A DNA stretch of 47,634 nucleotides, taken from assembly GCA_937124575.1 (NCBI GenBank), contig CAKZKY010000118.1, positions 1 through 47,634 of the forward strand, given 5' to 3'. Under the pieces are notes generated by a model that had not been told where the DNA came from, did no database searches, and saw nothing but the letters and a program-made list of their open reading frames with translations. Below, one piece after another: positions 1-47,634 of this stretch; the stretch's first letter is position 1; each line of letters starts with the position of its first letter. The stretch comes from an uncultured Pseudomonadota bacterium (GTDB lineage Bacteria; Desulfobacterota; BSN033; UBA1163). Position numbers and translations under genes: made by a program.

Positions 1-75
1 AGGCACGTAGCTCAGGGGGAGAGCGCTACCTTGACGCGGTAGAAGTCTGGGGTTCAAATCCCCACGTGCCTACCA
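1..75 (+). tRNA. tRNA-Val (anticodon GAC)
   Basis: Complete cloverleaf. The 7-bp acceptor stem pairs 1-7 with 65-71, the D stem 10-13 with 21-24, the anticodon stem 26-30 with 38-42 and the T stem 48-52 with 60-64 (loop TTCAAAT). The anticodon loop at 31-37 places GAC at 33-35. The discriminator base is A72 and CCA is encoded at 73-75. It lies 128 nt upstream of thrS on the same strand. Confidence 0.96.
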
Positions 76-143
76 TTTAAACCTTTTTAATAAGAAGTGG
101 AAGATAAGTTATTGGAAAAAAAGACATTTTAACAATAAAAAGG

Positions 144-180
144 GAGGCATCATTCATTTTTTTATTATGAGTGATGCCTC
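144..180 (+). promoter_or_regulatory. 14-bp hairpin in the thrS leader
   Basis: Positions 144-157 pair with 167-180 over 14 consecutive base pairs, one of them G-T, around a T-rich 9-nt loop. The stem ends 22 nt before the thrS start and is followed by a mixed T-rich stretch (TTCTATTTGATTT), not a clean U-tract. It may be a terminator for the upstream tRNA or a regulatory hairpin in the thrS mRNA. No T-box motif is visible. The hairpin is seen directly; its role is inferred. Confidence 0.6.
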
Positions 181-202
181 TTCTATTTGATTTCAGGGGA
201 AG

Positions 203-2089
203 ATGAAAGAAGAGATAACGATTACTTTGTCCGATGGTTCGAAGAGATTGATTCCGAAGGGAACAAAACTAATCGAATTTGCCGATGAAGAGGCAGTGGC
301 TGCCCAAATTGATGGCACTTTAGTTGACCTTTCGAAATCTTTGATGGAAGATGCAACCGTCACTTTCATCTCTGTCCATTCAAGAAAGGGACTCGATATC
401 TTACGCCATTCGACTGCCCATGTGATGGCTCAGGCAGTGAAAGAACTCTTTCCCTCCGTGAAACTCACTTTTGGTCCATCAACAGAAGGAGGTTTCTATT
501 ACGATTTCGATTACGAGAAGACTTTTACACCGGAAGATCTCGAATCGATCGAAGAGAGAATGAGGGAGATCATCAAAAAGGATGAACCATTTATACGAAG
601 TGAAGTATCCAAAGAAGAGGCGACCACTTTGTTCAAAGAGATGAGGGAGAGTTATAAAGTCGAACATCTGGAGGATCTTCCTGACCATGTCTCTCTCTAT
701 CGGCAGGGTTCTTTTGTCGATCTGTGTGAAGGCCCCCATCTTCCTACCACTGGGAAGATTAAGGCCTTCAAGCTTTTGAGCGTCTCTGGAACCTATTGGA
801 GGGGAGATGCCAGAAATCAGGTGCTCCAGCGAATTTATGGAACAGCCTTTCCAAATTTAGAGGGGTTAAAAGATTATCTCCATATGCTTGAGGAGGCGAG
901 GAAACGGGATCACCGGAGGCTCGGGAGGGAACTCGATCTCTTTGGCCTCAGTGACGAGGCTGGACCAGGACTGGTGATCTATCATCCCAAAGGCGCTTTG
1001 CTCAGGACCATTCTCGAAGATTTTGAAAGGAAAGAACATCTGAAGAGGGGCTATCAGATCGTCATCGGTCCTCAGCTCCTGAAGCTGGACATGTGGAAGC
1101 GATCCGGTCATTTTGAAAATTACCGGGACAAGATGTACTTCACCAAGGTTGAGGATGCTGAATACGGCATCAAGCCCATGAATTGCCTGGCTCACATGTT
1201 GATCTACAAATCGCAGATCCGAAGTTATCGGGACCTTCCCCTACGCTATTTTGAATTGGGCACAGTCCATCGCCATGAAAAATCTGGAGAGCTCCACGGA
1301 CTTCTACGAGTCAGAGGTTTTACTCAGGACGATGCCCACATCCTCTGTCGACCCGATCAGCTCCATGACGAAATCGGGGCAATCATCCAATTCGTGGATG
1401 ATGTGATGAAGATTTTTGGTTTCGAATATGAGATGGAGCTATCCACCCGGCCGGAGAAGTCGATTGGGACCGACGAAGACTGGGAGAAGGCAACGGATGC
1501 CTTGTTTAACACCCTTAAGACAAGGGAACTTCCTTTTGACATCAATGAAGGGGATGGAGCTTTTTATGGTCCCAAAATCGATGTCAAGCTCAAAGATGCT
1601 CTGAAAAGGAGATGGCAATGCGCTACCATTCAGGTTGACTTCGCCATGCCTGAGCGGTTCGATCTTACCTATATTGGACCTGATGGAGAGAAGCACCGAC
1701 CGGTCATGCTGCATCGGGTCATTCTCGGAGCCATGGAAAGGTTTATCGGAGTGCTCATCGAGCATTATGGAGGAGCATTTCCAGTCTGGCTTGCGCCTGT
1801 CCAGGCCATCCTTTTGACCGTGACCGAACGGCACATCCCCTATGCGGAGAAGGTCTATTTTCAGTTGATACAGAAAGGGATCCGTGTCGAAAGAGATTTT
1901 AGAAATGAAAAGCTTGGATTTAAGGTACGCGAAGCACAGATTCAGAAAATCCCTTATATGCTGGTGATTGGAGATAAGGAAGAGAAGGAAGAGACTGTCT
2001 CCCCGCGTAAGCGGAGCGGAGAGAAGATGAGTTCAATGAGCGCGACGGATTTTATCCGTCTGGTCGAATCGGAATACCCAAATTTATAG
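203..2089 (+). CDS. thrS: threonine--tRNA ligase
   Basis: Class II aminoacyl-tRNA synthetase that charges tRNA-Thr in the cytoplasm. The order is an N-terminal TGS domain (about 1-60), an editing domain with the HxxxH pair H69/H73 and a later Cys/His pair in DLCEGPH (C175, H179), a catalytic core, and a C-terminal anticodon-binding domain from about residue 530. The zinc ligands are C328 (in KPMNCLAHM), H379 and H504, matching the Cys-His-His set known in E. coli ThrS. At 628 aa it has the usual length. The ATG is preceded by AGGGGAAG. It is the first gene of the thrS-infC-rpmI-rplT-pheST-ihfA series. All diagnostic residues are present and nothing looks broken. Confidence 0.98.
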
Positions 2090-2120
2090 GCAGAGGGTAG
2101 AGAAAGAAAAATAGAGAGGA

Positions 2121-2174
2121 GAGAGTGGAATATGGAAAGCGGTCATAGGTGACCACTTTACACCTTCCACTCTC
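2121..2174. repeat. Long imperfect palindrome between thrS and infC
   Basis: The outer arm 2121-2130 (GAGAGTGGAA) pairs perfectly with 2165-2174. An inner arm 2136-2145 pairs with 2150-2159 with one mismatch around the loop TAGG, so GGTCA faces TGACC. There is no U-tract after it. It ends 12 nt before the infC Shine-Dalgarno. It could affect infC translation or mRNA processing, but it also matches the palindromic spacers seen throughout the window. Confidence 0.7.
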
Positions 2175-2201
2175 CACGATCCAAAGAAGGAGGTGGAATC
2201 C

Positions 2202-2726
2202 ATCAGCAAGGATGTGCGCGTCAATCGCGAGATTCGGGCTAAGGAAGTCAGGGTCATCGATCCTGAAGGAAAACAGATAGGAATATTACCATTGGTAGAG
2301 GCATTACGGGCCGCGGCTAATGCCGATTTAGACTTGGTCGAGGTTTCTCCCAAATCGGAACCGCCCGTCTGTCGAATTATGGACTTCGGCAAATTCAAAT
2401 ACCAACAGAGTAAAAAGGCCCATGATGCGAAGAAGAAACAGGCAGTTATTCATCTCAAGGAAGTGAAGCTGAGGCCCAAGACAGAGGAACACGATTTAGG
2501 GTTTAAACTCCGACATATTGAGCGCTTTTTGAAGGAAGGAGACAAGACCAAAGTGACCATCGTCTTCAGGGGGAGAGAGATTGCCCATCCCGACTTGGGA
2601 AGGCAGATGATGGAACGAATTGCCGAGCAGGCTAAAGAATGGGGAAGAATTGAGCAACCCCCTAAATTCGAGGGCCGAAATTATGTGATGATTCTGGCTC
2701 CTCTGACAGGGCAGAAGACGACATAA
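2202..2726 (+). CDS. infC: translation initiation factor IF-3, probable AUC start
   Basis: IF-3 binds the 30S subunit and checks start-codon/initiator-tRNA pairing. The protein opens SKDVRVNREIRAKEV, the typical IF-3 N-terminus, and contains the signatures PPVCRIMDFGKFKYQ and a C-terminal domain ending near KFEGRNYVMIL; 174 aa is a normal length. The preferred start is ATC at 2202-2204: the Shine-Dalgarno AAGGAGG (2187-2193) lies 8 nt upstream. The only upstream in-frame standard start, GTG at 2193, overlaps the Shine-Dalgarno and would be poorly placed. Rare AUU/AUC starts are established for infC, where IF-3 represses its own translation. The next in-frame GTG (2214) would cut off conserved residues. 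The function is certain; the start is an inference. Confidence 0.96.
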   Translation: MSKDVRVNREIRAKEVRVIDPEGKQIGILPLVEALRAAANADLDLVEVSPKSEPPVCRIMDFGKFKYQQSKKAHDAKKKQAVIHLKEVKLRPKTEEHDLGFKLRHIERFLKEGDKTKVTIVFRGREIAHPDLGRQMMERIAEQAKEWGRIEQPPKFEGRNYVMILAPLTGQKTT

Positions 2727-2819
2727 AGCATAGAAGGTGGAAGGTAGAGAGAGGAAGAAGATAGAAGAGGACACCACCGGCCACATTCTACAATCAACTA
2801 TCAAAACGAGGAGGTTATT

Positions 2820-3017
2820 GTGCCAAAGCTAAAGACGAATCGAGGAGCGGCAAAACGATTTAAGAAGACCGGGACTGGAAAGATGAAGGCAAAGAGTGCC
2901 TTTGCCCGGCACATCTTGACGAAGAAATCGGCCAATCGGAAGAGAGTCCTTAGAAGACCAAAGATGCTGAGCAAGACGAGTGCAAAGAGTGTTGAGAGAT
3001 TGCTTCCCTATGCTTAA
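2820..3017 (+). CDS. rpmI: 50S ribosomal protein L35
   Basis: Small basic ribosomal protein of the large subunit, 65 aa, beginning [20 protein letters not shown] and rich in Lys/Arg, as expected for bL35. The start codon is GTG (2820), with GAGGAGG about 6 nt upstream. It sits in its conserved position between infC and rplT. In E. coli the rpmI-rplT pair is repressed by L20 through its leader RNA; the spacers on either side here are long enough for such control, but I cannot identify the binding fold. Confidence 0.97.
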
Positions 3018-3037
3018 AAACCGAAGAGCTACATCTC

Positions 3038-3079
3038 GAAACTCGTTTATTACTGAAGAAACTCGTTTAGAAACCCGTT
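3038..3079 (+). repeat. Short direct repeats in the rpmI-rplT spacer
   Basis: The 156-nt spacer contains GAAACTCGTTTA at 3038-3049 and again at 3058-3069, followed by a weaker copy, GAAACCCGTT, at 3070-3079. The segment also has CTCGAAAC at both edges. No promoter or terminator is evident. It could be a degenerate repeat typical of the spacers in this window or part of an L20-responsive leader; I cannot decide between these. Confidence 0.5.
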
Positions 3080-3173
3080 GCTCGAAACAAGAAGCCTGAA
3101 TATGAAGAATCGTTAGATGAGCTTCGACAACGACGACCTTAACCTTTAAGCCAACAAGGAAGGAGTATTTAAG

Positions 3174-3548
3174 ATGCCAAGAGCAAAAAGTGGACCGAAG
3201 ACCCGGGCGAGGCGGAAGAAAGTTTTGAAGATGGCCAAAGGGTATGTAGGGGGACGAAGCAAACTATATCGAAGCGCTGTGGATGCTGTCCACCGCGCCT
3301 TAGCCTATGCCTATCGAGACCGGAGGGCGAGGAAGAGGGATTTTCGAAGGCTATGGATCACACGGATCAATGCGGCGGCGAGAATGCATGGACTTTCGTA
3401 TAGCCGACTCATGGATGCACTTAAGAAAGCCCATGTTGAGTTGGATCGTAAGATTTTAGCTGATTTGGCAGTTAGCGACCCCGGTGCATTTTTAAAAATT
3501 GTTGAACTTGTTAAGCCTCATGCTGGGACAATGAATCTTAAACCATGA
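3174..3548 (+). CDS. rplT: 50S ribosomal protein L20
   Basis: Large-subunit assembly protein, 124 aa (the usual length is about 117-120). It begins [19 protein letters not shown] and carries the conserved [15 protein letters not shown] and [20 protein letters not shown] segments that contact 23S rRNA. The ATG is preceded by AAGGAAGGAG. The C-terminus is a few residues longer than in most homologues (ending in [10 protein letters not shown]). It is the third gene of the infC-rpmI-rplT group and is known in E. coli to repress its own operon. The stop codon lies inside the palindrome at 3545-3576. Confidence 0.98.
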
Positions 3549-3576
3549 ACCATCGTTTGGCGACCATCTGGTTCAT
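3545..3576. repeat. Palindrome overlapping the rplT stop codon
   Basis: ATGAACCA (3545-3552) pairs with TGGTTCAT (3569-3576), giving an 8-bp stem with a 16-nt loop that includes the rplT stop. CCATCGTTT also occurs as a direct repeat, at about 3551 and 3580. No U-tract follows. It may be a weak pause or processing site between rplT and pheS; the role is unknown. Confidence 0.5.
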
Positions 3577-3628
3577 CGTCCATCGTTTTCGGTACAGCCC
3601 ATATTAGGATCTTCAAAGGAAGAAAGCA

Positions 3629-4645
3629 TTGAAAGAGGAGTTAGAAAAGATCCATCAAGACTGCCAAGTTGCTCTTGCCCTGGCAAAGAAGGAGTCGGAG
3701 ATCTCCGATATACGGATCCAGGTTTTGGGAAGGAAAGGATCTCTGACGCAACTTCTAAAACGGCTGGCAACACTGCCCGAGGGTGAGCGGAAGGAGATTG
3801 GCAGAAGGGCCAATGAGATCAAGCAAGCTCTCGAGACAAAGGTTGAAGAAGCCCTTCGCCAAATTCAGGAGCGGGAGAGAAAGGAGGCCCTGGAAAGAGA
3901 GAAGATCGATGTGACCCTTCCGGGTCGAAGAATGGCTATTGGAACAAGACATCCACTGACTCAAATCTTAGACGAGATCATCCACATCTTCTCTCGGCTG
4001 GGTTTTGAGGTGGTTGAAGGTCCAGAAGTTGAATTGGACTACTACAATTTTGAAGCTCTCAACATTCCAAAGGGGCATCCTGCCAGAGAGATGCAGGCCA
4101 CCTTCTTCATTTCGGAAGATGTCGTTCTGAGAACCCATACCTCTCCTGTTCAGGTGAGGACCATGGAGAGAAAAAGACCTCCTGTCCGAGTGATCTGCCC
4201 CGGTGCGGTCTACCGGTGCGATTCGGATCCGACCCACTCTCCCATGTTTCACCAGGTCGAAGGGCTACTAGTGGATCGGGGAATTACATTTTCAGATCTA
4301 AAGGGAGTGCTGACCGTCTTTGTCCATCAGATGTTTGGGAAAGAGACCAAACTGAGGTTCCGTCCAAGCTTTTTCCCCTTTACAGAACCGAGTGCGGAGA
4401 TCGATATCGAATGTTTTATCTGTGGAGGAACCGGATGTAGCGTTTGCTCAGGAACGGGATGGCTTGAGATTTTAGGTTCGGGTATGGTTGATCCTGCGGT
4501 TTATCGATTCGTGGACTATGATCCAGAAGAGGTTACTGGCTTCGCCTTTGGTATGGGAATTGAGCGAATTGCCATGCTCAAATACGGGATCAACGACATT
4601 CGGCTTTTCTTTACGAATGATTTGAGATTTCTAAAACAGTTCTGA
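3629..4645 (+). CDS. pheS: phenylalanine--tRNA ligase alpha subunit
   Basis: Catalytic subunit of the heterotetrameric PheRS (alpha2beta2), which charges tRNA-Phe. The 338-aa protein has an N-terminal coiled-coil arm (about 1-85), then the class II core with HPLTQIL, FNIP-type and THTSPVQ motifs and the C-terminal EVTGFAFGMGIERIAML motif 3. A four-cysteine cluster, CFICGGTGCSVCSGTGW (about residues 261-277), resembles a structural metal site found in many non-enteric PheS proteins. The start is TTG (3629) behind AAGGAAG; no ATG is suitably placed. No Phe-rich leader peptide of the pheM type is visible upstream. It is followed by pheT after 79 nt. Confidence 0.98.
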   Translation: MKEELEKIHQDCQVALALAKKESEISDIRIQVLGRKGSLTQLLKRLATLPEGERKEIGRRANEIKQALETKVEEALRQIQERERKEALEREKIDVTLPGRRMAIGTRHPLTQILDEIIHIFSRLGFEVVEGPEVELDYYNFEALNIPKGHPAREMQATFFISEDVVLRTHTSPVQVRTMERKRPPVRVICPGAVYRCDSDPTHSPMFHQVEGLLVDRGITFSDLKGVLTVFVHQMFGKETKLRFRPSFFPFTEPSAEIDIECFICGGTGCSVCSGTGWLEILGSGMVDPAVYRFVDYDPEEVTGFAFGMGIERIAMLKYGINDIRLFFTNDLRFLKQF

Positions 4646-4710
4646 GTTCGGAGATCGGAGTTCGGGGTTATCCAAAAGTACTCCGAACTGCGAACTCATT
4701 ACTCCGAACT
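4644..4710. repeat. Tandem-word palindrome between pheS and pheT
   Basis: GAGTTCG (4644-4650) pairs with CGAACTC (4691-4697), and inside it AGTTCGG (4659-4665) pairs with CCGAACT (4683-4689). A further copy of ACTCCGAACT lies at 4701-4710, as a direct repeat of 4680-4689. The spacer is thus built almost wholly from one short word and its complement. No U-tract is present. The role is unknown; it belongs to the family of palindromic spacers described in the findings. Confidence 0.7.
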
Positions 4711-4724
4711 TTTCCAAAGGAAGT

Positions 4725-7133
4725 ATGAAGGTCTCTCTTAACTGGCTTAGGGATTATGTGGAGATCCGAATGGGGTTGAAGGATCTGGTCAACCTTCTGA
4801 CCATGGGAGGTTTGGAGGTAGAGGCCGTCACCTCTACAGGCCAGGGATTTGAGAAGATCGTTGTGGCAGAGATTCAGTCCATCCGGAGACACCCCAATGC
4901 AGATCGTCTCTCTTTAGTTGAAGCGAGAACAGACCAAGAACAGTTCTCGATTGTCTGTGGTGCCACCAATATCCGAGAAGGCCAAAGGGTACCCTTAGCC
5001 CTGGTTGGCGCAAAACTTCCTAATGGAGTTGAGATCAAGCGATCCAAGATAAGAGGACAGGTTTCTGAAGGAATGCTCTGTTCAGAGATCGAATTAGGTT
5101 TGGGGCCAGATGCTTCTGGAATTATGATCCTTAACGGCAATCCTCCTTTGGGAAAGAATCTGGGCGAAGCCCTCGGATTGGCGGATACCATTCTCGATAT
5201 CACCATAACGCCCAATCGACCAGATTGCCTCTGTGTTATTGGAGTGGCCAGAGAGATTGCGGCCCTCACGGATCAACGAATCAGATACCCGAGCCTCCTG
5301 TTTTCCGATACCGGGAGCGAGATCCATCAGAGAACCTCGGTGACCCTATTGGATCCAGATCTCTGCCCCCGATATGTGGCAAGGATGATTGAAGGAGTAA
5401 AGATCGGTCCTTCTCCCAATTGGATGAGAGACCGACTGGAAAAGGTGGGAATCCGCTCCATCAACAATGTCGTTGATGTGACTAACTATGTGATGATGGA
5501 GTACGGACAACCCCTTCATGCCTTCGATTTTGACTTATTGGAAGAGGGAAGAATCGTGGTTCGGAGGGCCCAAAAGGGAGAGACCTTTATTACTCTGGAT
5601 GGCGTCAAAAGAGGTCTTGACGAAGAGATGCTCATGATCTGCGATGGCGTCAAACCGGTCGCAATTGCTGGGGTGATGGGAGGGCTCAATTCGGAAATCC
5701 GGAGTGAAACGCAAACCGTCCTTCTGGAGAGTGCCTACTTCCAACCGATGAATAATCGAAGGACCTCCAAAAAACTTGGATTTGAAACAGAGGCCTCCTA
5801 TCGGTTTGGAAGAGGAATCGATTACGGTGGGTGCTTGAATGCAGCCAACCGTGCTGCTGCATTGATTCAGGAATTAGCCGGTGGAAGAGTGGTTGATGGA
5901 ACGGTGGATGCCTATCCCAAACCGATCCAACCTAAACCGATTCATTTCAGTGTTCCCAAGGCAAATCGAATTCTTGGAACGGAGATCGAAGCTCAACAGA
6001 TGAAGCGATACATGGAGAACCTGGAATTAGCGGTTCGCCAAGAAGACGATACCACATTCATCGTCACTCCTCCATCCTTTCGGGGTGATCTCGAAAGGGA
6101 GATCGATCTGATTGAGGAAATTGCGCGGCTGAATGGATATGAGAATATTCCGCTCTCTCTTCCGACAGGGCCCCCTTCATCAGAGGAAAGCAACAGGGAA
6201 TGGATCGTTGAACAGAAGGTTAAAAATCTTCTCATACAGCACGGTTACCATGAGGTGATCACGTATAGCTTTACAGCTCCCCATTCCTTAGATCGGCTGG
6301 GTCTTCCTCAGGGCGATCCGAGGAGAAGATGCCTCTCCATTCTGAATCCACTTACCGAGGATACCTCCGTGATGAGGACTTCCCTCATCCCTGGCTTAAT
6401 GGAAACGGCTTCTTACAACCTCTCCTATAAGAATACCGACCTTAAGATCTTTGAACTGAAGAAGGTCTATCTGGCGGCAGAACAAGAGCGGCTTCCCAAA
6501 GAGGTGAAATGCTTAGCAGGGTTGGCCATGGGAATGAAAGGAGAACTGCACTGGGCTGACTCCATGAGGCCCGTTGATTTTTATGATGTCAAGGGCTGCC
6601 TCGAAGATCTCTTCGATCTCTTACAGATCAAAGGGATCAAATTTATCAAGGCAGAGGATATTCCCTATCTTCACCCTGGAAAGTCATCAAGGCTTACTTA
6701 CAGAGAAGAGGCCCTGGGGGTTGTGGGTGAAGTCCATCCTCAAATATTGAGCGAATACAAAATTCCAGCGAAGGTTTATCTCTACGAGATCGATTTTAAT
6801 CGGGTGGTTCAGTATGCACAGGAATTAAGGAAATTTCGACCCCTTCCGAAATTTCCTGCGGTCAACCGGGACCTCTCGATTGTGGTTGAGGATCATCTCG
6901 AAGCAGAAAAGGTAGAAGAAGCCATCCGCCAACTTCAGCCACCTTTTCTCGATGAAGTTTTCCTCTTCGATGTCTACAAAGGCTCTCCTGTTCCTACGGG
7001 GAAGAAGAGCCTCTCATACCGGATCCGATATCGAGCCAACGACCGTACACTGACGGACAGCGAAGTGAACCAATATCATGAAAAGGTCATCCATACATTA
7101 AGGGAAATCTTTGGGGCGGAACTGAGGGGGTAA
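4725..7133 (+). CDS. pheT: phenylalanine--tRNA ligase beta subunit
   Basis: Non-catalytic/editing subunit that pairs with PheS. At 802 aa it is full length. It begins MKVSLNWLRDYVEI, followed by an EMAP-II-like tRNA-binding fold (about 40-150, with VVAEI, NADRL and CGATN), the B3/B4 editing and B5 domains in the middle (GIRSINNVVDVTNYVM; GFETEASYRFGRGID), and a C-terminal FDX-ACB anticodon-binding domain (from about 708: RPLPKFPAVNRDLSIVV to the end). The ATG has AAAGGAAG upstream. No frame disruption. The next gene, ihfA, follows after a 329-nt structured spacer; the pheT-ihfA adjacency is conserved in many proteobacteria. Confidence 0.98.
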   Translation: MKVSLNWLRDYVEIRMGLKDLVNLLTMGGLEVEAVTSTGQGFEKIVVAEIQSIRRHPNADRLSLVEARTDQEQFSIVCGATNIREGQRVPLALVGAKLPNGVEIKRSKIRGQVSEGMLCSEIELGLGPDASGIMILNGNPPLGKNLGEALGLADTILDITITPNRPDCLCVIGVAREIAALTDQRIRYPSLLFSDTGSEIHQRTSVTLLDPDLCPRYVARMIEGVKIGPSPNWMRDRLEKVGIRSINNVVDVTNYVMMEYGQPLHAFDFDLLEEGRIVVRRAQKGETFITLDGVKRGLDEEMLMICDGVKPVAIAGVMGGLNSEIRSETQTVLLESAYFQPMNNRRTSKKLGFETEASYRFGRGIDYGGCLNAANRAAALIQELAGGRVVDGTVDAYPKPIQPKPIHFSVPKANRILGTEIEAQQMKRYMENLELAVRQEDDTTFIVTPPSFRGDLEREIDLIEEIARLNGYENIPLSLPTGPPSSEESNREWIVEQKVKNLLIQHGYHEVITYSFTAPHSLDRLGLPQGDPRRRCLSILNPLTEDTSVMRTSLIPGLMETASYNLSYKNTDLKIFELKKVYLAAEQERLPKEVKCLAGLAMGMKGELHWADSMRPVDFYDVKGCLEDLFDLLQIKGIKFIKAEDIPYLHPGKSSRLTYREEALGVVGEVHPQILSEYKIPAKVYLYEIDFNRVVQYAQELRKFRPLPKFPAVNRDLSIVVEDHLEAEKVEEAIRQLQPPFLDEVFLFDVYKGSPVPTGKKSLSYRIRYRANDRTLTDSEVNQYHEKVIHTLREIFGAELRG

Positions 7134-7138
7134 ATCTA

Positions 7139-7448
7139 TCCCGAACCAAGAGAACCACGGGTCCTTTACGTGGGTGAATTCCGTTAGAAAATATTCAGCT
7201 TTCAAATGGGAAGGCTTATATTCCGATCGAAGCTAAGCTTCGTACTGGAGATGTAGAGGGACTTTCTAACGGGGTGAATGGGTCCTCTGGTACGGGATTT
7301 CTTGGGAACCACAGGGCTTGCCCGTGTGGCTCCATAAGAGGTTCCAGCGGATTAAAGAATGGAAGAATGATTACCCCCAAGGGATCCTTTAACCAGAAAG
7401 GGAGATATCTAACAAGGTTTTCCCTCAGAAGCAAAGATTTCAGGGAAA
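7139..7448 (+). ncRNA. Candidate structured leader RNA upstream of ihfA
   Basis: The 329-nt gap 7134-7462 has no credible gene. Visible pairings: 7139-7156 with 7281-7297 (15 pairs, two mismatches, one bulge); 7181-7190 with 7263-7272 (10 perfect pairs); 7305-7310 with 7340-7345 (GGAACC/GGTTCC), competing with a CCACAGGGC/GCCCGTGTGG hairpin at 7309-7329; 7349-7357 with 7387-7394; and TTTCCCT (7419-7425), which can pair either with AGGGA (7399-7403) or with AGGGAAA (7442-7448). The last option touches the ihfA Shine-Dalgarno (about 7447-7453). GGGTCC and GGGTGAAT each occur twice, flanking the large stem in mirrored order. I recognise no known riboswitch or T-box. It may be a regulatory leader or a relic of a palindromic element. 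Confidence 0.4.
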
Positions 7449-7462
7449 GGAGGATAAAGGCG

Positions 7463-7777
7463 ATGACAAAGGTCGATATTGTAGAGGCCATTTACGAGAA
7501 GGTCGGGTTTTCGAAGAAGGAGGTGGCTAAAATTGTGGAGTCCATCTTCGACATCATGAAGAATCATCTCCAGCACGAAAACAAGATCAAAATCTCGGGA
7601 TTTGGAAATTTCGTCGTCCGGAATAAGAGGTCAAGGCGGGGGCGCAACCCACAGACAGGGGACGATATTGAGATCACACCGAGGAGGATTTTGACTTTCA
7701 AGCCGAGCCAGGTGTTAAAAGCAAGCCTCAATCGGAAAGAGACCCAGGAGACAGAGGCAGCCCCGCGGAGTGAGTGA
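7463..7777 (+). CDS. ihfA: integration host factor subunit alpha (HU/IHF family)
   Basis: DNA-bending nucleoid protein, 104 aa. It begins MTKVDIVEAIYEKVGFSKKE and has the family signature ISGFGNFVVRNKRSRRGRNP, including the beta-arm residues that intercalate DNA; the remainder (DDIEITPRRILTFKPSQVLK) is canonical. The ATG at 7463 follows AAAGGAGG with good spacing. The frame is open 63 codons further upstream to an ATG at 7274, but that stretch has no family similarity and contains the RNA pairings described above. The C-terminal tail (NRKETQETEAAPRSE) is variable. Position after pheT supports ihfA rather than hupB or ihfB. In E. coli IHF represses its own operon. Confidence 0.93.
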   Translation: MTKVDIVEAIYEKVGFSKKEVAKIVESIFDIMKNHLQHENKIKISGFGNFVVRNKRSRRGRNPQTGDDIEITPRRILTFKPSQVLKASLNRKETQETEAAPRSE

Positions 7778-7800
7778 GTTCCGATCCGATGAAGCAGGGA

Positions 7801-7877
7801 ATCCGGAAAGGGATGAGCGCAAACGGAGGTTCAAATCTCTTTGGCCCTGTTTCTATCCCTAAAAGAATAATCCGGAT
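7801..7877. repeat. Interrupted palindrome between ihfA and merR
   Basis: ATCCGG (7801-7806) pairs with CCGGAT (7872-7877), and AGGGAT (7809-7814) with ATCCCT (7855-7860). The two arm segments keep the same order on both sides with a short offset. There is no U-tract. It lies in the 119-nt spacer before the MerR-type gene and resembles the other palindromic spacers. Confidence 0.5.
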
Positions 7878-7896
7878 CAGCGAATGAGGTGGTCAA

Positions 7897-8295
7897 ATGG
7901 TAACCCGATTAATGAGTAAACAAGAAGTGGAATATCCGATTTCCCAAGATCGACTCTATTACCGGATTGGGGAGGTAAGTCGAATTACAGGGATCAAGCC
8001 GCATGTCCTTCGTTACTGGGAGTCGGAGTTCAAAGTCATCAAGCCTCATAAAGGAGGATCGCTTCAGCGTCTCTACCGCAGAAAGGATCTCGACCTTATC
8101 CTGAAGATCAAAAAGCTTCTCTACGAGGAAGGGTTCACCATCTCAGGAGCAAAGAAGAAGATCAAAGAGCTTGAGCGCACAGAGCACAACAGGGTGAAAC
8201 TGAGGTTGGTTGAAAAGAGACCCAATGGAAAGGATCGAGAGCTCCTGTTGGCAATCCGAGAAGAGCTCAAAGGGATTCGACGATTGTTGGAATAG
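7897..8295 (+). CDS. MerR-family transcriptional regulator
   Basis: DNA-binding protein of 132 aa. The MerR winged helix-turn-helix occupies about residues 20-90: YYRIGEVSRITGIKPHVLRY, WESEF, then RLYRRKDLDLILKIKKLLYE and GFTISGAKKKI. A basic helical tail follows (about 95-132) and could be a dimerisation coiled coil. There are no Cys/His clusters, so metal sensing of the classic MerR type is unlikely. This short MerR protein directly after ihfA is a recurring arrangement in delta-type genomes (from memory), but its regulon is not established. The ATG is preceded by GAGGTGG. The last residues (LLLAIREELKGIRRLLE) are amphipathic. Confidence 0.9.
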   Translation: MVTRLMSKQEVEYPISQDRLYYRIGEVSRITGIKPHVLRYWESEFKVIKPHKGGSLQRLYRRKDLDLILKIKKLLYEEGFTISGAKKKIKELERTEHNRVKLRLVEKRPNGKDRELLLAIREELKGIRRLLE

Positions 8296-8390
8296 GTGTT
8301 CGATAAGGGGAGGTATGCATCCCATCCCATTCTTATTGCACACTGGACTTTTGGGGAGGAATTGAATATATATTGAAATATATGATTCAG

Positions 8391-8502
8391 GAATAATGGA
8401 TTATTGGAATAAGGGAGAGAGGAGTATTAAGGGCACCTAAAAATAAATATCCATTCTTTTTCACCCGATCTTCCAGTTTTTCATTATTTCATCATTCCAT
8501 TG
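8391..8502. repeat. Imperfect inverted repeat upstream of tRNA-Pro
   Basis: The 214-nt spacer 8296-8509 has no gene. GGAATAATGGATTATTGG near 8390-8407 is an imperfect inverted match to the segment around 8484-8501 (about 13 of 18 positions). The intervening DNA is AT-rich with no convincing promoter. Nothing else was recognised here. Confidence 0.35.
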
Positions 8503-8509
8503 TTTTTAT

Positions 8510-8588
<79 letters not shown>

Positions 8589-8605
8589 TTCCCTCTCGAT
8601 GATGT

Positions 8606-9361
8606 ATGACCAAGCCGTTCCGCATTTTAGTGACCAATGACGATGGCATTCATTCGAAAGGCATTCACGTATTAGCAAGGGCTCTCGAAGAAATTGGGGA
8701 AGTTTTCATCGTTGCTCCAGATCGGGAGAGGAGCGCCATTGCTCATTCTCTGACCTTGCATCGTCCTCTTCGAGCGGAAAGAATCAGGAAAAATGTCTAT
8801 GCGGTCGATGGGACTCCAGCCGATTGCGTCTATCTTGGGGTCAATGCCATTCTGCCCGGTCAGCCACAACTTGTCGTTTCAGGGATCAACCAGGGAGGAA
8901 ATTTGGGAGACGACGTGACCTATTCCGGAACGGTTTCGGCTGCCTTTGAAGGGACCCTCTTAGGGATTCCATCTTTTGCTATCTCTCTGGTTGCAAGGAG
9001 CCATTTCAAATTCAAAACGGCTGCTCGTTTTGCCCAGAGGGTAGCGCGCCATATCCTCGAGAAAGGACTTCCCAAAGATACCTTGCTCAATATCAACGTT
9101 CCCAATCTCGATGAAAGCGAGATCAAATCCTATAAAATCACTCAACAGGGGAGATGGACCCATAATGGAAGTGCAGTCGTGGAGAAGATGGACCCCCGCG
9201 GTAAAAAGTACTACTGGATCGGCGAAGGGCCGCTCATCTTCGATCAGAGGGGAGAGACGGATTACGAGGCAATATCCCATTCCTATATTTCCATCACTCC
9301 GCTCCACCTCGATATGACAAACTACTCATCCATCCATACGCTGAAGAAGTGGAGATTGTAA
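8606..9361 (+). CDS. surE: 5'/3'-nucleotidase SurE
   Basis: Metal-dependent nucleoside monophosphate phosphatase (survival protein E), cytoplasmic, 251 aa. The hallmark N-terminus [14 protein letters not shown] supplies the DD metal ligands, followed by [15 protein letters not shown], the substrate loop [11 protein letters not shown] and [20 protein letters not shown], which carries the remaining Asn/Ser ligands. The length is typical. The ATG at 8606 has no recognisable Shine-Dalgarno in the 19 nt between it and the tRNA-Pro CCA; other nearby ATGs are out of frame. It may be translated from a very short processed leader. Location after tRNA-Pro matches delta-type genomes as I remember them. 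Confidence 0.97.
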
Positions 9362-9394
9362 AAAGAGAAGAATCAATGATGAAGGAGGGAAGGA

Positions 9395-10495
9395 ATGATG
9401 ACGACACTTAGCATCATTAAAGCGGATATCGGAAGCATTGGAGGACATATCCAGCCAAGCGAGAAGCTGATGGCAGAGGTGCGAAATTTTGTGGCAGAAA
9501 AGGGAAAGGGGTTCGTCTCCGATTTCTTTGTGAGCCACACTGGGGATGATGTGGCCATCCTTTTCTCCCATGGATTGGGCAAAGGCAGTGAGAAGATTCA
9601 TCAGTTGGCATGGGATGCCTTTGTGGCAGGAACCAGAGTGGCAAAGGAGCAGGGGCTTTATGGAGCGGGCCAGGATCTGCTCAAAGACTCCTTCTCAGGC
9701 AATGTGAAAGGGATGGGCCCCGCTGTTGCAGAGATGGAATTTGAGGAGAGACCGAATGAGCCATTTCTCTTTTTCGCTGCAGACAAGACGGATCCTGGAG
9801 CCTATAATTTACCCCTCTATTTGGCTTTTGCGGATCCCATGTACAATGCCGGTTTGATCCTCAGCCCTTCGATGAACAAGGGGTTTAAGTTTGTCATTAT
9901 GGATGTCAGCTATACGGAAGGAGATCGAGTCATTGAATTGAATGCTCCTGAGGAGATCTACGATATCGCGGCTCTTCTAAGGGACAACCAACGGTTTGTG
10001 GTAGAAGCCATCTATTCACGAAACAACGGAGAGATCGCTGTGGCCGTAAGCACTACCCGACTTCATAATATCGCTGGGAAATATACAGGGAAGGACGATC
10101 CGGTGATGCTGGTGAGAGTTCAAGGGGCCTTTCCAGCCACTGGCGAAGTGCTTGCTCCATTTAATATTGGCCATTACGTGGCTGGGTTTATGAGGGGCAG
10201 TCATACAGGCCCACTCATGCCTGTAAAGATGAACTCATCCATCTCGTATTTCGATGGACCACCTGTGGTCTGTTGTCTTGCCTTCTGCGTCCATAAAGGG
10301 AAACTGACCGAACCGGCCGATGCCTTTGATCATCCCTACTGGGATTGGGTGAGGAATAAGGTTTCTCAAAAAGCGACCGACATGCGACAGCAGGGTTTTT
10401 CAGGAGCCGCCATGCTCCCTTATAATGAACTCGAATATGGCGGCATTGTTGAAAAGATGGGAATACTTGATAGAAAGTTCAAAGTACGGGTGTAA
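9395..10495 (+). CDS. fructose-1,6-bisphosphate aldolase/phosphatase (FBPA/P, type V FBPase)
   Basis: Bifunctional gluconeogenic enzyme that condenses the triose phosphates and hydrolyses FBP to fructose 6-phosphate in one active site; the family is known from archaea and some bacteria. Visible motifs: SIIKADIGSIGGH (metal-binding N-terminus), FVSHTGDDVAI, FFAADKTDPGAYNLPLY, and IAGKYTGKDDPVM. The last contains Tyr230 and Lys233, which become Tyr229/Lys232 if translation starts at the second ATG (9398); from memory those are the aldolase Tyr and Schiff-base Lys numbers in the archaeal enzymes. The length, 366 aa, is normal. GGAGG at 9384-9388 serves either ATG. A separate FBPase and aldolase lie 1.5-3 kb downstream. 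Confidence 0.93.
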   Translation: MMTTLSIIKADIGSIGGHIQPSEKLMAEVRNFVAEKGKGFVSDFFVSHTGDDVAILFSHGLGKGSEKIHQLAWDAFVAGTRVAKEQGLYGAGQDLLKDSFSGNVKGMGPAVAEMEFEERPNEPFLFFAADKTDPGAYNLPLYLAFADPMYNAGLILSPSMNKGFKFVIMDVSYTEGDRVIELNAPEEIYDIAALLRDNQRFVVEAIYSRNNGEIAVAVSTTRLHNIAGKYTGKDDPVMLVRVQGAFPATGEVLAPFNIGHYVAGFMRGSHTGPLMPVKMNSSISYFDGPPVVCCLAFCVHKGKLTEPADAFDHPYWDWVRNKVSQKATDMRQQGFSGAAMLPYNELEYGGIVEKMGILDRKFKVRV

Positions 10496-10617
10496 GAAAT
10501 TCCAAGGACCTAATCCCAAATTCCAAATAAGCACCAAGATACCAATTTTCAAGAAAGCATTTGAAGTATTGGAATTTGTGATTTGTTTGGGATTTGGATC
10601 ATCGGATTTAGAATTTC
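10496..10617. repeat. Long imperfect palindrome before miaB
   Basis: GAAATTC (10496-10502) pairs with GAATTTC (10611-10617); inside, AATCCCAAATTCCAAATA near 10513-10530 is complementary, with gaps, to the run around 10568-10594 (TATTGGAATTTG ... TTTGGGATT). The whole 122-nt segment could fold as one gapped hairpin. It has no U-tract at its end and no coding signal. The rest of the 172-nt spacer up to the miaB start is AT-rich. Confidence 0.6.
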
Positions 10618-10667
10618 ATTTTTATGTAATTTTTTGCAACGGTGAGGGTTACTTAGAGGAAACGTCA

Positions 10668-12002
10668 GTGGAGAAGAGAGTCTACATCGAAACCTATGGT
10701 TGTCAGATGAATGAGCATGACTCCGAGCGAATGCTTCGGCTCTTGGAAGGATCGTCCTATCAGGAGACCAATGACCCTCAGAAGGCAGACCTCATCATCA
10801 TCAATACCTGTAGTGTCCGAGAGAAACCGGAGCAGAAGCTCTATAGCGCCCTTGGAAGATTTAAAAGGTTAAAGCAGGCGAAGGGAACGATCATCGGAGT
10901 GACAGGTTGTGTTGCCCAACAGGAAGGAGAAAAATTATTCAACCGGATTCCTTACCTGGACATGGTTATTGGAACTCAAGCCATTCCAATGATACCGAAG
11001 ATTCTGCAACGGGTGGAGGTAGAAGGTGAGAAAGTATGTGAAACGAAGTTCGATGAAGAAGGGACCTATTTAAAAAAGGTTTTACCCTCAGGCCTCCCTG
11101 TTAAAGTTAAATCCTTTGTGACGATCATGCAGGGATGCGATCATTTCTGTTCATACTGCATTGTTCCCTATGTAAGAGGAAGGGAGAGAAGTCGGCCAAG
11201 CGCAGAGATTCTTGAAGAGATAAGCCATCTGGCAGCAAAGGGAGTGAAGGAGGTTTTTCTGCTTGGACAGAATGTGAACGGATATGGGAAAGGCTTAAAG
11301 GGAGAGATAGGCTTTCCAGAACTTCTTCGTCGTATTAATGAAATTGAAGGAATCGAACGAATCCGATTTACCACTTCGCATCCCAAGGATCTATCAGAAG
11401 ACCTCATCTGCGCCTTTTCAAGTCTCTCAAAACTCTGTGAACATATCCATCTTCCCTTTCAATCGGGATCCGATCGAATTTTGGAGAGGATGCACCGAGA
11501 TTACTCAAGGGCTCAATATCTTGAGAGAATTGAACGTTTGCGCGAGAAATGCTCTGGGATTGCCATCTCCGCTGATGTGATCGTCGGATTTCCTGGAGAG
11601 GGAGAGGAGGATTTCCATCAGACCTTGGACCTGATCGAGAGGGTTCGATTCGACGACCTCTTCTCTTTTAAATATTCACCCCGAAAGGGTACACAAGCGG
11701 CCCAGTTCGAGGGATCGGTTAAAGAGGAGATTAAACAGGGGCGATTGACCCTTCTTCAGACGATTCAGCGGGAGATCACCCTGCAGAAGAATCAAGCCTA
11801 TGAAGGCCGAACAGAGGAGGTTCTGGTAGAAGGCCGAAGCAAACAGAGCGAACAGGACCTAACTGGGAGAACCCGCACTAACAAAATTGTCAATTTTAAA
11901 GGTGATTCGAACCTCATTGGTCAACTGATTTCGGTTAAGATCACAAAGGGTTACGCTCATTCCCTCAGGGGCGAGATCTTGGCTCCTGAGGCGGTTCATT
12001 AA
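10668..12002 (+). CDS. miaB: tRNA-2-methylthio-N6-dimethylallyladenosine synthase
   Basis: Radical SAM methylthiotransferase that converts i6A37 to ms2i6A37 in tRNAs reading U-starting codons. With GTG at 10668 as start (444 aa, standard length) the N-terminal UPF0004 domain has the three cluster cysteines C12 (ETYGCQMNEHDSE), C48 (NTCSVRE) and C81 (GCVAQQEGE). The radical SAM motif CDHFCSYC gives C157, C161 and C164. A C-terminal TRAM domain (about 375-444) binds RNA. AGAGGAA lies about 9 nt before the GTG. The frame is open further upstream, but that part is palindromic spacer. It separates the two halves of the FBP-metabolising gene group; no functional link is evident. Confidence 0.96.
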   Translation: MEKRVYIETYGCQMNEHDSERMLRLLEGSSYQETNDPQKADLIIINTCSVREKPEQKLYSALGRFKRLKQAKGTIIGVTGCVAQQEGEKLFNRIPYLDMVIGTQAIPMIPKILQRVEVEGEKVCETKFDEEGTYLKKVLPSGLPVKVKSFVTIMQGCDHFCSYCIVPYVRGRERSRPSAEILEEISHLAAKGVKEVFLLGQNVNGYGKGLKGEIGFPELLRRINEIEGIERIRFTTSHPKDLSEDLICAFSSLSKLCEHIHLPFQSGSDRILERMHRDYSRAQYLERIERLREKCSGIAISADVIVGFPGEGEEDFHQTLDLIERVRFDDLFSFKYSPRKGTQAAQFEGSVKEEIKQGRLTLLQTIQREITLQKNQAYEGRTEEVLVEGRSKQSEQDLTGRTRTNKIVNFKGDSNLIGQLISVKITKGYAHSLRGEILAPEAVH

Positions 12003-12026
12003 GATTCAAAAACAGAGGGAAATGAC

Positions 12027-13016
12027 ATGTATCGATTTGAGCAGACTTTTATGAATTTTCTCCTTCAACACCAGGAGAGACATAAACGGACCTACCATTT
12101 TCTTATCCTGATGGACGCCTTGATCAGTTCGGCCAAGCATATCCAACATTATTATCTCACGGGGGCCTTGAAGGGAAATCTCGACTCAGCGGAAGATGTC
12201 AATGTCCAGGGTGAGGATGTCATGCGAATGGATCGAATAGCCCAAGAGGTGACGCTCTACTATCTAAAATCCTCAGGTCGGGTCATTCATGCGATCAGTG
12301 AAGAGTCCGATGAAATCATCCCCATCCATCCTGAGGGTGGACGTTATTTCGTCTATTTTGACCCCCTGGATGGCTCTTCCAACATTCCCCATGGTCTACC
12401 AGTGGGTTTTTTATTCGGTATTGCCAAACGAAATCTCGATGGGCCTGAGGACGGTCATCTAAGAGCAGGAAAGGATTATATTGCAGCGGGGATGTTTGTG
12501 ATCCCAACCGGCACATTCACCCTTGGGCTCAAAGAGGCAGGAGCATGGAGGTTTCATATTGACGAGACCATGACATTTGTCCGACCGACACGGATCTGGT
12601 TACCTGAAGATATGAAGAACTGGGAATTGTCATTTAACGCTTCCAATCGGCATACATATGCGGAGCGGGTTCAGAAATGGATTCTGGAAAATGAGAGCCG
12701 ATATGCCTTTCGATACCTGGGTGCGTTGGCCGGAGATTTTCACAGAGTCCTGTCCAACGGTGGCATGTTTATGTATCCTGCCATTGTCAATCATCCTAAT
12801 CCGAAAAAGAATCGTCCCGAAGGTAAATTGCGCCTGATGTATGAGGCGGCGGTTGTTGCCTTCATCTGCCGTGAAGCAGGAGGGGCGGCAGTCAATGAAG
12901 AAGGAATCCCTATTCTCGATATCCAACCAACCAAACACCACCAGCGGACAGCCCTCTATGTCGGATCAAAAAGATTGGTCGATGATATTACAAAAGTCTT
13001 AAAGGAGAAAGGGTAA
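12027..13016 (+). CDS. fbp: fructose-1,6-bisphosphatase class I
   Basis: Mg-dependent gluconeogenic phosphatase of 329 aa (typical 320-340). Diagnostic segments are ISEESDEII (metal-binding acidic pair), YFDPLDGSSNI (metal and phosphate site), RYLGALAGDFHRVL, NGGMFMYPA and GKLRLMYEAAVVAFICREAGG. The AMP-site region at the N-terminus is not clearly conserved, so allosteric AMP control cannot be judged. The ATG follows AGAGGGA with about 6 nt spacing. It lies 24 nt after miaB and 46 nt before the aldolase gene, so the three are probably one transcription unit. The window therefore contains two unrelated FBP phosphatases within 3 kb. Confidence 0.96.
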   Translation: MYRFEQTFMNFLLQHQERHKRTYHFLILMDALISSAKHIQHYYLTGALKGNLDSAEDVNVQGEDVMRMDRIAQEVTLYYLKSSGRVIHAISEESDEIIPIHPEGGRYFVYFDPLDGSSNIPHGLPVGFLFGIAKRNLDGPEDGHLRAGKDYIAAGMFVIPTGTFTLGLKEAGAWRFHIDETMTFVRPTRIWLPEDMKNWELSFNASNRHTYAERVQKWILENESRYAFRYLGALAGDFHRVLSNGGMFMYPAIVNHPNPKKNRPEGKLRLMYEAAVVAFICREAGGAAVNEEGIPILDIQPTKHHQRTALYVGSKRLVDDITKVLKEKG

Positions 13017-13062
13017 GAGATATTGATTGACTTACTTCCTTCCGTCACAAAAAGGAGAGACC

Positions 13063-14355
13063 ATGGCAAAAACAGAGATATCTAAAAAGGATTTTGAAAA
13101 AGCGCTCCAGGTTGGACGTCCCCCTAACATCCAGAGACTTTTTCCCAATTCAAGGGCATTGATCGTGAGCGGAAAGGTGATTGACCGTGCCATGAGGGCC
13201 AAAGGCAAGGCCATGGCCATGGCCGCAAATGCGAGAAACCAACTGATCATTCGGGGAGTGCTCCAGGCTGCGCAGAAGGCCAATGCCGCTGTCATCATTG
13301 AGATCGCTAAATCTGAAGGAGGCACAAAGGCCTATTGTGCGGTGAACTACTGGAATATGGCTACGTTCGTCGATGCGATCTGTAACGAGTTAGGGATTAC
13401 CATTCCCGTTGCCATCCATGCAGACCATTATGGAATCCGGAGCGAAAAGGATCTCTCCGCAGCCAAAGTGGAGATCCCCAGTTTCTTCGAGGCCGGCATG
13501 ACCTCGATCGCGATTGACGCCTCCCATCTCCCAGATGACCAGAATTTATTGGCCAATATCGCCATTCATCCCTACATCCCCCCATGGGCAGGCCTTGAAA
13601 CGGAGGTGGGAGAGATCAAGGGCGAGCAGGGACTTTCCACGGTAGAAGAGGCGCTCTTTCTCATCCAGGGCTTGAATGCACATGATATCTTCCCTGACTG
13701 GATTGCCTTAAATAATGGGACGACCCATGGCATTGAGGAGAAGGATTCTGGAATCCAGGTTCAATTGACCGCAGACATCCACAGGGCCTTGGAGAAGTAC
13801 CAGATTTCAGGTGCCCAGCATGGAACCTCGGGCAACAGTTCTGAGAGGCTTCGTCAGATCGTTCAAAAAACCCAAACGACTAAAGCCAATGTGGCCACAG
13901 CCCTTCAGATGATCTCTTGGGGCGTCCAGGTGAATGATTACGGAAATGCGATCCTTGATGCAAATGGGAACTTTAGCAAAGTGGAAGGGGAAGGGATGAC
14001 CGAAGAGTTATGGGCAGAGATGGTGTCGTATGCTCAAACGAAAAACTGGAAGAAAGGGGATTATAAGAATCTGAATCTTCCATTTGAAAATAAACTTTTC
14101 GCCCAGCCCAAAGAGATCAGAGATCGGATGGCTAAAGGTGTTGAAGAATTCGCTTATAGAATGATGACCGAAGTCTTTAACTGTCAGGATACTGCCCCTT
14201 ATGCCATTGAGGCCATTTTGCAGAGAGGCTCCTATGATCTCGGTCCTAAAGCGACGCGCATCGAAGATCCTTCCGATTGGACCGAAGGCAAGATCGTCGA
14301 ACGGGCCTCTGGCCTGGTAAGCGATAAAGGACCTGCTGGCAAATTTGATGATTAA
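13063..14355 (+). CDS. fba: divergent class II fructose-bisphosphate aldolase
   Basis: Predicted zinc-dependent aldolase acting on fructose 1,6-bisphosphate, 430 aa, longer than the 300-360 aa typical of E. coli-like enzymes. Family features: IHADHYGI (residues 118-125; H119, D121, H122 as metal/catalytic residues), ETEVGEIKGEQG (about 179-190; Glu metal ligand), NNGTTHG (217-223) and AQHGTSGNS (251-259; His metal ligand and phosphate loop). The motif that is usually N-I-D-T-D is NVATA here (276-280), so the conserved Asp is absent. Substrate preference may therefore differ; another ketose bisphosphate is possible. The ATG at 13063 follows AAAGGAGAG; an upstream in-frame start at 13027 lacks such a site. 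Adjacent to fbp, supporting a gluconeogenic role. Confidence 0.85.
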   Translation: MAKTEISKKDFEKALQVGRPPNIQRLFPNSRALIVSGKVIDRAMRAKGKAMAMAANARNQLIIRGVLQAAQKANAAVIIEIAKSEGGTKAYCAVNYWNMATFVDAICNELGITIPVAIHADHYGIRSEKDLSAAKVEIPSFFEAGMTSIAIDASHLPDDQNLLANIAIHPYIPPWAGLETEVGEIKGEQGLSTVEEALFLIQGLNAHDIFPDWIALNNGTTHGIEEKDSGIQVQLTADIHRALEKYQISGAQHGTSGNSSERLRQIVQKTQTTKANVATALQMISWGVQVNDYGNAILDANGNFSKVEGEGMTEELWAEMVSYAQTKNWKKGDYKNLNLPFENKLFAQPKEIRDRMAKGVEEFAYRMMTEVFNCQDTAPYAIEAILQRGSYDLGPKATRIEDPSDWTEGKIVERASGLVSDKGPAGKFDD

Positions 14356-14367
14356 GAAATAGGAAGA

Positions 14368-15690
14368 TCAGGCCTTTACGATCTTATTCTTCCACTGCTT
14401 CATCCCTTTTGTCACATTCCGAGTGTCGATGATCAGTGGTGCGTGCTTTACCACCCATTTATAATCCACCGAGCTATGGTCTGTTACGATGACAGCGGCA
14501 TCGATTCGGCGAAGCAAAGAGCTGGTTAAGGAGACAGATTTAAGTTTGAAGGTGTATTTCCGGAAAGATGGCAGAACCGGAATAAAGGGGTCGTGATAGA
14601 GAAGGGTAGCCCCTTTATTTTGAAGCAGATCCATGATGGCCAGTGCAGGGGATTCACGCGCATCATCCACGTCCTTCTTATAGGCAATCCCAAGGATCAG
14701 TATTTTAGATCCCTTTAAGCTCTTCCCATGTCTGTTGAGCCCGTCTTGAATCTTGGAAACCACATAGTAAGGGACATGGACATTGATCTCTCCAGCAAGC
14801 AGGATGAATTTTGTCGAAAAATCATATTCCTGTGCCTTCCAGGAGAGGTAGTAGGGGTCAATGGGGATGCAATGGCCTCCCATTCCAGGACCTGGATAGA
14901 AGGGGGTAAATCCAAATGGCTTTGTGCTGGCGGCCTCAATCACCTCCCAGATATCGATTCCCATTCGATCCGAAAGAATCTTCAACTCATTGACCAGTGC
15001 AATATTGACGCTTCGATAGATATTTTCGAGCAGTTTGGTCAGTTCGGCAACACGGGGCGATGAGACCGGAACGATCTTTTGGATGGCCTGGCCATAGAGC
15101 GCGGTAGCCGTTTTTTTACAGGACGGAGTGACTCCGGAGACCACCTTTGGGATCTGGGAGGTTGTAAAGCTTTTATTACCAGGGTCTTCTCTTTCTGGAG
15201 AATAGCCAAGAAAGAAGTCTCTTCCCACTTTCAAGCCTGTTGATTTCAGTTTGGGCAAAACCAACTCTTCTGTTGTGCCGGGATAGGTGGTGCTTTCCAG
15301 AACAATCAATTGTCCTCTTCTCAGAGAGGACCGAATCGTATCGGTGGTCTTTTCAATATATTGGAGGTCGGGTTCTTTCTTCTCCGTTAATGGTGTTGGG
15401 ACACAGATAAGTATGCAATCCGGTTCTTGGAGACGCGAGAAATCATCTGTCGCATCGAATTGACCTTTTTTGACGAAAGATGCAAGCTGAGAAGAAGGGA
15501 TGGTTTTGATATAACTGCGGCCCCTCTTCAAGGTAGAGACCTTTTTTGAATCGACATCGAATCCCAAAACCTGATAGCCAACTTCGCAAAACCGCAAGAC
15601 CAGAGGAAGGCCCACATAGCCAAGTCCAATGACGCCAATCAAGGCTCTTTTTTGAATTATCTTCTCAATAAGTTGGTCCGCCTTTTTCAT
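14368..15690 (-). CDS. nucleotide-sugar 6-dehydrogenase (WbpA/UDP-GlcNAc dehydrogenase type)
   Basis: NAD-dependent oxidation of a UDP-hexose to the uronic acid, cytoplasmic, for surface polysaccharide. About 440 aa. N-terminal Rossmann motif IGVIGLGYVGLPL, then FDVDSKKV, CVPTPL, ESTTYPGTTEE, GYSPEREDPG, the central LLENIYRSVNIALVNEL helix, and the catalytic cysteine in GPGMGGHCIPIDPYYL; the C-terminal domain has ILGIAYKKDVDDARESPA. The residues around the Cys resemble UDP-GlcNAc dehydrogenases (WbpA) more than UDP-glucose dehydrogenases. The ATG overlaps the upstream stop as ATGA; an in-frame GTG two codons earlier (15696) is the alternative. It is translationally coupled to the aminotransferase gene. 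Confidence 0.92.
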   Translation of the reverse strand: MKKADQLIEKIIQKRALIGVIGLGYVGLPLVLRFCEVGYQVLGFDVDSKKVSTLKRGRSYIKTIPSSQLASFVKKGQFDATDDFSRLQEPDCILICVPTPLTEKKEPDLQYIEKTTDTIRSSLRRGQLIVLESTTYPGTTEELVLPKLKSTGLKVGRDFFLGYSPEREDPGNKSFTTSQIPKVVSGVTPSCKKTATALYGQAIQKIVPVSSPRVAELTKLLENIYRSVNIALVNELKILSDRMGIDIWEVIEAASTKPFGFTPFYPGPGMGGHCIPIDPYYLSWKAQEYDFSTKFILLAGEINVHVPYYVVSKIQDGLNRHGKSLKGSKILILGIAYKKDVDDARESPALAIMDLLQNKGATLLYHDPFIPVLPSFRKYTFKLKSVSLTSSLLRRIDAAVIVTDHSSVDYKWVVKHAPLIIDTRNVTKGMKQWKNKIVKA

Positions 15691-16841
15691 CTCCACAACA
15701 TTCCATGATTTCGATAGAAGGTTTTAATCCGGTCTACGACCCTCTCCTGTTGTGCTTCGGTCAATTCAGGATAGATCGGTAAGGCCAATGTTTCTCCTGA
15801 TGCCTTTTCAGCAACAGGGAAATCTCCTTGACGATAGTTTAAAAAAGAGAAACATTCCTGCAGATGGAGAGGGAGAGGATAATAGATATCTGTTCCGATT
15901 CCTTCTTCTGAAAGGAATTTTTGAAGCGGATCTCTCTTCGGGACACGGATGACATATTGATTGAAGATATGGCGATTTTGATACTGGATGGCTGGAAGTT
16001 TCAACGCCTCCATGTTCGAACAAATATCCTGAAAGAGCTCTCCATATTTTTGAGCATGCCTCTGTCTTGCCTCTGTCCATTTTTCAAGGTATCTGAATTT
16101 CACAAGAAGAATGGCAGCTTGAATCGTATCGAGACGGCTATTGATCCCAATCCATTTATGATAGTATTTTGGCTGACTTCCATGGACCCTCAGAAGCCGA
16201 ACCTTTTCTGCCAAAGTGGGATCATTGGTCACAACCATTCCCGCATCGCCAAAAGCTCCTAAATTCTTTGTGGGATAGAAGGAGAAACATCCCAGATTCC
16301 CCATCTGACCGGCTCTTCGGCCTGTTGAACTGGAATTGGGATGATATTCTGAGCCCAAGGCCTGAGCGGCATCTTCGATCACAGGGATCTGTTTCGCATT
16401 CGAAATCTGCAAGATCGGATCCATATCTGCACACTGCCCAAAGAGATGGACAGGTATGATCGCTTTTGTTTTTGGGGTGATCTTTTCTTCAATTTTCGTA
16501 GGATCAATATTGTAAGTGTCGGAATCGATATCGACAAAGACCGGGATTGCTCCAATACGCGAGACGGAACCGGCCGTTGCGAAGAAAGTGAAGGGGGGCA
16601 TGATCACTTCATCTCCGGGTCCGATCCCTAATGCCATGAGAGCGAGCAAAAGAGCATCCGATCCTGAGGCGACTCCAATCGCATATTGGGTCTGACAGTA
16701 TTGAGCGATTGTCTTTTCCAGAGTTTGTACCTGGGGTCCCATGATGAACTGCTGGGTTTCAAAGACTTCATCAATGGCCGATTGGATATCATTTTTCAGA
16801 GAGAGGGATTGAGATTTGAGATCAAAAAAGGGAACTTTCAT
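15687..16841 (-). CDS. DegT/DnrJ/EryC1/StrS-family sugar aminotransferase (WbpE-like)
   Basis: PLP-dependent aminotransferase for nucleotide-sugar precursors, 384 aa. Motifs: VPFFDLKSQ at the N-terminus, ASGSDALLLALMALGIGPGD (phosphate-binding loop), VIEDAAQALG (Asp contacting the PLP pyridine), and SFYPTKNLGAFGDAG with the Schiff-base lysine; C-terminal RLDTIQAAIL. The start ATG lies at the beginning of a unit with its own candidate promoter. Together with the WbpA-like gene it provides two of the steps toward UDP-2,3-diacetamido uronic acids known from Pseudomonas (WbpA and WbpE). The intervening oxidoreductase (WbpB) and acetyltransferase (WbpD) are not in this window, so the pathway assignment is inference. 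Confidence 0.9.
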   Translation of the reverse strand: MKVPFFDLKSQSLSLKNDIQSAIDEVFETQQFIMGPQVQTLEKTIAQYCQTQYAIGVASGSDALLLALMALGIGPGDEVIMPPFTFFATAGSVSRIGAIPVFVDIDSDTYNIDPTKIEEKITPKTKAIIPVHLFGQCADMDPILQISNAKQIPVIEDAAQALGSEYHPNSSSTGRRAGQMGNLGCFSFYPTKNLGAFGDAGMVVTNDPTLAEKVRLLRVHGSQPKYYHKWIGINSRLDTIQAAILLVKFRYLEKWTEARQRHAQKYGELFQDICSNMEALKLPAIQYQNRHIFNQYVIRVPKRDPLQKFLSEEGIGTDIYYPLPLHLQECFSFLNYRQGDFPVAEKASGETLALPIYPELTEAQQERVVDRIKTFYRNHGMLWR

Positions 16842-16881
16842 TTATAGGATTCTCCAATTTTTAGGCAAAGATACGGACTTG

Positions 16882-16910
16882 AAAATAAGATAAAAAAATT
16901 GGATAGTCAA
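16882..16910 (-). promoter_or_regulatory. Candidate sigma70-type promoter for the wbpE/wbpA-like unit
   Basis: Read on the minus strand, TTGACT (16910-16905), a 17-nt spacer and TATTTT (16887-16882) lie about 40 nt before the aminotransferase ATG. Five of six -35 and four of six -10 bases match consensus. Confidence 0.5.
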
Positions 16911-16989
16911 GGCAATATCTTTTTGAAAAAAGTTAAAGGTTTCAAGGTTAAGGCAAGGAGGCCAGTTTTGATAATGCCTGCTTGGGGTA

Positions 16990-17030
16990 GGCAAGGGTTA
17001 GCTCATCCTAACCCTCACCTTAGCCTTTGC
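16990..17030. repeat. Palindromic spacer between divergent wbpE-like gene and trmJ
   Basis: AGGGTTAG (16994-17001) pairs with CTAACCCT (17008-17015) around a 6-nt loop. The outer sequences GGCAAGG (from 16990) and CCTTTGCC (ending near 17031) extend the pairing with gaps. TTAAGGC/GCCTTAG-like words recur in the same 249-nt spacer. It lies in the leader of trmJ. There is no U-tract. Confidence 0.55.
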
Positions 17031-17090
17031 CAAAGACCTATTTTCAACTTTAACAATTGATGCTTCTGTACGAAAAATTCCAAGAGAATT

Positions 17091-17834
17091 ATGAGAAATA
17101 TGGAAGCCAAAGTTGTTCTTGATTCCATCTCGGTTATTCTGGTGAGGCCGAGATTCCCTGAAAATATCGGAGCAGTGGCCAGAGCGATGAAGAATATGGG
17201 CATCCCTCGTTTGGCCATTGTCAATGGATGTTCTCCCCTACATAGGGACGCCTATAAATTGGCCTCAGGGGCAGAAGATATCTTAGAAAGGGCAGAGGAA
17301 TATGCGACACTTTACGAAGCCATTTTGGATTTGGGATATGTCGTGGGAACAACCTCCAGGCCTGGAAAAGAGAGAAGACCGCTTCTCACCCCTAAAGAGA
17401 TGGTTCAAAAACTGATTCCCATTTCGAAAGGGAATCTCATCGGTCTGGTTTTTGGTTCCGAAAAAGAGGGTTTAACCAATGAAGAACTCTCGCTTTGCCA
17501 TCTCTATGTGAGAATCCCTTCCGTGGAAACATTTCCTTCCCTCAACCTCGCTCAGGCTGTGATGGTTCTCTGCTACGAACTCTTTCAATCCACAAGTCTC
17601 GTTTCGAAGAGTTCGGCCCTATTAGCTCCGACAGAACAGATGGAGAAAATGTTTCAACATATGGAGAAGACCCTACTCAATATCGGATTTCTGGAGGCCA
17701 AAAACCCGAAAAGAATCATGAGGACGCTGAGACGGCTTTTTGGAAGAAGCCAGATGGAACTGAGAGATGTTCAGATTCTTCAAGGGATATGGAGTAGGGT
17801 TGATTGGATATTGAGAAGGAAGAAAGCCTCTTAA
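17091..17834 (+). CDS. trmJ: TrmJ-like tRNA/rRNA 2'-O-methyltransferase (SpoU/TrmH superfamily)
   Basis: SAM-dependent SPOUT enzyme predicted to methylate the ribose of nucleotide 32 in tRNAs. 247 aa, close to E. coli TrmJ. SpoU motifs in order: VILVRPRFPENIGAVARAMK (motif 1, N and R), NLIGLVFGSEKEGLTNEEL (motif 2, with the SAM-binding knot) and RIPSVETFPSLNLAQAVMVL (motif 3). The C-terminal extension (about 175-247) is helical and matches the TrmJ-type tail. Start is at 17091 or at the in-frame ATG three codons later (17100). Transcribed alone; converges on the slipin gene across a strong inverted repeat. Confidence 0.9.
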   Translation: MRNMEAKVVLDSISVILVRPRFPENIGAVARAMKNMGIPRLAIVNGCSPLHRDAYKLASGAEDILERAEEYATLYEAILDLGYVVGTTSRPGKERRPLLTPKEMVQKLIPISKGNLIGLVFGSEKEGLTNEELSLCHLYVRIPSVETFPSLNLAQAVMVLCYELFQSTSLVSKSSALLAPTEQMEKMFQHMEKTLLNIGFLEAKNPKRIMRTLRRLFGRSQMELRDVQILQGIWSRVDWILRRKKAS

Positions 17835-17838
17835 TCTG

Positions 17839-17892
17839 CCTATAGTCTTGTAATCATCTGGCTTGGGGGCCATTCGACTACAAGACTATAGG
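17839..17892. repeat. Perfect 14-bp inverted repeat between convergent trmJ and slipin genes
   Basis: CCTATAGTCTTGTA (17839-17852) is exactly complementary to TACAAGACTATAGG (17879-17892), with a 26-nt loop. It fills the gap between the two convergent stop codons and would form a hairpin on either transcript. It is a reasonable bidirectional terminator or 3'-end-stabilising structure, although neither side is followed by a run of T. Confidence 0.75.
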
Positions 17893-17905
17893 ACTATGCG
17901 CTCAC

Positions 17906-18664
17906 TCATTTCTTCTCCATAAAAGGTTTGAGCAGGTCAATGGGAACAGGAAAGATCGTCGTTGAGTTTTTCTCGGTGGCTACTTCGGTTAAGGTCTGAA
18001 GGAACCTTAGCTGAAGCGCTGCAGGATTTGCTCCAATCACACTTGCGGCTTGAGCCAATTTTTCTGCCGCCTGGTATTCTCCATCCGCATGGATCACTTT
18101 CGCCCTTCTTTCTCTCTCTGCCTCGGCTTGGCGAGCAATGGCTCTTCGCATCTCTTCAGGAAGATCGACCTGTTTCGTTTCGACCTTAGAGACCTTGATC
18201 CCCCAAGGCTCGGTATCCTTATCCAGAATGTCCTGAATATGCATATTGATCTTTTCTCGCTGGGAGAGCAGTTCGTCCAGTTCAGCCTGGCCCACGACAC
18301 TTCGTAGAGTGGTTTGGGCTAACTGGGAGGTGGCATAGAGATAGTTTTCCACTTCCACCACTGCCTTATTGGGATCCATTACCCGAAAATAGACAACGGC
18401 ATTCACTTTGATGGAAACATTATCTCGGGTGATCACATCTTGGGGGGGAATGTCGAGGGTCACTGTCCGAAGACTGATCTTAATCAACTTATCAATCCCT
18501 GGAATGATCAAGATCAGCCCTGGCCCTTTGGCTCCGATGAGCCTTCCAAGACGGAAGACAACACCCCTCTCGTACTCCCTCAGAATCTTGATGGCGGAAG
18601 CAGCCAAGATAAATAAAAAGACGATCAAGAAAAATAAACCGGATGGAAGTCCTACTGGGCTCAT
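17906..18664 (-). CDS. slipin (stomatin/SPFH-family membrane protein)
   Basis: Membrane-anchored scaffold of the SPFH (stomatin/prohibitin/flotillin/HflK) superfamily, 252 aa. One N-terminal hydrophobic segment (about residues 8-27) is followed by the stomatin core: [59 protein letters not shown] and a coiled-coil (about 165-215, [15 protein letters not shown]). The C-terminus ends [27 protein letters not shown] precedes the ATG. Directly downstream (15 nt) of an NfeD/ClpP-class protease; in archaea and bacteria this pair is established as the stomatin-partner operon, in which the protease cleaves the stomatin C-terminus. Here that function is inferred from family and context. Confidence 0.95.
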
Positions 18665-18679
18665 TTGATTTCCTCCTCT

Positions 18680-19978
18680 TCAGATTTTTTTGACCTTTAA
18701 GATTAAATTGGTGACTTCAACGACCTGGACTTTTTCTCCCTTTTCAATGGGTTGATCAGCAATAGCATTCCAGAATTCTCCATGAATCGCAACTTTTCCT
18801 TCTGGGGTGAGGGGAATGGTGACCACTCCTACCTCTCCGATCAATCCTTCCATTCCTGTGGTCGGTTTTGAAAGACGTGCTCGGATGGCCATGGTTACGG
18901 CAAAGATGAAGAAACCTGCACTGACCAAGACCGCCGGAATGATGACACTTAAGGAGATTCTCATATATTCGGTTGGATTTTCGATCAACATGAGAGATCC
19001 CAAAAAGAGTGAAATAACACCTCCGACCGATAATAGGCCATGGCTGACCACCTTAATCTCAGCAATGAAGAGGATGATCGCAAAGAGAATGAGGGCCAAC
19101 CCTGCAAAGTTGATGGGAAGCATCTGGAGTGCATAGAAGGCAAGGATGAGGAATATCCCGCCAACCACGCCGGGAAGGATAGAACCGGGATTCGAAAGCT
19201 CGAAGAAGATACCATAGATACCGAGCATCAGTAAGATGTAAGCAATGCTTGGATTGGAGATGATATCGAGAAAACGATAACGCCAACTCATCTCCAGAGG
19301 CCGAGGTTGGACCCCTTTGGTCAGAAGGGTTCGGGTCATACCATCAAACTTGATCACTTTCCCGTCAATCTTACTGAGAAGGTCTTGGATATCTGGGCTG
19401 ACGAAATCGACCACATTCGATTTGACGGCCTCTTCTTCTGTGATGGAAACGCTTTTTCTGACCGCCTTTTCACCCCATTCCATATTTCTTCCTCTGGTTT
19501 TGGCGATCGTCTTAATATAGGAGACGGTATCATTGACGATCTTTTCTGACATCGTCTTACTCTCCTTTCCTTCGCCAAGCGAGACTGGATGGGCGGCTCC
19601 GATATGGGTGCCAGGCGCCATCGCTGCAATATGGGCAGCCATTGTTATAAAGACCCCTGCTGAGGCGGCCCTCCCTCCACTCGGCGAGACATAGACAATA
19701 ATTGGAAGGTTGGAGGTGAGTATCTTTTTAACGATGATCCTCATGGACTCCATCAGGCCTCCAGGGGTATCAAGCTGGATGATGAGGCATTGGGCTCCTT
19801 TCTCTGCGGCTTTATCAATCGATTCGATAATAAACTTAGAGGTGGCCGGGTTGATGATACCGTCCACTTCAATGACATAGATAGGAGCCTTTTCCTGCGA
19901 ATGGGAAGGGGTTCCCAAAGAGAGTGAAAGCCCGATCATGACCAAAACAATGTATATCGTGGAAGAGTATCGTTTCAA
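18680..19978 (-). CDS. NfeD-family membrane-bound ClpP-class serine protease
   Basis: Long NfeD (1b type) with a signal sequence, a ClpP/SppA-like protease domain, four or five membrane segments and a C-terminal OB-fold. The preferred start is TTG at 19978: AAGGAG lies 6 nt upstream and the protein then opens with KR and a hydrophobic signal; an in-frame TTG at 20002 would place that site inside the gene. Numbered from 20002, the catalytic Ser is S114 (RAASAGVF) and the likely partner Lys is K154 (MSEKIVND), a spacing of 40 that fits the Ser-Lys dyad of archaeal homologues. Membrane segments span about 255-365, and the OB domain about 375-440 (LIGEVGVVTIPL). 34-58 nt after the MBL gene; 15 nt before slipin. 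Confidence 0.93.
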   Translation of the reverse strand: MKRYSSTIYIVLVMIGLSLSLGTPSHSQEKAPIYVIEVDGIINPATSKFIIESIDKAAEKGAQCLIIQLDTPGGLMESMRIIVKKILTSNLPIIVYVSPSGGRAASAGVFITMAAHIAAMAPGTHIGAAHPVSLGEGKESKTMSEKIVNDTVSYIKTIAKTRGRNMEWGEKAVRKSVSITEEEAVKSNVVDFVSPDIQDLLSKIDGKVIKFDGMTRTLLTKGVQPRPLEMSWRYRFLDIISNPSIAYILLMLGIYGIFFELSNPGSILPGVVGGIFLILAFYALQMLPINFAGLALILFAIILFIAEIKVVSHGLLSVGGVISLFLGSLMLIENPTEYMRISLSVIIPAVLVSAGFFIFAVTMAIRARLSKPTTGMEGLIGEVGVVTIPLTPEGKVAIHGEFWNAIADQPIEKGEKVQVVEVTNLILKVKKI

Positions 19979-20036
19979 ATCATTCTCCTTTATTAGAATC
20001 AAATTACCTTAAAAAGCAGGGATTGTCAAATCCAAC

Positions 20037-20792
20037 CTATATTGCTATCTTCATGAGGTCTTCTGCGAGAAGAATTTCGCCCTGGAAGACCTTTTTACAT
20101 TGATCTAAGATGTCATATTGGTCACAGAGGGGATAGAGGTGGGTGAGGAGGAGTTTTTTGCAGTGGGATTCTTTAGCAACCCTTCCTGCCAGAGAGGGTG
20201 TAAGATGGCCCTCCACCTTTTTTTGATCTGGAAAGGAGCATTCCAGAACGAGGAGGTCTGCCTTCCAGGCAAGACTCACAAGATTTTCACAGTAGTCTGT
20301 ATCTCCAGAGATGACGATTGACTTCCCCTCTCCCCATTCAACTCGATAGCCAATACTCTCAGGAAGATGAGCCATGGATTTTGAGAGAATTTTTATCCCA
20401 TCCAGAAGAAGAGGGGAGGAGACGACTTCCTTCACTGTCAATTGGTAAGGCTGGGGTTCTATCCAGGCAGCATAGAGGTTTTTTAACATCTGGAAATGCT
20501 GTTTGAATCCGCAGCCTCCGACCAGAGTCAATTCCTTTTGGCGCGGGAGCTCTCCATACTTACATGCAAACAGGATTGGGACCAGATCTGCTATATGGTC
20601 GGGGTGGATATGAGTATAGAGAAGGAGATCAATATCTCGATAGGTTATCCCCACTTCGAGCATCCTCCTTAATATTCCTGGACCGCTGTCAATCACAATA
20701 TGACGACTCTTCAAAGAGAGAAGTAAGCCAGGAGAAGCTCTTCTTAAAGAGGGAATGCCTGTTCCAGAGCCCAGTATGATCAATTCTGGCAT
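20037..20792 (-). CDS. MBL-fold metallo-hydrolase (RNase Z/arylsulfatase-like)
   Basis: Metallo-beta-lactamase fold enzyme of 251 aa. The dinuclear metal motif THIHPDHIADL gives H61, H63, D65 and H66; further ligands are H142 (MAHLPES), D164 (ISGDTDY) and H218 (LLTHLYP). EGHLT (H196) resembles the extra histidine motif of the RNase Z branch. The long exosite arm of true bacterial RNase Z is not evident, so tRNA 3' processing is possible but not demonstrated; small esters or cyclic phosphates are alternatives. It is the first gene of a minus-strand unit with nfeD and slipin, a link of unknown meaning. ATG at 20792 is preceded by GAGG about 10 nt away. Confidence 0.85.
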   Translation of the reverse strand: MPELIILGSGTGIPSLRRASPGLLLSLKSRHIVIDSGPGILRRMLEVGITYRDIDLLLYTHIHPDHIADLVPILFACKYGELPRQKELTLVGGCGFKQHFQMLKNLYAAWIEPQPYQLTVKEVVSSPLLLDGIKILSKSMAHLPESIGYRVEWGEGKSIVISGDTDYCENLVSLAWKADLLVLECSFPDQKKVEGHLTPSLAGRVAKESHCKKLLLTHLYPLCDQYDILDQCKKVFQGEILLAEDLMKIAI

Positions 20793-20906
20793 GATGATCT
20801 CAACCTCAAGCTTTTATAAGTTAACATAAAACGATGAAATTGCAACCCCGATGGCTCGACTTCCCGTATATTCGGATTTACCCATACTTTTTGGTCATTA
20901 AAAAGG

Positions 20907-20935
20907 TTGACTTGATTTTTAGGCCGTATTAAAAT
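20907..20935 (+). promoter_or_regulatory. Strong sigma70-type promoter for hflX
   Basis: TTGACT (20907-20912), a 17-nt spacer, and TAAAAT (20930-20935). Five of six bases match consensus in each hexamer. The expected start of transcription is near 20942, only about 13 nt before the proposed ATT start codon of hflX, so the leader would consist of little more than the Shine-Dalgarno AAAAGGAG (20941-20948). Confidence 0.65.
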
Positions 20936-20954
20936 TTTTGAAAAGGAGACGTCA

Positions 20955-22709
20955 ATTAGCAAAGTCTTTGGAAACATCATTGGTCTGAAACCCAATCAGA
21001 TCAGGCGGATTGAGTATATCTATCGGAGGAAGATCCCACCCGAGAAGATCGTCACTCCTGAAGTTGCCCACCTTTTATTCGACCTCTCCAGAGAAATTCA
21101 TCGGCAAATCGGAATCCTTATCGGAAGGAGAGGAGCTATCGAAATGGTCATCGTTGGAGATCAACGTGGGATTACGATCCCTGACCTTTCGCGCGATCGA
21201 ATCGGCATCCCCCGATTAAGGGGGGTGCGATTGGTTCATACACACCTAAGAGGGGAGCCTTTGAACGAAGAAGACTTAACGGATCTTGCCCTATTAAGGC
21301 TGGACATGATCGTTGCCCTGACAAGCGATGGCAAGAAGGGGCAAGAAACGATCCACTACGCCCATCTTCTCCCTGACAATCCAGCGAAGAGAGTGTGGGA
21401 GGTCGAATCCTCTTGTTCATGGAATGACTTAGAGATTAATTTTCTGAAATGGGTCCAGTCATTGGAAGATCAGTTTCAGCGAGGCCAGAGGGCAATCTCT
21501 ACGAAAAGTCGCAAGGAGAAGGCTATCCTCATCTCGGTCAGTCGAGAGAACCGAGACGTTTTGGAAAACTCCATGGAAGAGTTAAGGGAGTTGGCAGAAT
21601 CGAGTGGTGTGTTGGTGGCAGAGACGATCATCCAGAGGCCACAAACGATTTCGCATTCCACGCTGATCGGAGAGGGAAAATTAAGAGAGCTACTTGTGAA
21701 GTGTATGCAATTGGGTGTGGATCTGATCATCTTCGATCAGAATTTAACACCTGGGCAGATGGCTTCGATCTCTGACCTGACCGAATTGAGAGTGATTGAT
21801 CGAACCCAGCTTATTCTGGACATCTTTGCCCAGAGGGCCCATACTCGGGATGGGAAGAATCAGGTGGAGCTGGCACAGCTGAAATACTTGCTTCCGCGCC
21901 TTGCCAGAAAGACTTTGGCGCTTTCAAGGCTGACCGGAGGAATTGGAGGAAGAGGGCCAGGAGAAACAAAGCTTGAGATTGATCGGCGAAGGGTGAGGGA
22001 GAGGATCCATCTTCTGGAAAAGGAGCTGGAGCGCTTGAGCCTGCGCAGGGAACAGAGAAGAGCCCTTCGTAAAAAAGCGGGGATTCCCATTCTTTCCATC
22101 ATCGGATATACGAATGCAGGGAAATCAACCCTTTTTAATCTTCTCACGAAGAGCCGCTTTAGCGTGGAGGATAAACTCTTTGCCACATTAGATACAGCCA
22201 CCCGTAAGTTGAGATTGACCAAAGATCTCTGGGTGAAGAGAGAACCCATGGATGTGGTGATTACGGATACGGTCGGTTTTATTAAGGATCTGCCTAAGGA
22301 TCTATTAGGAGCCTTTCGACCCACCTTCGACGAGCTCAGGGAATCTGATCTTTTGATTCATCTGGTCGATATCAGCAGTCCGAGACGACAGGAACATATG
22401 GAGGCTGTCCAAAAGATCCTGATGGAACTTGGATTGGAAGAGATCCCACTCTTTTTAGTTTTCAACAAAGAGGACAGAATGGACCAAGAGGAGGTAAGGG
22501 CGCTCTGCAAAAGATACGGTGCTGTATCGATCTCAGCCCTTCGACCAAAAAGCCTCAGCGATTTTTTCATGGAGCTTGAGAGGAAGCTCGAAGAGATTTA
22601 TTCCTCAAAAATGGAAGATAGCAAAGTCCTTGACGATTTTTGCAAGATACCCAACGAAGACATCTCCACCGAATTATTGCAACAGGTTGACAAACGGGAT
22701 TGGGTCTGA
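20955..22709 (+). CDS. hflX: ribosome-splitting GTPase HflX, apparent AUU start
   Basis: Translational GTPase that dissociates stalled ribosomes. The frame is open from a stop at 20913; the first ATG/GTG/TTG after it is ATG 21144, but the 63 codons before it encode a conserved-looking HflX N-terminus (SKVFGNIIGLKPNQIRRIEY, REIHRQIGILIGRRG). The best fit is ATT at 20955, 6 nt after AAAAGGAG. From there the protein is 584 aa: HflX N-domain, helical linker with GGIGGRGPGETKLEIDRRR, then G domain with G1 GYTNAGKSTLFN, G3 DTVGFIKDLP and G4 FNKEDRMD. If ATT is a sequencing error for ATG, the start is unchanged. Starting at 21144 (521 aa) would remove part of the N-domain. Confidence 0.93.
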   Translation: MSKVFGNIIGLKPNQIRRIEYIYRRKIPPEKIVTPEVAHLLFDLSREIHRQIGILIGRRGAIEMVIVGDQRGITIPDLSRDRIGIPRLRGVRLVHTHLRGEPLNEEDLTDLALLRLDMIVALTSDGKKGQETIHYAHLLPDNPAKRVWEVESSCSWNDLEINFLKWVQSLEDQFQRGQRAISTKSRKEKAILISVSRENRDVLENSMEELRELAESSGVLVAETIIQRPQTISHSTLIGEGKLRELLVKCMQLGVDLIIFDQNLTPGQMASISDLTELRVIDRTQLILDIFAQRAHTRDGKNQVELAQLKYLLPRLARKTLALSRLTGGIGGRGPGETKLEIDRRRVRERIHLLEKELERLSLRREQRRALRKKAGIPILSIIGYTNAGKSTLFNLLTKSRFSVEDKLFATLDTATRKLRLTKDLWVKREPMDVVITDTVGFIKDLPKDLLGAFRPTFDELRESDLLIHLVDISSPRRQEHMEAVQKILMELGLEEIPLFLVFNKEDRMDQEEVRALCKRYGAVSISALRPKSLSDFFMELERKLEEIYSSKMEDSKVLDDFCKIPNEDISTELLQQVDKRDWV

Positions 22710-22818
22710 TATATGAAATTAAAATTTTTCGATCTCTGATTAGGCGAAGACCCTTTTGAAATCCAGTCTGGGTCATAGTTTGACTAATTCACTTTAGATC
22801 GTTGGCAAAAGAGGATCG

Positions 22819-24291
22819 ATGATGGAAAACCATCTGCATACCTTTGAGGAATATCTTACCTTCGATGACGTCTTATTGGTCCCTTCTTATTCCGAGGTCT
22901 TACCAAAAGAGGTGGATATCTCCACCTTACTGACTCGGGAGATCCGGTTGAATATCCCTCTGGTCAGCGCAGCCATGGACACCGTGACTGAGTCAAGGAC
23001 AGCTATAGCCATGGCTCAAGAAGGAGGAATAGGAATCATCCACCGCAATCTTTCTATCACGGATCAGGCATTGGAGGTGGATAAGGTGAAGAAGTCGGAG
23101 AGTGGAATGATTCTTAACCCCATCACCATGGATCCTGACCAGAAGATCCACGAAGCCCTGGAGGTGATGAGGAGATACCGGATATCAGGAGTTCCCATCA
23201 CCCGAGAGGGCAAGCTCGTTGGAATTCTCACCAACCGAGACCTCCGATTTGAGAAGAGGCTGGACGAGAAGATCTCAACGGTCATGACCAAGGACCGGCT
23301 CATCACGGTCCCTGTGGGAACAACGCTTGAGCAGGCCAAAGAGATCCTTCACCAGAACCGGATCGAGAAATTACTGGTTGTCGATGCTCATAACAATTTG
23401 AAAGGTTTGATCACCATCAAAGATATCGAGAAGATGAGGAAGTACCCCAACTCTTGTAAGGATGCCCATGGACGGCTTCGAGTGGGAGCGGCGATTGGAA
23501 CGGGAAAGGATCGGGAACCGAGAACGGAAGCGCTCATTCGAGCAGGACTCGACGTTCTGGTTATCGATACGGCCCACGGCCATACCAAGGATGTCCTGGA
23601 AGCCATCCGTGATACAAAAAAGAACTTTCCGGGCTGTCAGTTGATCGCTGGAAACATCGCTACCAGAGAGGGGATGCTCGATCTCATCAAGGCAGGGGTG
23701 GATGGGGTTAAGGTTGGCGTTGGGCCAGGCTCAATCTGTACTACGCGGATTATTGCAGGTGTGGGCGTCCCCCAGCTTTCTGCAATCCGTGAGGTCGCTG
23801 AGGTCTCAGAGCAGTATGAGATGCCCATCATTGCCGATGGAGGGATTAAATTTTCAGGGGATATCACTAAGGCCCTTGCCGCCGGAGCCCATTCAGTAAT
23901 GATCGGGAATCTATTTGCTGGCACCGACGAAAGCCCTGGTGAGATCGTTCTCTACCAGGGGAGAAGCTATAAAGTATATCGGGGTATGGGCTCTTTGGAA
24001 GCGATGAGGGAGGGGAGTAAGGATCGCTACATGCAGGCAGAGGTTGAGAGTGAAACGAAACTGGTTCCCGAGGGAATTGAGGGAAGGGTTCCTTATCGAG
24101 GTGCCCTCTCTTTCTGTATCCATCAGCTCGTTGGTGGACTCAAGGCAGGCATGGGATATATGGGCGCAAAGAATATTCCAGAGATGCGGCAGAAGGCTCG
24201 ATTCATCCGGATCACTTCCTCTGGTTTAAAAGAGAGCCATGTCCATGATGTCATCATTACCAAGGAGGCTCCCAATTATAGATTGGAATAG
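22819..24291 (+). CDS. guaB: inosine-5'-monophosphate dehydrogenase
   Basis: NAD-dependent oxidation of IMP to XMP, the committed step of GMP synthesis; cytoplasmic tetramer. 490 aa. TIM-barrel start [17 protein letters not shown], two CBS domains inserted at about 95-205 (regulatory nucleotide binding), catalytic Cys307 in [15 protein letters not shown], the flap region and the [10 protein letters not shown] motif near the C-terminus. ATG at 22819 is followed at once by a second ATG. The 109-nt upstream spacer has no clear promoter. guaA, the next pathway step, lies 3.3 kb downstream on the same strand, separated by two genes of unknown function. Confidence 0.98.
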
Positions 24292-24419
24292 GCTTCTCAA
24301 GAGAGAAGAAGATCATGAGAACATCCCTCTGGGAGAGATTGAGAGATCTGGACGCCACTCACACCGACCTGTAGAGATAGGGATTTCGGGCAAAGCGAGA
24401 AGGGAAAAAGGGGGTTACC

Positions 24420-26363
24420 TTGAAGAAAAAAACTATTTTGCTCTTGCTTATCATCGTCCTCTCTCTGCTTTACTACCTTGGTTTTCTAACCCGAAAAGAG
24501 ATGCTTCCCCTATCGAAGGAATTCCTCTCCGCAGAGAGTTCTTCCACGATCGAACCGGTGCTTGATCTTAAAGGGGTAGGGGTTATCAAATCGAAGATAG
24601 CGGAAAGGAAACCCCCTTCGTTTGATCAGAAGGAGCTGGATCAACTATACCAGATTCAATTAGATAAGGGGGTTCGTAATCTTTCTACGCTCTCTTTATT
24701 CCTGGTTAGGGAGGCCCGAAAAGCGAGGGAATCTGGTCAACTGGATCGCGCCATCGATCTGGCAACCTATGCCCACCGATTTTCACCAAAACTCCCACAG
24801 CCCTACTTTGAACTGGCGAAGGTCCGATGGAAGCAGAAGCCGTTTCAACTCGACGAAATCTTTCCAGAGATCCTAAAGGGATATAGAGCCAAATTCAGCT
24901 ACTTTCCCTCCTCGCTTTTCGTCTTTTATAATGGGGTTTACATTCTCTCCAATGCGATCCTAATGGCTTTCATCATTTTTGGGATCATCCTCCTCTGGAA
25001 ATACTTTCCAATCTATCTCTATGATATCCGTAGAAATTTGACGCTTGTGGTTCCCAATCTATTTATCAACGGGTTGAAGATCTTCATTCTTTTTATTCCC
25101 TTTTTTCTTCGGTTCGATATCTTGTGGGCGATTCTCTACTGGAATATTCTTTTATGGGGTTTTGTACCGTCCAGGGAGAGACAGATCGTTTTGGTCTTTT
25201 TAATCGTTTTGGTCTATTTACCTTTCGTTCTTCGTACCTCCTCCGCATCTTTAAACAGTCCTGCCTCCGAGATTGTCTTGGAGTTACATGAATCGAACTA
25301 TGAAAACTGGGACAAGATGACAGAAGAGAAATTGAAATCATGGTTGTTAAACCATCCCGATGACGTTCAGGTTCTTTTCACCCTGGGACTGATCGAAAAG
25401 AGGCAGGGACGCTACACGCAAGCCGAAGACTTTTATCGGAGAGTGATCGACTATTCCCCTGAGTTAAGCGAGGCCTATTCCAATCTGGGGAATGTTTATT
25501 TAGCACAGAAACAGATCCGGATGGCCGTTGAATCCTATCAGCGCGCGGTCGAACTCAATCCAAATAAGGGCGGCTATCACTTCAATCTCTATCGTGCCTA
25601 TTCTCAAGAAACCTTTTTCTCAAGTAAATCTGAGGAAGCCTTCCAAATGGCCAGATCCATCGATCCTAAATTGGTTCGGTACTATTCTTCAATCGATTCT
25701 CCCAACATGAACCGATTGGTCATTGATGAAATTCTGACCCACCAGCAGCTCTGGAATCGATTATTGGATGTTTATACTGGAGGAAAAGGGTTACTGTTTC
25801 AATTCTTCAGGGTTTGGTTTGAAAGGATCCCCTCGGCCATTCCATTTCTATCTCCCATCTTCTTTATAGCCTTCCTGGTCGGGATGTCGAGGTATACACG
25901 AGCCAAACGTTTCCTGACCCGATGTCCAATATGCGGGAATGCGACTCATCGGCTCTATTTAGGCCCATCCACAACCTCAGGAAAGGAATTCATCTGTTTT
26001 AACTGCTACCGCCTATATGCCCAGAAGGAGAAGGTCCATCCCAAGCTCAAAGAAAAAAAGTCCCTCCAGGTCCATGCCTTTCAGAAACAGGACCATTTTA
26101 TGGGGACATTTCCTTCCTACTTCTTTATCGGGTTCAGCCAACTCTGGAGGGGCCATGCGTTCAAGGGATTATTGCTCCTTTCCATCTTTTTCATTATCGT
26201 TTTGAGATTTCTCTTCTGGCATGGAGTCCTTCCTGGGTTGGACCTGGGAGTACTCTTTTCATGGTGGAGCTTCTTTTTTTGGGGAGGCCTTTTCGTTCTC
26301 TTCTGGTTTCTCAACTTTCGATGGGTTCGTCGCTTAAAGCCAGAGTTCAAGGTTCCCAGATAA
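24420..26363 (+). CDS. multi-pass membrane protein with TPR repeats and a zinc ribbon, function unknown
   Basis: No function recognised. 647 aa, TTG start. N-terminal membrane anchor about 5-22; a TPR-like helix pair at 93-137 (REARKARESGQLDRAIDLA); a cluster of about four hydrophobic segments at 172-271; a second TPR block at 315-412 with canonical repeats (GRYTQAEDFYRRVIDYSP, AYSNLGNVYLAQKQIRMAVE); a membrane segment at 472-489; a CxxC-CxxC zinc ribbon (C502/C505 in RCPICGN, C526/C529 in CFNCYRLY); and two further membrane segments (583-632). The 128-nt gap after guaB holds no gene. It is followed after 12 nt by the PATAN-domain gene, so the two are probably co-translated. Could be an assembly scaffold in the inner membrane; this is inference from domains only. 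Confidence 0.85.
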   Translation: MKKKTILLLLIIVLSLLYYLGFLTRKEMLPLSKEFLSAESSSTIEPVLDLKGVGVIKSKIAERKPPSFDQKELDQLYQIQLDKGVRNLSTLSLFLVREARKARESGQLDRAIDLATYAHRFSPKLPQPYFELAKVRWKQKPFQLDEIFPEILKGYRAKFSYFPSSLFVFYNGVYILSNAILMAFIIFGIILLWKYFPIYLYDIRRNLTLVVPNLFINGLKIFILFIPFFLRFDILWAILYWNILLWGFVPSRERQIVLVFLIVLVYLPFVLRTSSASLNSPASEIVLELHESNYENWDKMTEEKLKSWLLNHPDDVQVLFTLGLIEKRQGRYTQAEDFYRRVIDYSPELSEAYSNLGNVYLAQKQIRMAVESYQRAVELNPNKGGYHFNLYRAYSQETFFSSKSEEAFQMARSIDPKLVRYYSSIDSPNMNRLVIDEILTHQQLWNRLLDVYTGGKGLLFQFFRVWFERIPSAIPFLSPIFFIAFLVGMSRYTRAKRFLTRCPICGNATHRLYLGPSTTSGKEFICFNCYRLYAQKEKVHPKLKEKKSLQVHAFQKQDHFMGTFPSYFFIGFSQLWRGHAFKGLLLLSIFFIIVLRFLFWHGVLPGLDLGVLFSWWSFFFWGGLFVLFWFLNFRWVRRLKPEFKVPR

Positions 26364-26375
26364 GGAGAGAGGGAT

Positions 26376-27488
26376 ATGGCTCTACAAGGAACATTAAAGG
26401 ACTTTAGCATCACAGAGATTATACAACTGGTTGGCCAACAGCTCAAAACAGGGGTCCTTTGGATACGCCACAGAAAAAAATTGGTCGAAATCTCTTTTGT
26501 GGATGGGATGATCGTCCATGTTCACTCCAATTTCCGGGGGAAGAGAGATCTGATCGGTGAGATTCTCGTCAAGGCCAAATTGATCACCGAAGAACAATTA
26601 GAGAGTGTTCTTAAAATTCAGAAGGAGACATTGAAGTATACCGGAGAGATTCTGGTGGATCTAGGGCTCTTGACGAAAGAGGAAGTCTTAAGGGTGATTG
26701 CAACCCAGGTCTACGAAACGATCTACGATCTTTTCTGGTGGGAGGATGGGATATTTAGTTTCGATCTCAAAATGGTGGAGAGTTATAAGAAGATTCCATT
26801 TGCCCTGAGCACTGAGCAGGTCCTATTGAACATCCTCCGGATGGTGGATGAGTGGTCAGAGATTGAGAAGAAGATCGTCTCCCTGAACCTCGTCTTGCGA
26901 AAATCCTTAAGGAAAGAAGAACAATCGGACGATATCCTCGCTTCCCAAAACATGTTGCGGGAGAAGTTGTCTTCGGAGCAGGAGTTGCTCTACAACCTTG
27001 TCGACGGAACTCGGACCGTCCAAGAGATTATTGATCGGAGCCTTTTCGGAAGGTTTAATGCCTGCGAGACCTTGGTCAGTCTTATGGAGATGGGATTGAT
27101 TGAGGCGGTGGGCATAAAGACCCCGACCTTGCTCAAAAAGGTGAGCACGATCAATTTCAAAGAGGCGCTGGCCTTTGCCTATTACGGAGCCTTCTTGATC
27201 TTTATCTTTCTCCTCCTCATCTACTTTAAACCCAATTTTTTACGTCACTTTTGGGACTCGAAGATCGAACGGGTTGATATGGAGACGCCTGCCCTTTTTG
27301 TCCACCGAGCTCAACTCGACCGGATACGGAACGCACTGGAGATATTCTATTTGGAAAGAGGGGTTTACCCCCAACGGCTTGAGGAGTTGGTGACCGCCCA
27401 GCTCCTCCGGAAAAGCGACCTCTTCTATCACAAAGGGATGTCCTATCAGTATGAGCTGAAAGACGGTAAATATATTTTGAAACATTGA
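26376..27488 (+). CDS. DUF4388 (PATAN) protein with GspE-N-like repeats and a pseudopilin-like tail
   Basis: 370 aa, ATG behind GGAGAGAGG. Residues 1-55 are a PATAN/DUF4388 domain (GTLKDFSITEIIQLVGQQLK, TGVLWI, EISFVDGMIVHVHS). Residues 59-111 hold two helical repeats, GEILVKAKLITEEQL and GEILVDLGLLTKEEV, spaced 29 residues apart, resembling the N-terminal repeats of GspE/PilB ATPases; the local PilB has the same 29-residue offset. A winged-helix-like region follows (200-245). One membrane segment (about 266-284) precedes a C-terminal region (308-370) with RIRNALEIFYLERGVYPQRL, similar in pattern to GspG-type pseudopilins. The function is unknown; an adaptor for a type IV pilus or type II secretion apparatus is a plausible inference. 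Confidence 0.85.
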   Translation: MALQGTLKDFSITEIIQLVGQQLKTGVLWIRHRKKLVEISFVDGMIVHVHSNFRGKRDLIGEILVKAKLITEEQLESVLKIQKETLKYTGEILVDLGLLTKEEVLRVIATQVYETIYDLFWWEDGIFSFDLKMVESYKKIPFALSTEQVLLNILRMVDEWSEIEKKIVSLNLVLRKSLRKEEQSDDILASQNMLREKLSSEQELLYNLVDGTRTVQEIIDRSLFGRFNACETLVSLMEMGLIEAVGIKTPTLLKKVSTINFKEALAFAYYGAFLIFIFLLLIYFKPNFLRHFWDSKIERVDMETPALFVHRAQLDRIRNALEIFYLERGVYPQRLEELVTAQLLRKSDLFYHKGMSYQYELKDGKYILKH

Positions 27489-27547
27489 AGCCCAGTCATT
27501 CCCGTTGATCTCATTCCTCTCTCATCCCATGATACCGAAGGAAAAGA

Positions 27548-29107
27548 ATGAGCCCTTCTTCCAATTTCGATAAAATTCTTATCCTCGATTTTGGTTCCCA
27601 GTATACCCAATTGATCGCCCGTCGCGTGAGAGAATGTCGGATCTATAGCGAGATTCAACCTTACGATTTTCCACTGGAGAGAATCAAAACCCTCTCTCCC
27701 CAAGGGATCATTCTCTCAGGAGGGCCTTCGAGTGTTTATGAGCTGGGAGCCCCTTCCTGCGATCAAAGGCTTTTCGACATGGGGATTCCCATTTTAGGAA
27801 TCTGTTATGGGATGCAGTTAATCGGCGAACTCTTAGGGGGAGAGGTCGCCCATTCTGAGAAAAGGGAGTATGGAAAAATTCGTTTGACGATCGATCGTGG
27901 GGGAAGCCTGTTTAAAGGGGTTGGAAGAAAAGGAGATTCGTTCCAAGTCTGGATGAGCCACGGCGATCAGATCCGGCGTTTGCCCCGTGGATTTCATGCT
28001 TTGGCCCATTCGAGCCATACACCTTTTGCTGCCATCGGAGATTCGAAAAGAAAGATTTACGGACTTCAATTTCATCCCGAGGTGGTCCACACGCTTCACG
28101 GGATTGACATTCTCCGAAATTTTCTATTCCATGTTTGTGGCTGCCAACGTCTTTGGGACATGCGTTCGTTCTTAGAGGAGGCGACGCTTCAACTGAAGAA
28201 GCGGATCGGTTCGGGAAGGGTGATCTGCGGTTTGAGCGGAGGCGTCGATTCTACAGTGGTTGCTCTTCTTCTGCATCGAGTGATCGGAGATCATTTAAAA
28301 TGTATCTTTGTCAATAATGGACTTTTGAGGCGGAATGAAGCCTCGCAGGTCGTAGAACTCTTCACGCAACATTTCCATATTCCACTCATCTATGTGGATG
28401 CTGAGAAGCGGTTTTTAAAACGGCTCAAGGGGGTAACAGATCCGGAGGAGAAGCGGAAGCGGATCGGTAGAGAGTTTATTGCCGTTTTTGAAAAGGAGGC
28501 AAGAAAGATTGGAGGCGTAAAGTTTCTTGCACAGGGGACCCTCTATCCCGATGTGATTGAAAGCACCTCTTGGAAGGGACCCTCCGCAATGATCAAAAGC
28601 CACCATAATGTAGGTGGATTGCCGGAGAAGATGCGGTTAAAGCTGGTGGAACCCTTACGAGAATTGTTTAAGGACGAAGTGAGAGCTTTGGGCAGAGAGC
28701 TGGGTCTTCCTCGGGAGGTGATCCAGAGGCAACCTTTTCCCGGGCCAGGGCTGGCTGTCCGAATCATCGGCGAGGTCGATCAAGAGAGGCTTGAAATTTT
28801 AAGGGATGCCGATGCGATCGTCATGGAAGAGATGAAGAAGAACGATTTGTTAGACCGGGTCTGGCAATGCTTTGCGGTCCTTCTGCCGATTAAGACCGTT
28901 GGTGTCATGGGCGATTTCCGAACTTATGAGCATGTGGTTGCCTTGAGGATTGTGGAGAGCCAAGACGGCATGACCGCCGATTGGGTCAAGCTGGACCATC
29001 GAATCTTAGAACAGATGGCAAACCGAATCATCAATGAAGTCAGAAAAGTGAATCGAGTCGTGTATGACATCAGTTCGAAACCACCCAGCACGATAGAATG
29101 GGAGTAA
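27548..29107 (+). CDS. guaA: GMP synthase (glutamine-hydrolysing)
   Basis: Amination of XMP to GMP using glutamine-derived ammonia and ATP. 519 aa. The class I amidotransferase domain has the catalytic triad C86 (GICYGMQ), H176 and E178 (LQFHPEVV). The ATP pyrophosphatase P-loop is SGGVDS (230-235). The C-terminal dimerisation domain contains [17 protein letters not shown] and ends [14 protein letters not shown], the normal terminus. ATG at 27548 follows AAGGAAAAG. Functionally paired with guaB upstream, although two unrelated membrane genes intervene. A GC-rich hairpin lies 33 nt after the stop. Confidence 0.98.
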
Positions 29108-29139
29108 GTCGAAGAGATATCGAAGTCCGAATATCGTCA

Positions 29140-29165
29140 TGCCAGAGGCAGATCCGCCTCTGGCA
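29140..29165 (+). terminator. GC-rich hairpin after guaA
   Basis: TGCCAGAGGC (29140-29149) pairs perfectly with GCCTCTGGCA (29156-29165), a 10-bp stem with the 6-nt loop AGATCC. It starts 33 nt after the guaA stop. It is followed by GAAAATACG rather than a T-run, so intrinsic termination would be weak; it may protect the 3' end. The rest of the spacer to dnaE (to 29330) is AT-rich with TTCAAATTT-type inverted words. Confidence 0.55.
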
Positions 29166-29330
29166 GAAAATACGAATCAAATCCAAATTTTCAAAATTCA
29201 AATGGTTTGAGCTTTTTTGTTTCGAACATTTTTAAAATGGTCATTTGAGATGGTTTCGAATTTCAAATTTGTGTTTCGGAGTTCAATCCAACCTTGACAT
29301 TTCTCTTTTAGCATTTGAAAGTTAAGTGAT

Positions 29331-32300
29331 ATGTCACATAACGAATTTATCCACCTCCATCTTCATAGCCAATATAGCCTTCTGGACGGTGCCATCCGAT
29401 TCGAGGAGCTCTTCGATCTGGCGAGAAAATACCGGATGGATACTGTAGCGCTGACCGATCATGGAAATATGTTTGGGGCGGTTGAATTTTATCAGACGGC
29501 GATCAAGTACGGAATTAAACCCATCTTGGGATGCGAAATCTATGTGGCTCCAGGAAGTCGATTCGAGAAGAAGACCGTTGCAGAGGGAGGGGAAGGGGCT
29601 TACCATCTCACCCTTCTGGTGAAAAATAGGACCGGTTATTTTAACCTCATCAAACTGATCAGTCTTGCCCATCTTGAGGGGTTTTATTATAAGCCGAGAG
29701 TGGATAAAGAGCTTTTAAGTCAATATCATGAAGGGCTGATCTGTCTCAGCGGATGCCTGAAAGGGGAGATTGCTATTTTGGCCGCCCGGGGTGAGATGAA
29801 GAAGGCTTTCCAGGTTGCTGAAGAATATCGGCGCATCTTTGATGATCGACGATTTTTTATCGAACTTCAGAAGAATGGGGCTGAAAACCAGACCCTTATC
29901 AATGAACGCCTCCTTGAGATCAGCCGAGAATCTTTTTTGCCAATCGTGGCGACTAATGATTGTCATTACCTCCATCGGGAGGATGCTCCAGCCCACGAAG
30001 TCTTACTCTGCCTCCAGACGGGCAAGACCCTCAACGATAAAGACCGGATGAGGTTTTCTTCCGACGAATTTTACTTCAGGTCGCCCCAGGAGATGATGAA
30101 TCTGTTCAGAGAGACCCCAGAGGCCATAGCCCACACCTTGGAGATTGCAGAGGGTTGTAATCTGGAGTTGAAGTTCGAAGAGAAACATATTCCTCGAATT
30201 ACCGTCCCTACTGGAGAGTCACCAGAGAGCCATCTCGAAAGGCTTGCTCGGGAAGGATTGGAAAGAAGGCTTCAAGCTTACCGGGATACGAAAGATTTTG
30301 ACGAGCGGGTTCTCCGATATCGGCATCGTCTGGAAGAGGAGCTGAAGATCATCAAGTCTATGGGGTATCCAGGCTATTTTTTGATCGTGGCTGATTTTAT
30401 CCATTACGCCAAAAAGAAAGGGATTCCCGTCGGACCTGGAAGAGGGTCTGTGGCCGGAAGCTTGGTTGCCTATGCACTTGAGATTACCGATTTGGACCCC
30501 ATTGAGTACGACCTCATCTTTGAGAGGTTTTTAAATCCAGGTCGAAAGAGCAGCATGCCAGATGTGGATGTCGATTTCTGTATGGTGGGAAGGGATGAGG
30601 TGATCCAGTATGTGATGGCGAAGTATGGGAAGGAGAATGTTGCCCAGATCATCACCTTCGGTAAGATGCAGGCAAGGGCTGTGATTCGAGATGTGGGTAG
30701 AGTCATGGGTATTCCCTATGCAGAAGTGGACCGGATCGCCAAACTCATTCCAGGTGGTCCCAATATTACCCTGACCGAAGCCCTCGAAAGGGAACCTCAA
30801 CTGAAGGAGATGATTCAGGTTGATCCAAGGATCGCCTCTCTCTTTAAGATTGCTCGATCTTTGGAGGGGCTGGTCCGGCATGCCTCCACCCATGCGGCCG
30901 GCATTGTCATTTCGAATCGACCTTTGGTCGATTACCTTCCCCTTTATCGCGGGCAGGACGGTGAGGTGGTTACCCAGTATGCGATGAAAGAGGTGGAGGC
31001 CATCGGACTGGTCAAATTCGATTTTTTAGGGCTAAAAACGCTCACGATGATGAATCATGCCATTCAACTCATCGAGAAGAATCAGGGGATCCAGATTGAA
31101 CTCTCGAAGATTCCCCTCAATGACCCACAGGTGTTTGCCTCCCTTGGATCCGGATCCAATCTCGGTCTCTTCCAGTTAGAAAGTTCTGGAATGAGAGACT
31201 TGTTGATTAAACTCAAACCCGAGAGCTTTAAAGATATCGTCGCTCTGGTTGCGCTTTACCGACCAGGTCCCATTGATAGTGGGATGGTGGAGGAGTTTGT
31301 CAAACGAAAACATGGGAAAGTCTCCATCTCTTATGAAATCCCTGCGCTTGAAGAAATTCTGAAGGATACCTATGGGGTCATTGTCTATCAGGAGCAGGTG
31401 ATGCGGATTGCGAGTAGCCTGGCGAACTTTACACTTGAAGATGCCGATAATCTGCGAAGGGCCATGGCCAAGAAGGACCCTGCGGAGATGGAGAAACAGA
31501 AGGAAAAATTTTTGGAGGGGTCGAAAAAGAATCGGATCCCAACCAAGAAAGCCGAAAAAATTTTTGACCAGATGGAGACCTTTGGCCGTTATGGCTTCAA
31601 TAAATCTCATAGTGCGGCCTATGCGCTCATCGCCTATCAAACCGCCTATCTGAAGACACATTACCCTATTGAATTTATGGCAGCCCTGTTGACAAGCGAG
31701 GTTCAGAGTGCCGATAAGATGGTAAGGTATCTTGCCGAATGTCGGGAGATGGCCATTCCCATTCTGCCTCCGGATATCAATGAAAGCCAGCGAGACTTTG
31801 CGGTGGTGGGAAATCAGATTCGGTTTGGCCTGGCAGCTGTCAAGAATGTGGGAGAAGCAGCTATTGAGGCCATCCTCAAAGAGAGGGAGGAGAAAGGGAA
31901 ATTTGGTTCCCTGTTCGATTTCTGTCGCCGGGTTGATTTGAGAAAAGTGAACCGTCGGGTGATCGAAAGTCTGATCAAATGTGGCGCCTTCGATTTTTCT
32001 AAAGCCCATCGCTCCCAGATGTTAGCGGTGTTGGAGGAGATCGTGGAGCGATCCCAAACCGCGCAACGCAAGAGAGATGCAAATCAGTTGAGCATGTGGG
32101 AGTCCCCTCATGATCAGAGCGAAGAGACCTATCCTGAAATGGAGGAGTTTTCCGAAAACCAGTTGATCCTTTTTGAAAAAGAGATAATCGGGTTTTATAT
32201 TTCCCGTCATCCCCTATCTGCCTATCAGGAGGCGATCAAGCGATGGTCGACTGAAGACACTTCCACCCTTCTCCAACGACAGAACGGTCAGGAGGTGAAG

Positions 32301-32792
32301 CTCTGTGGTCTGGTCAGTAGCCTGAAGGAGATTGTTACCAAAAAGGGGGACCGGATGGCCTTTTTAAACCTTGAGGATATGAAGGGGTTTGTCGAAGTAA
32401 TCCTCTTTCCAGAGGTCTTTAAGAGCGCTTCCCAATATCTCCGGAGCGGCGATCCACTCTTGGTGAGAGGGAATCTCGATCTTTCTGAGGATCGTGTCAA
32501 GATCAAAGCGATCGAGGTCCGGTCTATTTCCGGATTGACTTCTTCGAAATTCCAGACCTTTCATTTAAAGATCCCTCAATCCTCTTTAACCCAAACGGGT
32601 TTATACGAATTGAAGGAAGCGATCCTTGCTCATCAGGGGGCCTGCCCGATATTCCTCCATATCACCAATGGTGAAAAACAGGAAACGGTGATCGCCTTCT
32701 CCGATGCCTATCGCGTGGATCCCTCGCCGGTCTTTCAGTCCCGGATTAAGACGTTGTTCTCCACTTCTCATCTCTCCTTAGAATGGAGTTAG
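29331..32792 (+). CDS. dnaE: DNA polymerase III subunit alpha
   Basis: Replicative polymerase of 1153 aa. The N-terminal PHP domain (FIHLHLHSQYSLLDGAI, LTDHGNMFGAVEFY) keeps most metal-site histidines. The polymerase core has GPGRGSVAGSLVAYAL and the catalytic acidic motif MPDVDVDFCMVGRDEV, then ATHAAGIVIS and a fingers region FNKSHSAAYALIAYQTAYLK. Helix-hairpin-helix and OB-fold (EVKLCGLVSSLKEIVTKKGD) regions follow in the C-terminal third. The length and domain order are normal for DnaE1. It stops 3 nt before accA. TTGACA at 29294 lies upstream, but no -10 is at the right distance. Confidence 0.98.
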   Translation: MSHNEFIHLHLHSQYSLLDGAIRFEELFDLARKYRMDTVALTDHGNMFGAVEFYQTAIKYGIKPILGCEIYVAPGSRFEKKTVAEGGEGAYHLTLLVKNRTGYFNLIKLISLAHLEGFYYKPRVDKELLSQYHEGLICLSGCLKGEIAILAARGEMKKAFQVAEEYRRIFDDRRFFIELQKNGAENQTLINERLLEISRESFLPIVATNDCHYLHREDAPAHEVLLCLQTGKTLNDKDRMRFSSDEFYFRSPQEMMNLFRETPEAIAHTLEIAEGCNLELKFEEKHIPRITVPTGESPESHLERLAREGLERRLQAYRDTKDFDERVLRYRHRLEEELKIIKSMGYPGYFLIVADFIHYAKKKGIPVGPGRGSVAGSLVAYALEITDLDPIEYDLIFERFLNPGRKSSMPDVDVDFCMVGRDEVIQYVMAKYGKENVAQIITFGKMQARAVIRDVGRVMGIPYAEVDRIAKLIPGGPNITLTEALEREPQLKEMIQVDPRIASLFKIARSLEGLVRHASTHAAGIVISNRPLVDYLPLYRGQDGEVVTQYAMKEVEAIGLVKFDFLGLKTLTMMNHAIQLIEKNQGIQIELSKIPLNDPQVFASLGSGSNLGLFQLESSGMRDLLIKLKPESFKDIVALVALYRPGPIDSGMVEEFVKRKHGKVSISYEIPALEEILKDTYGVIVYQEQVMRIASSLANFTLEDADNLRRAMAKKDPAEMEKQKEKFLEGSKKNRIPTKKAEKIFDQMETFGRYGFNKSHSAAYALIAYQTAYLKTHYPIEFMAALLTSEVQSADKMVRYLAECREMAIPILPPDINESQRDFAVVGNQIRFGLAAVKNVGEAAIEAILKEREEKGKFGSLFDFCRRVDLRKVNRRVIESLIKCGAFDFSKAHRSQMLAVLEEIVERSQTAQRKRDANQLSMWESPHDQSEETYPEMEEFSENQLILFEKEIIGFYISRHPLSAYQEAIKRWSTEDTSTLLQRQNGQEVKLCGLVSSLKEIVTKKGDRMAFLNLEDMKGFVEVILFPEVFKSASQYLRSGDPLLVRGNLDLSEDRVKIKAIEVRSISGLTSSKFQTFHLKIPQSSLTQTGLYELKEAILAHQGACPIFLHITNGEKQETVIAFSDAYRVDPSPVFQSRIKTLFSTSHLSLEWS

Positions 32793-32795
32793 AAG

Positions 32796-33767
32796 ATGGT
32801 CAGACATTATCTGGATTTTGAAAAACCGCTCGTTGAGCTGGAAAATGAGATTGAACATCTCAAACGGTTTTCAAAAGGTAAGCAGCTCCATTTCGATGAA
32901 CAGATCAAGAACCTGGAAGAGAAGCTCCTTCGACTCCGGAAGGAGATTTTCTCGAACCTGACCGGATGGCAGATCACCCAGTTAGCCCGGCATATCGACC
33001 GCCCCAAAGCCTCTTATTATATCCAGACCATTTTCAACAATTTTATCGAGCTCCATGGCGATCGGCTTTACGGAGATGATCCAGCCATCATCGGCGGAAT
33101 CGCCAGTCTGAATCAGAGAACGGTGATCGTGGTTGCCCACCAGAAGGGAACCGACGTAAAGGAGATGGCCCAGCGAAACTTTGGCATGCCCCATCCAGAG
33201 GGGTATCGGAAGGCCTTGAGGTTGATGCGAATGGCAGAAATTTTTCAAAAGCCTGTCATCACCATGATCGATACACCCGGAGCATTCCCAGGAGTGGGCG
33301 CTGAGGAGAGGGGGCAGGCAGAAGCCATTGCCCGAAATCTGAAGATGATGGCGATGCTCCGTACGCCTATTGTTACGGTTGTCATCGGAGAAGGGGGAAG
33401 TGGGGGTGCCTTGGCCATTGGAGTGGGTGACCGAGTATTGATGCTGGAGTATGCCATCTACTCCGTCATCTCACCGGAGGGGTGCGCAGCCATCCTTTGG
33501 AAAGACGGTGAGAAGGGCAAGGCGATGGCAGCCGATTCTCTTAAATTGACCGCTCGTGATCTGTACCGATTGGGGGTCATTGACGAAATGATTGAGGAGC
33601 CTTTAGGTGGTTCGCATCGGGACCCCAAAGAGACGGCAGATCGCTTAAAGAGGGCATTGGAAATCCACCTGGATGAATTAGAGAAGGTTGCGATCGACTC
33701 TCTCGTTCAGCATCGATATGAGAAGTTTCGACAGATAGGCGCCTTTCTGGAAGGAAATGGACAGTAG
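32796..33767 (+). CDS. accA: acetyl-CoA carboxylase carboxyltransferase subunit alpha
   Basis: Alpha subunit of the carboxyltransferase that makes malonyl-CoA for fatty-acid synthesis; partners with AccD, which is not in the window. 323 aa, full length. Begins DFEKPLVELENEIEHLKRF; conserved VIVVAHQKGTDVKEMAQRNFG, MPHPEGYRKALRLM, IDTPGAFPGVGAEERGQAEA, GEGGSGGALAIGVGDRVLML and SVISPEGCAAILWKD, which form the crotonase-fold carboxybiotin site. ATG 3 nt after the dnaE stop, so translation is probably coupled; the dnaE-accA order is common in bacteria. Confidence 0.98.
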   Translation: MVRHYLDFEKPLVELENEIEHLKRFSKGKQLHFDEQIKNLEEKLLRLRKEIFSNLTGWQITQLARHIDRPKASYYIQTIFNNFIELHGDRLYGDDPAIIGGIASLNQRTVIVVAHQKGTDVKEMAQRNFGMPHPEGYRKALRLMRMAEIFQKPVITMIDTPGAFPGVGAEERGQAEAIARNLKMMAMLRTPIVTVVIGEGGSGGALAIGVGDRVLMLEYAIYSVISPEGCAAILWKDGEKGKAMAADSLKLTARDLYRLGVIDEMIEEPLGGSHRDPKETADRLKRALEIHLDELEKVAIDSLVQHRYEKFRQIGAFLEGNGQ

Positions 33768-33828
33768 GACTTCCCTATGAATGGATATGGGGAATGCCCA
33801 AGATGAATCGGAAAGCAGAGGCTAAGGC

Positions 33829-35592
33829 GTGGAAGTTGAGAAGATGAAGAGAGGTAAGATTCAGGTTTTGCCAGAAACCGTTTCTCAGAAGATTGCTGCT
33901 GGAGAAGTGGTTGAAAGACCTGCCTCTGTGGTTAAAGAACTGATGGAGAATGCAATCGACGCAGGGGCTACTGAGATTGTCGTGGAGCTTCAGTCAGGAG
34001 GGCTCCAGTCGATTCGTGTGGCAGATAATGGAGAGGGGATGGTTTCCGAAGATGTCCCTCTCAGCCTCCAGCGATTTGCCACCAGTAAGATTCGTGAAGC
34101 CGAAGACCTCTATGCGATCGAGACATTAGGGTTTAGAGGCGAAGCTTTACCCAGCATTGCAGCTGTTTCGAAATTGGTTCTCACCACCCGACACTCGAAT
34201 TCGATCAGCGGAACGAAAGTGGTTTCAGAGGGAGGCGAGATCAAATATCTTTCAGAGACCGGAAGCCCTGTTGGGACAGAGGTGGAAGTGCGGGACCTGT
34301 TCTACAATCTACCGGTACGGAGAAGGTTTTTACGATCCATTCGCACAGAGCTGCGATATGCACTTCAACAATTTCTCAGAGTGGGACTGGCCTATCCTTC
34401 TATCACCTTCAAATTGATCCATGACGGTCGAACCCTGGAGGAGCTATGGAGGACCGATTCACCTCTGGTTCGTATCGAAGCCGTCCTTGGAAAAGGGGTT
34501 TCACACCATCTTGAATCGATCCAACAAGAGGAGAACGGAATTCGGGTAGAAGGTTTTGTGAGCCTTCCTTCCTTATCGAAGGGAAACGGAGAAGGAATCT
34601 CTCTCTATGTTAACCGCAGGTACGTGAAGGATCGGGTTATTTATAAGGCCCTTTTGGATGCCTACCAACATATCCTTCCAGCTCATCGATATCCCATTGC
34701 AGTTCTCTATCTCTTCCTTTTGCCATCCTCTGTGGATGTCAATGTCCATCCGACCAAAGCCGAAGTGAAATTTAAGGAGCCGGAAAGGGTCTATCAGACC
34801 GTCTGGTCCTGCGTTCGGAGGGTGCTGGAAGAGGTGCGGCCGGAAGAGAAAGATGGTTCAACGCATGTCGGAAGCCCTCCTCTTTCAAAAGAGGAGCTTC
34901 AACCCCAACTTCTGTTTCAAAAATCCCCAAAACCGACCTTCAACAGATGGAAGGTAGAGGATGTCGCCTTGAAAGTGGAAGAAGGGGAAAAGGTGTCATG
35001 GGAAGCAGAAAAGCAGAGACCCTATCGCATCCTTGGTCAGATCTGGGGAACCTATATCCTCTGCGAAGCCGAGGAGAAGCTCATTTTTGTCGACCAACAT
35101 GCAGCCCACGAAAGGGTTCTGTATGAAAGGCTGAAAAAGAGGTTGGATGAGAAGGCTCTGGTTTCGGAGAAGTTACTTCTTCCCCTTTTGATCGAATTAT
35201 CACCTGAGGAATCTTTGATTCTCGATTCGACGAAAGATGCCTTTGAGGCAGTGGGATTTGAAATAGAGCCTATGGGCAAAAAACTTTATGCCATACGCTC
35301 CCTTCCTCCCTTTGTCGAACCCAAGGAGGCCGATCAAACTGTGAGGGAGATGCTGGAAGAGCTCTCTTCTTTCCGAAAGGAAGGGCAGGAGCCAGAAGTG
35401 CTCCATGCCCTTCTCATCTCTTTGGCCTGTCATTCAGCAGTCCGGGCGAATTTTCCATTAAGGCGGGAAGAGATGGAGGTATTAATCGGAGATCTCTATC
35501 CTTTCAATCCTTCGACCACCTGTCCACATGGCCGTCCCATCTACTTTTTTCAATCACTCGATGAGATGAATCGGCGATTTAAGAGAGATTGA
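33829..35592 (+). CDS. mutL: DNA mismatch repair protein MutL with endonuclease motif
   Basis: Mismatch-repair ATPase/endonuclease that acts with MutS. 587 aa from GTG 33829; ATG 33844 (MKRGKIQVLPE) is an equally plausible start. GHKL ATPase motifs: ELMENAIDAGAT, VADNGEGM, FATSKI and TLGFRGEALPSI. The C-terminal domain carries the endonuclease motif DQHA-x2-E-x4-E as DQHAAHERVLYE (about 422-433), plus ACHSAVRAN and CPHGRPIY, the other metal-site motifs. This implies nicking by MutL itself rather than by MutH. It ends 5 nt from the stop codon of the convergent pilR, leaving no room for a terminator between them. Confidence 0.97.
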   Translation: MEVEKMKRGKIQVLPETVSQKIAAGEVVERPASVVKELMENAIDAGATEIVVELQSGGLQSIRVADNGEGMVSEDVPLSLQRFATSKIREAEDLYAIETLGFRGEALPSIAAVSKLVLTTRHSNSISGTKVVSEGGEIKYLSETGSPVGTEVEVRDLFYNLPVRRRFLRSIRTELRYALQQFLRVGLAYPSITFKLIHDGRTLEELWRTDSPLVRIEAVLGKGVSHHLESIQQEENGIRVEGFVSLPSLSKGNGEGISLYVNRRYVKDRVIYKALLDAYQHILPAHRYPIAVLYLFLLPSSVDVNVHPTKAEVKFKEPERVYQTVWSCVRRVLEEVRPEEKDGSTHVGSPPLSKEELQPQLLFQKSPKPTFNRWKVEDVALKVEEGEKVSWEAEKQRPYRILGQIWGTYILCEAEEKLIFVDQHAAHERVLYERLKKRLDEKALVSEKLLLPLLIELSPEESLILDSTKDAFEAVGFEIEPMGKKLYAIRSLPPFVEPKEADQTVREMLEELSSFRKEGQEPEVLHALLISLACHSAVRANFPLRREEMEVLIGDLYPFNPSTTCPHGRPIYFFQSLDEMNRRFKRD

Positions 35593-35597
35593 TCCGG

Positions 35598-37001
35598 TTA
35601 GGACTCGTCCATTGGGTCCGGTCCCTGATTCAAACCATATTTTTCCAGTCGGTAGCGCATCGATCGAAAATTAATATGGAGTAATTCAGCGGCCTTCTTT
35701 TTAATCCCCTTTGTCCTTTCGAGGGCTTTCAGGAGAAGGGTCTTCTCGATCTCCTCCACCATCTTTTCGAGATCGATCCCTTCATTCGGAATCTCAAGAT
35801 CCAGAGGGCTTTTGGGAACCTGAAGTTGTTCTTCAAGGTAGGAATGGATATTCTGGGCGGTCAACTCCTGAGAGGTCTCAAGGGCAACAGCCCTCTCAAC
35901 GATATTCTGGAGCTCTCTCACATTTCCAGGATAGTCATATTGGATCAGCATCCGGAGCGCTTCAGGAGTGATATGGGAGATGGGCTTTCCAAGCTCTCCG
36001 GAGTATCGCTTTAAAAAATGGTTGGCCAGGGCCGGAATATCTTCCTTTCGCTCCCGGAGTGGGGGGAGCTTGATCTGAATGACATTGAGTCGGTAGAAGA
36101 GGTCTTCTCGAAACAGTTTCTTTTGAACGGCTTCTTCCAGGTCTTTATTGGTTGCAGAGATGATCCGAACATCGACTCGAATATCTTCCGTTCCTCCCAC
36201 GCGCTTAAATTCTCGATCCTGTAAGACGCGAAGCAATTTGACCTGCATCATTAAGGGAAGCTCACTGATTTCATCCAAAAAGAGCGTTCCCTCATCCGCT
36301 AACTCAAACAGCCCCTTTTTCGTGGTAATGGCATCGGTAAAGGCTCCCTTCATATGGCCAAAGAGTTCGCTCTCGATCAGGGCTTCAGGAATGGCGCCAC
36401 AGTTTAAGTTAACGAAGGGTTTCTCCTTACGCGGGCTATTATAGTGAATGGCTTTGGCCACCAGCTCCTTTCCTGTTCCACTCTCACCCGTGATCAAAAT
36501 GTTGGTTTTGGTAGGAGCCACCCTCTCCAGAAGGTCATAGAGCTCAAGCATTCTAGGACTCTGGCCAATGATATTTCCATAATGGTATCGATCCCGGACC
36601 ACCTGTTTGAGCAGGAGGTTTTCCCTCTGAAGATGCCTCTTCTCCAGAGCATTCTGAATGATCATCTTGATCTCATCGATCTTAAACGGTTTGGTGATAT
36701 AGTCATAAGCCCCCTCCTTCATCGCCTTAATGGCCGTATCGGCTGAGGCATACGCAGTAATCATGATCACAATGGTCTCTGGAGAGACCGATTTAATCTT
36801 CTTGAGAGCAGAGAGGCCATCCTGCCTGGGCATTCGGATATCCACGAGGGCCAGATCGAAGATCTCCTTTTCAATCAACTTGATCACCTCTTCACCATTC
36901 GAGGCGAGTGTGACCTTATAGCCCTCCTTTTTGAGCATGATCTCAAGAAATTCCCTCATGCTCTTTTCATCATCCGCGACCAGAATCTTATCTTGAACCA
37001 T
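35598..37001 (-). CDS. pilR: sigma54-dependent response regulator PilR (NtrC family)
   Basis: 467 aa. Receiver domain 1-120 with phosphoacceptor D54 (LALVDIRMP) and K104 (YITKPF); AAA+ domain with Walker A GESGTGKE (172-179), Walker B GTLFLDE (238-244), sigma54-contact loop written GAFTDA (219-224) instead of GAFTGA; C-terminal Fis-type helix-turn-helix (GIKKKAAELLHINFRSMRYR). From family knowledge it activates pilin transcription with RpoN. It lies 15 nt after pilS, forming a cognate pair at the end of the pilBTCSR unit. Specific assignment to PilR rests on this context. The pilin gene that usually follows is absent: mutL converges immediately. Confidence 0.93.
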   Translation of the reverse strand: MVQDKILVADDEKSMREFLEIMLKKEGYKVTLASNGEEVIKLIEKEIFDLALVDIRMPRQDGLSALKKIKSVSPETIVIMITAYASADTAIKAMKEGAYDYITKPFKIDEIKMIIQNALEKRHLQRENLLLKQVVRDRYHYGNIIGQSPRMLELYDLLERVAPTKTNILITGESGTGKELVAKAIHYNSPRKEKPFVNLNCGAIPEALIESELFGHMKGAFTDAITTKKGLFELADEGTLFLDEISELPLMMQVKLLRVLQDREFKRVGGTEDIRVDVRIISATNKDLEEAVQKKLFREDLFYRLNVIQIKLPPLRERKEDIPALANHFLKRYSGELGKPISHITPEALRMLIQYDYPGNVRELQNIVERAVALETSQELTAQNIHSYLEEQLQVPKSPLDLEIPNEGIDLEKMVEEIEKTLLLKALERTKGIKKKAAELLHINFRSMRYRLEKYGLNQGPDPMDES

Positions 37002-37016
37002 TCTCGTCTTCAGTCC

Positions 37017-38744
37017 TCATTGGGCTTGATGAATATCGGGTTCAGCAGGCAGGAAGATCGTAAAGGTGGACCCTCTGCCCATTTCACTCTCCACCTTGAT
37101 CCCTCCATTATGGTTTTCAATAATTTTATGGACGATCGAGAGTCCCAACCCCGTTCCTCCTTCTTTGGTGGAATAGAAAGGCTCAAAGATTTTCTCCTTT
37201 TCTTGGGGCGGGATACCGTTCCCAGAATCGGCAATGACAATCTTCACCCAAGCCTCTCCAACCCCTGACGAACCTGAAGGAAGGTTTCCTCCCCAAGCCT
37301 CCTCGGTCTTCTCAACGGAGATCCGAATCTCACCCCTTTCCGGGATGGCCTGAGCGGCATTGATCAGCAGATTCCAAAAGACCTGCCTCATCTGATCCGC
37401 ATCGATCAAGGCCAACATTTCACCGTTGGGTTGGCTTCGGGTAATCTGGAGCCCCTCATGAAAGGCCTGAGAGTGGATGAAGAGCTCAACGGTCTCGTCG
37501 AGGATCTTTCCAACCTCCCAAAGCGATCGTCTCATTTGAGGAGGATGAGCGAAGTAGAGGAAGTCAGTGATCAATGAATTGAGTCGTTCCGACTCTCTGA
37601 GCGTGATCTCCATCAAATGGTTCTGTTGTGGGTCGAGGTGAAGCTCCGACTTTAACATCTGGATGGCACCGCTCAGCGATGCAAGAGGGTTTCGAATCTC
37701 ATGGGCCATCCCCGCTGCCAAGGAACCAATGGCAGCCATTCGGTCATGTCGCTTCATCTGTTCTTCCATCTCTTTAACCCGGGTGATGTCCTGAAAGATG
37801 AGGGTATGTCCGATCAAATCCCCTTTGGGATCGGTCAGAGGAGAGATGGAAAACCCTAAGTAGAAAGACCCATCGTGAGGGGTGGGAAGACGGGCCTCGT
37901 AACGCTGGTAATCGGTTGGAAGACTCGGTTTTCGTTTCATTTCCTCGATAACCCTGCTGATCTCGGGGAAAAGACCGTCTATAGAAAGACCTCTCAATTC
38001 AATTCCCTTCCGGTTTAGGATCTTTTCTGCGGTACGGTTGAGGAAATTGATCCGTCCATCCAGATCAATAGTGAGCAGACCACTGTCGAGGCTATTCACG
38101 ATATTCCGGTTGAAGATCTCAAGTTGATCATAATCTGCCTGTTTCTGAATCAGTTCGCCCTTTTTCTTCTTTAATTCCTCAGAGATCATACTGCTCAGAA
38201 AGGCGACGATATAATAGGCGGCTAAATAGATGACCAGGGAGTAAAAGATCTGACTGGCCTCAGGCGGATCGAGCTGACCTGGGAGACGGACCCACTCATA
38301 GAGTTGAAACAGAAGGATCAGACCATAAAGAAAGGTGGAGAGGGATGCTGAATAGAAAGCTCCCCGCTTGTAGAAGAGGATACTGCAGCCGATGATCGAG
38401 AAGATGTAAACGATCGGGAAGAAGCTCTCCTTTCCGCCCGTATAGTAGATGAGACCTGCAATGAAAAGATGGTCAATGGCGATCTGAACAATCATGAAAC
38501 GACGAAGATCATTGACCCGTTTCAGGAGAAGAACATAGGCGATTGTGAGCAGATAGAAGAGCATGATGAAATAGTAGAATTGGTTGGTGGTCGGAATGAA
38601 GAAGTACTTCTTCTCGTAGATTTGGAAAAGATAGGTAATGGTCAGTAAGAGGGTAAGAATGATTACCCGGCCGAGCATCAATCCCAATACATTTTTATAC
38701 ATTCGTTGTTGGGTGCTGGCGAGAACGTTAAGATTTGGCCCCAT
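37017..38744 (-). CDS. pilS: sensor histidine kinase PilS
   Basis: 575 aa, inner membrane. Six hydrophobic segments lie between about 24 and 185 with almost no periplasmic loop, as in PilS proteins that sense within the membrane. A PAS domain spans about 208-320 (DSGLLTIDLDGRINFLNRTA), then HisKA with H348 (GMAHEIRNPLASLSG) and a HATPase domain with the N box (NLLINAAQAI), VIADSGNGIP and GTGLGLSIVH. The cognate regulator is the adjacent pilR. From Pseudomonas and Myxococcus, PilS monitors pilin levels; that role is inferred here. The 112-nt gap to pilC contains GAAAGT/ACTTTC that could form a small hairpin. No strong SD is visible. Confidence 0.92.
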   Translation of the reverse strand: MGPNLNVLASTQQRMYKNVLGLMLGRVIILTLLLTITYLFQIYEKKYFFIPTTNQFYYFIMLFYLLTIAYVLLLKRVNDLRRFMIVQIAIDHLFIAGLIYYTGGKESFFPIVYIFSIIGCSILFYKRGAFYSASLSTFLYGLILLFQLYEWVRLPGQLDPPEASQIFYSLVIYLAAYYIVAFLSSMISEELKKKKGELIQKQADYDQLEIFNRNIVNSLDSGLLTIDLDGRINFLNRTAEKILNRKGIELRGLSIDGLFPEISRVIEEMKRKPSLPTDYQRYEARLPTPHDGSFYLGFSISPLTDPKGDLIGHTLIFQDITRVKEMEEQMKRHDRMAAIGSLAAGMAHEIRNPLASLSGAIQMLKSELHLDPQQNHLMEITLRESERLNSLITDFLYFAHPPQMRRSLWEVGKILDETVELFIHSQAFHEGLQITRSQPNGEMLALIDADQMRQVFWNLLINAAQAIPERGEIRISVEKTEEAWGGNLPSGSSGVGEAWVKIVIADSGNGIPPQEKEKIFEPFYSTKEGGTGLGLSIVHKIIENHNGGIKVESEMGRGSTFTIFLPAEPDIHQAQ

Positions 38745-38856
38745 AGAACTCGATCATTGGTCTTCATTGAGGCTGGCTAATTTCAGTAAGCCCTGTTTGA
38801 AAGTTTTTAACTTTCTAACGGGAAGTTTCACAGCCCAATAGAAGCTCAGCAAGCAA

Positions 38857-40062
38857 TTACCCAACGGCCGATGCCATCTGAAAGATCGGTAGATACATGG
38901 CAATGACAACTCCTCCGATCACGACTCCCAGAAAGATCATCAGAAAAGGTTCGAGAAGGGAGGTCATATTGCCTACAGCCACGTCAACCTCTTCTTCGTA
39001 GAAATCGGCGATCTTTGCCAACATGGAGTCCAAGGCGCCTGTCGATTCTCCTACGGAGATCATCTGGATGACCATGGGTGGAAAGATCCCACTGCGGCCC
39101 AAAGGCTCAGAAATGGTTTCGCCCTCTCGGATGCTTGCCCTTGCTTCGAGTATGGCTGTCTCAATTGTCCGATTTCCGGCTGTCTTCGAAACGATCATGA
39201 GCCCGTCAAGGATGGGAACGCCACTGCTGACGAGTGTCCCAAGGGTCCTTGAAAATCGGGCTACGGCAACTTTTTTAAGAAGCATTCCGAAGACAGGCAG
39301 CTTCAGAAGAAGGGGATCGACGATCGTCTTTCCTGCCTCGGTCTTATAAAACTTCCGGAAAAGATAGACCAAGAGAATCGCCAAAGGAATAAGGACGATG
39401 ATATATTTTTTGATAAATTTGCTTAGGGTGAGAACGATAAGGGTCGGTAGTGGAAGCGACTGACCAGCGGATTTGAACATCGTCTCAAAGACAGGGATGA
39501 CGAAGATCATCAAGATCATCACCACCATCACCGCAACCGTCACGATGATGCCAGGATAGATCAGGGCGCCCTTAACTTTCTTTTTTAAGGCTTCTGCCTT
39601 TTCAATGTAGTTGGCCAATCGGAGCAGAATATTGTCGAGGATTCCACCTTCCTCACCGGCCACCACCAAGTTCGTGTAGAGATCATCGAAAGTGCCGGGA
39701 TGTTTTTTGAGAGATCCGGCAAAGGTGGAACCTCCTTCGACATCCTCTCGTAAATCACGAATGATATTTTTAAAAATCTTGTTCTCCTGTTGGGAGGCGA
39801 GGATATCGAGCGATTGGACCAGAGGTAATCCGGCATCAATCATCGTTGCCAATTGACGGGTGAAGATGGCGACGAGTCGCTGCTTCACCTTCTTACCAAA
39901 TGGCAGGGAAATCTTAACCGCTCTTCCTTTGGCCGTGATTTTGGTGGGAATAATGTTCTGTTGGTGAAGTTGGATGCGGATGGCAGCCTCGCTCGGAGCT
40001 TCCATCTCTCCCTTTTTGATCAATCCCTTGCCTGTTTTCCCTTCCCATTGGTAGATTGGCAT
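38857..40062 (-). CDS. pilC: type IV pilus inner-membrane platform protein PilC
   Basis: GspF/PilC-family platform protein, 401 aa. N-terminal MPIYQWEGKTGKGLIKKGEM; two T2SSF domains: the first at about 68-190 (FTRQLATMIDAGLPLVQSLD ... KKVKGALIYPGIIVTVAVMV) and the second at about 270-395 (VARFSRTLGTLVSSGVPILD ... LLEPFLMIFLGVVIGGVVIA). Three membrane segments, around 170-195, 218-238 and 372-395. PilC couples the cytoplasmic PilB/PilT motors to the growing pilus. SD GGGAGG precedes the ATG. Follows pilT by 26 nt. Confidence 0.96.
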   Translation of the reverse strand: MPIYQWEGKTGKGLIKKGEMEAPSEAAIRIQLHQQNIIPTKITAKGRAVKISLPFGKKVKQRLVAIFTRQLATMIDAGLPLVQSLDILASQQENKIFKNIIRDLREDVEGGSTFAGSLKKHPGTFDDLYTNLVVAGEEGGILDNILLRLANYIEKAEALKKKVKGALIYPGIIVTVAVMVVMILMIFVIPVFETMFKSAGQSLPLPTLIVLTLSKFIKKYIIVLIPLAILLVYLFRKFYKTEAGKTIVDPLLLKLPVFGMLLKKVAVARFSRTLGTLVSSGVPILDGLMIVSKTAGNRTIETAILEARASIREGETISEPLGRSGIFPPMVIQMISVGESTGALDSMLAKIADFYEEEVDVAVGNMTSLLEPFLMIFLGVVIGGVVIAMYLPIFQMASAVG

Positions 40063-40088
40063 AATCCCTCCCCTTCCCCTATCTCCGT

Positions 40089-41189
40089 TTAAATGACCTG
40101 TTTCCCAATCTTTCTATAGGGGATATTCGCATTGGTTAGCATCTGATAGAACTCTTCCAAGTTATGGCTTCGGTCGATGGCGTCTTCCACAGAGATGAGA
40201 TGGCGTTCGACAAGGGCGAGGAGTGCCTGGTTCATGGTCTGCATACCGAATTTTGACTGACCGACCTGCATCTGGGAGTAGATCTGTTGAACTTTGTCCT
40301 CACGGATCAGGTTTCGAATGGCAGCGGTTGGGATCATCAACTCCATGGCCATGACACGACCTTTCCCACGCATTCTTGGAATGAGCTGTTGGGACATAAC
40401 TCCCTCAAGGACGAAGGAGAGCTGTGTCCGCACCTGTTGTTGTTGATGAGGAGGAAAGACGTCAATGATCCGGTTGATCGTCTCGACGCAGGAATTCGTA
40501 TGGAGCGTTGCAAAGGTGAGATGGCCTGTCTCTGCGGTGAGGAGGGCGGCCTGAATCGTCTCAAGATCCCTCATTTCGCCGATGAGGATAATATCGGGAT
40601 CCTGACGCAGAATATGCTTAAGGGCATAGCCAAAACCTTTTGTATCGGAGTAAATCTCCCTCTGATTGACGATGGAATTTTTATGGCGATGGATATATTC
40701 AATCGGATCTTCGATCGTCACAATATGGGCGTTCCGATCATTATTGATCTTGTCGATCATGGCTGCAAGGGTGGTCGATTTTCCCGAACCCGTAGGGCCT
40801 GTTACGAGAACGAGGCCCTTGGGTCTCTTAATCAACTCATTCACAGCAGGTGGAATTCCAAGTTCATGGAAGTTGAGGATATTGAATGGGATGGCACGGA
40901 AGACGCCCGCCACAGCTCCCCTCTGCATAAAGATATTTCCACGGAAACGGCTTAACCCTTTTATGCCAAAAGAGAAATCTAACTCTATCTCTTCCTCGAA
41001 CGTGTGGCGCTGGGCATCGGTCAGAACGCTGTAGCAGAGCCTTTTCGTATCGGTAGGGGTAAGGATAGTATTATCGAAGCTCACCAGCTTTCCGTCAATC
41101 CTGAACTTTGGTGGGACGCCTGTTGTAATGTGCAAATCAGAGGCCTTCTTTTCGATCATCGTTTCAAGCAGTTTCTCTAACTCGATCAT
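40089..41189 (-). CDS. pilT: twitching motility ATPase PilT
   Basis: Retraction motor of the type IV pilus, 366 aa hexameric AAA+-like ATPase. N-terminal PAS-like domain (SDLHITTGVPPKFRIDGKLV), Walker A GPTGSGKST (131-139), Asp box IVTIEDPIEYIH, Walker B ILIGEMRDLETI, His box GHLTFATLHTN, and the PilT-specific C-terminal AIRNLIREDK motif required for retraction. The signature distinguishes it from PilB-type extension ATPases. SD AGAGGA before the ATG; 31 nt after pilB. Confidence 0.97.
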   Translation of the reverse strand: MIELEKLLETMIEKKASDLHITTGVPPKFRIDGKLVSFDNTILTPTDTKRLCYSVLTDAQRHTFEEEIELDFSFGIKGLSRFRGNIFMQRGAVAGVFRAIPFNILNFHELGIPPAVNELIKRPKGLVLVTGPTGSGKSTTLAAMIDKINNDRNAHIVTIEDPIEYIHRHKNSIVNQREIYSDTKGFGYALKHILRQDPDIILIGEMRDLETIQAALLTAETGHLTFATLHTNSCVETINRIIDVFPPHQQQQVRTQLSFVLEGVMSQQLIPRMRGKGRVMAMELMIPTAAIRNLIREDKVQQIYSQMQVGQSKFGMQTMNQALLALVERHLISVEDAIDRSHNLEEFYQMLTNANIPYRKIGKQVI

Positions 41190-41220
41190 AGTGGTCCTCT
41201 ACTTCCTTTCCTTGTTGAAA

Positions 41221-43014
41221 TTATCGATCGTCCACGGTTGATCTGAAGACTTCTTCAATGGAAGTCAGCCCATCTCGGATCTTGATGATTCCGCTCTGCC
41301 TCAAGGTCTTCATGCCCAAACGGATGGCCTCTTTCTTTATTTCCGAAGTGGATGCTCGGGCCAAGATCAGTTCTTTGATCTCATCCTTAATGGCCATGAC
41401 CTCATAGAGCCCGACCCGACCTTTATAGCCTGTATTGTTGCAAATGGGACATCCTTTTCCTTTGTAAACTTGAAAGGTTTTTACCTCGTCTGGCGCAACC
41501 CCAAGATCGATCAGTAGCTGGGGGTGAACCTTGATCGGTTCCCGACACTCTGTGCAGATTTTACGGACCAATCTCTGAGCCAGGATGAGGATGACAGCAG
41601 ATGAGATCAAAAAGGGTTCAATACCCATATCAATCAATCGGGTTATGGTGCCCGGTGCATCATTGGTGTGAACGGTGCTAAGAACGAGGTGGCCAGTCAG
41701 GGCTGCTTGGACAGCAATCTGGGCGGTCTCAAAATCTCGGATCTCGCCTACCATGATGATATCCGGGTCCTGTCGGAGAAAGGACCTCAGGGCTGATGCG
41801 AAGGTGAGTCCGATCTCCTCATGCATCTGAACCTGATTGATTCCCATAAAATTATACTCAACAGGATCTTCAGCAGTGGTGATATTCTCCGTCTCTTTAT
41901 TCAATTCAGATAGCGCTGAATAGAGGGTGGTCGTCTTTCCACTTCCTGTAGGTCCTGTGACGAGAATCATCCCCACGGGTTTTCGAAGGGCATTTTTAAA
42001 ATCTTCAAGAGACGATTCTTCGAATCCCAGTTTGGTCATGTCCAATTGCAAGGCCGATTTGTCCAGAAGACGGAGCACGACCTTTTCTCCAAAAAGGACA
42101 GGGACCGTAGAGACCCGGAAGTCCATCTCCCGGCCTTTGCCGAGGCGCATTTTGATCCGGCCGTCCTGTGGAAGACGCCTTTCTGCAATATCGAGCTTGG
42201 CCATGATTTTTAGACGGGAGACGAGGGCATTTTTAATCTGTATTGGAAGGGTCATCTCTCGCCTCAGAACACCATCAACACGATAACGGACCCGGAAAGT
42301 CCTCTCATAAGGTTCGAAGTGGATGTCGCTTGCACCCAATTTGATCGCCTTGATCAGTATTCCGTTGACGATCTTGATGATCGGCCCTCCGATCTCATCC
42401 GTTGCATCTTCCGCTTGAGTTTCGACAACCTCAACATTATCAATCGCTCCTTGGACCAACTTGTCAAATTCATCGACATCGACCAGAGTGCTGTCCATGA
42501 GATCAAAATCAGCATCCGTAGATTTATCATCATCCAAAGTATAATCTTTGGCATTGATGGTTGCGGTGCCCATTGAGGCTGTAGCCCCTCCACCGCTGTA
42601 ATATTTTTTAATGGCATCAACGATTTCTGTTTCCGAGGCAACTACCGGCTCGACATTGAACCCGGTCATAAACTTGATCTCATCGATGACGAAGATATTG
42701 CTTGGATCCGCCATGGCCAAGGTCAGTTTGGGGCCTACTCGGTTGATTGGGAAGATATAATATTTTTTGGCCATGCTTGACGGGATCAACTTAATGACAT
42801 TGGGGTTGATTTCGAGTTTGGAGATTTTTACAGATGGGACTCGGTACTGAGCGCTCAGGAAGGCGAGGAGTTCATCCTCCTTAATAAAGCCCAACTTGAT
42901 CAGGTTAGATTCTAAGCGGCCTCCTTTCAATTTCTGTTCATCCTGTACCTTTTTTAGCTGATCAGGAGTAATAATGTTTCGCTTAATGAGGAGGTCGGCT
43001 AATCGTTCTGACAT
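41221..43014 (-). CDS. pilB: type IV pilus assembly ATPase PilB
   Basis: Extension motor, 597 aa. The N-terminal GspE-N/MshEN-like region (1-140) contains two helical repeats starting near R4 and R33; the usual RLG of the c-di-GMP-binding MshEN motif is RLA and RLE here, so nucleotide binding is doubtful. An acidic, low-complexity linker spans about 140-205. Core: SDIHFEPYERTFRVRYRVDG, Walker A GPTGSGKT (354-361), Walker B IIMVGEIRDFETAQ, His box GHLVLSTVHTN, and a four-Cys zinc site (C487, C490, C522, C525). First gene of the minus-strand pilBTCSR block; SD GAGGTAG. Confidence 0.96.
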   Translation of the reverse strand: MSERLADLLIKRNIITPDQLKKVQDEQKLKGGRLESNLIKLGFIKEDELLAFLSAQYRVPSVKISKLEINPNVIKLIPSSMAKKYYIFPINRVGPKLTLAMADPSNIFVIDEIKFMTGFNVEPVVASETEIVDAIKKYYSGGGATASMGTATINAKDYTLDDDKSTDADFDLMDSTLVDVDEFDKLVQGAIDNVEVVETQAEDATDEIGGPIIKIVNGILIKAIKLGASDIHFEPYERTFRVRYRVDGVLRREMTLPIQIKNALVSRLKIMAKLDIAERRLPQDGRIKMRLGKGREMDFRVSTVPVLFGEKVVLRLLDKSALQLDMTKLGFEESSLEDFKNALRKPVGMILVTGPTGSGKTTTLYSALSELNKETENITTAEDPVEYNFMGINQVQMHEEIGLTFASALRSFLRQDPDIIMVGEIRDFETAQIAVQAALTGHLVLSTVHTNDAPGTITRLIDMGIEPFLISSAVILILAQRLVRKICTECREPIKVHPQLLIDLGVAPDEVKTFQVYKGKGCPICNNTGYKGRVGLYEVMAIKDEIKELILARASTSEIKKEAIRLGMKTLRQSGIIKIRDGLTSIEEVFRSTVDDR

Positions 43015-43102
43015 GGTTAACTACCTCGTAATAGAACTCCAATCATCTCATTTGTTCAACACAGATCGCCCTATTACCTTCATCTACTAAGACAAGCCAT
43101 TT

Positions 43103-43130
43103 AAAATAAGGGGGATCTCCTTTCTATCAA
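43103..43130 (-). promoter_or_regulatory. Candidate sigma70-type promoter for pilB
   Basis: Read on the minus strand: TTGATA (43130-43125), 16-nt spacer, TATTTT (43108-43103), about 90 nt before the pilB ATG. Five of six and four of six consensus matches. No convincing sigma54 site (TGGCAC-N5-TTGC) was found in the 179-nt gap. Confidence 0.35.
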
Positions 43131-43193
43131 TTAAATCTTACTGTTTGATCAGGTCCTTCATTCTTTAAAGGATGCCCAGATTCTACCCCTGTG

Positions 43194-44657
43194 TCAAATT
43201 GAGGGTAATCGCACGATAAAAGAACTTCCCTTTCCAGGTTCGCTTTGGACAGTAATCTCACCTTGATGGGCCTCGACAATCCACTTGCAGATGCTGAGCC
43301 CGAGACCACTTCCTCCTTGTTCCCTTGAACGAGCCTTATCCACCCTGAAAAACCGATTAAAGATCTTTTCCTGATCCTCTTTGGCTATACCAATTCCCGT
43401 ATCTGCGACTATTATCTTAGCAAAATGATTAGCTCTTTTTCCATTAGAAGTCAAGGGGGTATGAGATTCACCTATCTCTTTTGTCAGAGTGATGAGCACA
43501 CTTCCCCCTTCTTCGGTGTATTTAATTCCATTTTCGATCAAATTAATAAAGAGCTCTCGCATCCTGAGGGCGTCACCAAGGATATGAATCTCTTCCATGT
43601 CTTCTGCTTGGTGATTGTTCATTTCGATTCGAATATTCTTAGGCTGGGCCAGTATCTTCATCTGTTCCACCAGTCCTGCCATGAACCGTGTCAAATTGAT
43701 ATCTTCTCTGTTCAATTGGATTTCACCGATATCTGCCTTGGAAAGCAAGAGAAGGTCTTCTACGATTTTTGACATTCGATTGATCTCTTCCAGATTGCTC
43801 TCCAGAATCTGTTCGTATTCGTGGGGTAACCGCTTTTTTCGGAGGGCAACCTCCACCTCTCCCTTCAGGATGGTTAGAGGCGTCTTTAATTCATGGGATG
43901 CATCGGTGGTGAATTGTTTAATCTGACGGAAAGACTGATCTAAACGTGAGATCATCTCATTGAACGTGTCAATCAACCTGGATATCTCGTCCTTGACCTT
44001 AAGGGTCTGTATCCTCTGGTTCAGATTCTGCGAGGTGATCATGCGGGCTGTCTGGGTAATCCGATCGACCGGTTTCAAGGCCTTGTTGGCCAAAAAGAGC
44101 CCTCCCAAACTGGCGATCATGAGGATCGACGGCACGGTAATGGCCAGAATGGTCAGAAGTTTTGCGAGCGCATCCTCAACGTCTTCGAGAGAGGAGGCCA
44201 CCTGAATGATCTTCGTCACCTGGGAATTCTCTTTGACCGGATAGGTGATGATGCGCAGGGGAGTGTTTCCAACGGAGTGGTTGGTCTCGTAAGTGATGAA
44301 ACCTTTTGAGGCGTTTCGGAGAGCGTTGAGGCTGATCGGAAGTTGAATGCCCTTCAAGTTTTCTGATTTTCGACCAATTCTTCCCGATTCGTCCAGAACC
44401 TGGATGAATTTTCCAATCGGTTTCAAATTCATAGAAGCTTCAAGGGCTTGATCGATGCTTCCTAACCCGAATTTGAAAAATGGGGAGGACGACTCTGAAG
44501 CGATCAGCTCGGCAAGAGATCTCAATTTTTGATCCACATCACGATAGAGGCTCCTCGAAAGGGTGATGTATAATAGTGCGCTGAAAGAGATCAATAAAAC
44601 GCCCAAGATGAGGACATACCATAGAGTGAGTTTAAAACGGAGGCTTTTAAAATCCAT
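43194..44657 (-). CDS. two-component sensor histidine kinase with HAMP domain
   Basis: 487 aa inner-membrane kinase. Transmembrane segments about 10-32 and 168-191 enclose a periplasmic sensor of about 135 residues with no recognised ligand motif. HAMP domain about 190-243 (NKALKPVDRITQTARMITSQ), HisKA with H255 (DASHELKTPLTILKG), and HATPase with N box NLIENGIKYTEEG, G1 VADTGIGIA and G2 GGSGLGLSICKWI. Domain layout and pairing with an OmpR-type regulator resemble CusS/heavy-metal and stress sensor kinases, but the stimulus cannot be inferred. Second gene of a unit with the response regulator 75 nt upstream. Confidence 0.93.
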   Translation of the reverse strand: MDFKSLRFKLTLWYVLILGVLLISFSALLYITLSRSLYRDVDQKLRSLAELIASESSSPFFKFGLGSIDQALEASMNLKPIGKFIQVLDESGRIGRKSENLKGIQLPISLNALRNASKGFITYETNHSVGNTPLRIITYPVKENSQVTKIIQVASSLEDVEDALAKLLTILAITVPSILMIASLGGLFLANKALKPVDRITQTARMITSQNLNQRIQTLKVKDEISRLIDTFNEMISRLDQSFRQIKQFTTDASHELKTPLTILKGEVEVALRKKRLPHEYEQILESNLEEINRMSKIVEDLLLLSKADIGEIQLNREDINLTRFMAGLVEQMKILAQPKNIRIEMNNHQAEDMEEIHILGDALRMRELFINLIENGIKYTEEGGSVLITLTKEIGESHTPLTSNGKRANHFAKIIVADTGIGIAKEDQEKIFNRFFRVDKARSREQGGSGLGLSICKWIVEAHQGEITVQSEPGKGSSFIVRLPSI

Positions 44658-44732
44658 CTCTTTCCTTTAAGCGGGTCTGGAATTGCCCCTTTTTATGCAA
44701 CGTTCGTTCTGCTCCATTGTCTTATTATTGGT

Positions 44733-45410
44733 TTATGGTCTATTCGCAGTGAGAATATATCCAACCCCCCGAATCGTGTGGATCAGTTTTGTTTCAAATC
44801 CTTTATCGATCTTTTTTCTGAGATAGTTGACATAAACGTCTACGACGTTTGTCATAGAGTCAAATCGATAGTCCCAGACATGTTCAGAAATCATGGTCCG
44901 CGTTAACACCTTGTTCGGATTTCTCATGAAGTACTCTAATAATGCATACTCTTTGCTGGTAAGTTCAATCTCTTTTCCTCCTCTGGTCACCTTATGAGTT
45001 ACTGGAGATAAGGTGAGATCTGCTAAATTTAGTTGGGGCTCGGCATCGGCTCTCTCCCGGCGTAATAGGGCACGCACACGAGCCAAAAATACTTTAAATT
45101 CAAAGGGTTTGGTTAGGTAGTCGTCGCATCCCGAATCAAGCCCTTTTACAATATCTTCAGCGGTGTCCTTGGCGGTAACGACCAATATGGGAACGTTGTT
45201 TTTATTGCTCCGTATTCTCTTTAAGACCTCCAGACCTTCAATCTTGGGAATCATCAGGTCGAGTACAATGAGATCGTACTCATTCACTTCGGCCATAAAG
45301 AGTCCCGACTCCCCATCGAAAGCTGTATCCACGGCATAGTGCTCCTCCTCTAAGCCTTTCTTAATAAAATTGGCAACTTTTATCTCGTCCTCAATGACCA
45401 AGATCCTCAT
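44733..45410 (-). CDS. OmpR/PhoB-family response regulator
   Basis: 225 aa. Receiver domain 1-120 with acidic pair E7/D8 (LVIEDEIKVANF), phosphoacceptor D51 (LIVLDLMIP) and K101 (YLTKPFEFKVFLARV); winged-helix output domain about 128-222 (ELTSKEYALLEYFMRNPNKV, MISEHVWDYRFDSMTNVVDV, IRGVGYIL). Cognate kinase lies directly downstream. The ATG is about 35 nt from a perfect TATAAT. Close in pattern to the CusR/MprA branch; targets unknown. Confidence 0.95.
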   Translation of the reverse strand: MRILVIEDEIKVANFIKKGLEEEHYAVDTAFDGESGLFMAEVNEYDLIVLDLMIPKIEGLEVLKRIRSNKNNVPILVVTAKDTAEDIVKGLDSGCDDYLTKPFEFKVFLARVRALLRRERADAEPQLNLADLTLSPVTHKVTRGGKEIELTSKEYALLEYFMRNPNKVLTRTMISEHVWDYRFDSMTNVVDVYVNYLRKKIDKGFETKLIHTIRGVGYILTANRP

Positions 45411-45448
45411 TCTTAAACCCCTGCCTTTTGACCCCCCTTTTATATAGC

Positions 45449-45476
45449 ATTATAAATTTAACAGAAAAAAATGCAA
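45449..45476 (-). promoter_or_regulatory. Candidate promoter for the two-component operon
   Basis: On the minus strand, TTGCAT (45476-45471), 16-nt spacer, and a perfect TATAAT (45454-45449), about 39 nt before the response-regulator ATG. The -35 match is weak (three of six). The sequence between it and the start contains a run of G on the minus strand (GGGGGG near 45432-45437). Confidence 0.5.
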
Positions 45477-45564
45477 TATTTAATTGATGACGAGAGATTT
45501 CAGAAAAATTCAAGAAATCATCAAGGGCAAAGGTCATTTTTTTCGGAGATCTCACGGAGAAAGG

Positions 45565-45594
45565 TTGACACCTTGCCATTAACTTTGTTAGCAT
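45565..45594 (+). promoter_or_regulatory. Candidate promoter for the nitrilase-family gene
   Basis: Perfect -35 TTGACA (45565-45570), 18-nt spacer, TAGCAT (45589-45594), about 31 nt before the TTG start. Divergent from the two-component operon promoter within the same 215-nt gap (45411-45625). Confidence 0.5.
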
Positions 45595-45625
45595 TTCAGA
45601 AATTTTTAAACCGGAGAGATGACCA

Positions 45626-46441
45626 TTGATCAAACTGGCTGGAATTCAGATTTCTTGTTCTGAAGAAAAAGGGAAGAATGTCGAAAAAGCGATCAAGTTT
45701 TTACAGATCGCTGTCGAACGAGGAGCCAATATAATCTGTTTCCCGGAACTCTTCACAACCCACTGGTTTCCCAAGGAGATGAACCCCGGCCATTTTTTTC
45801 TTGCTGAGAATGCAAACGGCCCAACTATGCAGAGGATGCAACAATTTGCCAAAGGGTATGAGGTGGTTTTGGTTTGCCCAATTTTTGAAACAGATGGGGA
45901 AGCCTTTTATAATTCTGCCGTGGTCGTTGATGCAGATGGTGAAATTTTAGGATGCTATCGAAAAGTCCATATCCCACAGATTCCTCTCTGGGAGGAGAAG
46001 TTCTATTTCTCTTCGGGAAATCTGGGTTTTCCGGTGTTTCAGACGAAATTTGGTATGATCGGTGTTCAAATCTGCTGGGACAATTTTTTTCCGGAAGGAT
46101 CTCGAATCTTAGCCCTGAAGGGGGCTCAAATCATCTGTGCTCCAACTGCCGCCGCTTTTGCCTCACAAGAAAAATGGAGGACGGTTATTTCCAGCAACGC
46201 CACGACCAATGGCGTCTTCATCCTCCGAGTGAATCGGGTGGGAAGCGAAGAGAAGCAGGATTTTTATGGGAAATCGTTCTGCGTTTCACCAGAGGGTGAA
46301 TTGATGGATAAGCCCAGTGGCATGAAGGAGGGTATTGTTTTTTTTAATATCGATCTGAAGGAGATTGAGCGGGTCAGGAAGGAGTGGCCTTTTTTAAAGG
46401 ACAGAAAACCAGAAAATTACCAGGAGATTACAGAGCGCTAA
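45626..46441 (+). CDS. nitrilase-superfamily amidohydrolase (N-carbamoylputrescine amidase-like)
   Basis: Carbon-nitrogen hydrolase, 271 aa, cytoplasmic. The Glu-Lys-Cys triad is visible in FPELFTTHWFP (Glu), GCYRKVHIP (Lys) and GVQICWDNFFPEGSR (Cys). KFYFSSGNLGF and ICWDNFFPE resemble N-carbamoylputrescine amidases (AguB), which release putrescine, NH3 and CO2. Other branches of the superfamily remain possible, since the family motif is usually ICWDQWFPE and no polyamine gene is adjacent. TTG start at 45626 behind GGAGAG with 7 nt spacing. It has its own candidate promoter. Confidence 0.88.
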   Translation: MIKLAGIQISCSEEKGKNVEKAIKFLQIAVERGANIICFPELFTTHWFPKEMNPGHFFLAENANGPTMQRMQQFAKGYEVVLVCPIFETDGEAFYNSAVVVDADGEILGCYRKVHIPQIPLWEEKFYFSSGNLGFPVFQTKFGMIGVQICWDNFFPEGSRILALKGAQIICAPTAAAFASQEKWRTVISSNATTNGVFILRVNRVGSEEKQDFYGKSFCVSPEGELMDKPSGMKEGIVFFNIDLKEIERVRKEWPFLKDRKPENYQEITER

Positions 46442-46443
46442 GT

Positions 46444-46501
46444 GCATAGCGCATTGAGCGGAACCGATAGAGAATTGAACCCCTTGCCCTATGCTCTATG
46501 C
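46444..46501. repeat. Imperfect palindrome between the amidohydrolase gene and lepB
   Basis: GCATAGCGCAT (46444-46454) is complementary at 10 of 11 positions to ATGCTCTATGC (46491-46501). It begins just after the amidohydrolase stop and ends about 15 nt before the lepB Shine-Dalgarno. TTTTAG follows. It is too weak in T content to be a clear terminator. Confidence 0.5.
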
Positions 46502-46526
46502 TTTTAGCCCCGCTGAAAGGGAGAGA

Positions 46527-47147
46527 ATGAATAAGCGAAAAATCTTTAAAGAGTATATTGAGCCCATTCTTATTGCCATCCTGATCGCACTTTTTATTCG
46601 GACCTTTATCGTTCAGGCTTTTAAGATCCCCTCCAGTTCGATGGAGCCTACCCTTCAAGTGGGGGATCATATTCTTGTGAGTAAATTTATTTATGGGATC
46701 AAAATCCCTTTTACTAAGGTGAAGCTGCTCGATTTTAAAACGCCCCAAAGAGGGGACACCATCGTTTTTGTCTTTCCCAAAGACCCTTCAAAAGATTTCA
46801 TCAAAAGGGTGATCGCTGTAGCAGGAGAGAAAGTGGATCTCGATGGAAACAAGATCTATATCGATGGCAAACAGATTGAAGATCCCTGGGGCCATTATGA
46901 CACGAAGAATGATTGGAGGAGGAGCCTTGGTCCGGCTGGTCCCTATGAACATGTGGTGGTTCCCAAAGATCACCTCTTTGTTTTGGGAGATAACCGAGAC
47001 AACAGTCAGGATAGCCGCTTTTGGGGGTTTGTCCATGTTAATGAAGTGAAAGGGAAAGCGTTTATCATCTATTTTTCATGGAACCAATATGCGCCGAATA
47101 TATTTGACAAAATCAGGTGGGGAAGGTTTGGAAAGTTGATTTATTAA
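46527..47147 (+). CDS. lepB: signal peptidase I
   Basis: Inner-membrane leader peptidase that removes signal peptides from secreted proteins. 206 aa from ATG 46527, which follows AAAGGGAGAG; an in-frame ATG at 46491 lies inside the palindrome and lacks a site. One membrane segment about 12-30. Box B with catalytic Ser38 (IPSSSMEPTL), box D with general-base Lys93 (FIKRVIAVAGEKV), and box E GDNRDNSQDSRFWGFV. The C-terminal domain is of the compact type with a single membrane anchor. It converges on ribF across a 55-nt gap. Confidence 0.97.
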   Translation: MNKRKIFKEYIEPILIAILIALFIRTFIVQAFKIPSSSMEPTLQVGDHILVSKFIYGIKIPFTKVKLLDFKTPQRGDTIVFVFPKDPSKDFIKRVIAVAGEKVDLDGNKIYIDGKQIEDPWGHYDTKNDWRRSLGPAGPYEHVVVPKDHLFVLGDNRDNSQDSRFWGFVHVNEVKGKAFIIYFSWNQYAPNIFDKIRWGRFGKLIY

Positions 47148-47202
47148 TCACAGAAGAGAAAGGCTCAGGGGTAATGTTTTCCTTAACCCATAGACCATTT
47201 CG

Positions 47203-47634
47203 TCATTCGTGCTTGATAAAGACATTTTCCTTGGCCCACTCGATATCTTTTCGAATCTGGGCAATCAGGTCTGTCAGTGAAGAAAACCGGATCTCATCGC
47301 GAATCCTTCTAATAAAGTCAACTTGAATTTCTTCGCCATAGATCTCGTGATCAAAATTTAGAATGTGGACTTCCAGGGAGAGTTCCTTGCCGTCGAAGGT
47401 GGGGTTCAATCCGATATTGGCTAAACCATTCCAGCGCTGGTGAAGCCACTCCACATTTACCGCATAGACCCCTGTTTTGGGATAGAGTTCCTCAGTCATC
47501 TCGAGATTGGCTGTTGGAAAACCGAGATCGCGTCCTCTAAATGTTCCTTCCTTCACCCGTCCCATTACCGGATAATTCCTTCCCAATAGTTTTGAAGCCT
47601 GCTCCACCTCTCCATCTCGGATCAGTTCTCTGAT
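47203..47634 (-). CDS. ribF: RibF riboflavin kinase/FAD synthetase, C-terminal part (cut by window end)
   Basis: Partial gene: the frame is open through the last base, so the start lies beyond the window. The 143 visible residues open IRELIRDGEVEQASKLLG, which is the end of the FAD synthetase domain (the family has SSTxIRxLIxxG there), followed by the riboflavin kinase domain: VKEGTFRGRDLGFPTANLE (ATP/flavin-binding Thr-Asn motif), YPKTGVYAV and ANIGLNPTFDG, ending FIKHE. The product makes FMN and FAD. The domain content is clear; the N-terminal half is not visible. Confidence 0.95.
   Translation of the reverse strand: MRELIRDGEVEQASKLLGRNYPVMGRVKEGTFRGRDLGFPTANLEMTEELYPKTGVYAVNVEWLHQRWNGLANIGLNPTFDGKELSLEVHILNFDHEIYGEEIQVDFIRRIRDEIRFSSLTDLIAQIRKDIEWAKENVFIKHE

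Follow-up and report, generated by a model that had tools for sequence, protein, structure and literature searches.

A putative AUU start codon of hflX belongs to a class kept across most Thermodesulfobacteriota and shared with infC

The gene for IF3, infC, is the textbook case of a gene that starts at AUU, and rejection of AUU-class codons by IF3 in 30S initiation is established for infC of Escherichia coli. Outside infC, conserved non-AUG starts have to our knowledge been thought of as rare curiosities. HflX is a protein that pulls apart stuck ribosomes. According to the available portions of two papers, IF3 discriminates against AUU-class starts and this discrimination is the basis of infC autocontrol (PMC9410913, PMC13009471); in the available part of a third, HflX splits 70S ribosomes and IF3 holds the free 30S subunit and blocks re-association (PMC9067457).

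A preliminary description of the locus studied here held that only a handful of genes, mainly infC and pcnB of E. coli, have established AUU starts. This is somewhat too narrow, because further genes are known in Staphylococcus aureus and Listeria. In the accessible sections of the respective papers, infC, cvfC1 and ccpN of S. aureus start at AUA or AUU (PMC13009471), and six Listeria genes carry fixed non-canonical starts, including infC with ATT and rnhC with ATC (PMC13068326). Here we examine the start of an hflX gene in a stretch of 47,634 nucleotides (the window), where the following features were placed:

20907–20912, forward strand: TTGACT, a -35-like hexamer (from the sequence)
20913–20915, forward strand: in-frame TGA that closes the hflX frame upstream (from the sequence)
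20930–20935, forward strand: TAAAAT, a -10-like hexamer (from sequence and conservation)
20943–20948, forward strand: Shine–Dalgarno AAGGAG, 6 nt 5′ of the start codon (from the sequence; duplex -8.7 kcal/mol)
20955–20957, forward strand: putative AUU start codon of hflX (from conservation among relatives, the Shine–Dalgarno and a scan of the window)
20955–22709, forward strand: hflX, 584 amino acids from the AUU plus stop (from translation and family and domain matches)
20958–21143, forward strand: hflX codons 2–63, invisible to gene calling restricted to ATG, GTG and TTG, inferred to be under purifying selection (from dN/dS and a structure model)
21144–21146, forward strand: ATG codon 64, the first canonical start in the hflX frame, rejected as the main start (from relatives, dN/dS and the structure model)

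The reading frame confirms the initial observation that no ATG, GTG or TTG occurs in the hflX frame from TGA 20913 up to ATG 21144; the codons between them begin ISKVFGNIIGLKPNQIRRIEYIYRR. The ATT at 20955 lies, as first described, 6 nt after AAAAGGAG (20941–20948), and the proposed promoter was found in its place, with 17 nt between TTGACT and TAAAAT. Transcription is predicted to start at about position 20942, from which a leader of about 13 nt is inferred. A similar promoter arrangement was recognized by eye upstream of hflX in 15 of 17 members of the family, the exceptions being G002 and G009. Folding of the RNA at the start (20942–21010) gave nothing better than shuffled sequences (z -0.89), and we claim no structural element there. 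Judged by comparison of genomes, with no expression or N-terminal peptide data, the assignment of the hflX start to AUU 20955 is close to certain.

The identity of the product, also proposed at the outset, was upheld by a match to the GTPase HflX model TIGR03156 (416.5 bits against a cut-off of 216.75). The domains GTP-bdg_N (residues 204–292), GTP-bdg_M (294–372) and MMR_HSR1 (381–505) follow in that order, each above its cut-off. The score against NF008280, the model for ribosome rescue HflX of the E. coli type, was 299.1 bits and did not reach the cut-off of 441, which places the protein within HflX and outside that narrower subfamily. It is a long form, extended at its N-terminus by about 190 residues. 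A search of residues 1–190 (window positions 20955–21524) gave no hits in PHROGs and nothing convincing in Pfam, and a profile search of the PDB with the N-terminal domain returned a best E value of only 0.85. A structure model of these 190 residues, built from six sequences, had a mean pLDDT of 73.9.

The modelled N-terminal domain gave its best alignments with JAMM/MPN domains. In VIA-align the best match was JAMM1 of Pyrococcus furiosus (5ld9_A; Z 6.9, rmsd 3.8, 111 residues aligned), JAMM chains took most of the top rows and RadC reached Z 5.6; Z values under 8 may reflect merely a common arrangement. The best Foldseek hit (E 3.2e-3) had another fold, and several JAMM rows lay at about 0.02–0.1. 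Three residues, H95, H97 and D107, are invariant across 17 sequences. The JAMM metal motif is H-x-H-x7-S-x2-D; set against it, the HflX N-terminus has its D one residue early and lacks the S. A JAMM/RadC-like domain is possibly fused to HflX here, but Z values of this size do not suffice to claim one.

The start of hflX was then surveyed across relatives. Searched with the HflX protein, 57 of 59 relatives gave matches; with the N-terminal 190 residues, 221 of 297 genomes of the phylum did. The hflX 5′ end was read in 148 genomes, comprising 30 loci of the 59-relative search (the genome of the window included), 16 plus 100 of the 297-genome search and two named Desulfovibrionaceae. From the 297-genome search only the best matches by similarity were available for reading, which leaves the most divergent hflX genes under-represented. 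The group was recognized as Thermodesulfobacteriota by its named members, namely a Deltaproteobacteria MAG and Syntrophaceae UBA2208, each with an identical locus, plus Solidesulfovibrio; a scan of named genomes yielded five hflX loci, three of them identical over the compared stretch to loci already in the sample.

No in-frame ATG, GTG or TTG occurred between the upstream stop (sought up to 40 codons away) and codon 5 of hflX in 103 of the 148 genomes, and 101 of these 103 had ATT, ATC or ATA (together ATH, or AUH in RNA) no more than two codons from the aligned start. The codon exactly at the aligned start was ATT in 47 genomes, ATC in 45, ATA in 18, ATG in 6, GTG in 2 and TTG in 2; the remaining 28 had other codons, reflecting a shifted alignment or a different start. 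Within a span of -3 to +4 codons around the start, 123 of the 148 genomes had ATH only, 16 both kinds, 7 a canonical codon only and 2 neither. Of the 123 ATH-only genomes, 24 had an in-frame stop at most three codons ahead of the ATH; in 8 of them the stop was immediately adjacent. Assigned by hand, a canonical start (ATG, GTG or TTG) serves hflX in 18 of the 148 genomes, so the AUH class is not essential for this gene. The two genomes with neither kind of codon belong to family f15, in which loci L066, L071 and L103 have ACG at the start position where their sister G071 (L057) has ATG; these three probably start hflX at ACG. L066 had been counted as ATH owing to an ATA at +3.

The AUU reading was to be checked by looking for ATG at 20955 in relatives, and it held: all 17 genomes of the family to which the window belongs have ATT or ATC there, the first two bases are identical in every pair, and the codon class is kept in most of the phylum. 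As far as genomes can be read for start codons, an AUH-start hflX is conserved through most of Thermodesulfobacteriota. By sequence, the gene also shows two marks of the infC type of start: no canonical codon in frame ahead of the conserved N-terminus, and AUU, AUC or AUA behind a Shine–Dalgarno and kept in relatives. In the window, infC has the following features:

2187–2193, forward strand: Shine–Dalgarno AAGGAGG of infC (from the sequence)
2202–2705, forward strand: infC (IF3), from ATC 2202 to the end of the family match, with the same putative start class as hflX (from family match, start reading and scan)

For comparison, the best 30 loci of each gene search were read in the same way as hflX for infC and four control genes. 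A canonical start was absent from 20 of 30 infC loci, none of 30 each for frr, guaB and era, and 3 of 30 for ispE. The other 10 infC loci had GTG adjoining or inside the Shine–Dalgarno (9) or ATG (1). Among 19 genomes with both genes, infC (codons read by eye) has ATH in all except G023 and G058, and hflX has it in 16. In all, a canonical start is missing from 103 of 148 hflX and 20 of 30 infC loci, but from none of the 90 loci of frr, guaB and era and from 3 of 30 of ispE; the start of hflX thus behaves like that of infC and unlike those of the other genes tested.

Some single loci stood out during this reading. The infC Shine–Dalgarno region of the window itself contains a GTG, a codon that standard gene finders could pick, and in G058 (L176) infC appears to start at CTG. 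For ispE of G059 (L332:1937-1939; G059:C1:1701937), ATT is the only candidate start, preceded by GGGAG and by a stop two codons upstream. In G027 and G063 (L359, L360) ispE has neither a canonical nor an ATH start and shows CTG after AAGGAG, which suggests that it starts at CUG.

A scan of the window with a simple start score, aimed at genes for which an ATH start is the better explanation, put infC at rank 1 and hflX at rank 2 among 28 gene-like ORFs; these two alone had positive differences. The same scan of 400 kb of G052 gave infC rank 1 and hflX rank 2 of 228. With altered coding models, hflX ranked 3 in the 400 kb of G052 under both the codon and the hexamer model, and infC ranked 4 with the hexamer model and fell beyond the top 12 with the codon model; in 800 kb of G059, hflX ranked 2 and infC 8 under both. 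The G052 and G059 scans are noisy and model-dependent, and other high-ranked ORFs resemble over-long or masked frames. The scan supports the infC and hflX pair and does not show them to be unique.

The AUH start of hflX is compensated by a stronger Shine–Dalgarno. Median duplex energy was -9.8 kcal/mol for ATH starts (n = 127) against -4.25 for canonical starts (n = 18; Mann–Whitney p = 1.3e-5), and the contrast persisted on family means (51 versus 15 families, p = 3e-4), with p values that are rough because species share ancestry. Corresponding medians were -8.55 for frr, -7.95 for guaB, -5.7 for era and -11.5 for infC.

We propose that hflX is translated from AUU 20955 behind its strong Shine–Dalgarno and that, since AUU, AUC and AUA are codons that IF3 rejects, initiation would be slow and would depend on free IF3. 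A shortage of IF3 relative to 30S subunits would then speed the synthesis of both IF3 and HflX, and ribosome splitting by HflX would be coupled to IF3, the factor against subunit association. The inference that HflX synthesis is sensitive to IF3 had been made in the preliminary description and is strengthened because infC has the same start class in the same genomes; there is no experimental test. We hold with good confidence the explanation as a whole, that is, a start at AUU 20955, a phylum-wide conserved set of AUH-start hflX genes and IF3-dependent initiation. IF3 control of hflX and its physiological sense are inferred without data on the response to IF3, and our belief in them is about evenly divided. 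We are equally undecided whether hflX and infC make up a small regulon in most Thermodesulfobacteriota, with IF3 itself reading their shared AUH starts, so that low free IF3 would raise both products.

The codon may instead do no more than hold HflX synthesis at a constant low rate, a role proposed for the AUU of pcnB, with no meaningful sensing of IF3. The pairing of a strong Shine–Dalgarno with AUH and a weak one with AUG fits tuning to a set rate, the ATT-only ispE of one genome implies that such starts arise for other reasons, and, as given in the available text of the source, AUU and AUA starts in S. aureus yield about 10% of the output of AUG in poor medium (PMC13009471). However, a weak Shine–Dalgarno with AUG would suffice for this end, as in some lineages, and a fixed rate accounts poorly for an AUH start that most of the phylum keeps and that infC shares. 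We regard a merely fixed rate as a tentative possibility that stays in contention.

It is very unlikely that the true start is ATG 21144 at codon 64, with the first 63 codons untranslated, or that translation yields a shorter isoform in addition. In the genome of the window this ATG has GAGGAG 8 nt before it. ATG is present there in 12 of 19 near relatives, which leaves room for a second, shorter product; the other 7 have none, however, and the Shine–Dalgarno-like stretch is not kept. Elsewhere in the phylum, the first downstream canonical codons are scattered, from codons 0–9 to codons 110–119. Base identity by codon position across the 17 family genomes was 0.77/0.82/0.51 for hflX codons 2–21 and 0.81/0.92/0.46 for codons 22–63, with no three-base periodicity in the ten codons upstream of the start (0.59/0.56/0.56). 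For codons 2–63, dN/dS was 0.038–0.107 in the 6 of 16 pairs with unsaturated dS. From these substitution patterns, the stretch 20958–21143 is inferred to evolve as protein and the sequence upstream of it is not. The structure model places confident elements ahead of codon 64, with block mean pLDDT of 86–90 at residues 11–70 and 73 at residues 1–10, and codon 64 itself sits within predicted strand 61–67. Given the protein-like periodicity, low dN/dS and predicted fold, initiation at ATG 21144 would truncate a conserved and, by prediction, folded domain. We reject it as the main start on the relatives, dN/dS and predicted fold.

Entry into the frame from elsewhere, by a frameshift or at another near-cognate codon near 20955, cannot be excluded for a single locus from sequence alone, but it is most improbable: from lineage to lineage the Shine–Dalgarno keeps a spacing that suits the ATH codon, 8 genomes have a stop directly ahead of the ATH, no start-like codon besides the ATH is shared among lineages, and the predicted leader is just about 13 nt long. 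A miscalled base hiding a true ATG, the trivial alternative offered at the outset, might be entertained for a fragmented assembly of 529 contigs without raw reads, yet it is excluded for practical purposes by ATT or ATC in 17 of 17 family genomes and ATH in most of the 148.

With AUU 20955 as its start, hflX would join infC, in the same genomes, as a second translation gene whose non-AUG start is kept through the greater part of a phylum. Searches of the open-access PMC literature turned up no paper describing hflX with a non-AUG start; the type of start is already known, and as far as the literature was searched its phylum-wide occurrence on hflX is new. The gene allows a direct test of whether IF3 acts on other genes in trans, and ties the supply of IF3 to ribosome splitting; if the proposal is true, trans-acting, phylum-wide start-codon discrimination sets the pool of free subunits. 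We further infer, without having inspected annotations, that gene finders limited to ATG, GTG and TTG must shorten or misplace hflX in such genomes.

Compared with known systems, the protein shares the family model and GTPase domains of the ribosome-splitting GTPase HflX (TIGR03156) but carries an N-terminal extension of about 190 residues, for which neither Pfam nor the PDB gave a sequence match. The lepA genes of Borrelia and Bacillus licheniformis likewise encode a ribosome GTPase that is full length only from AUU, although, in the portion of the source available, this is a prediction for two species with no lineage-wide pattern (PMC1780047). The starts of S. aureus cvfC1 (AUU) and ccpN (AUA) and of Listeria rnhC (ATC) are also conserved and non-canonical and come with initiation mapping, but as far as the available text extends they are conserved within a genus or species and belong to genes of other functions, and hflX is not named in the main texts (PMC13009471, PMC13068326). 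E. coli pcnB is, in the accessible parts of the sources, another gene not encoding IF3 that has an AUU start and is translationally limited (PMC9410913, PMC1780047); its function differs from that of hflX. With infC, autogenously controlled from its AUU, AUC or AUA start, hflX shares the codon class, a strong Shine–Dalgarno, the same genomes and the same window; the difference is that infC codes for the factor that discriminates, of which hflX would be a target in trans.

Follow-up and report, generated by a model that had tools for sequence, protein, structure and literature searches.

What do two adjacent genes do that lie between guaB and guaA in a 47,634-nt stretch of DNA (the window) and encode a multi-span TPR protein and a PATAN protein with a pseudopilin-like tail? 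Our analysis of these ORFs, termed A (upstream) and B (downstream), suggests that they form an inner-membrane effector, i.e., an output module, of MglA/MglB-type GTPase polarity signalling that acts on the type IVa pilus machine, an explanation to which we give an even chance of being correct.

A gene pair conserved across phyla

Both ORFs were found where the first-pass annotation had placed them, at positions 24420–27488 with a 12-nt spacer in between (Table 1). A clear Shine-Dalgarno sequence (AAGGAG) precedes the ATG of B, and the position of the TTG start of A is common to its aligned relatives, many of which likewise use TTG. On the plus strand the gene order in the window is hflX-guaB-A-B-guaA-dnaE-accA-mutL, where hflX, guaB, guaA, dnaE, and accA were named from their sequences. 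Promoter and terminator scans of the regions flanking A-B gave scores no better than those of shuffled sequences.

Table 1. Coordinates of the A and B genes, their protein domains, and selected neighbouring or related genes (window positions unless a contig is given).
Feature	Position	Strand	Basis or remark
Gene A, multi-span membrane protein with two helical/TPR blocks and zinc ribbon (predicted cytosolic)	24420-26363	+	TTG start, 647 aa
A residues 66-165, first helical block (TPR-like), predicted periplasmic	24615-24914	+	AF2 model, topology
A residues 281-468, TPR superhelix, predicted periplasmic	25260-25823	+	Pfam, AF2 model, Foldseek, topology
A residues 502-529, CxxC-x20-CxxC ribbon, predicted cytosolic	25923-26006	+	invariant cysteines, topology
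Gene B, PATAN-winged helix-TM-GspG-like tail	26376-27488	+	ATG start, 370 aa
B residues 1-178, PATAN/DUF4388 including helical insertion	26376-26909	+	Pfam PF14332 E 2e-30, model
B residues 56-112, MshEN/GspE_N-like helical insertion, two 24-residue motifs without guanine-stacking arginines	26541-26711	+	profile and structure-profile matches
B residues 187-250 (187-247 in model), winged helix, net acidic	26934-27125	+	model, charge
B residues 263-285 (about), single membrane span	27162-27230	+	topology, model
B residues 304-370, GspG (T2SSG)-like tail, predicted periplasmic	27285-27485	+	conservation, Pfam, hhalign
guaB (IMP dehydrogenase), neighbour 5' of A in the window's class	22819-24291	+	named from sequence
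guaA (GMP synthase), neighbour 3' of B	27548-29107	+	named from sequence
pilR	35598-37001	-	two-component pair with pilS
pilS	37017-38744	-	two-component pair with pilR
pilC (T2SSF family)	38857-40062	-	
pilT, retraction ATPase	40089-41189	-	above TIGR01420 cut-off
pilB, extension ATPase with MshEN	41221-43014	-	above TIGR02538 cut-off
Example of a short PATAN-winged-helix protein	G048:C13:227377-228069		

Searches of a genome collection with B as query revealed 54 loci encoding B relatives; in 50 of these A lies directly upstream in the same order, usually with a gap of ~10 nt. The pair is found in Thermodesulfobacteriota, Zymogenaceae, Acidobacteriota (including Thermoanaerobaculia), Aminicenantes, Nitrospirota, Eisenbacteria, and UASB270, and is present in 55 of the 197 genomes of our phylum sample. 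Since homologous pairs occur in many phyla, a chance pairing of ORFs is ruled out, and the TPR protein, previously suggested as a partner of B, is indeed its constant genetic partner.

Some PATAN proteins related to B occur outside the pair. Genomes of family f29 (G048, G085, G111, G134, G156, G196, and G214) encode short (~296 aa) PATAN-winged-helix proteins matching the cytosolic part of B, and a convincing A was not found in these genomes. In an Actinobacteria MAG, a gene for a B-like PATAN protein without A (L113:3324-5543) is located beside that of a CheR methyltransferase with TPRs.

Genomic neighbourhood and co-occurrence

The A-B pair is found in three settings: guaB-A-B-guaA, which is seen in the window's class and others; A-B-phoH-pgpH-ybeY-lnt; and TPR-mglA-A-B. 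In L083, L093, L094, and L098, the pair precedes phoH-pgpH-ybeY-lnt-prfB instead of lying between guaB and guaA. Thus, A-B has settled in differing housekeeping operons, and in many lineages it resides within such operons with no pilus genes adjacent.

A gene for an mglA-type GTPase is located directly 5' of A-B in 22 genomes from five families. TPR-mglA-A-B cassettes are represented by L048, L049, L051, L139, and L140, the additional TPR protein having no predicted membrane role, and a Nitrospirota locus (L109) shows the order mglA-mglB(Roadblock)-A-B. The mglA ORFs adjoining A-B are long, mostly 290–455 aa. Long C-terminal extensions were seen in MglA proteins with total lengths of 311–453 aa at L139:8797-10155, L140:5879-6958, L048:6335-7426, and L051:9482-10414.

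Where A-B lies between guaB and guaA, pilBTCSR comes next. The window itself harbors a complete pilB-pilT-pilC-pilS-pilR block on the minus strand (35598–43014), 8 kb from A-B, and four families (f1, f2, f12, and f14) contribute eight more genomes in which pilT is found ~14–24 kb from A. A fragment from the window's family (L136:49-7622) encodes, in this order, a REC-PATAN protein, a Roadblock protein (MglB), MglA, a CheW-like protein, a histidine kinase, a response regulator, and pilM-pilN-pilO; REC in the first ORF was named from sequence, the Pfam match covering the DUF4388 part only. The window's own genome also carries mglB-mglA (L137). Runs of four ORFs after A-B in L096 and L103 (244–256, 188–192, 221–228, and 197–225 aa) resembled pilMNOP by size alone and were rejected as such: in L103 they correspond to a pseudouridine synthase, a sigma factor, a zinc-finger protein, and a fourth protein without a Pfam match.

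Among the 197 genomes, PilT is present in all 55 with A-B compared to 114 of the 142 others (Fisher p 6e-5), and MglA in 48 of 55 compared to 63 of 142 (p 2e-8), although these p-values overstate independence because the genomes are related. PilM does not discriminate between the two groups (50/55 versus 122/142; p 0.48). MglA was not detectable in seven A-B genomes. Some A-B genomes of f14, f12, and f36 lack a PilM match, but all have PilT. Recurrent gene adjacency is stronger evidence than such co-occurrence tests, which ignore relatedness. Co-occurrence of the pair with pilus or secretion genes, which the first-pass annotation had proposed as a test, is borne out for pilus genes by PilT and by the pil operon of the window; that annotation had mentioned neither the link to MglA nor the ordered pairing in several phyla nor the presence of pilBTCSR in the same stretch.

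The guaBA and phoH-lnt contexts could also reflect a housekeeping function, in which case A-B would serve envelope homeostasis in general rather than piliation in particular, and its co-occurrence with pili would be background, in keeping with their near-universal presence in the phylum sample (PilT in 169/197 genomes). We consider this rather improbable, since none of the 28 genomes lacking PilT carries A-B, mglA adjoins the pair in five families plus a further phylum, and B ends in a GspG-like tail.

Domain organization of B and A

B is predicted to be a cytoplasmic regulator that is tied by a single span to a pseudopilin-like periplasmic piece, as had been proposed (pLDDT of the B model, 83). 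The PATAN domain, winged helix, span, and tail of the earlier description were all recovered; the "two helical repeats" it listed as extra elements are the two MshEN motifs of the PATAN insertion.

The 67-residue tail is conserved as far as other phyla and carries a YP or FP hook in 45 of 50 homologues. Comparison with 11 true GspG proteins from related genomes by hhalign, the check suggested at the outset, yielded a match with a probability of 98.2% (E 2.8e-14, 59 columns), and 98.5% over 80 columns when the span was added, whereas controls with GspH/I/J or with other domains of B all stayed below 1%. The aligned region comprises the helix, the YP hook, and the DPWG..Y region, and the tail matches the major pseudopilin GspG (PF08334) as far as the beginning of the tail's beta region. 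In line with this, Pfam T2SSG matches nine of ten B tails (best E 3e-5); one family member (G060) exceeds the curated cut-off, the window's tail alone falls below it, and a search with the whole B of the window as a single protein gave T2SSG at E 0.11 only. A PDB profile search with the tail returned no significant match, GspG ranking top. These profile comparisons support homology of the tail to GspG.

However, the prepilin signal (G-F-T-L-x-E, with the G(-1)/E5 cleavage and methylation site) was not found in B, and unlike in GspG the span is internal and preceded by an N-terminal PATAN domain. Because this signal is lacking, B is not a pseudopilin, and the earlier label "pseudopilin-like" applies to the GspG match but not to a pilin or pseudopilin identity. 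Nor is the tail a constant part of the family: GspG-like in the window, it ends soon after the hook in families f12 and f21 and is missing in f10, f34, f44, and f47. An in-frame TGA considered in B of f21 was rejected, as it represents the normal end of a gene with a shorter tail.

As the tail matches GspG specifically rather than GspH/I/J, the pair might serve type II secretion, with the tail docking to T2SS pseudopilins instead of type IV pili; true GspG is also encoded in most A-B genomes among the 16 tested. We regard this as unlikely. Three of the 16, G034 (99% complete), G011, and G060, have a tailed B and no convincing GspG, which argues against a T2SS-only role, and the genes linked to A-B are pilBTC/pilMNO and mglA, not gsp.

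The succession of winged helix, span, and periplasmic domain, together with a gene for a membrane partner only 12 nt away, would also suit a membrane-bound transcription factor of the ToxR/CadC kind, with the tail as sensor and A as a ToxS-like periplasmic partner. A basic, DNA-binding winged helix of this type was not found in B: in 50 homologues the mean net charge is −3.2 for residues 195–250 and −1.0 for the recognition helix, so that DNA binding is unlikely. Since the winged helix moreover sits behind a PATAN domain and its constant genetic linkage is with genes for the GTPase and for pili, not with a regulon, we think it very unlikely that B is such a factor.

The N-terminal part belongs to the PATAN family (PF14332, 105.7 bits; cut-off 25), and a Pfam search for a receiver domain (Response_reg) was negative, which separates B from PATAN-REC proteins. 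Its insertion matches N-domain structures of PilB/MshE (E 5e-23). The title of the 2006 PATAN paper, as cited in PMC4316618, refers to an "alpha-helical insertion"; since this insertion belongs to PATAN, the "PATAN-GspE-N" combination announced as a new fusion is one known domain. Like MshEN of PilB/MshE/GspE, the insertion contains two tandem 24-residue motifs with equal spacing, and residues 60–111 score above the cut-off of the MshE-type c-di-GMP motif model NF053729 (52.2 versus 38 bits). However, the RLG arginines of both motifs, which stack on guanine in MshE (PMC5013675), are replaced by L59 and Y88 in B, and arginine occurs at the two sites in only 9/50 and 4/50 homologues, which makes c-di-GMP binding doubtful. 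That B is a c-di-GMP receptor gating pilus assembly through this insertion, as its NF053729 score and MshE-like motif spacing might suggest, is highly improbable given the lost arginines, and of the 50 Foldseek matches listed for B only one (weak, E 0.36) was a structure of the MshEN type, namely GSPII-A of PilF, an MshEN-like domain without c-di-GMP binding (PMC12002112).

The description of A as a multi-pass protein with two TPR blocks and a CxxC...CxxC ribbon held throughout, as it has 8–9 membrane spans, Pfam TPR matches around residues 315–390 (E about 1e-17), and four ribbon cysteines (C502, C505, C526, and C529) that are invariant across 45 homologues. Hydropathy averaged over these homologues places spans at ~4–24, 174–194, 216–243, 251–278, 473–493, 580–600, and 614–634, where 216–243 is either a single span or a hairpin and forms three short helices in the AF2 model (mean pLDDT 82, pTM 0.80). 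The N-terminal helical block comprises residues 70–160 in this model, with which Foldseek found generic TPR superhelices only. Because the surroundings of the ribbon close to the membrane are rich in K/R and poor in D/E, we favor a topology with a cytosolic ribbon and periplasmic TPR blocks, a prediction that hinges on 216–243 being a hairpin. Compared with pilotin-type TPR lipoproteins (PilW/PilF/Tgl), A scores below the NCBIfam cut-offs (28.4 versus 154 bits for PilW, 25 versus 225 for Tgl), and the PilW/Tgl matches are limited to its TPR part.

A candidate link between MglA and the pilus

In the effector explanation that we favor, the cytoplasmic PATAN-MshEN-winged-helix part of B would receive the signal and dock on the pilus motor (PilB/PilC) or on MglA. 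On the periplasmic side of the single span, the GspG-like domain would offer a surface resembling that of a pilin and meet the TPR domain of A, which would hold the tail; from there it could influence the assembly of the pilus (minor pilins). The cytosolic zinc ribbon of A may provide a second docking site; the gliding protein GltJ binds MglA via a zinc ribbon. The physical A-B complex, the membrane topology, the binding partner of B, and a control of pilus placement or activity are what we infer. Support comes from the domains found in both proteins, the constancy with which A and B are linked, the adjacency of mglA, the pil neighbourhood, and the co-occurrence with PilT and MglA, whereas the non-discriminating PilM, the seven A-B genomes without MglA, the housekeeping operons, and the shortening or loss of the tail in whole families speak against it. 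Tentatively, and with less confidence, we suggest that MglA-type GTPases of several phyla could have A-B as a dedicated effector spanning the inner membrane: PATAN would read the state of the GTPase and relay it across the membrane to the pilin mimic, which would prime or block pilus assembly, with the periplasmic TPR of A as holder.

Several of these elements have counterparts in known systems. PixE, a response regulator of Synechocystis with a PATAN domain, is reported to act on the motor of type IV pili by binding the ATPase PilB1 (PMC9090330, PMC7690835). The cyanobacterial PATAN-REC regulators PixE, PixG, and LsiR share the PATAN domain with helical insertion, whereas B has no receiver, adds a winged helix, a span, and a GspG-like tail, and is constantly accompanied by the TPR membrane protein. 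In Myxococcus, MglA drives type IVa pili via the TPR protein SgmX and the placement of PilB, which SgmX achieves by a mechanism called unknown (PMC11580455). MglA and a TPR protein recur here, an additional TPR protein being encoded in the TPR-mglA-A-B cassette, but SgmX, which contains 14 TPRs, functions together with MglA at the leading pole, whereas A is a membrane protein with TPRs predicted to be periplasmic.

Because PATAN genes near mglA/mglB have been reported (Wuichet and Sogaard-Andersen 2014, PMC4316618; Makarova 2006), the A-B system is not free of precedent. The TPR/zinc-ribbon partner and the pseudopilin-like tail were not found in the passages searched. The first-pass suggestion of an undescribed system is therefore upheld for the A partner and the architecture of B, for which our limited literature search found no description, but not for the link of PATAN proteins to MglA and type IV pili, which is known. 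By analogy, A-B may fit in as a membrane-anchored member of the PATAN/MglA/type IV pilus proteins; a GTPase-to-pilin conduit of this kind was likewise not described in the literature searched.

The switching of type IV pili at one pole by MglA-type GTPases has been worked out mainly in Myxococcus. Joining a PATAN module to a pilin-like domain and lying beside mglA in several lineages, A-B is a tangible candidate for what connects the cytoplasmic GTPase to pilus assembly in the envelope, a link still missing, and one testable by deletion.

No significant match was obtained when the B model was searched with Foldseek. Chains of GATOR1/KICSTOR, which are platforms for Rag GTPases, ranked top and were not used (E 0.025, TM 0.17, rmsd 18.5); from these weak matches, a likeness of PATAN to longin/roadblock plus winged-helix folds appears possible.
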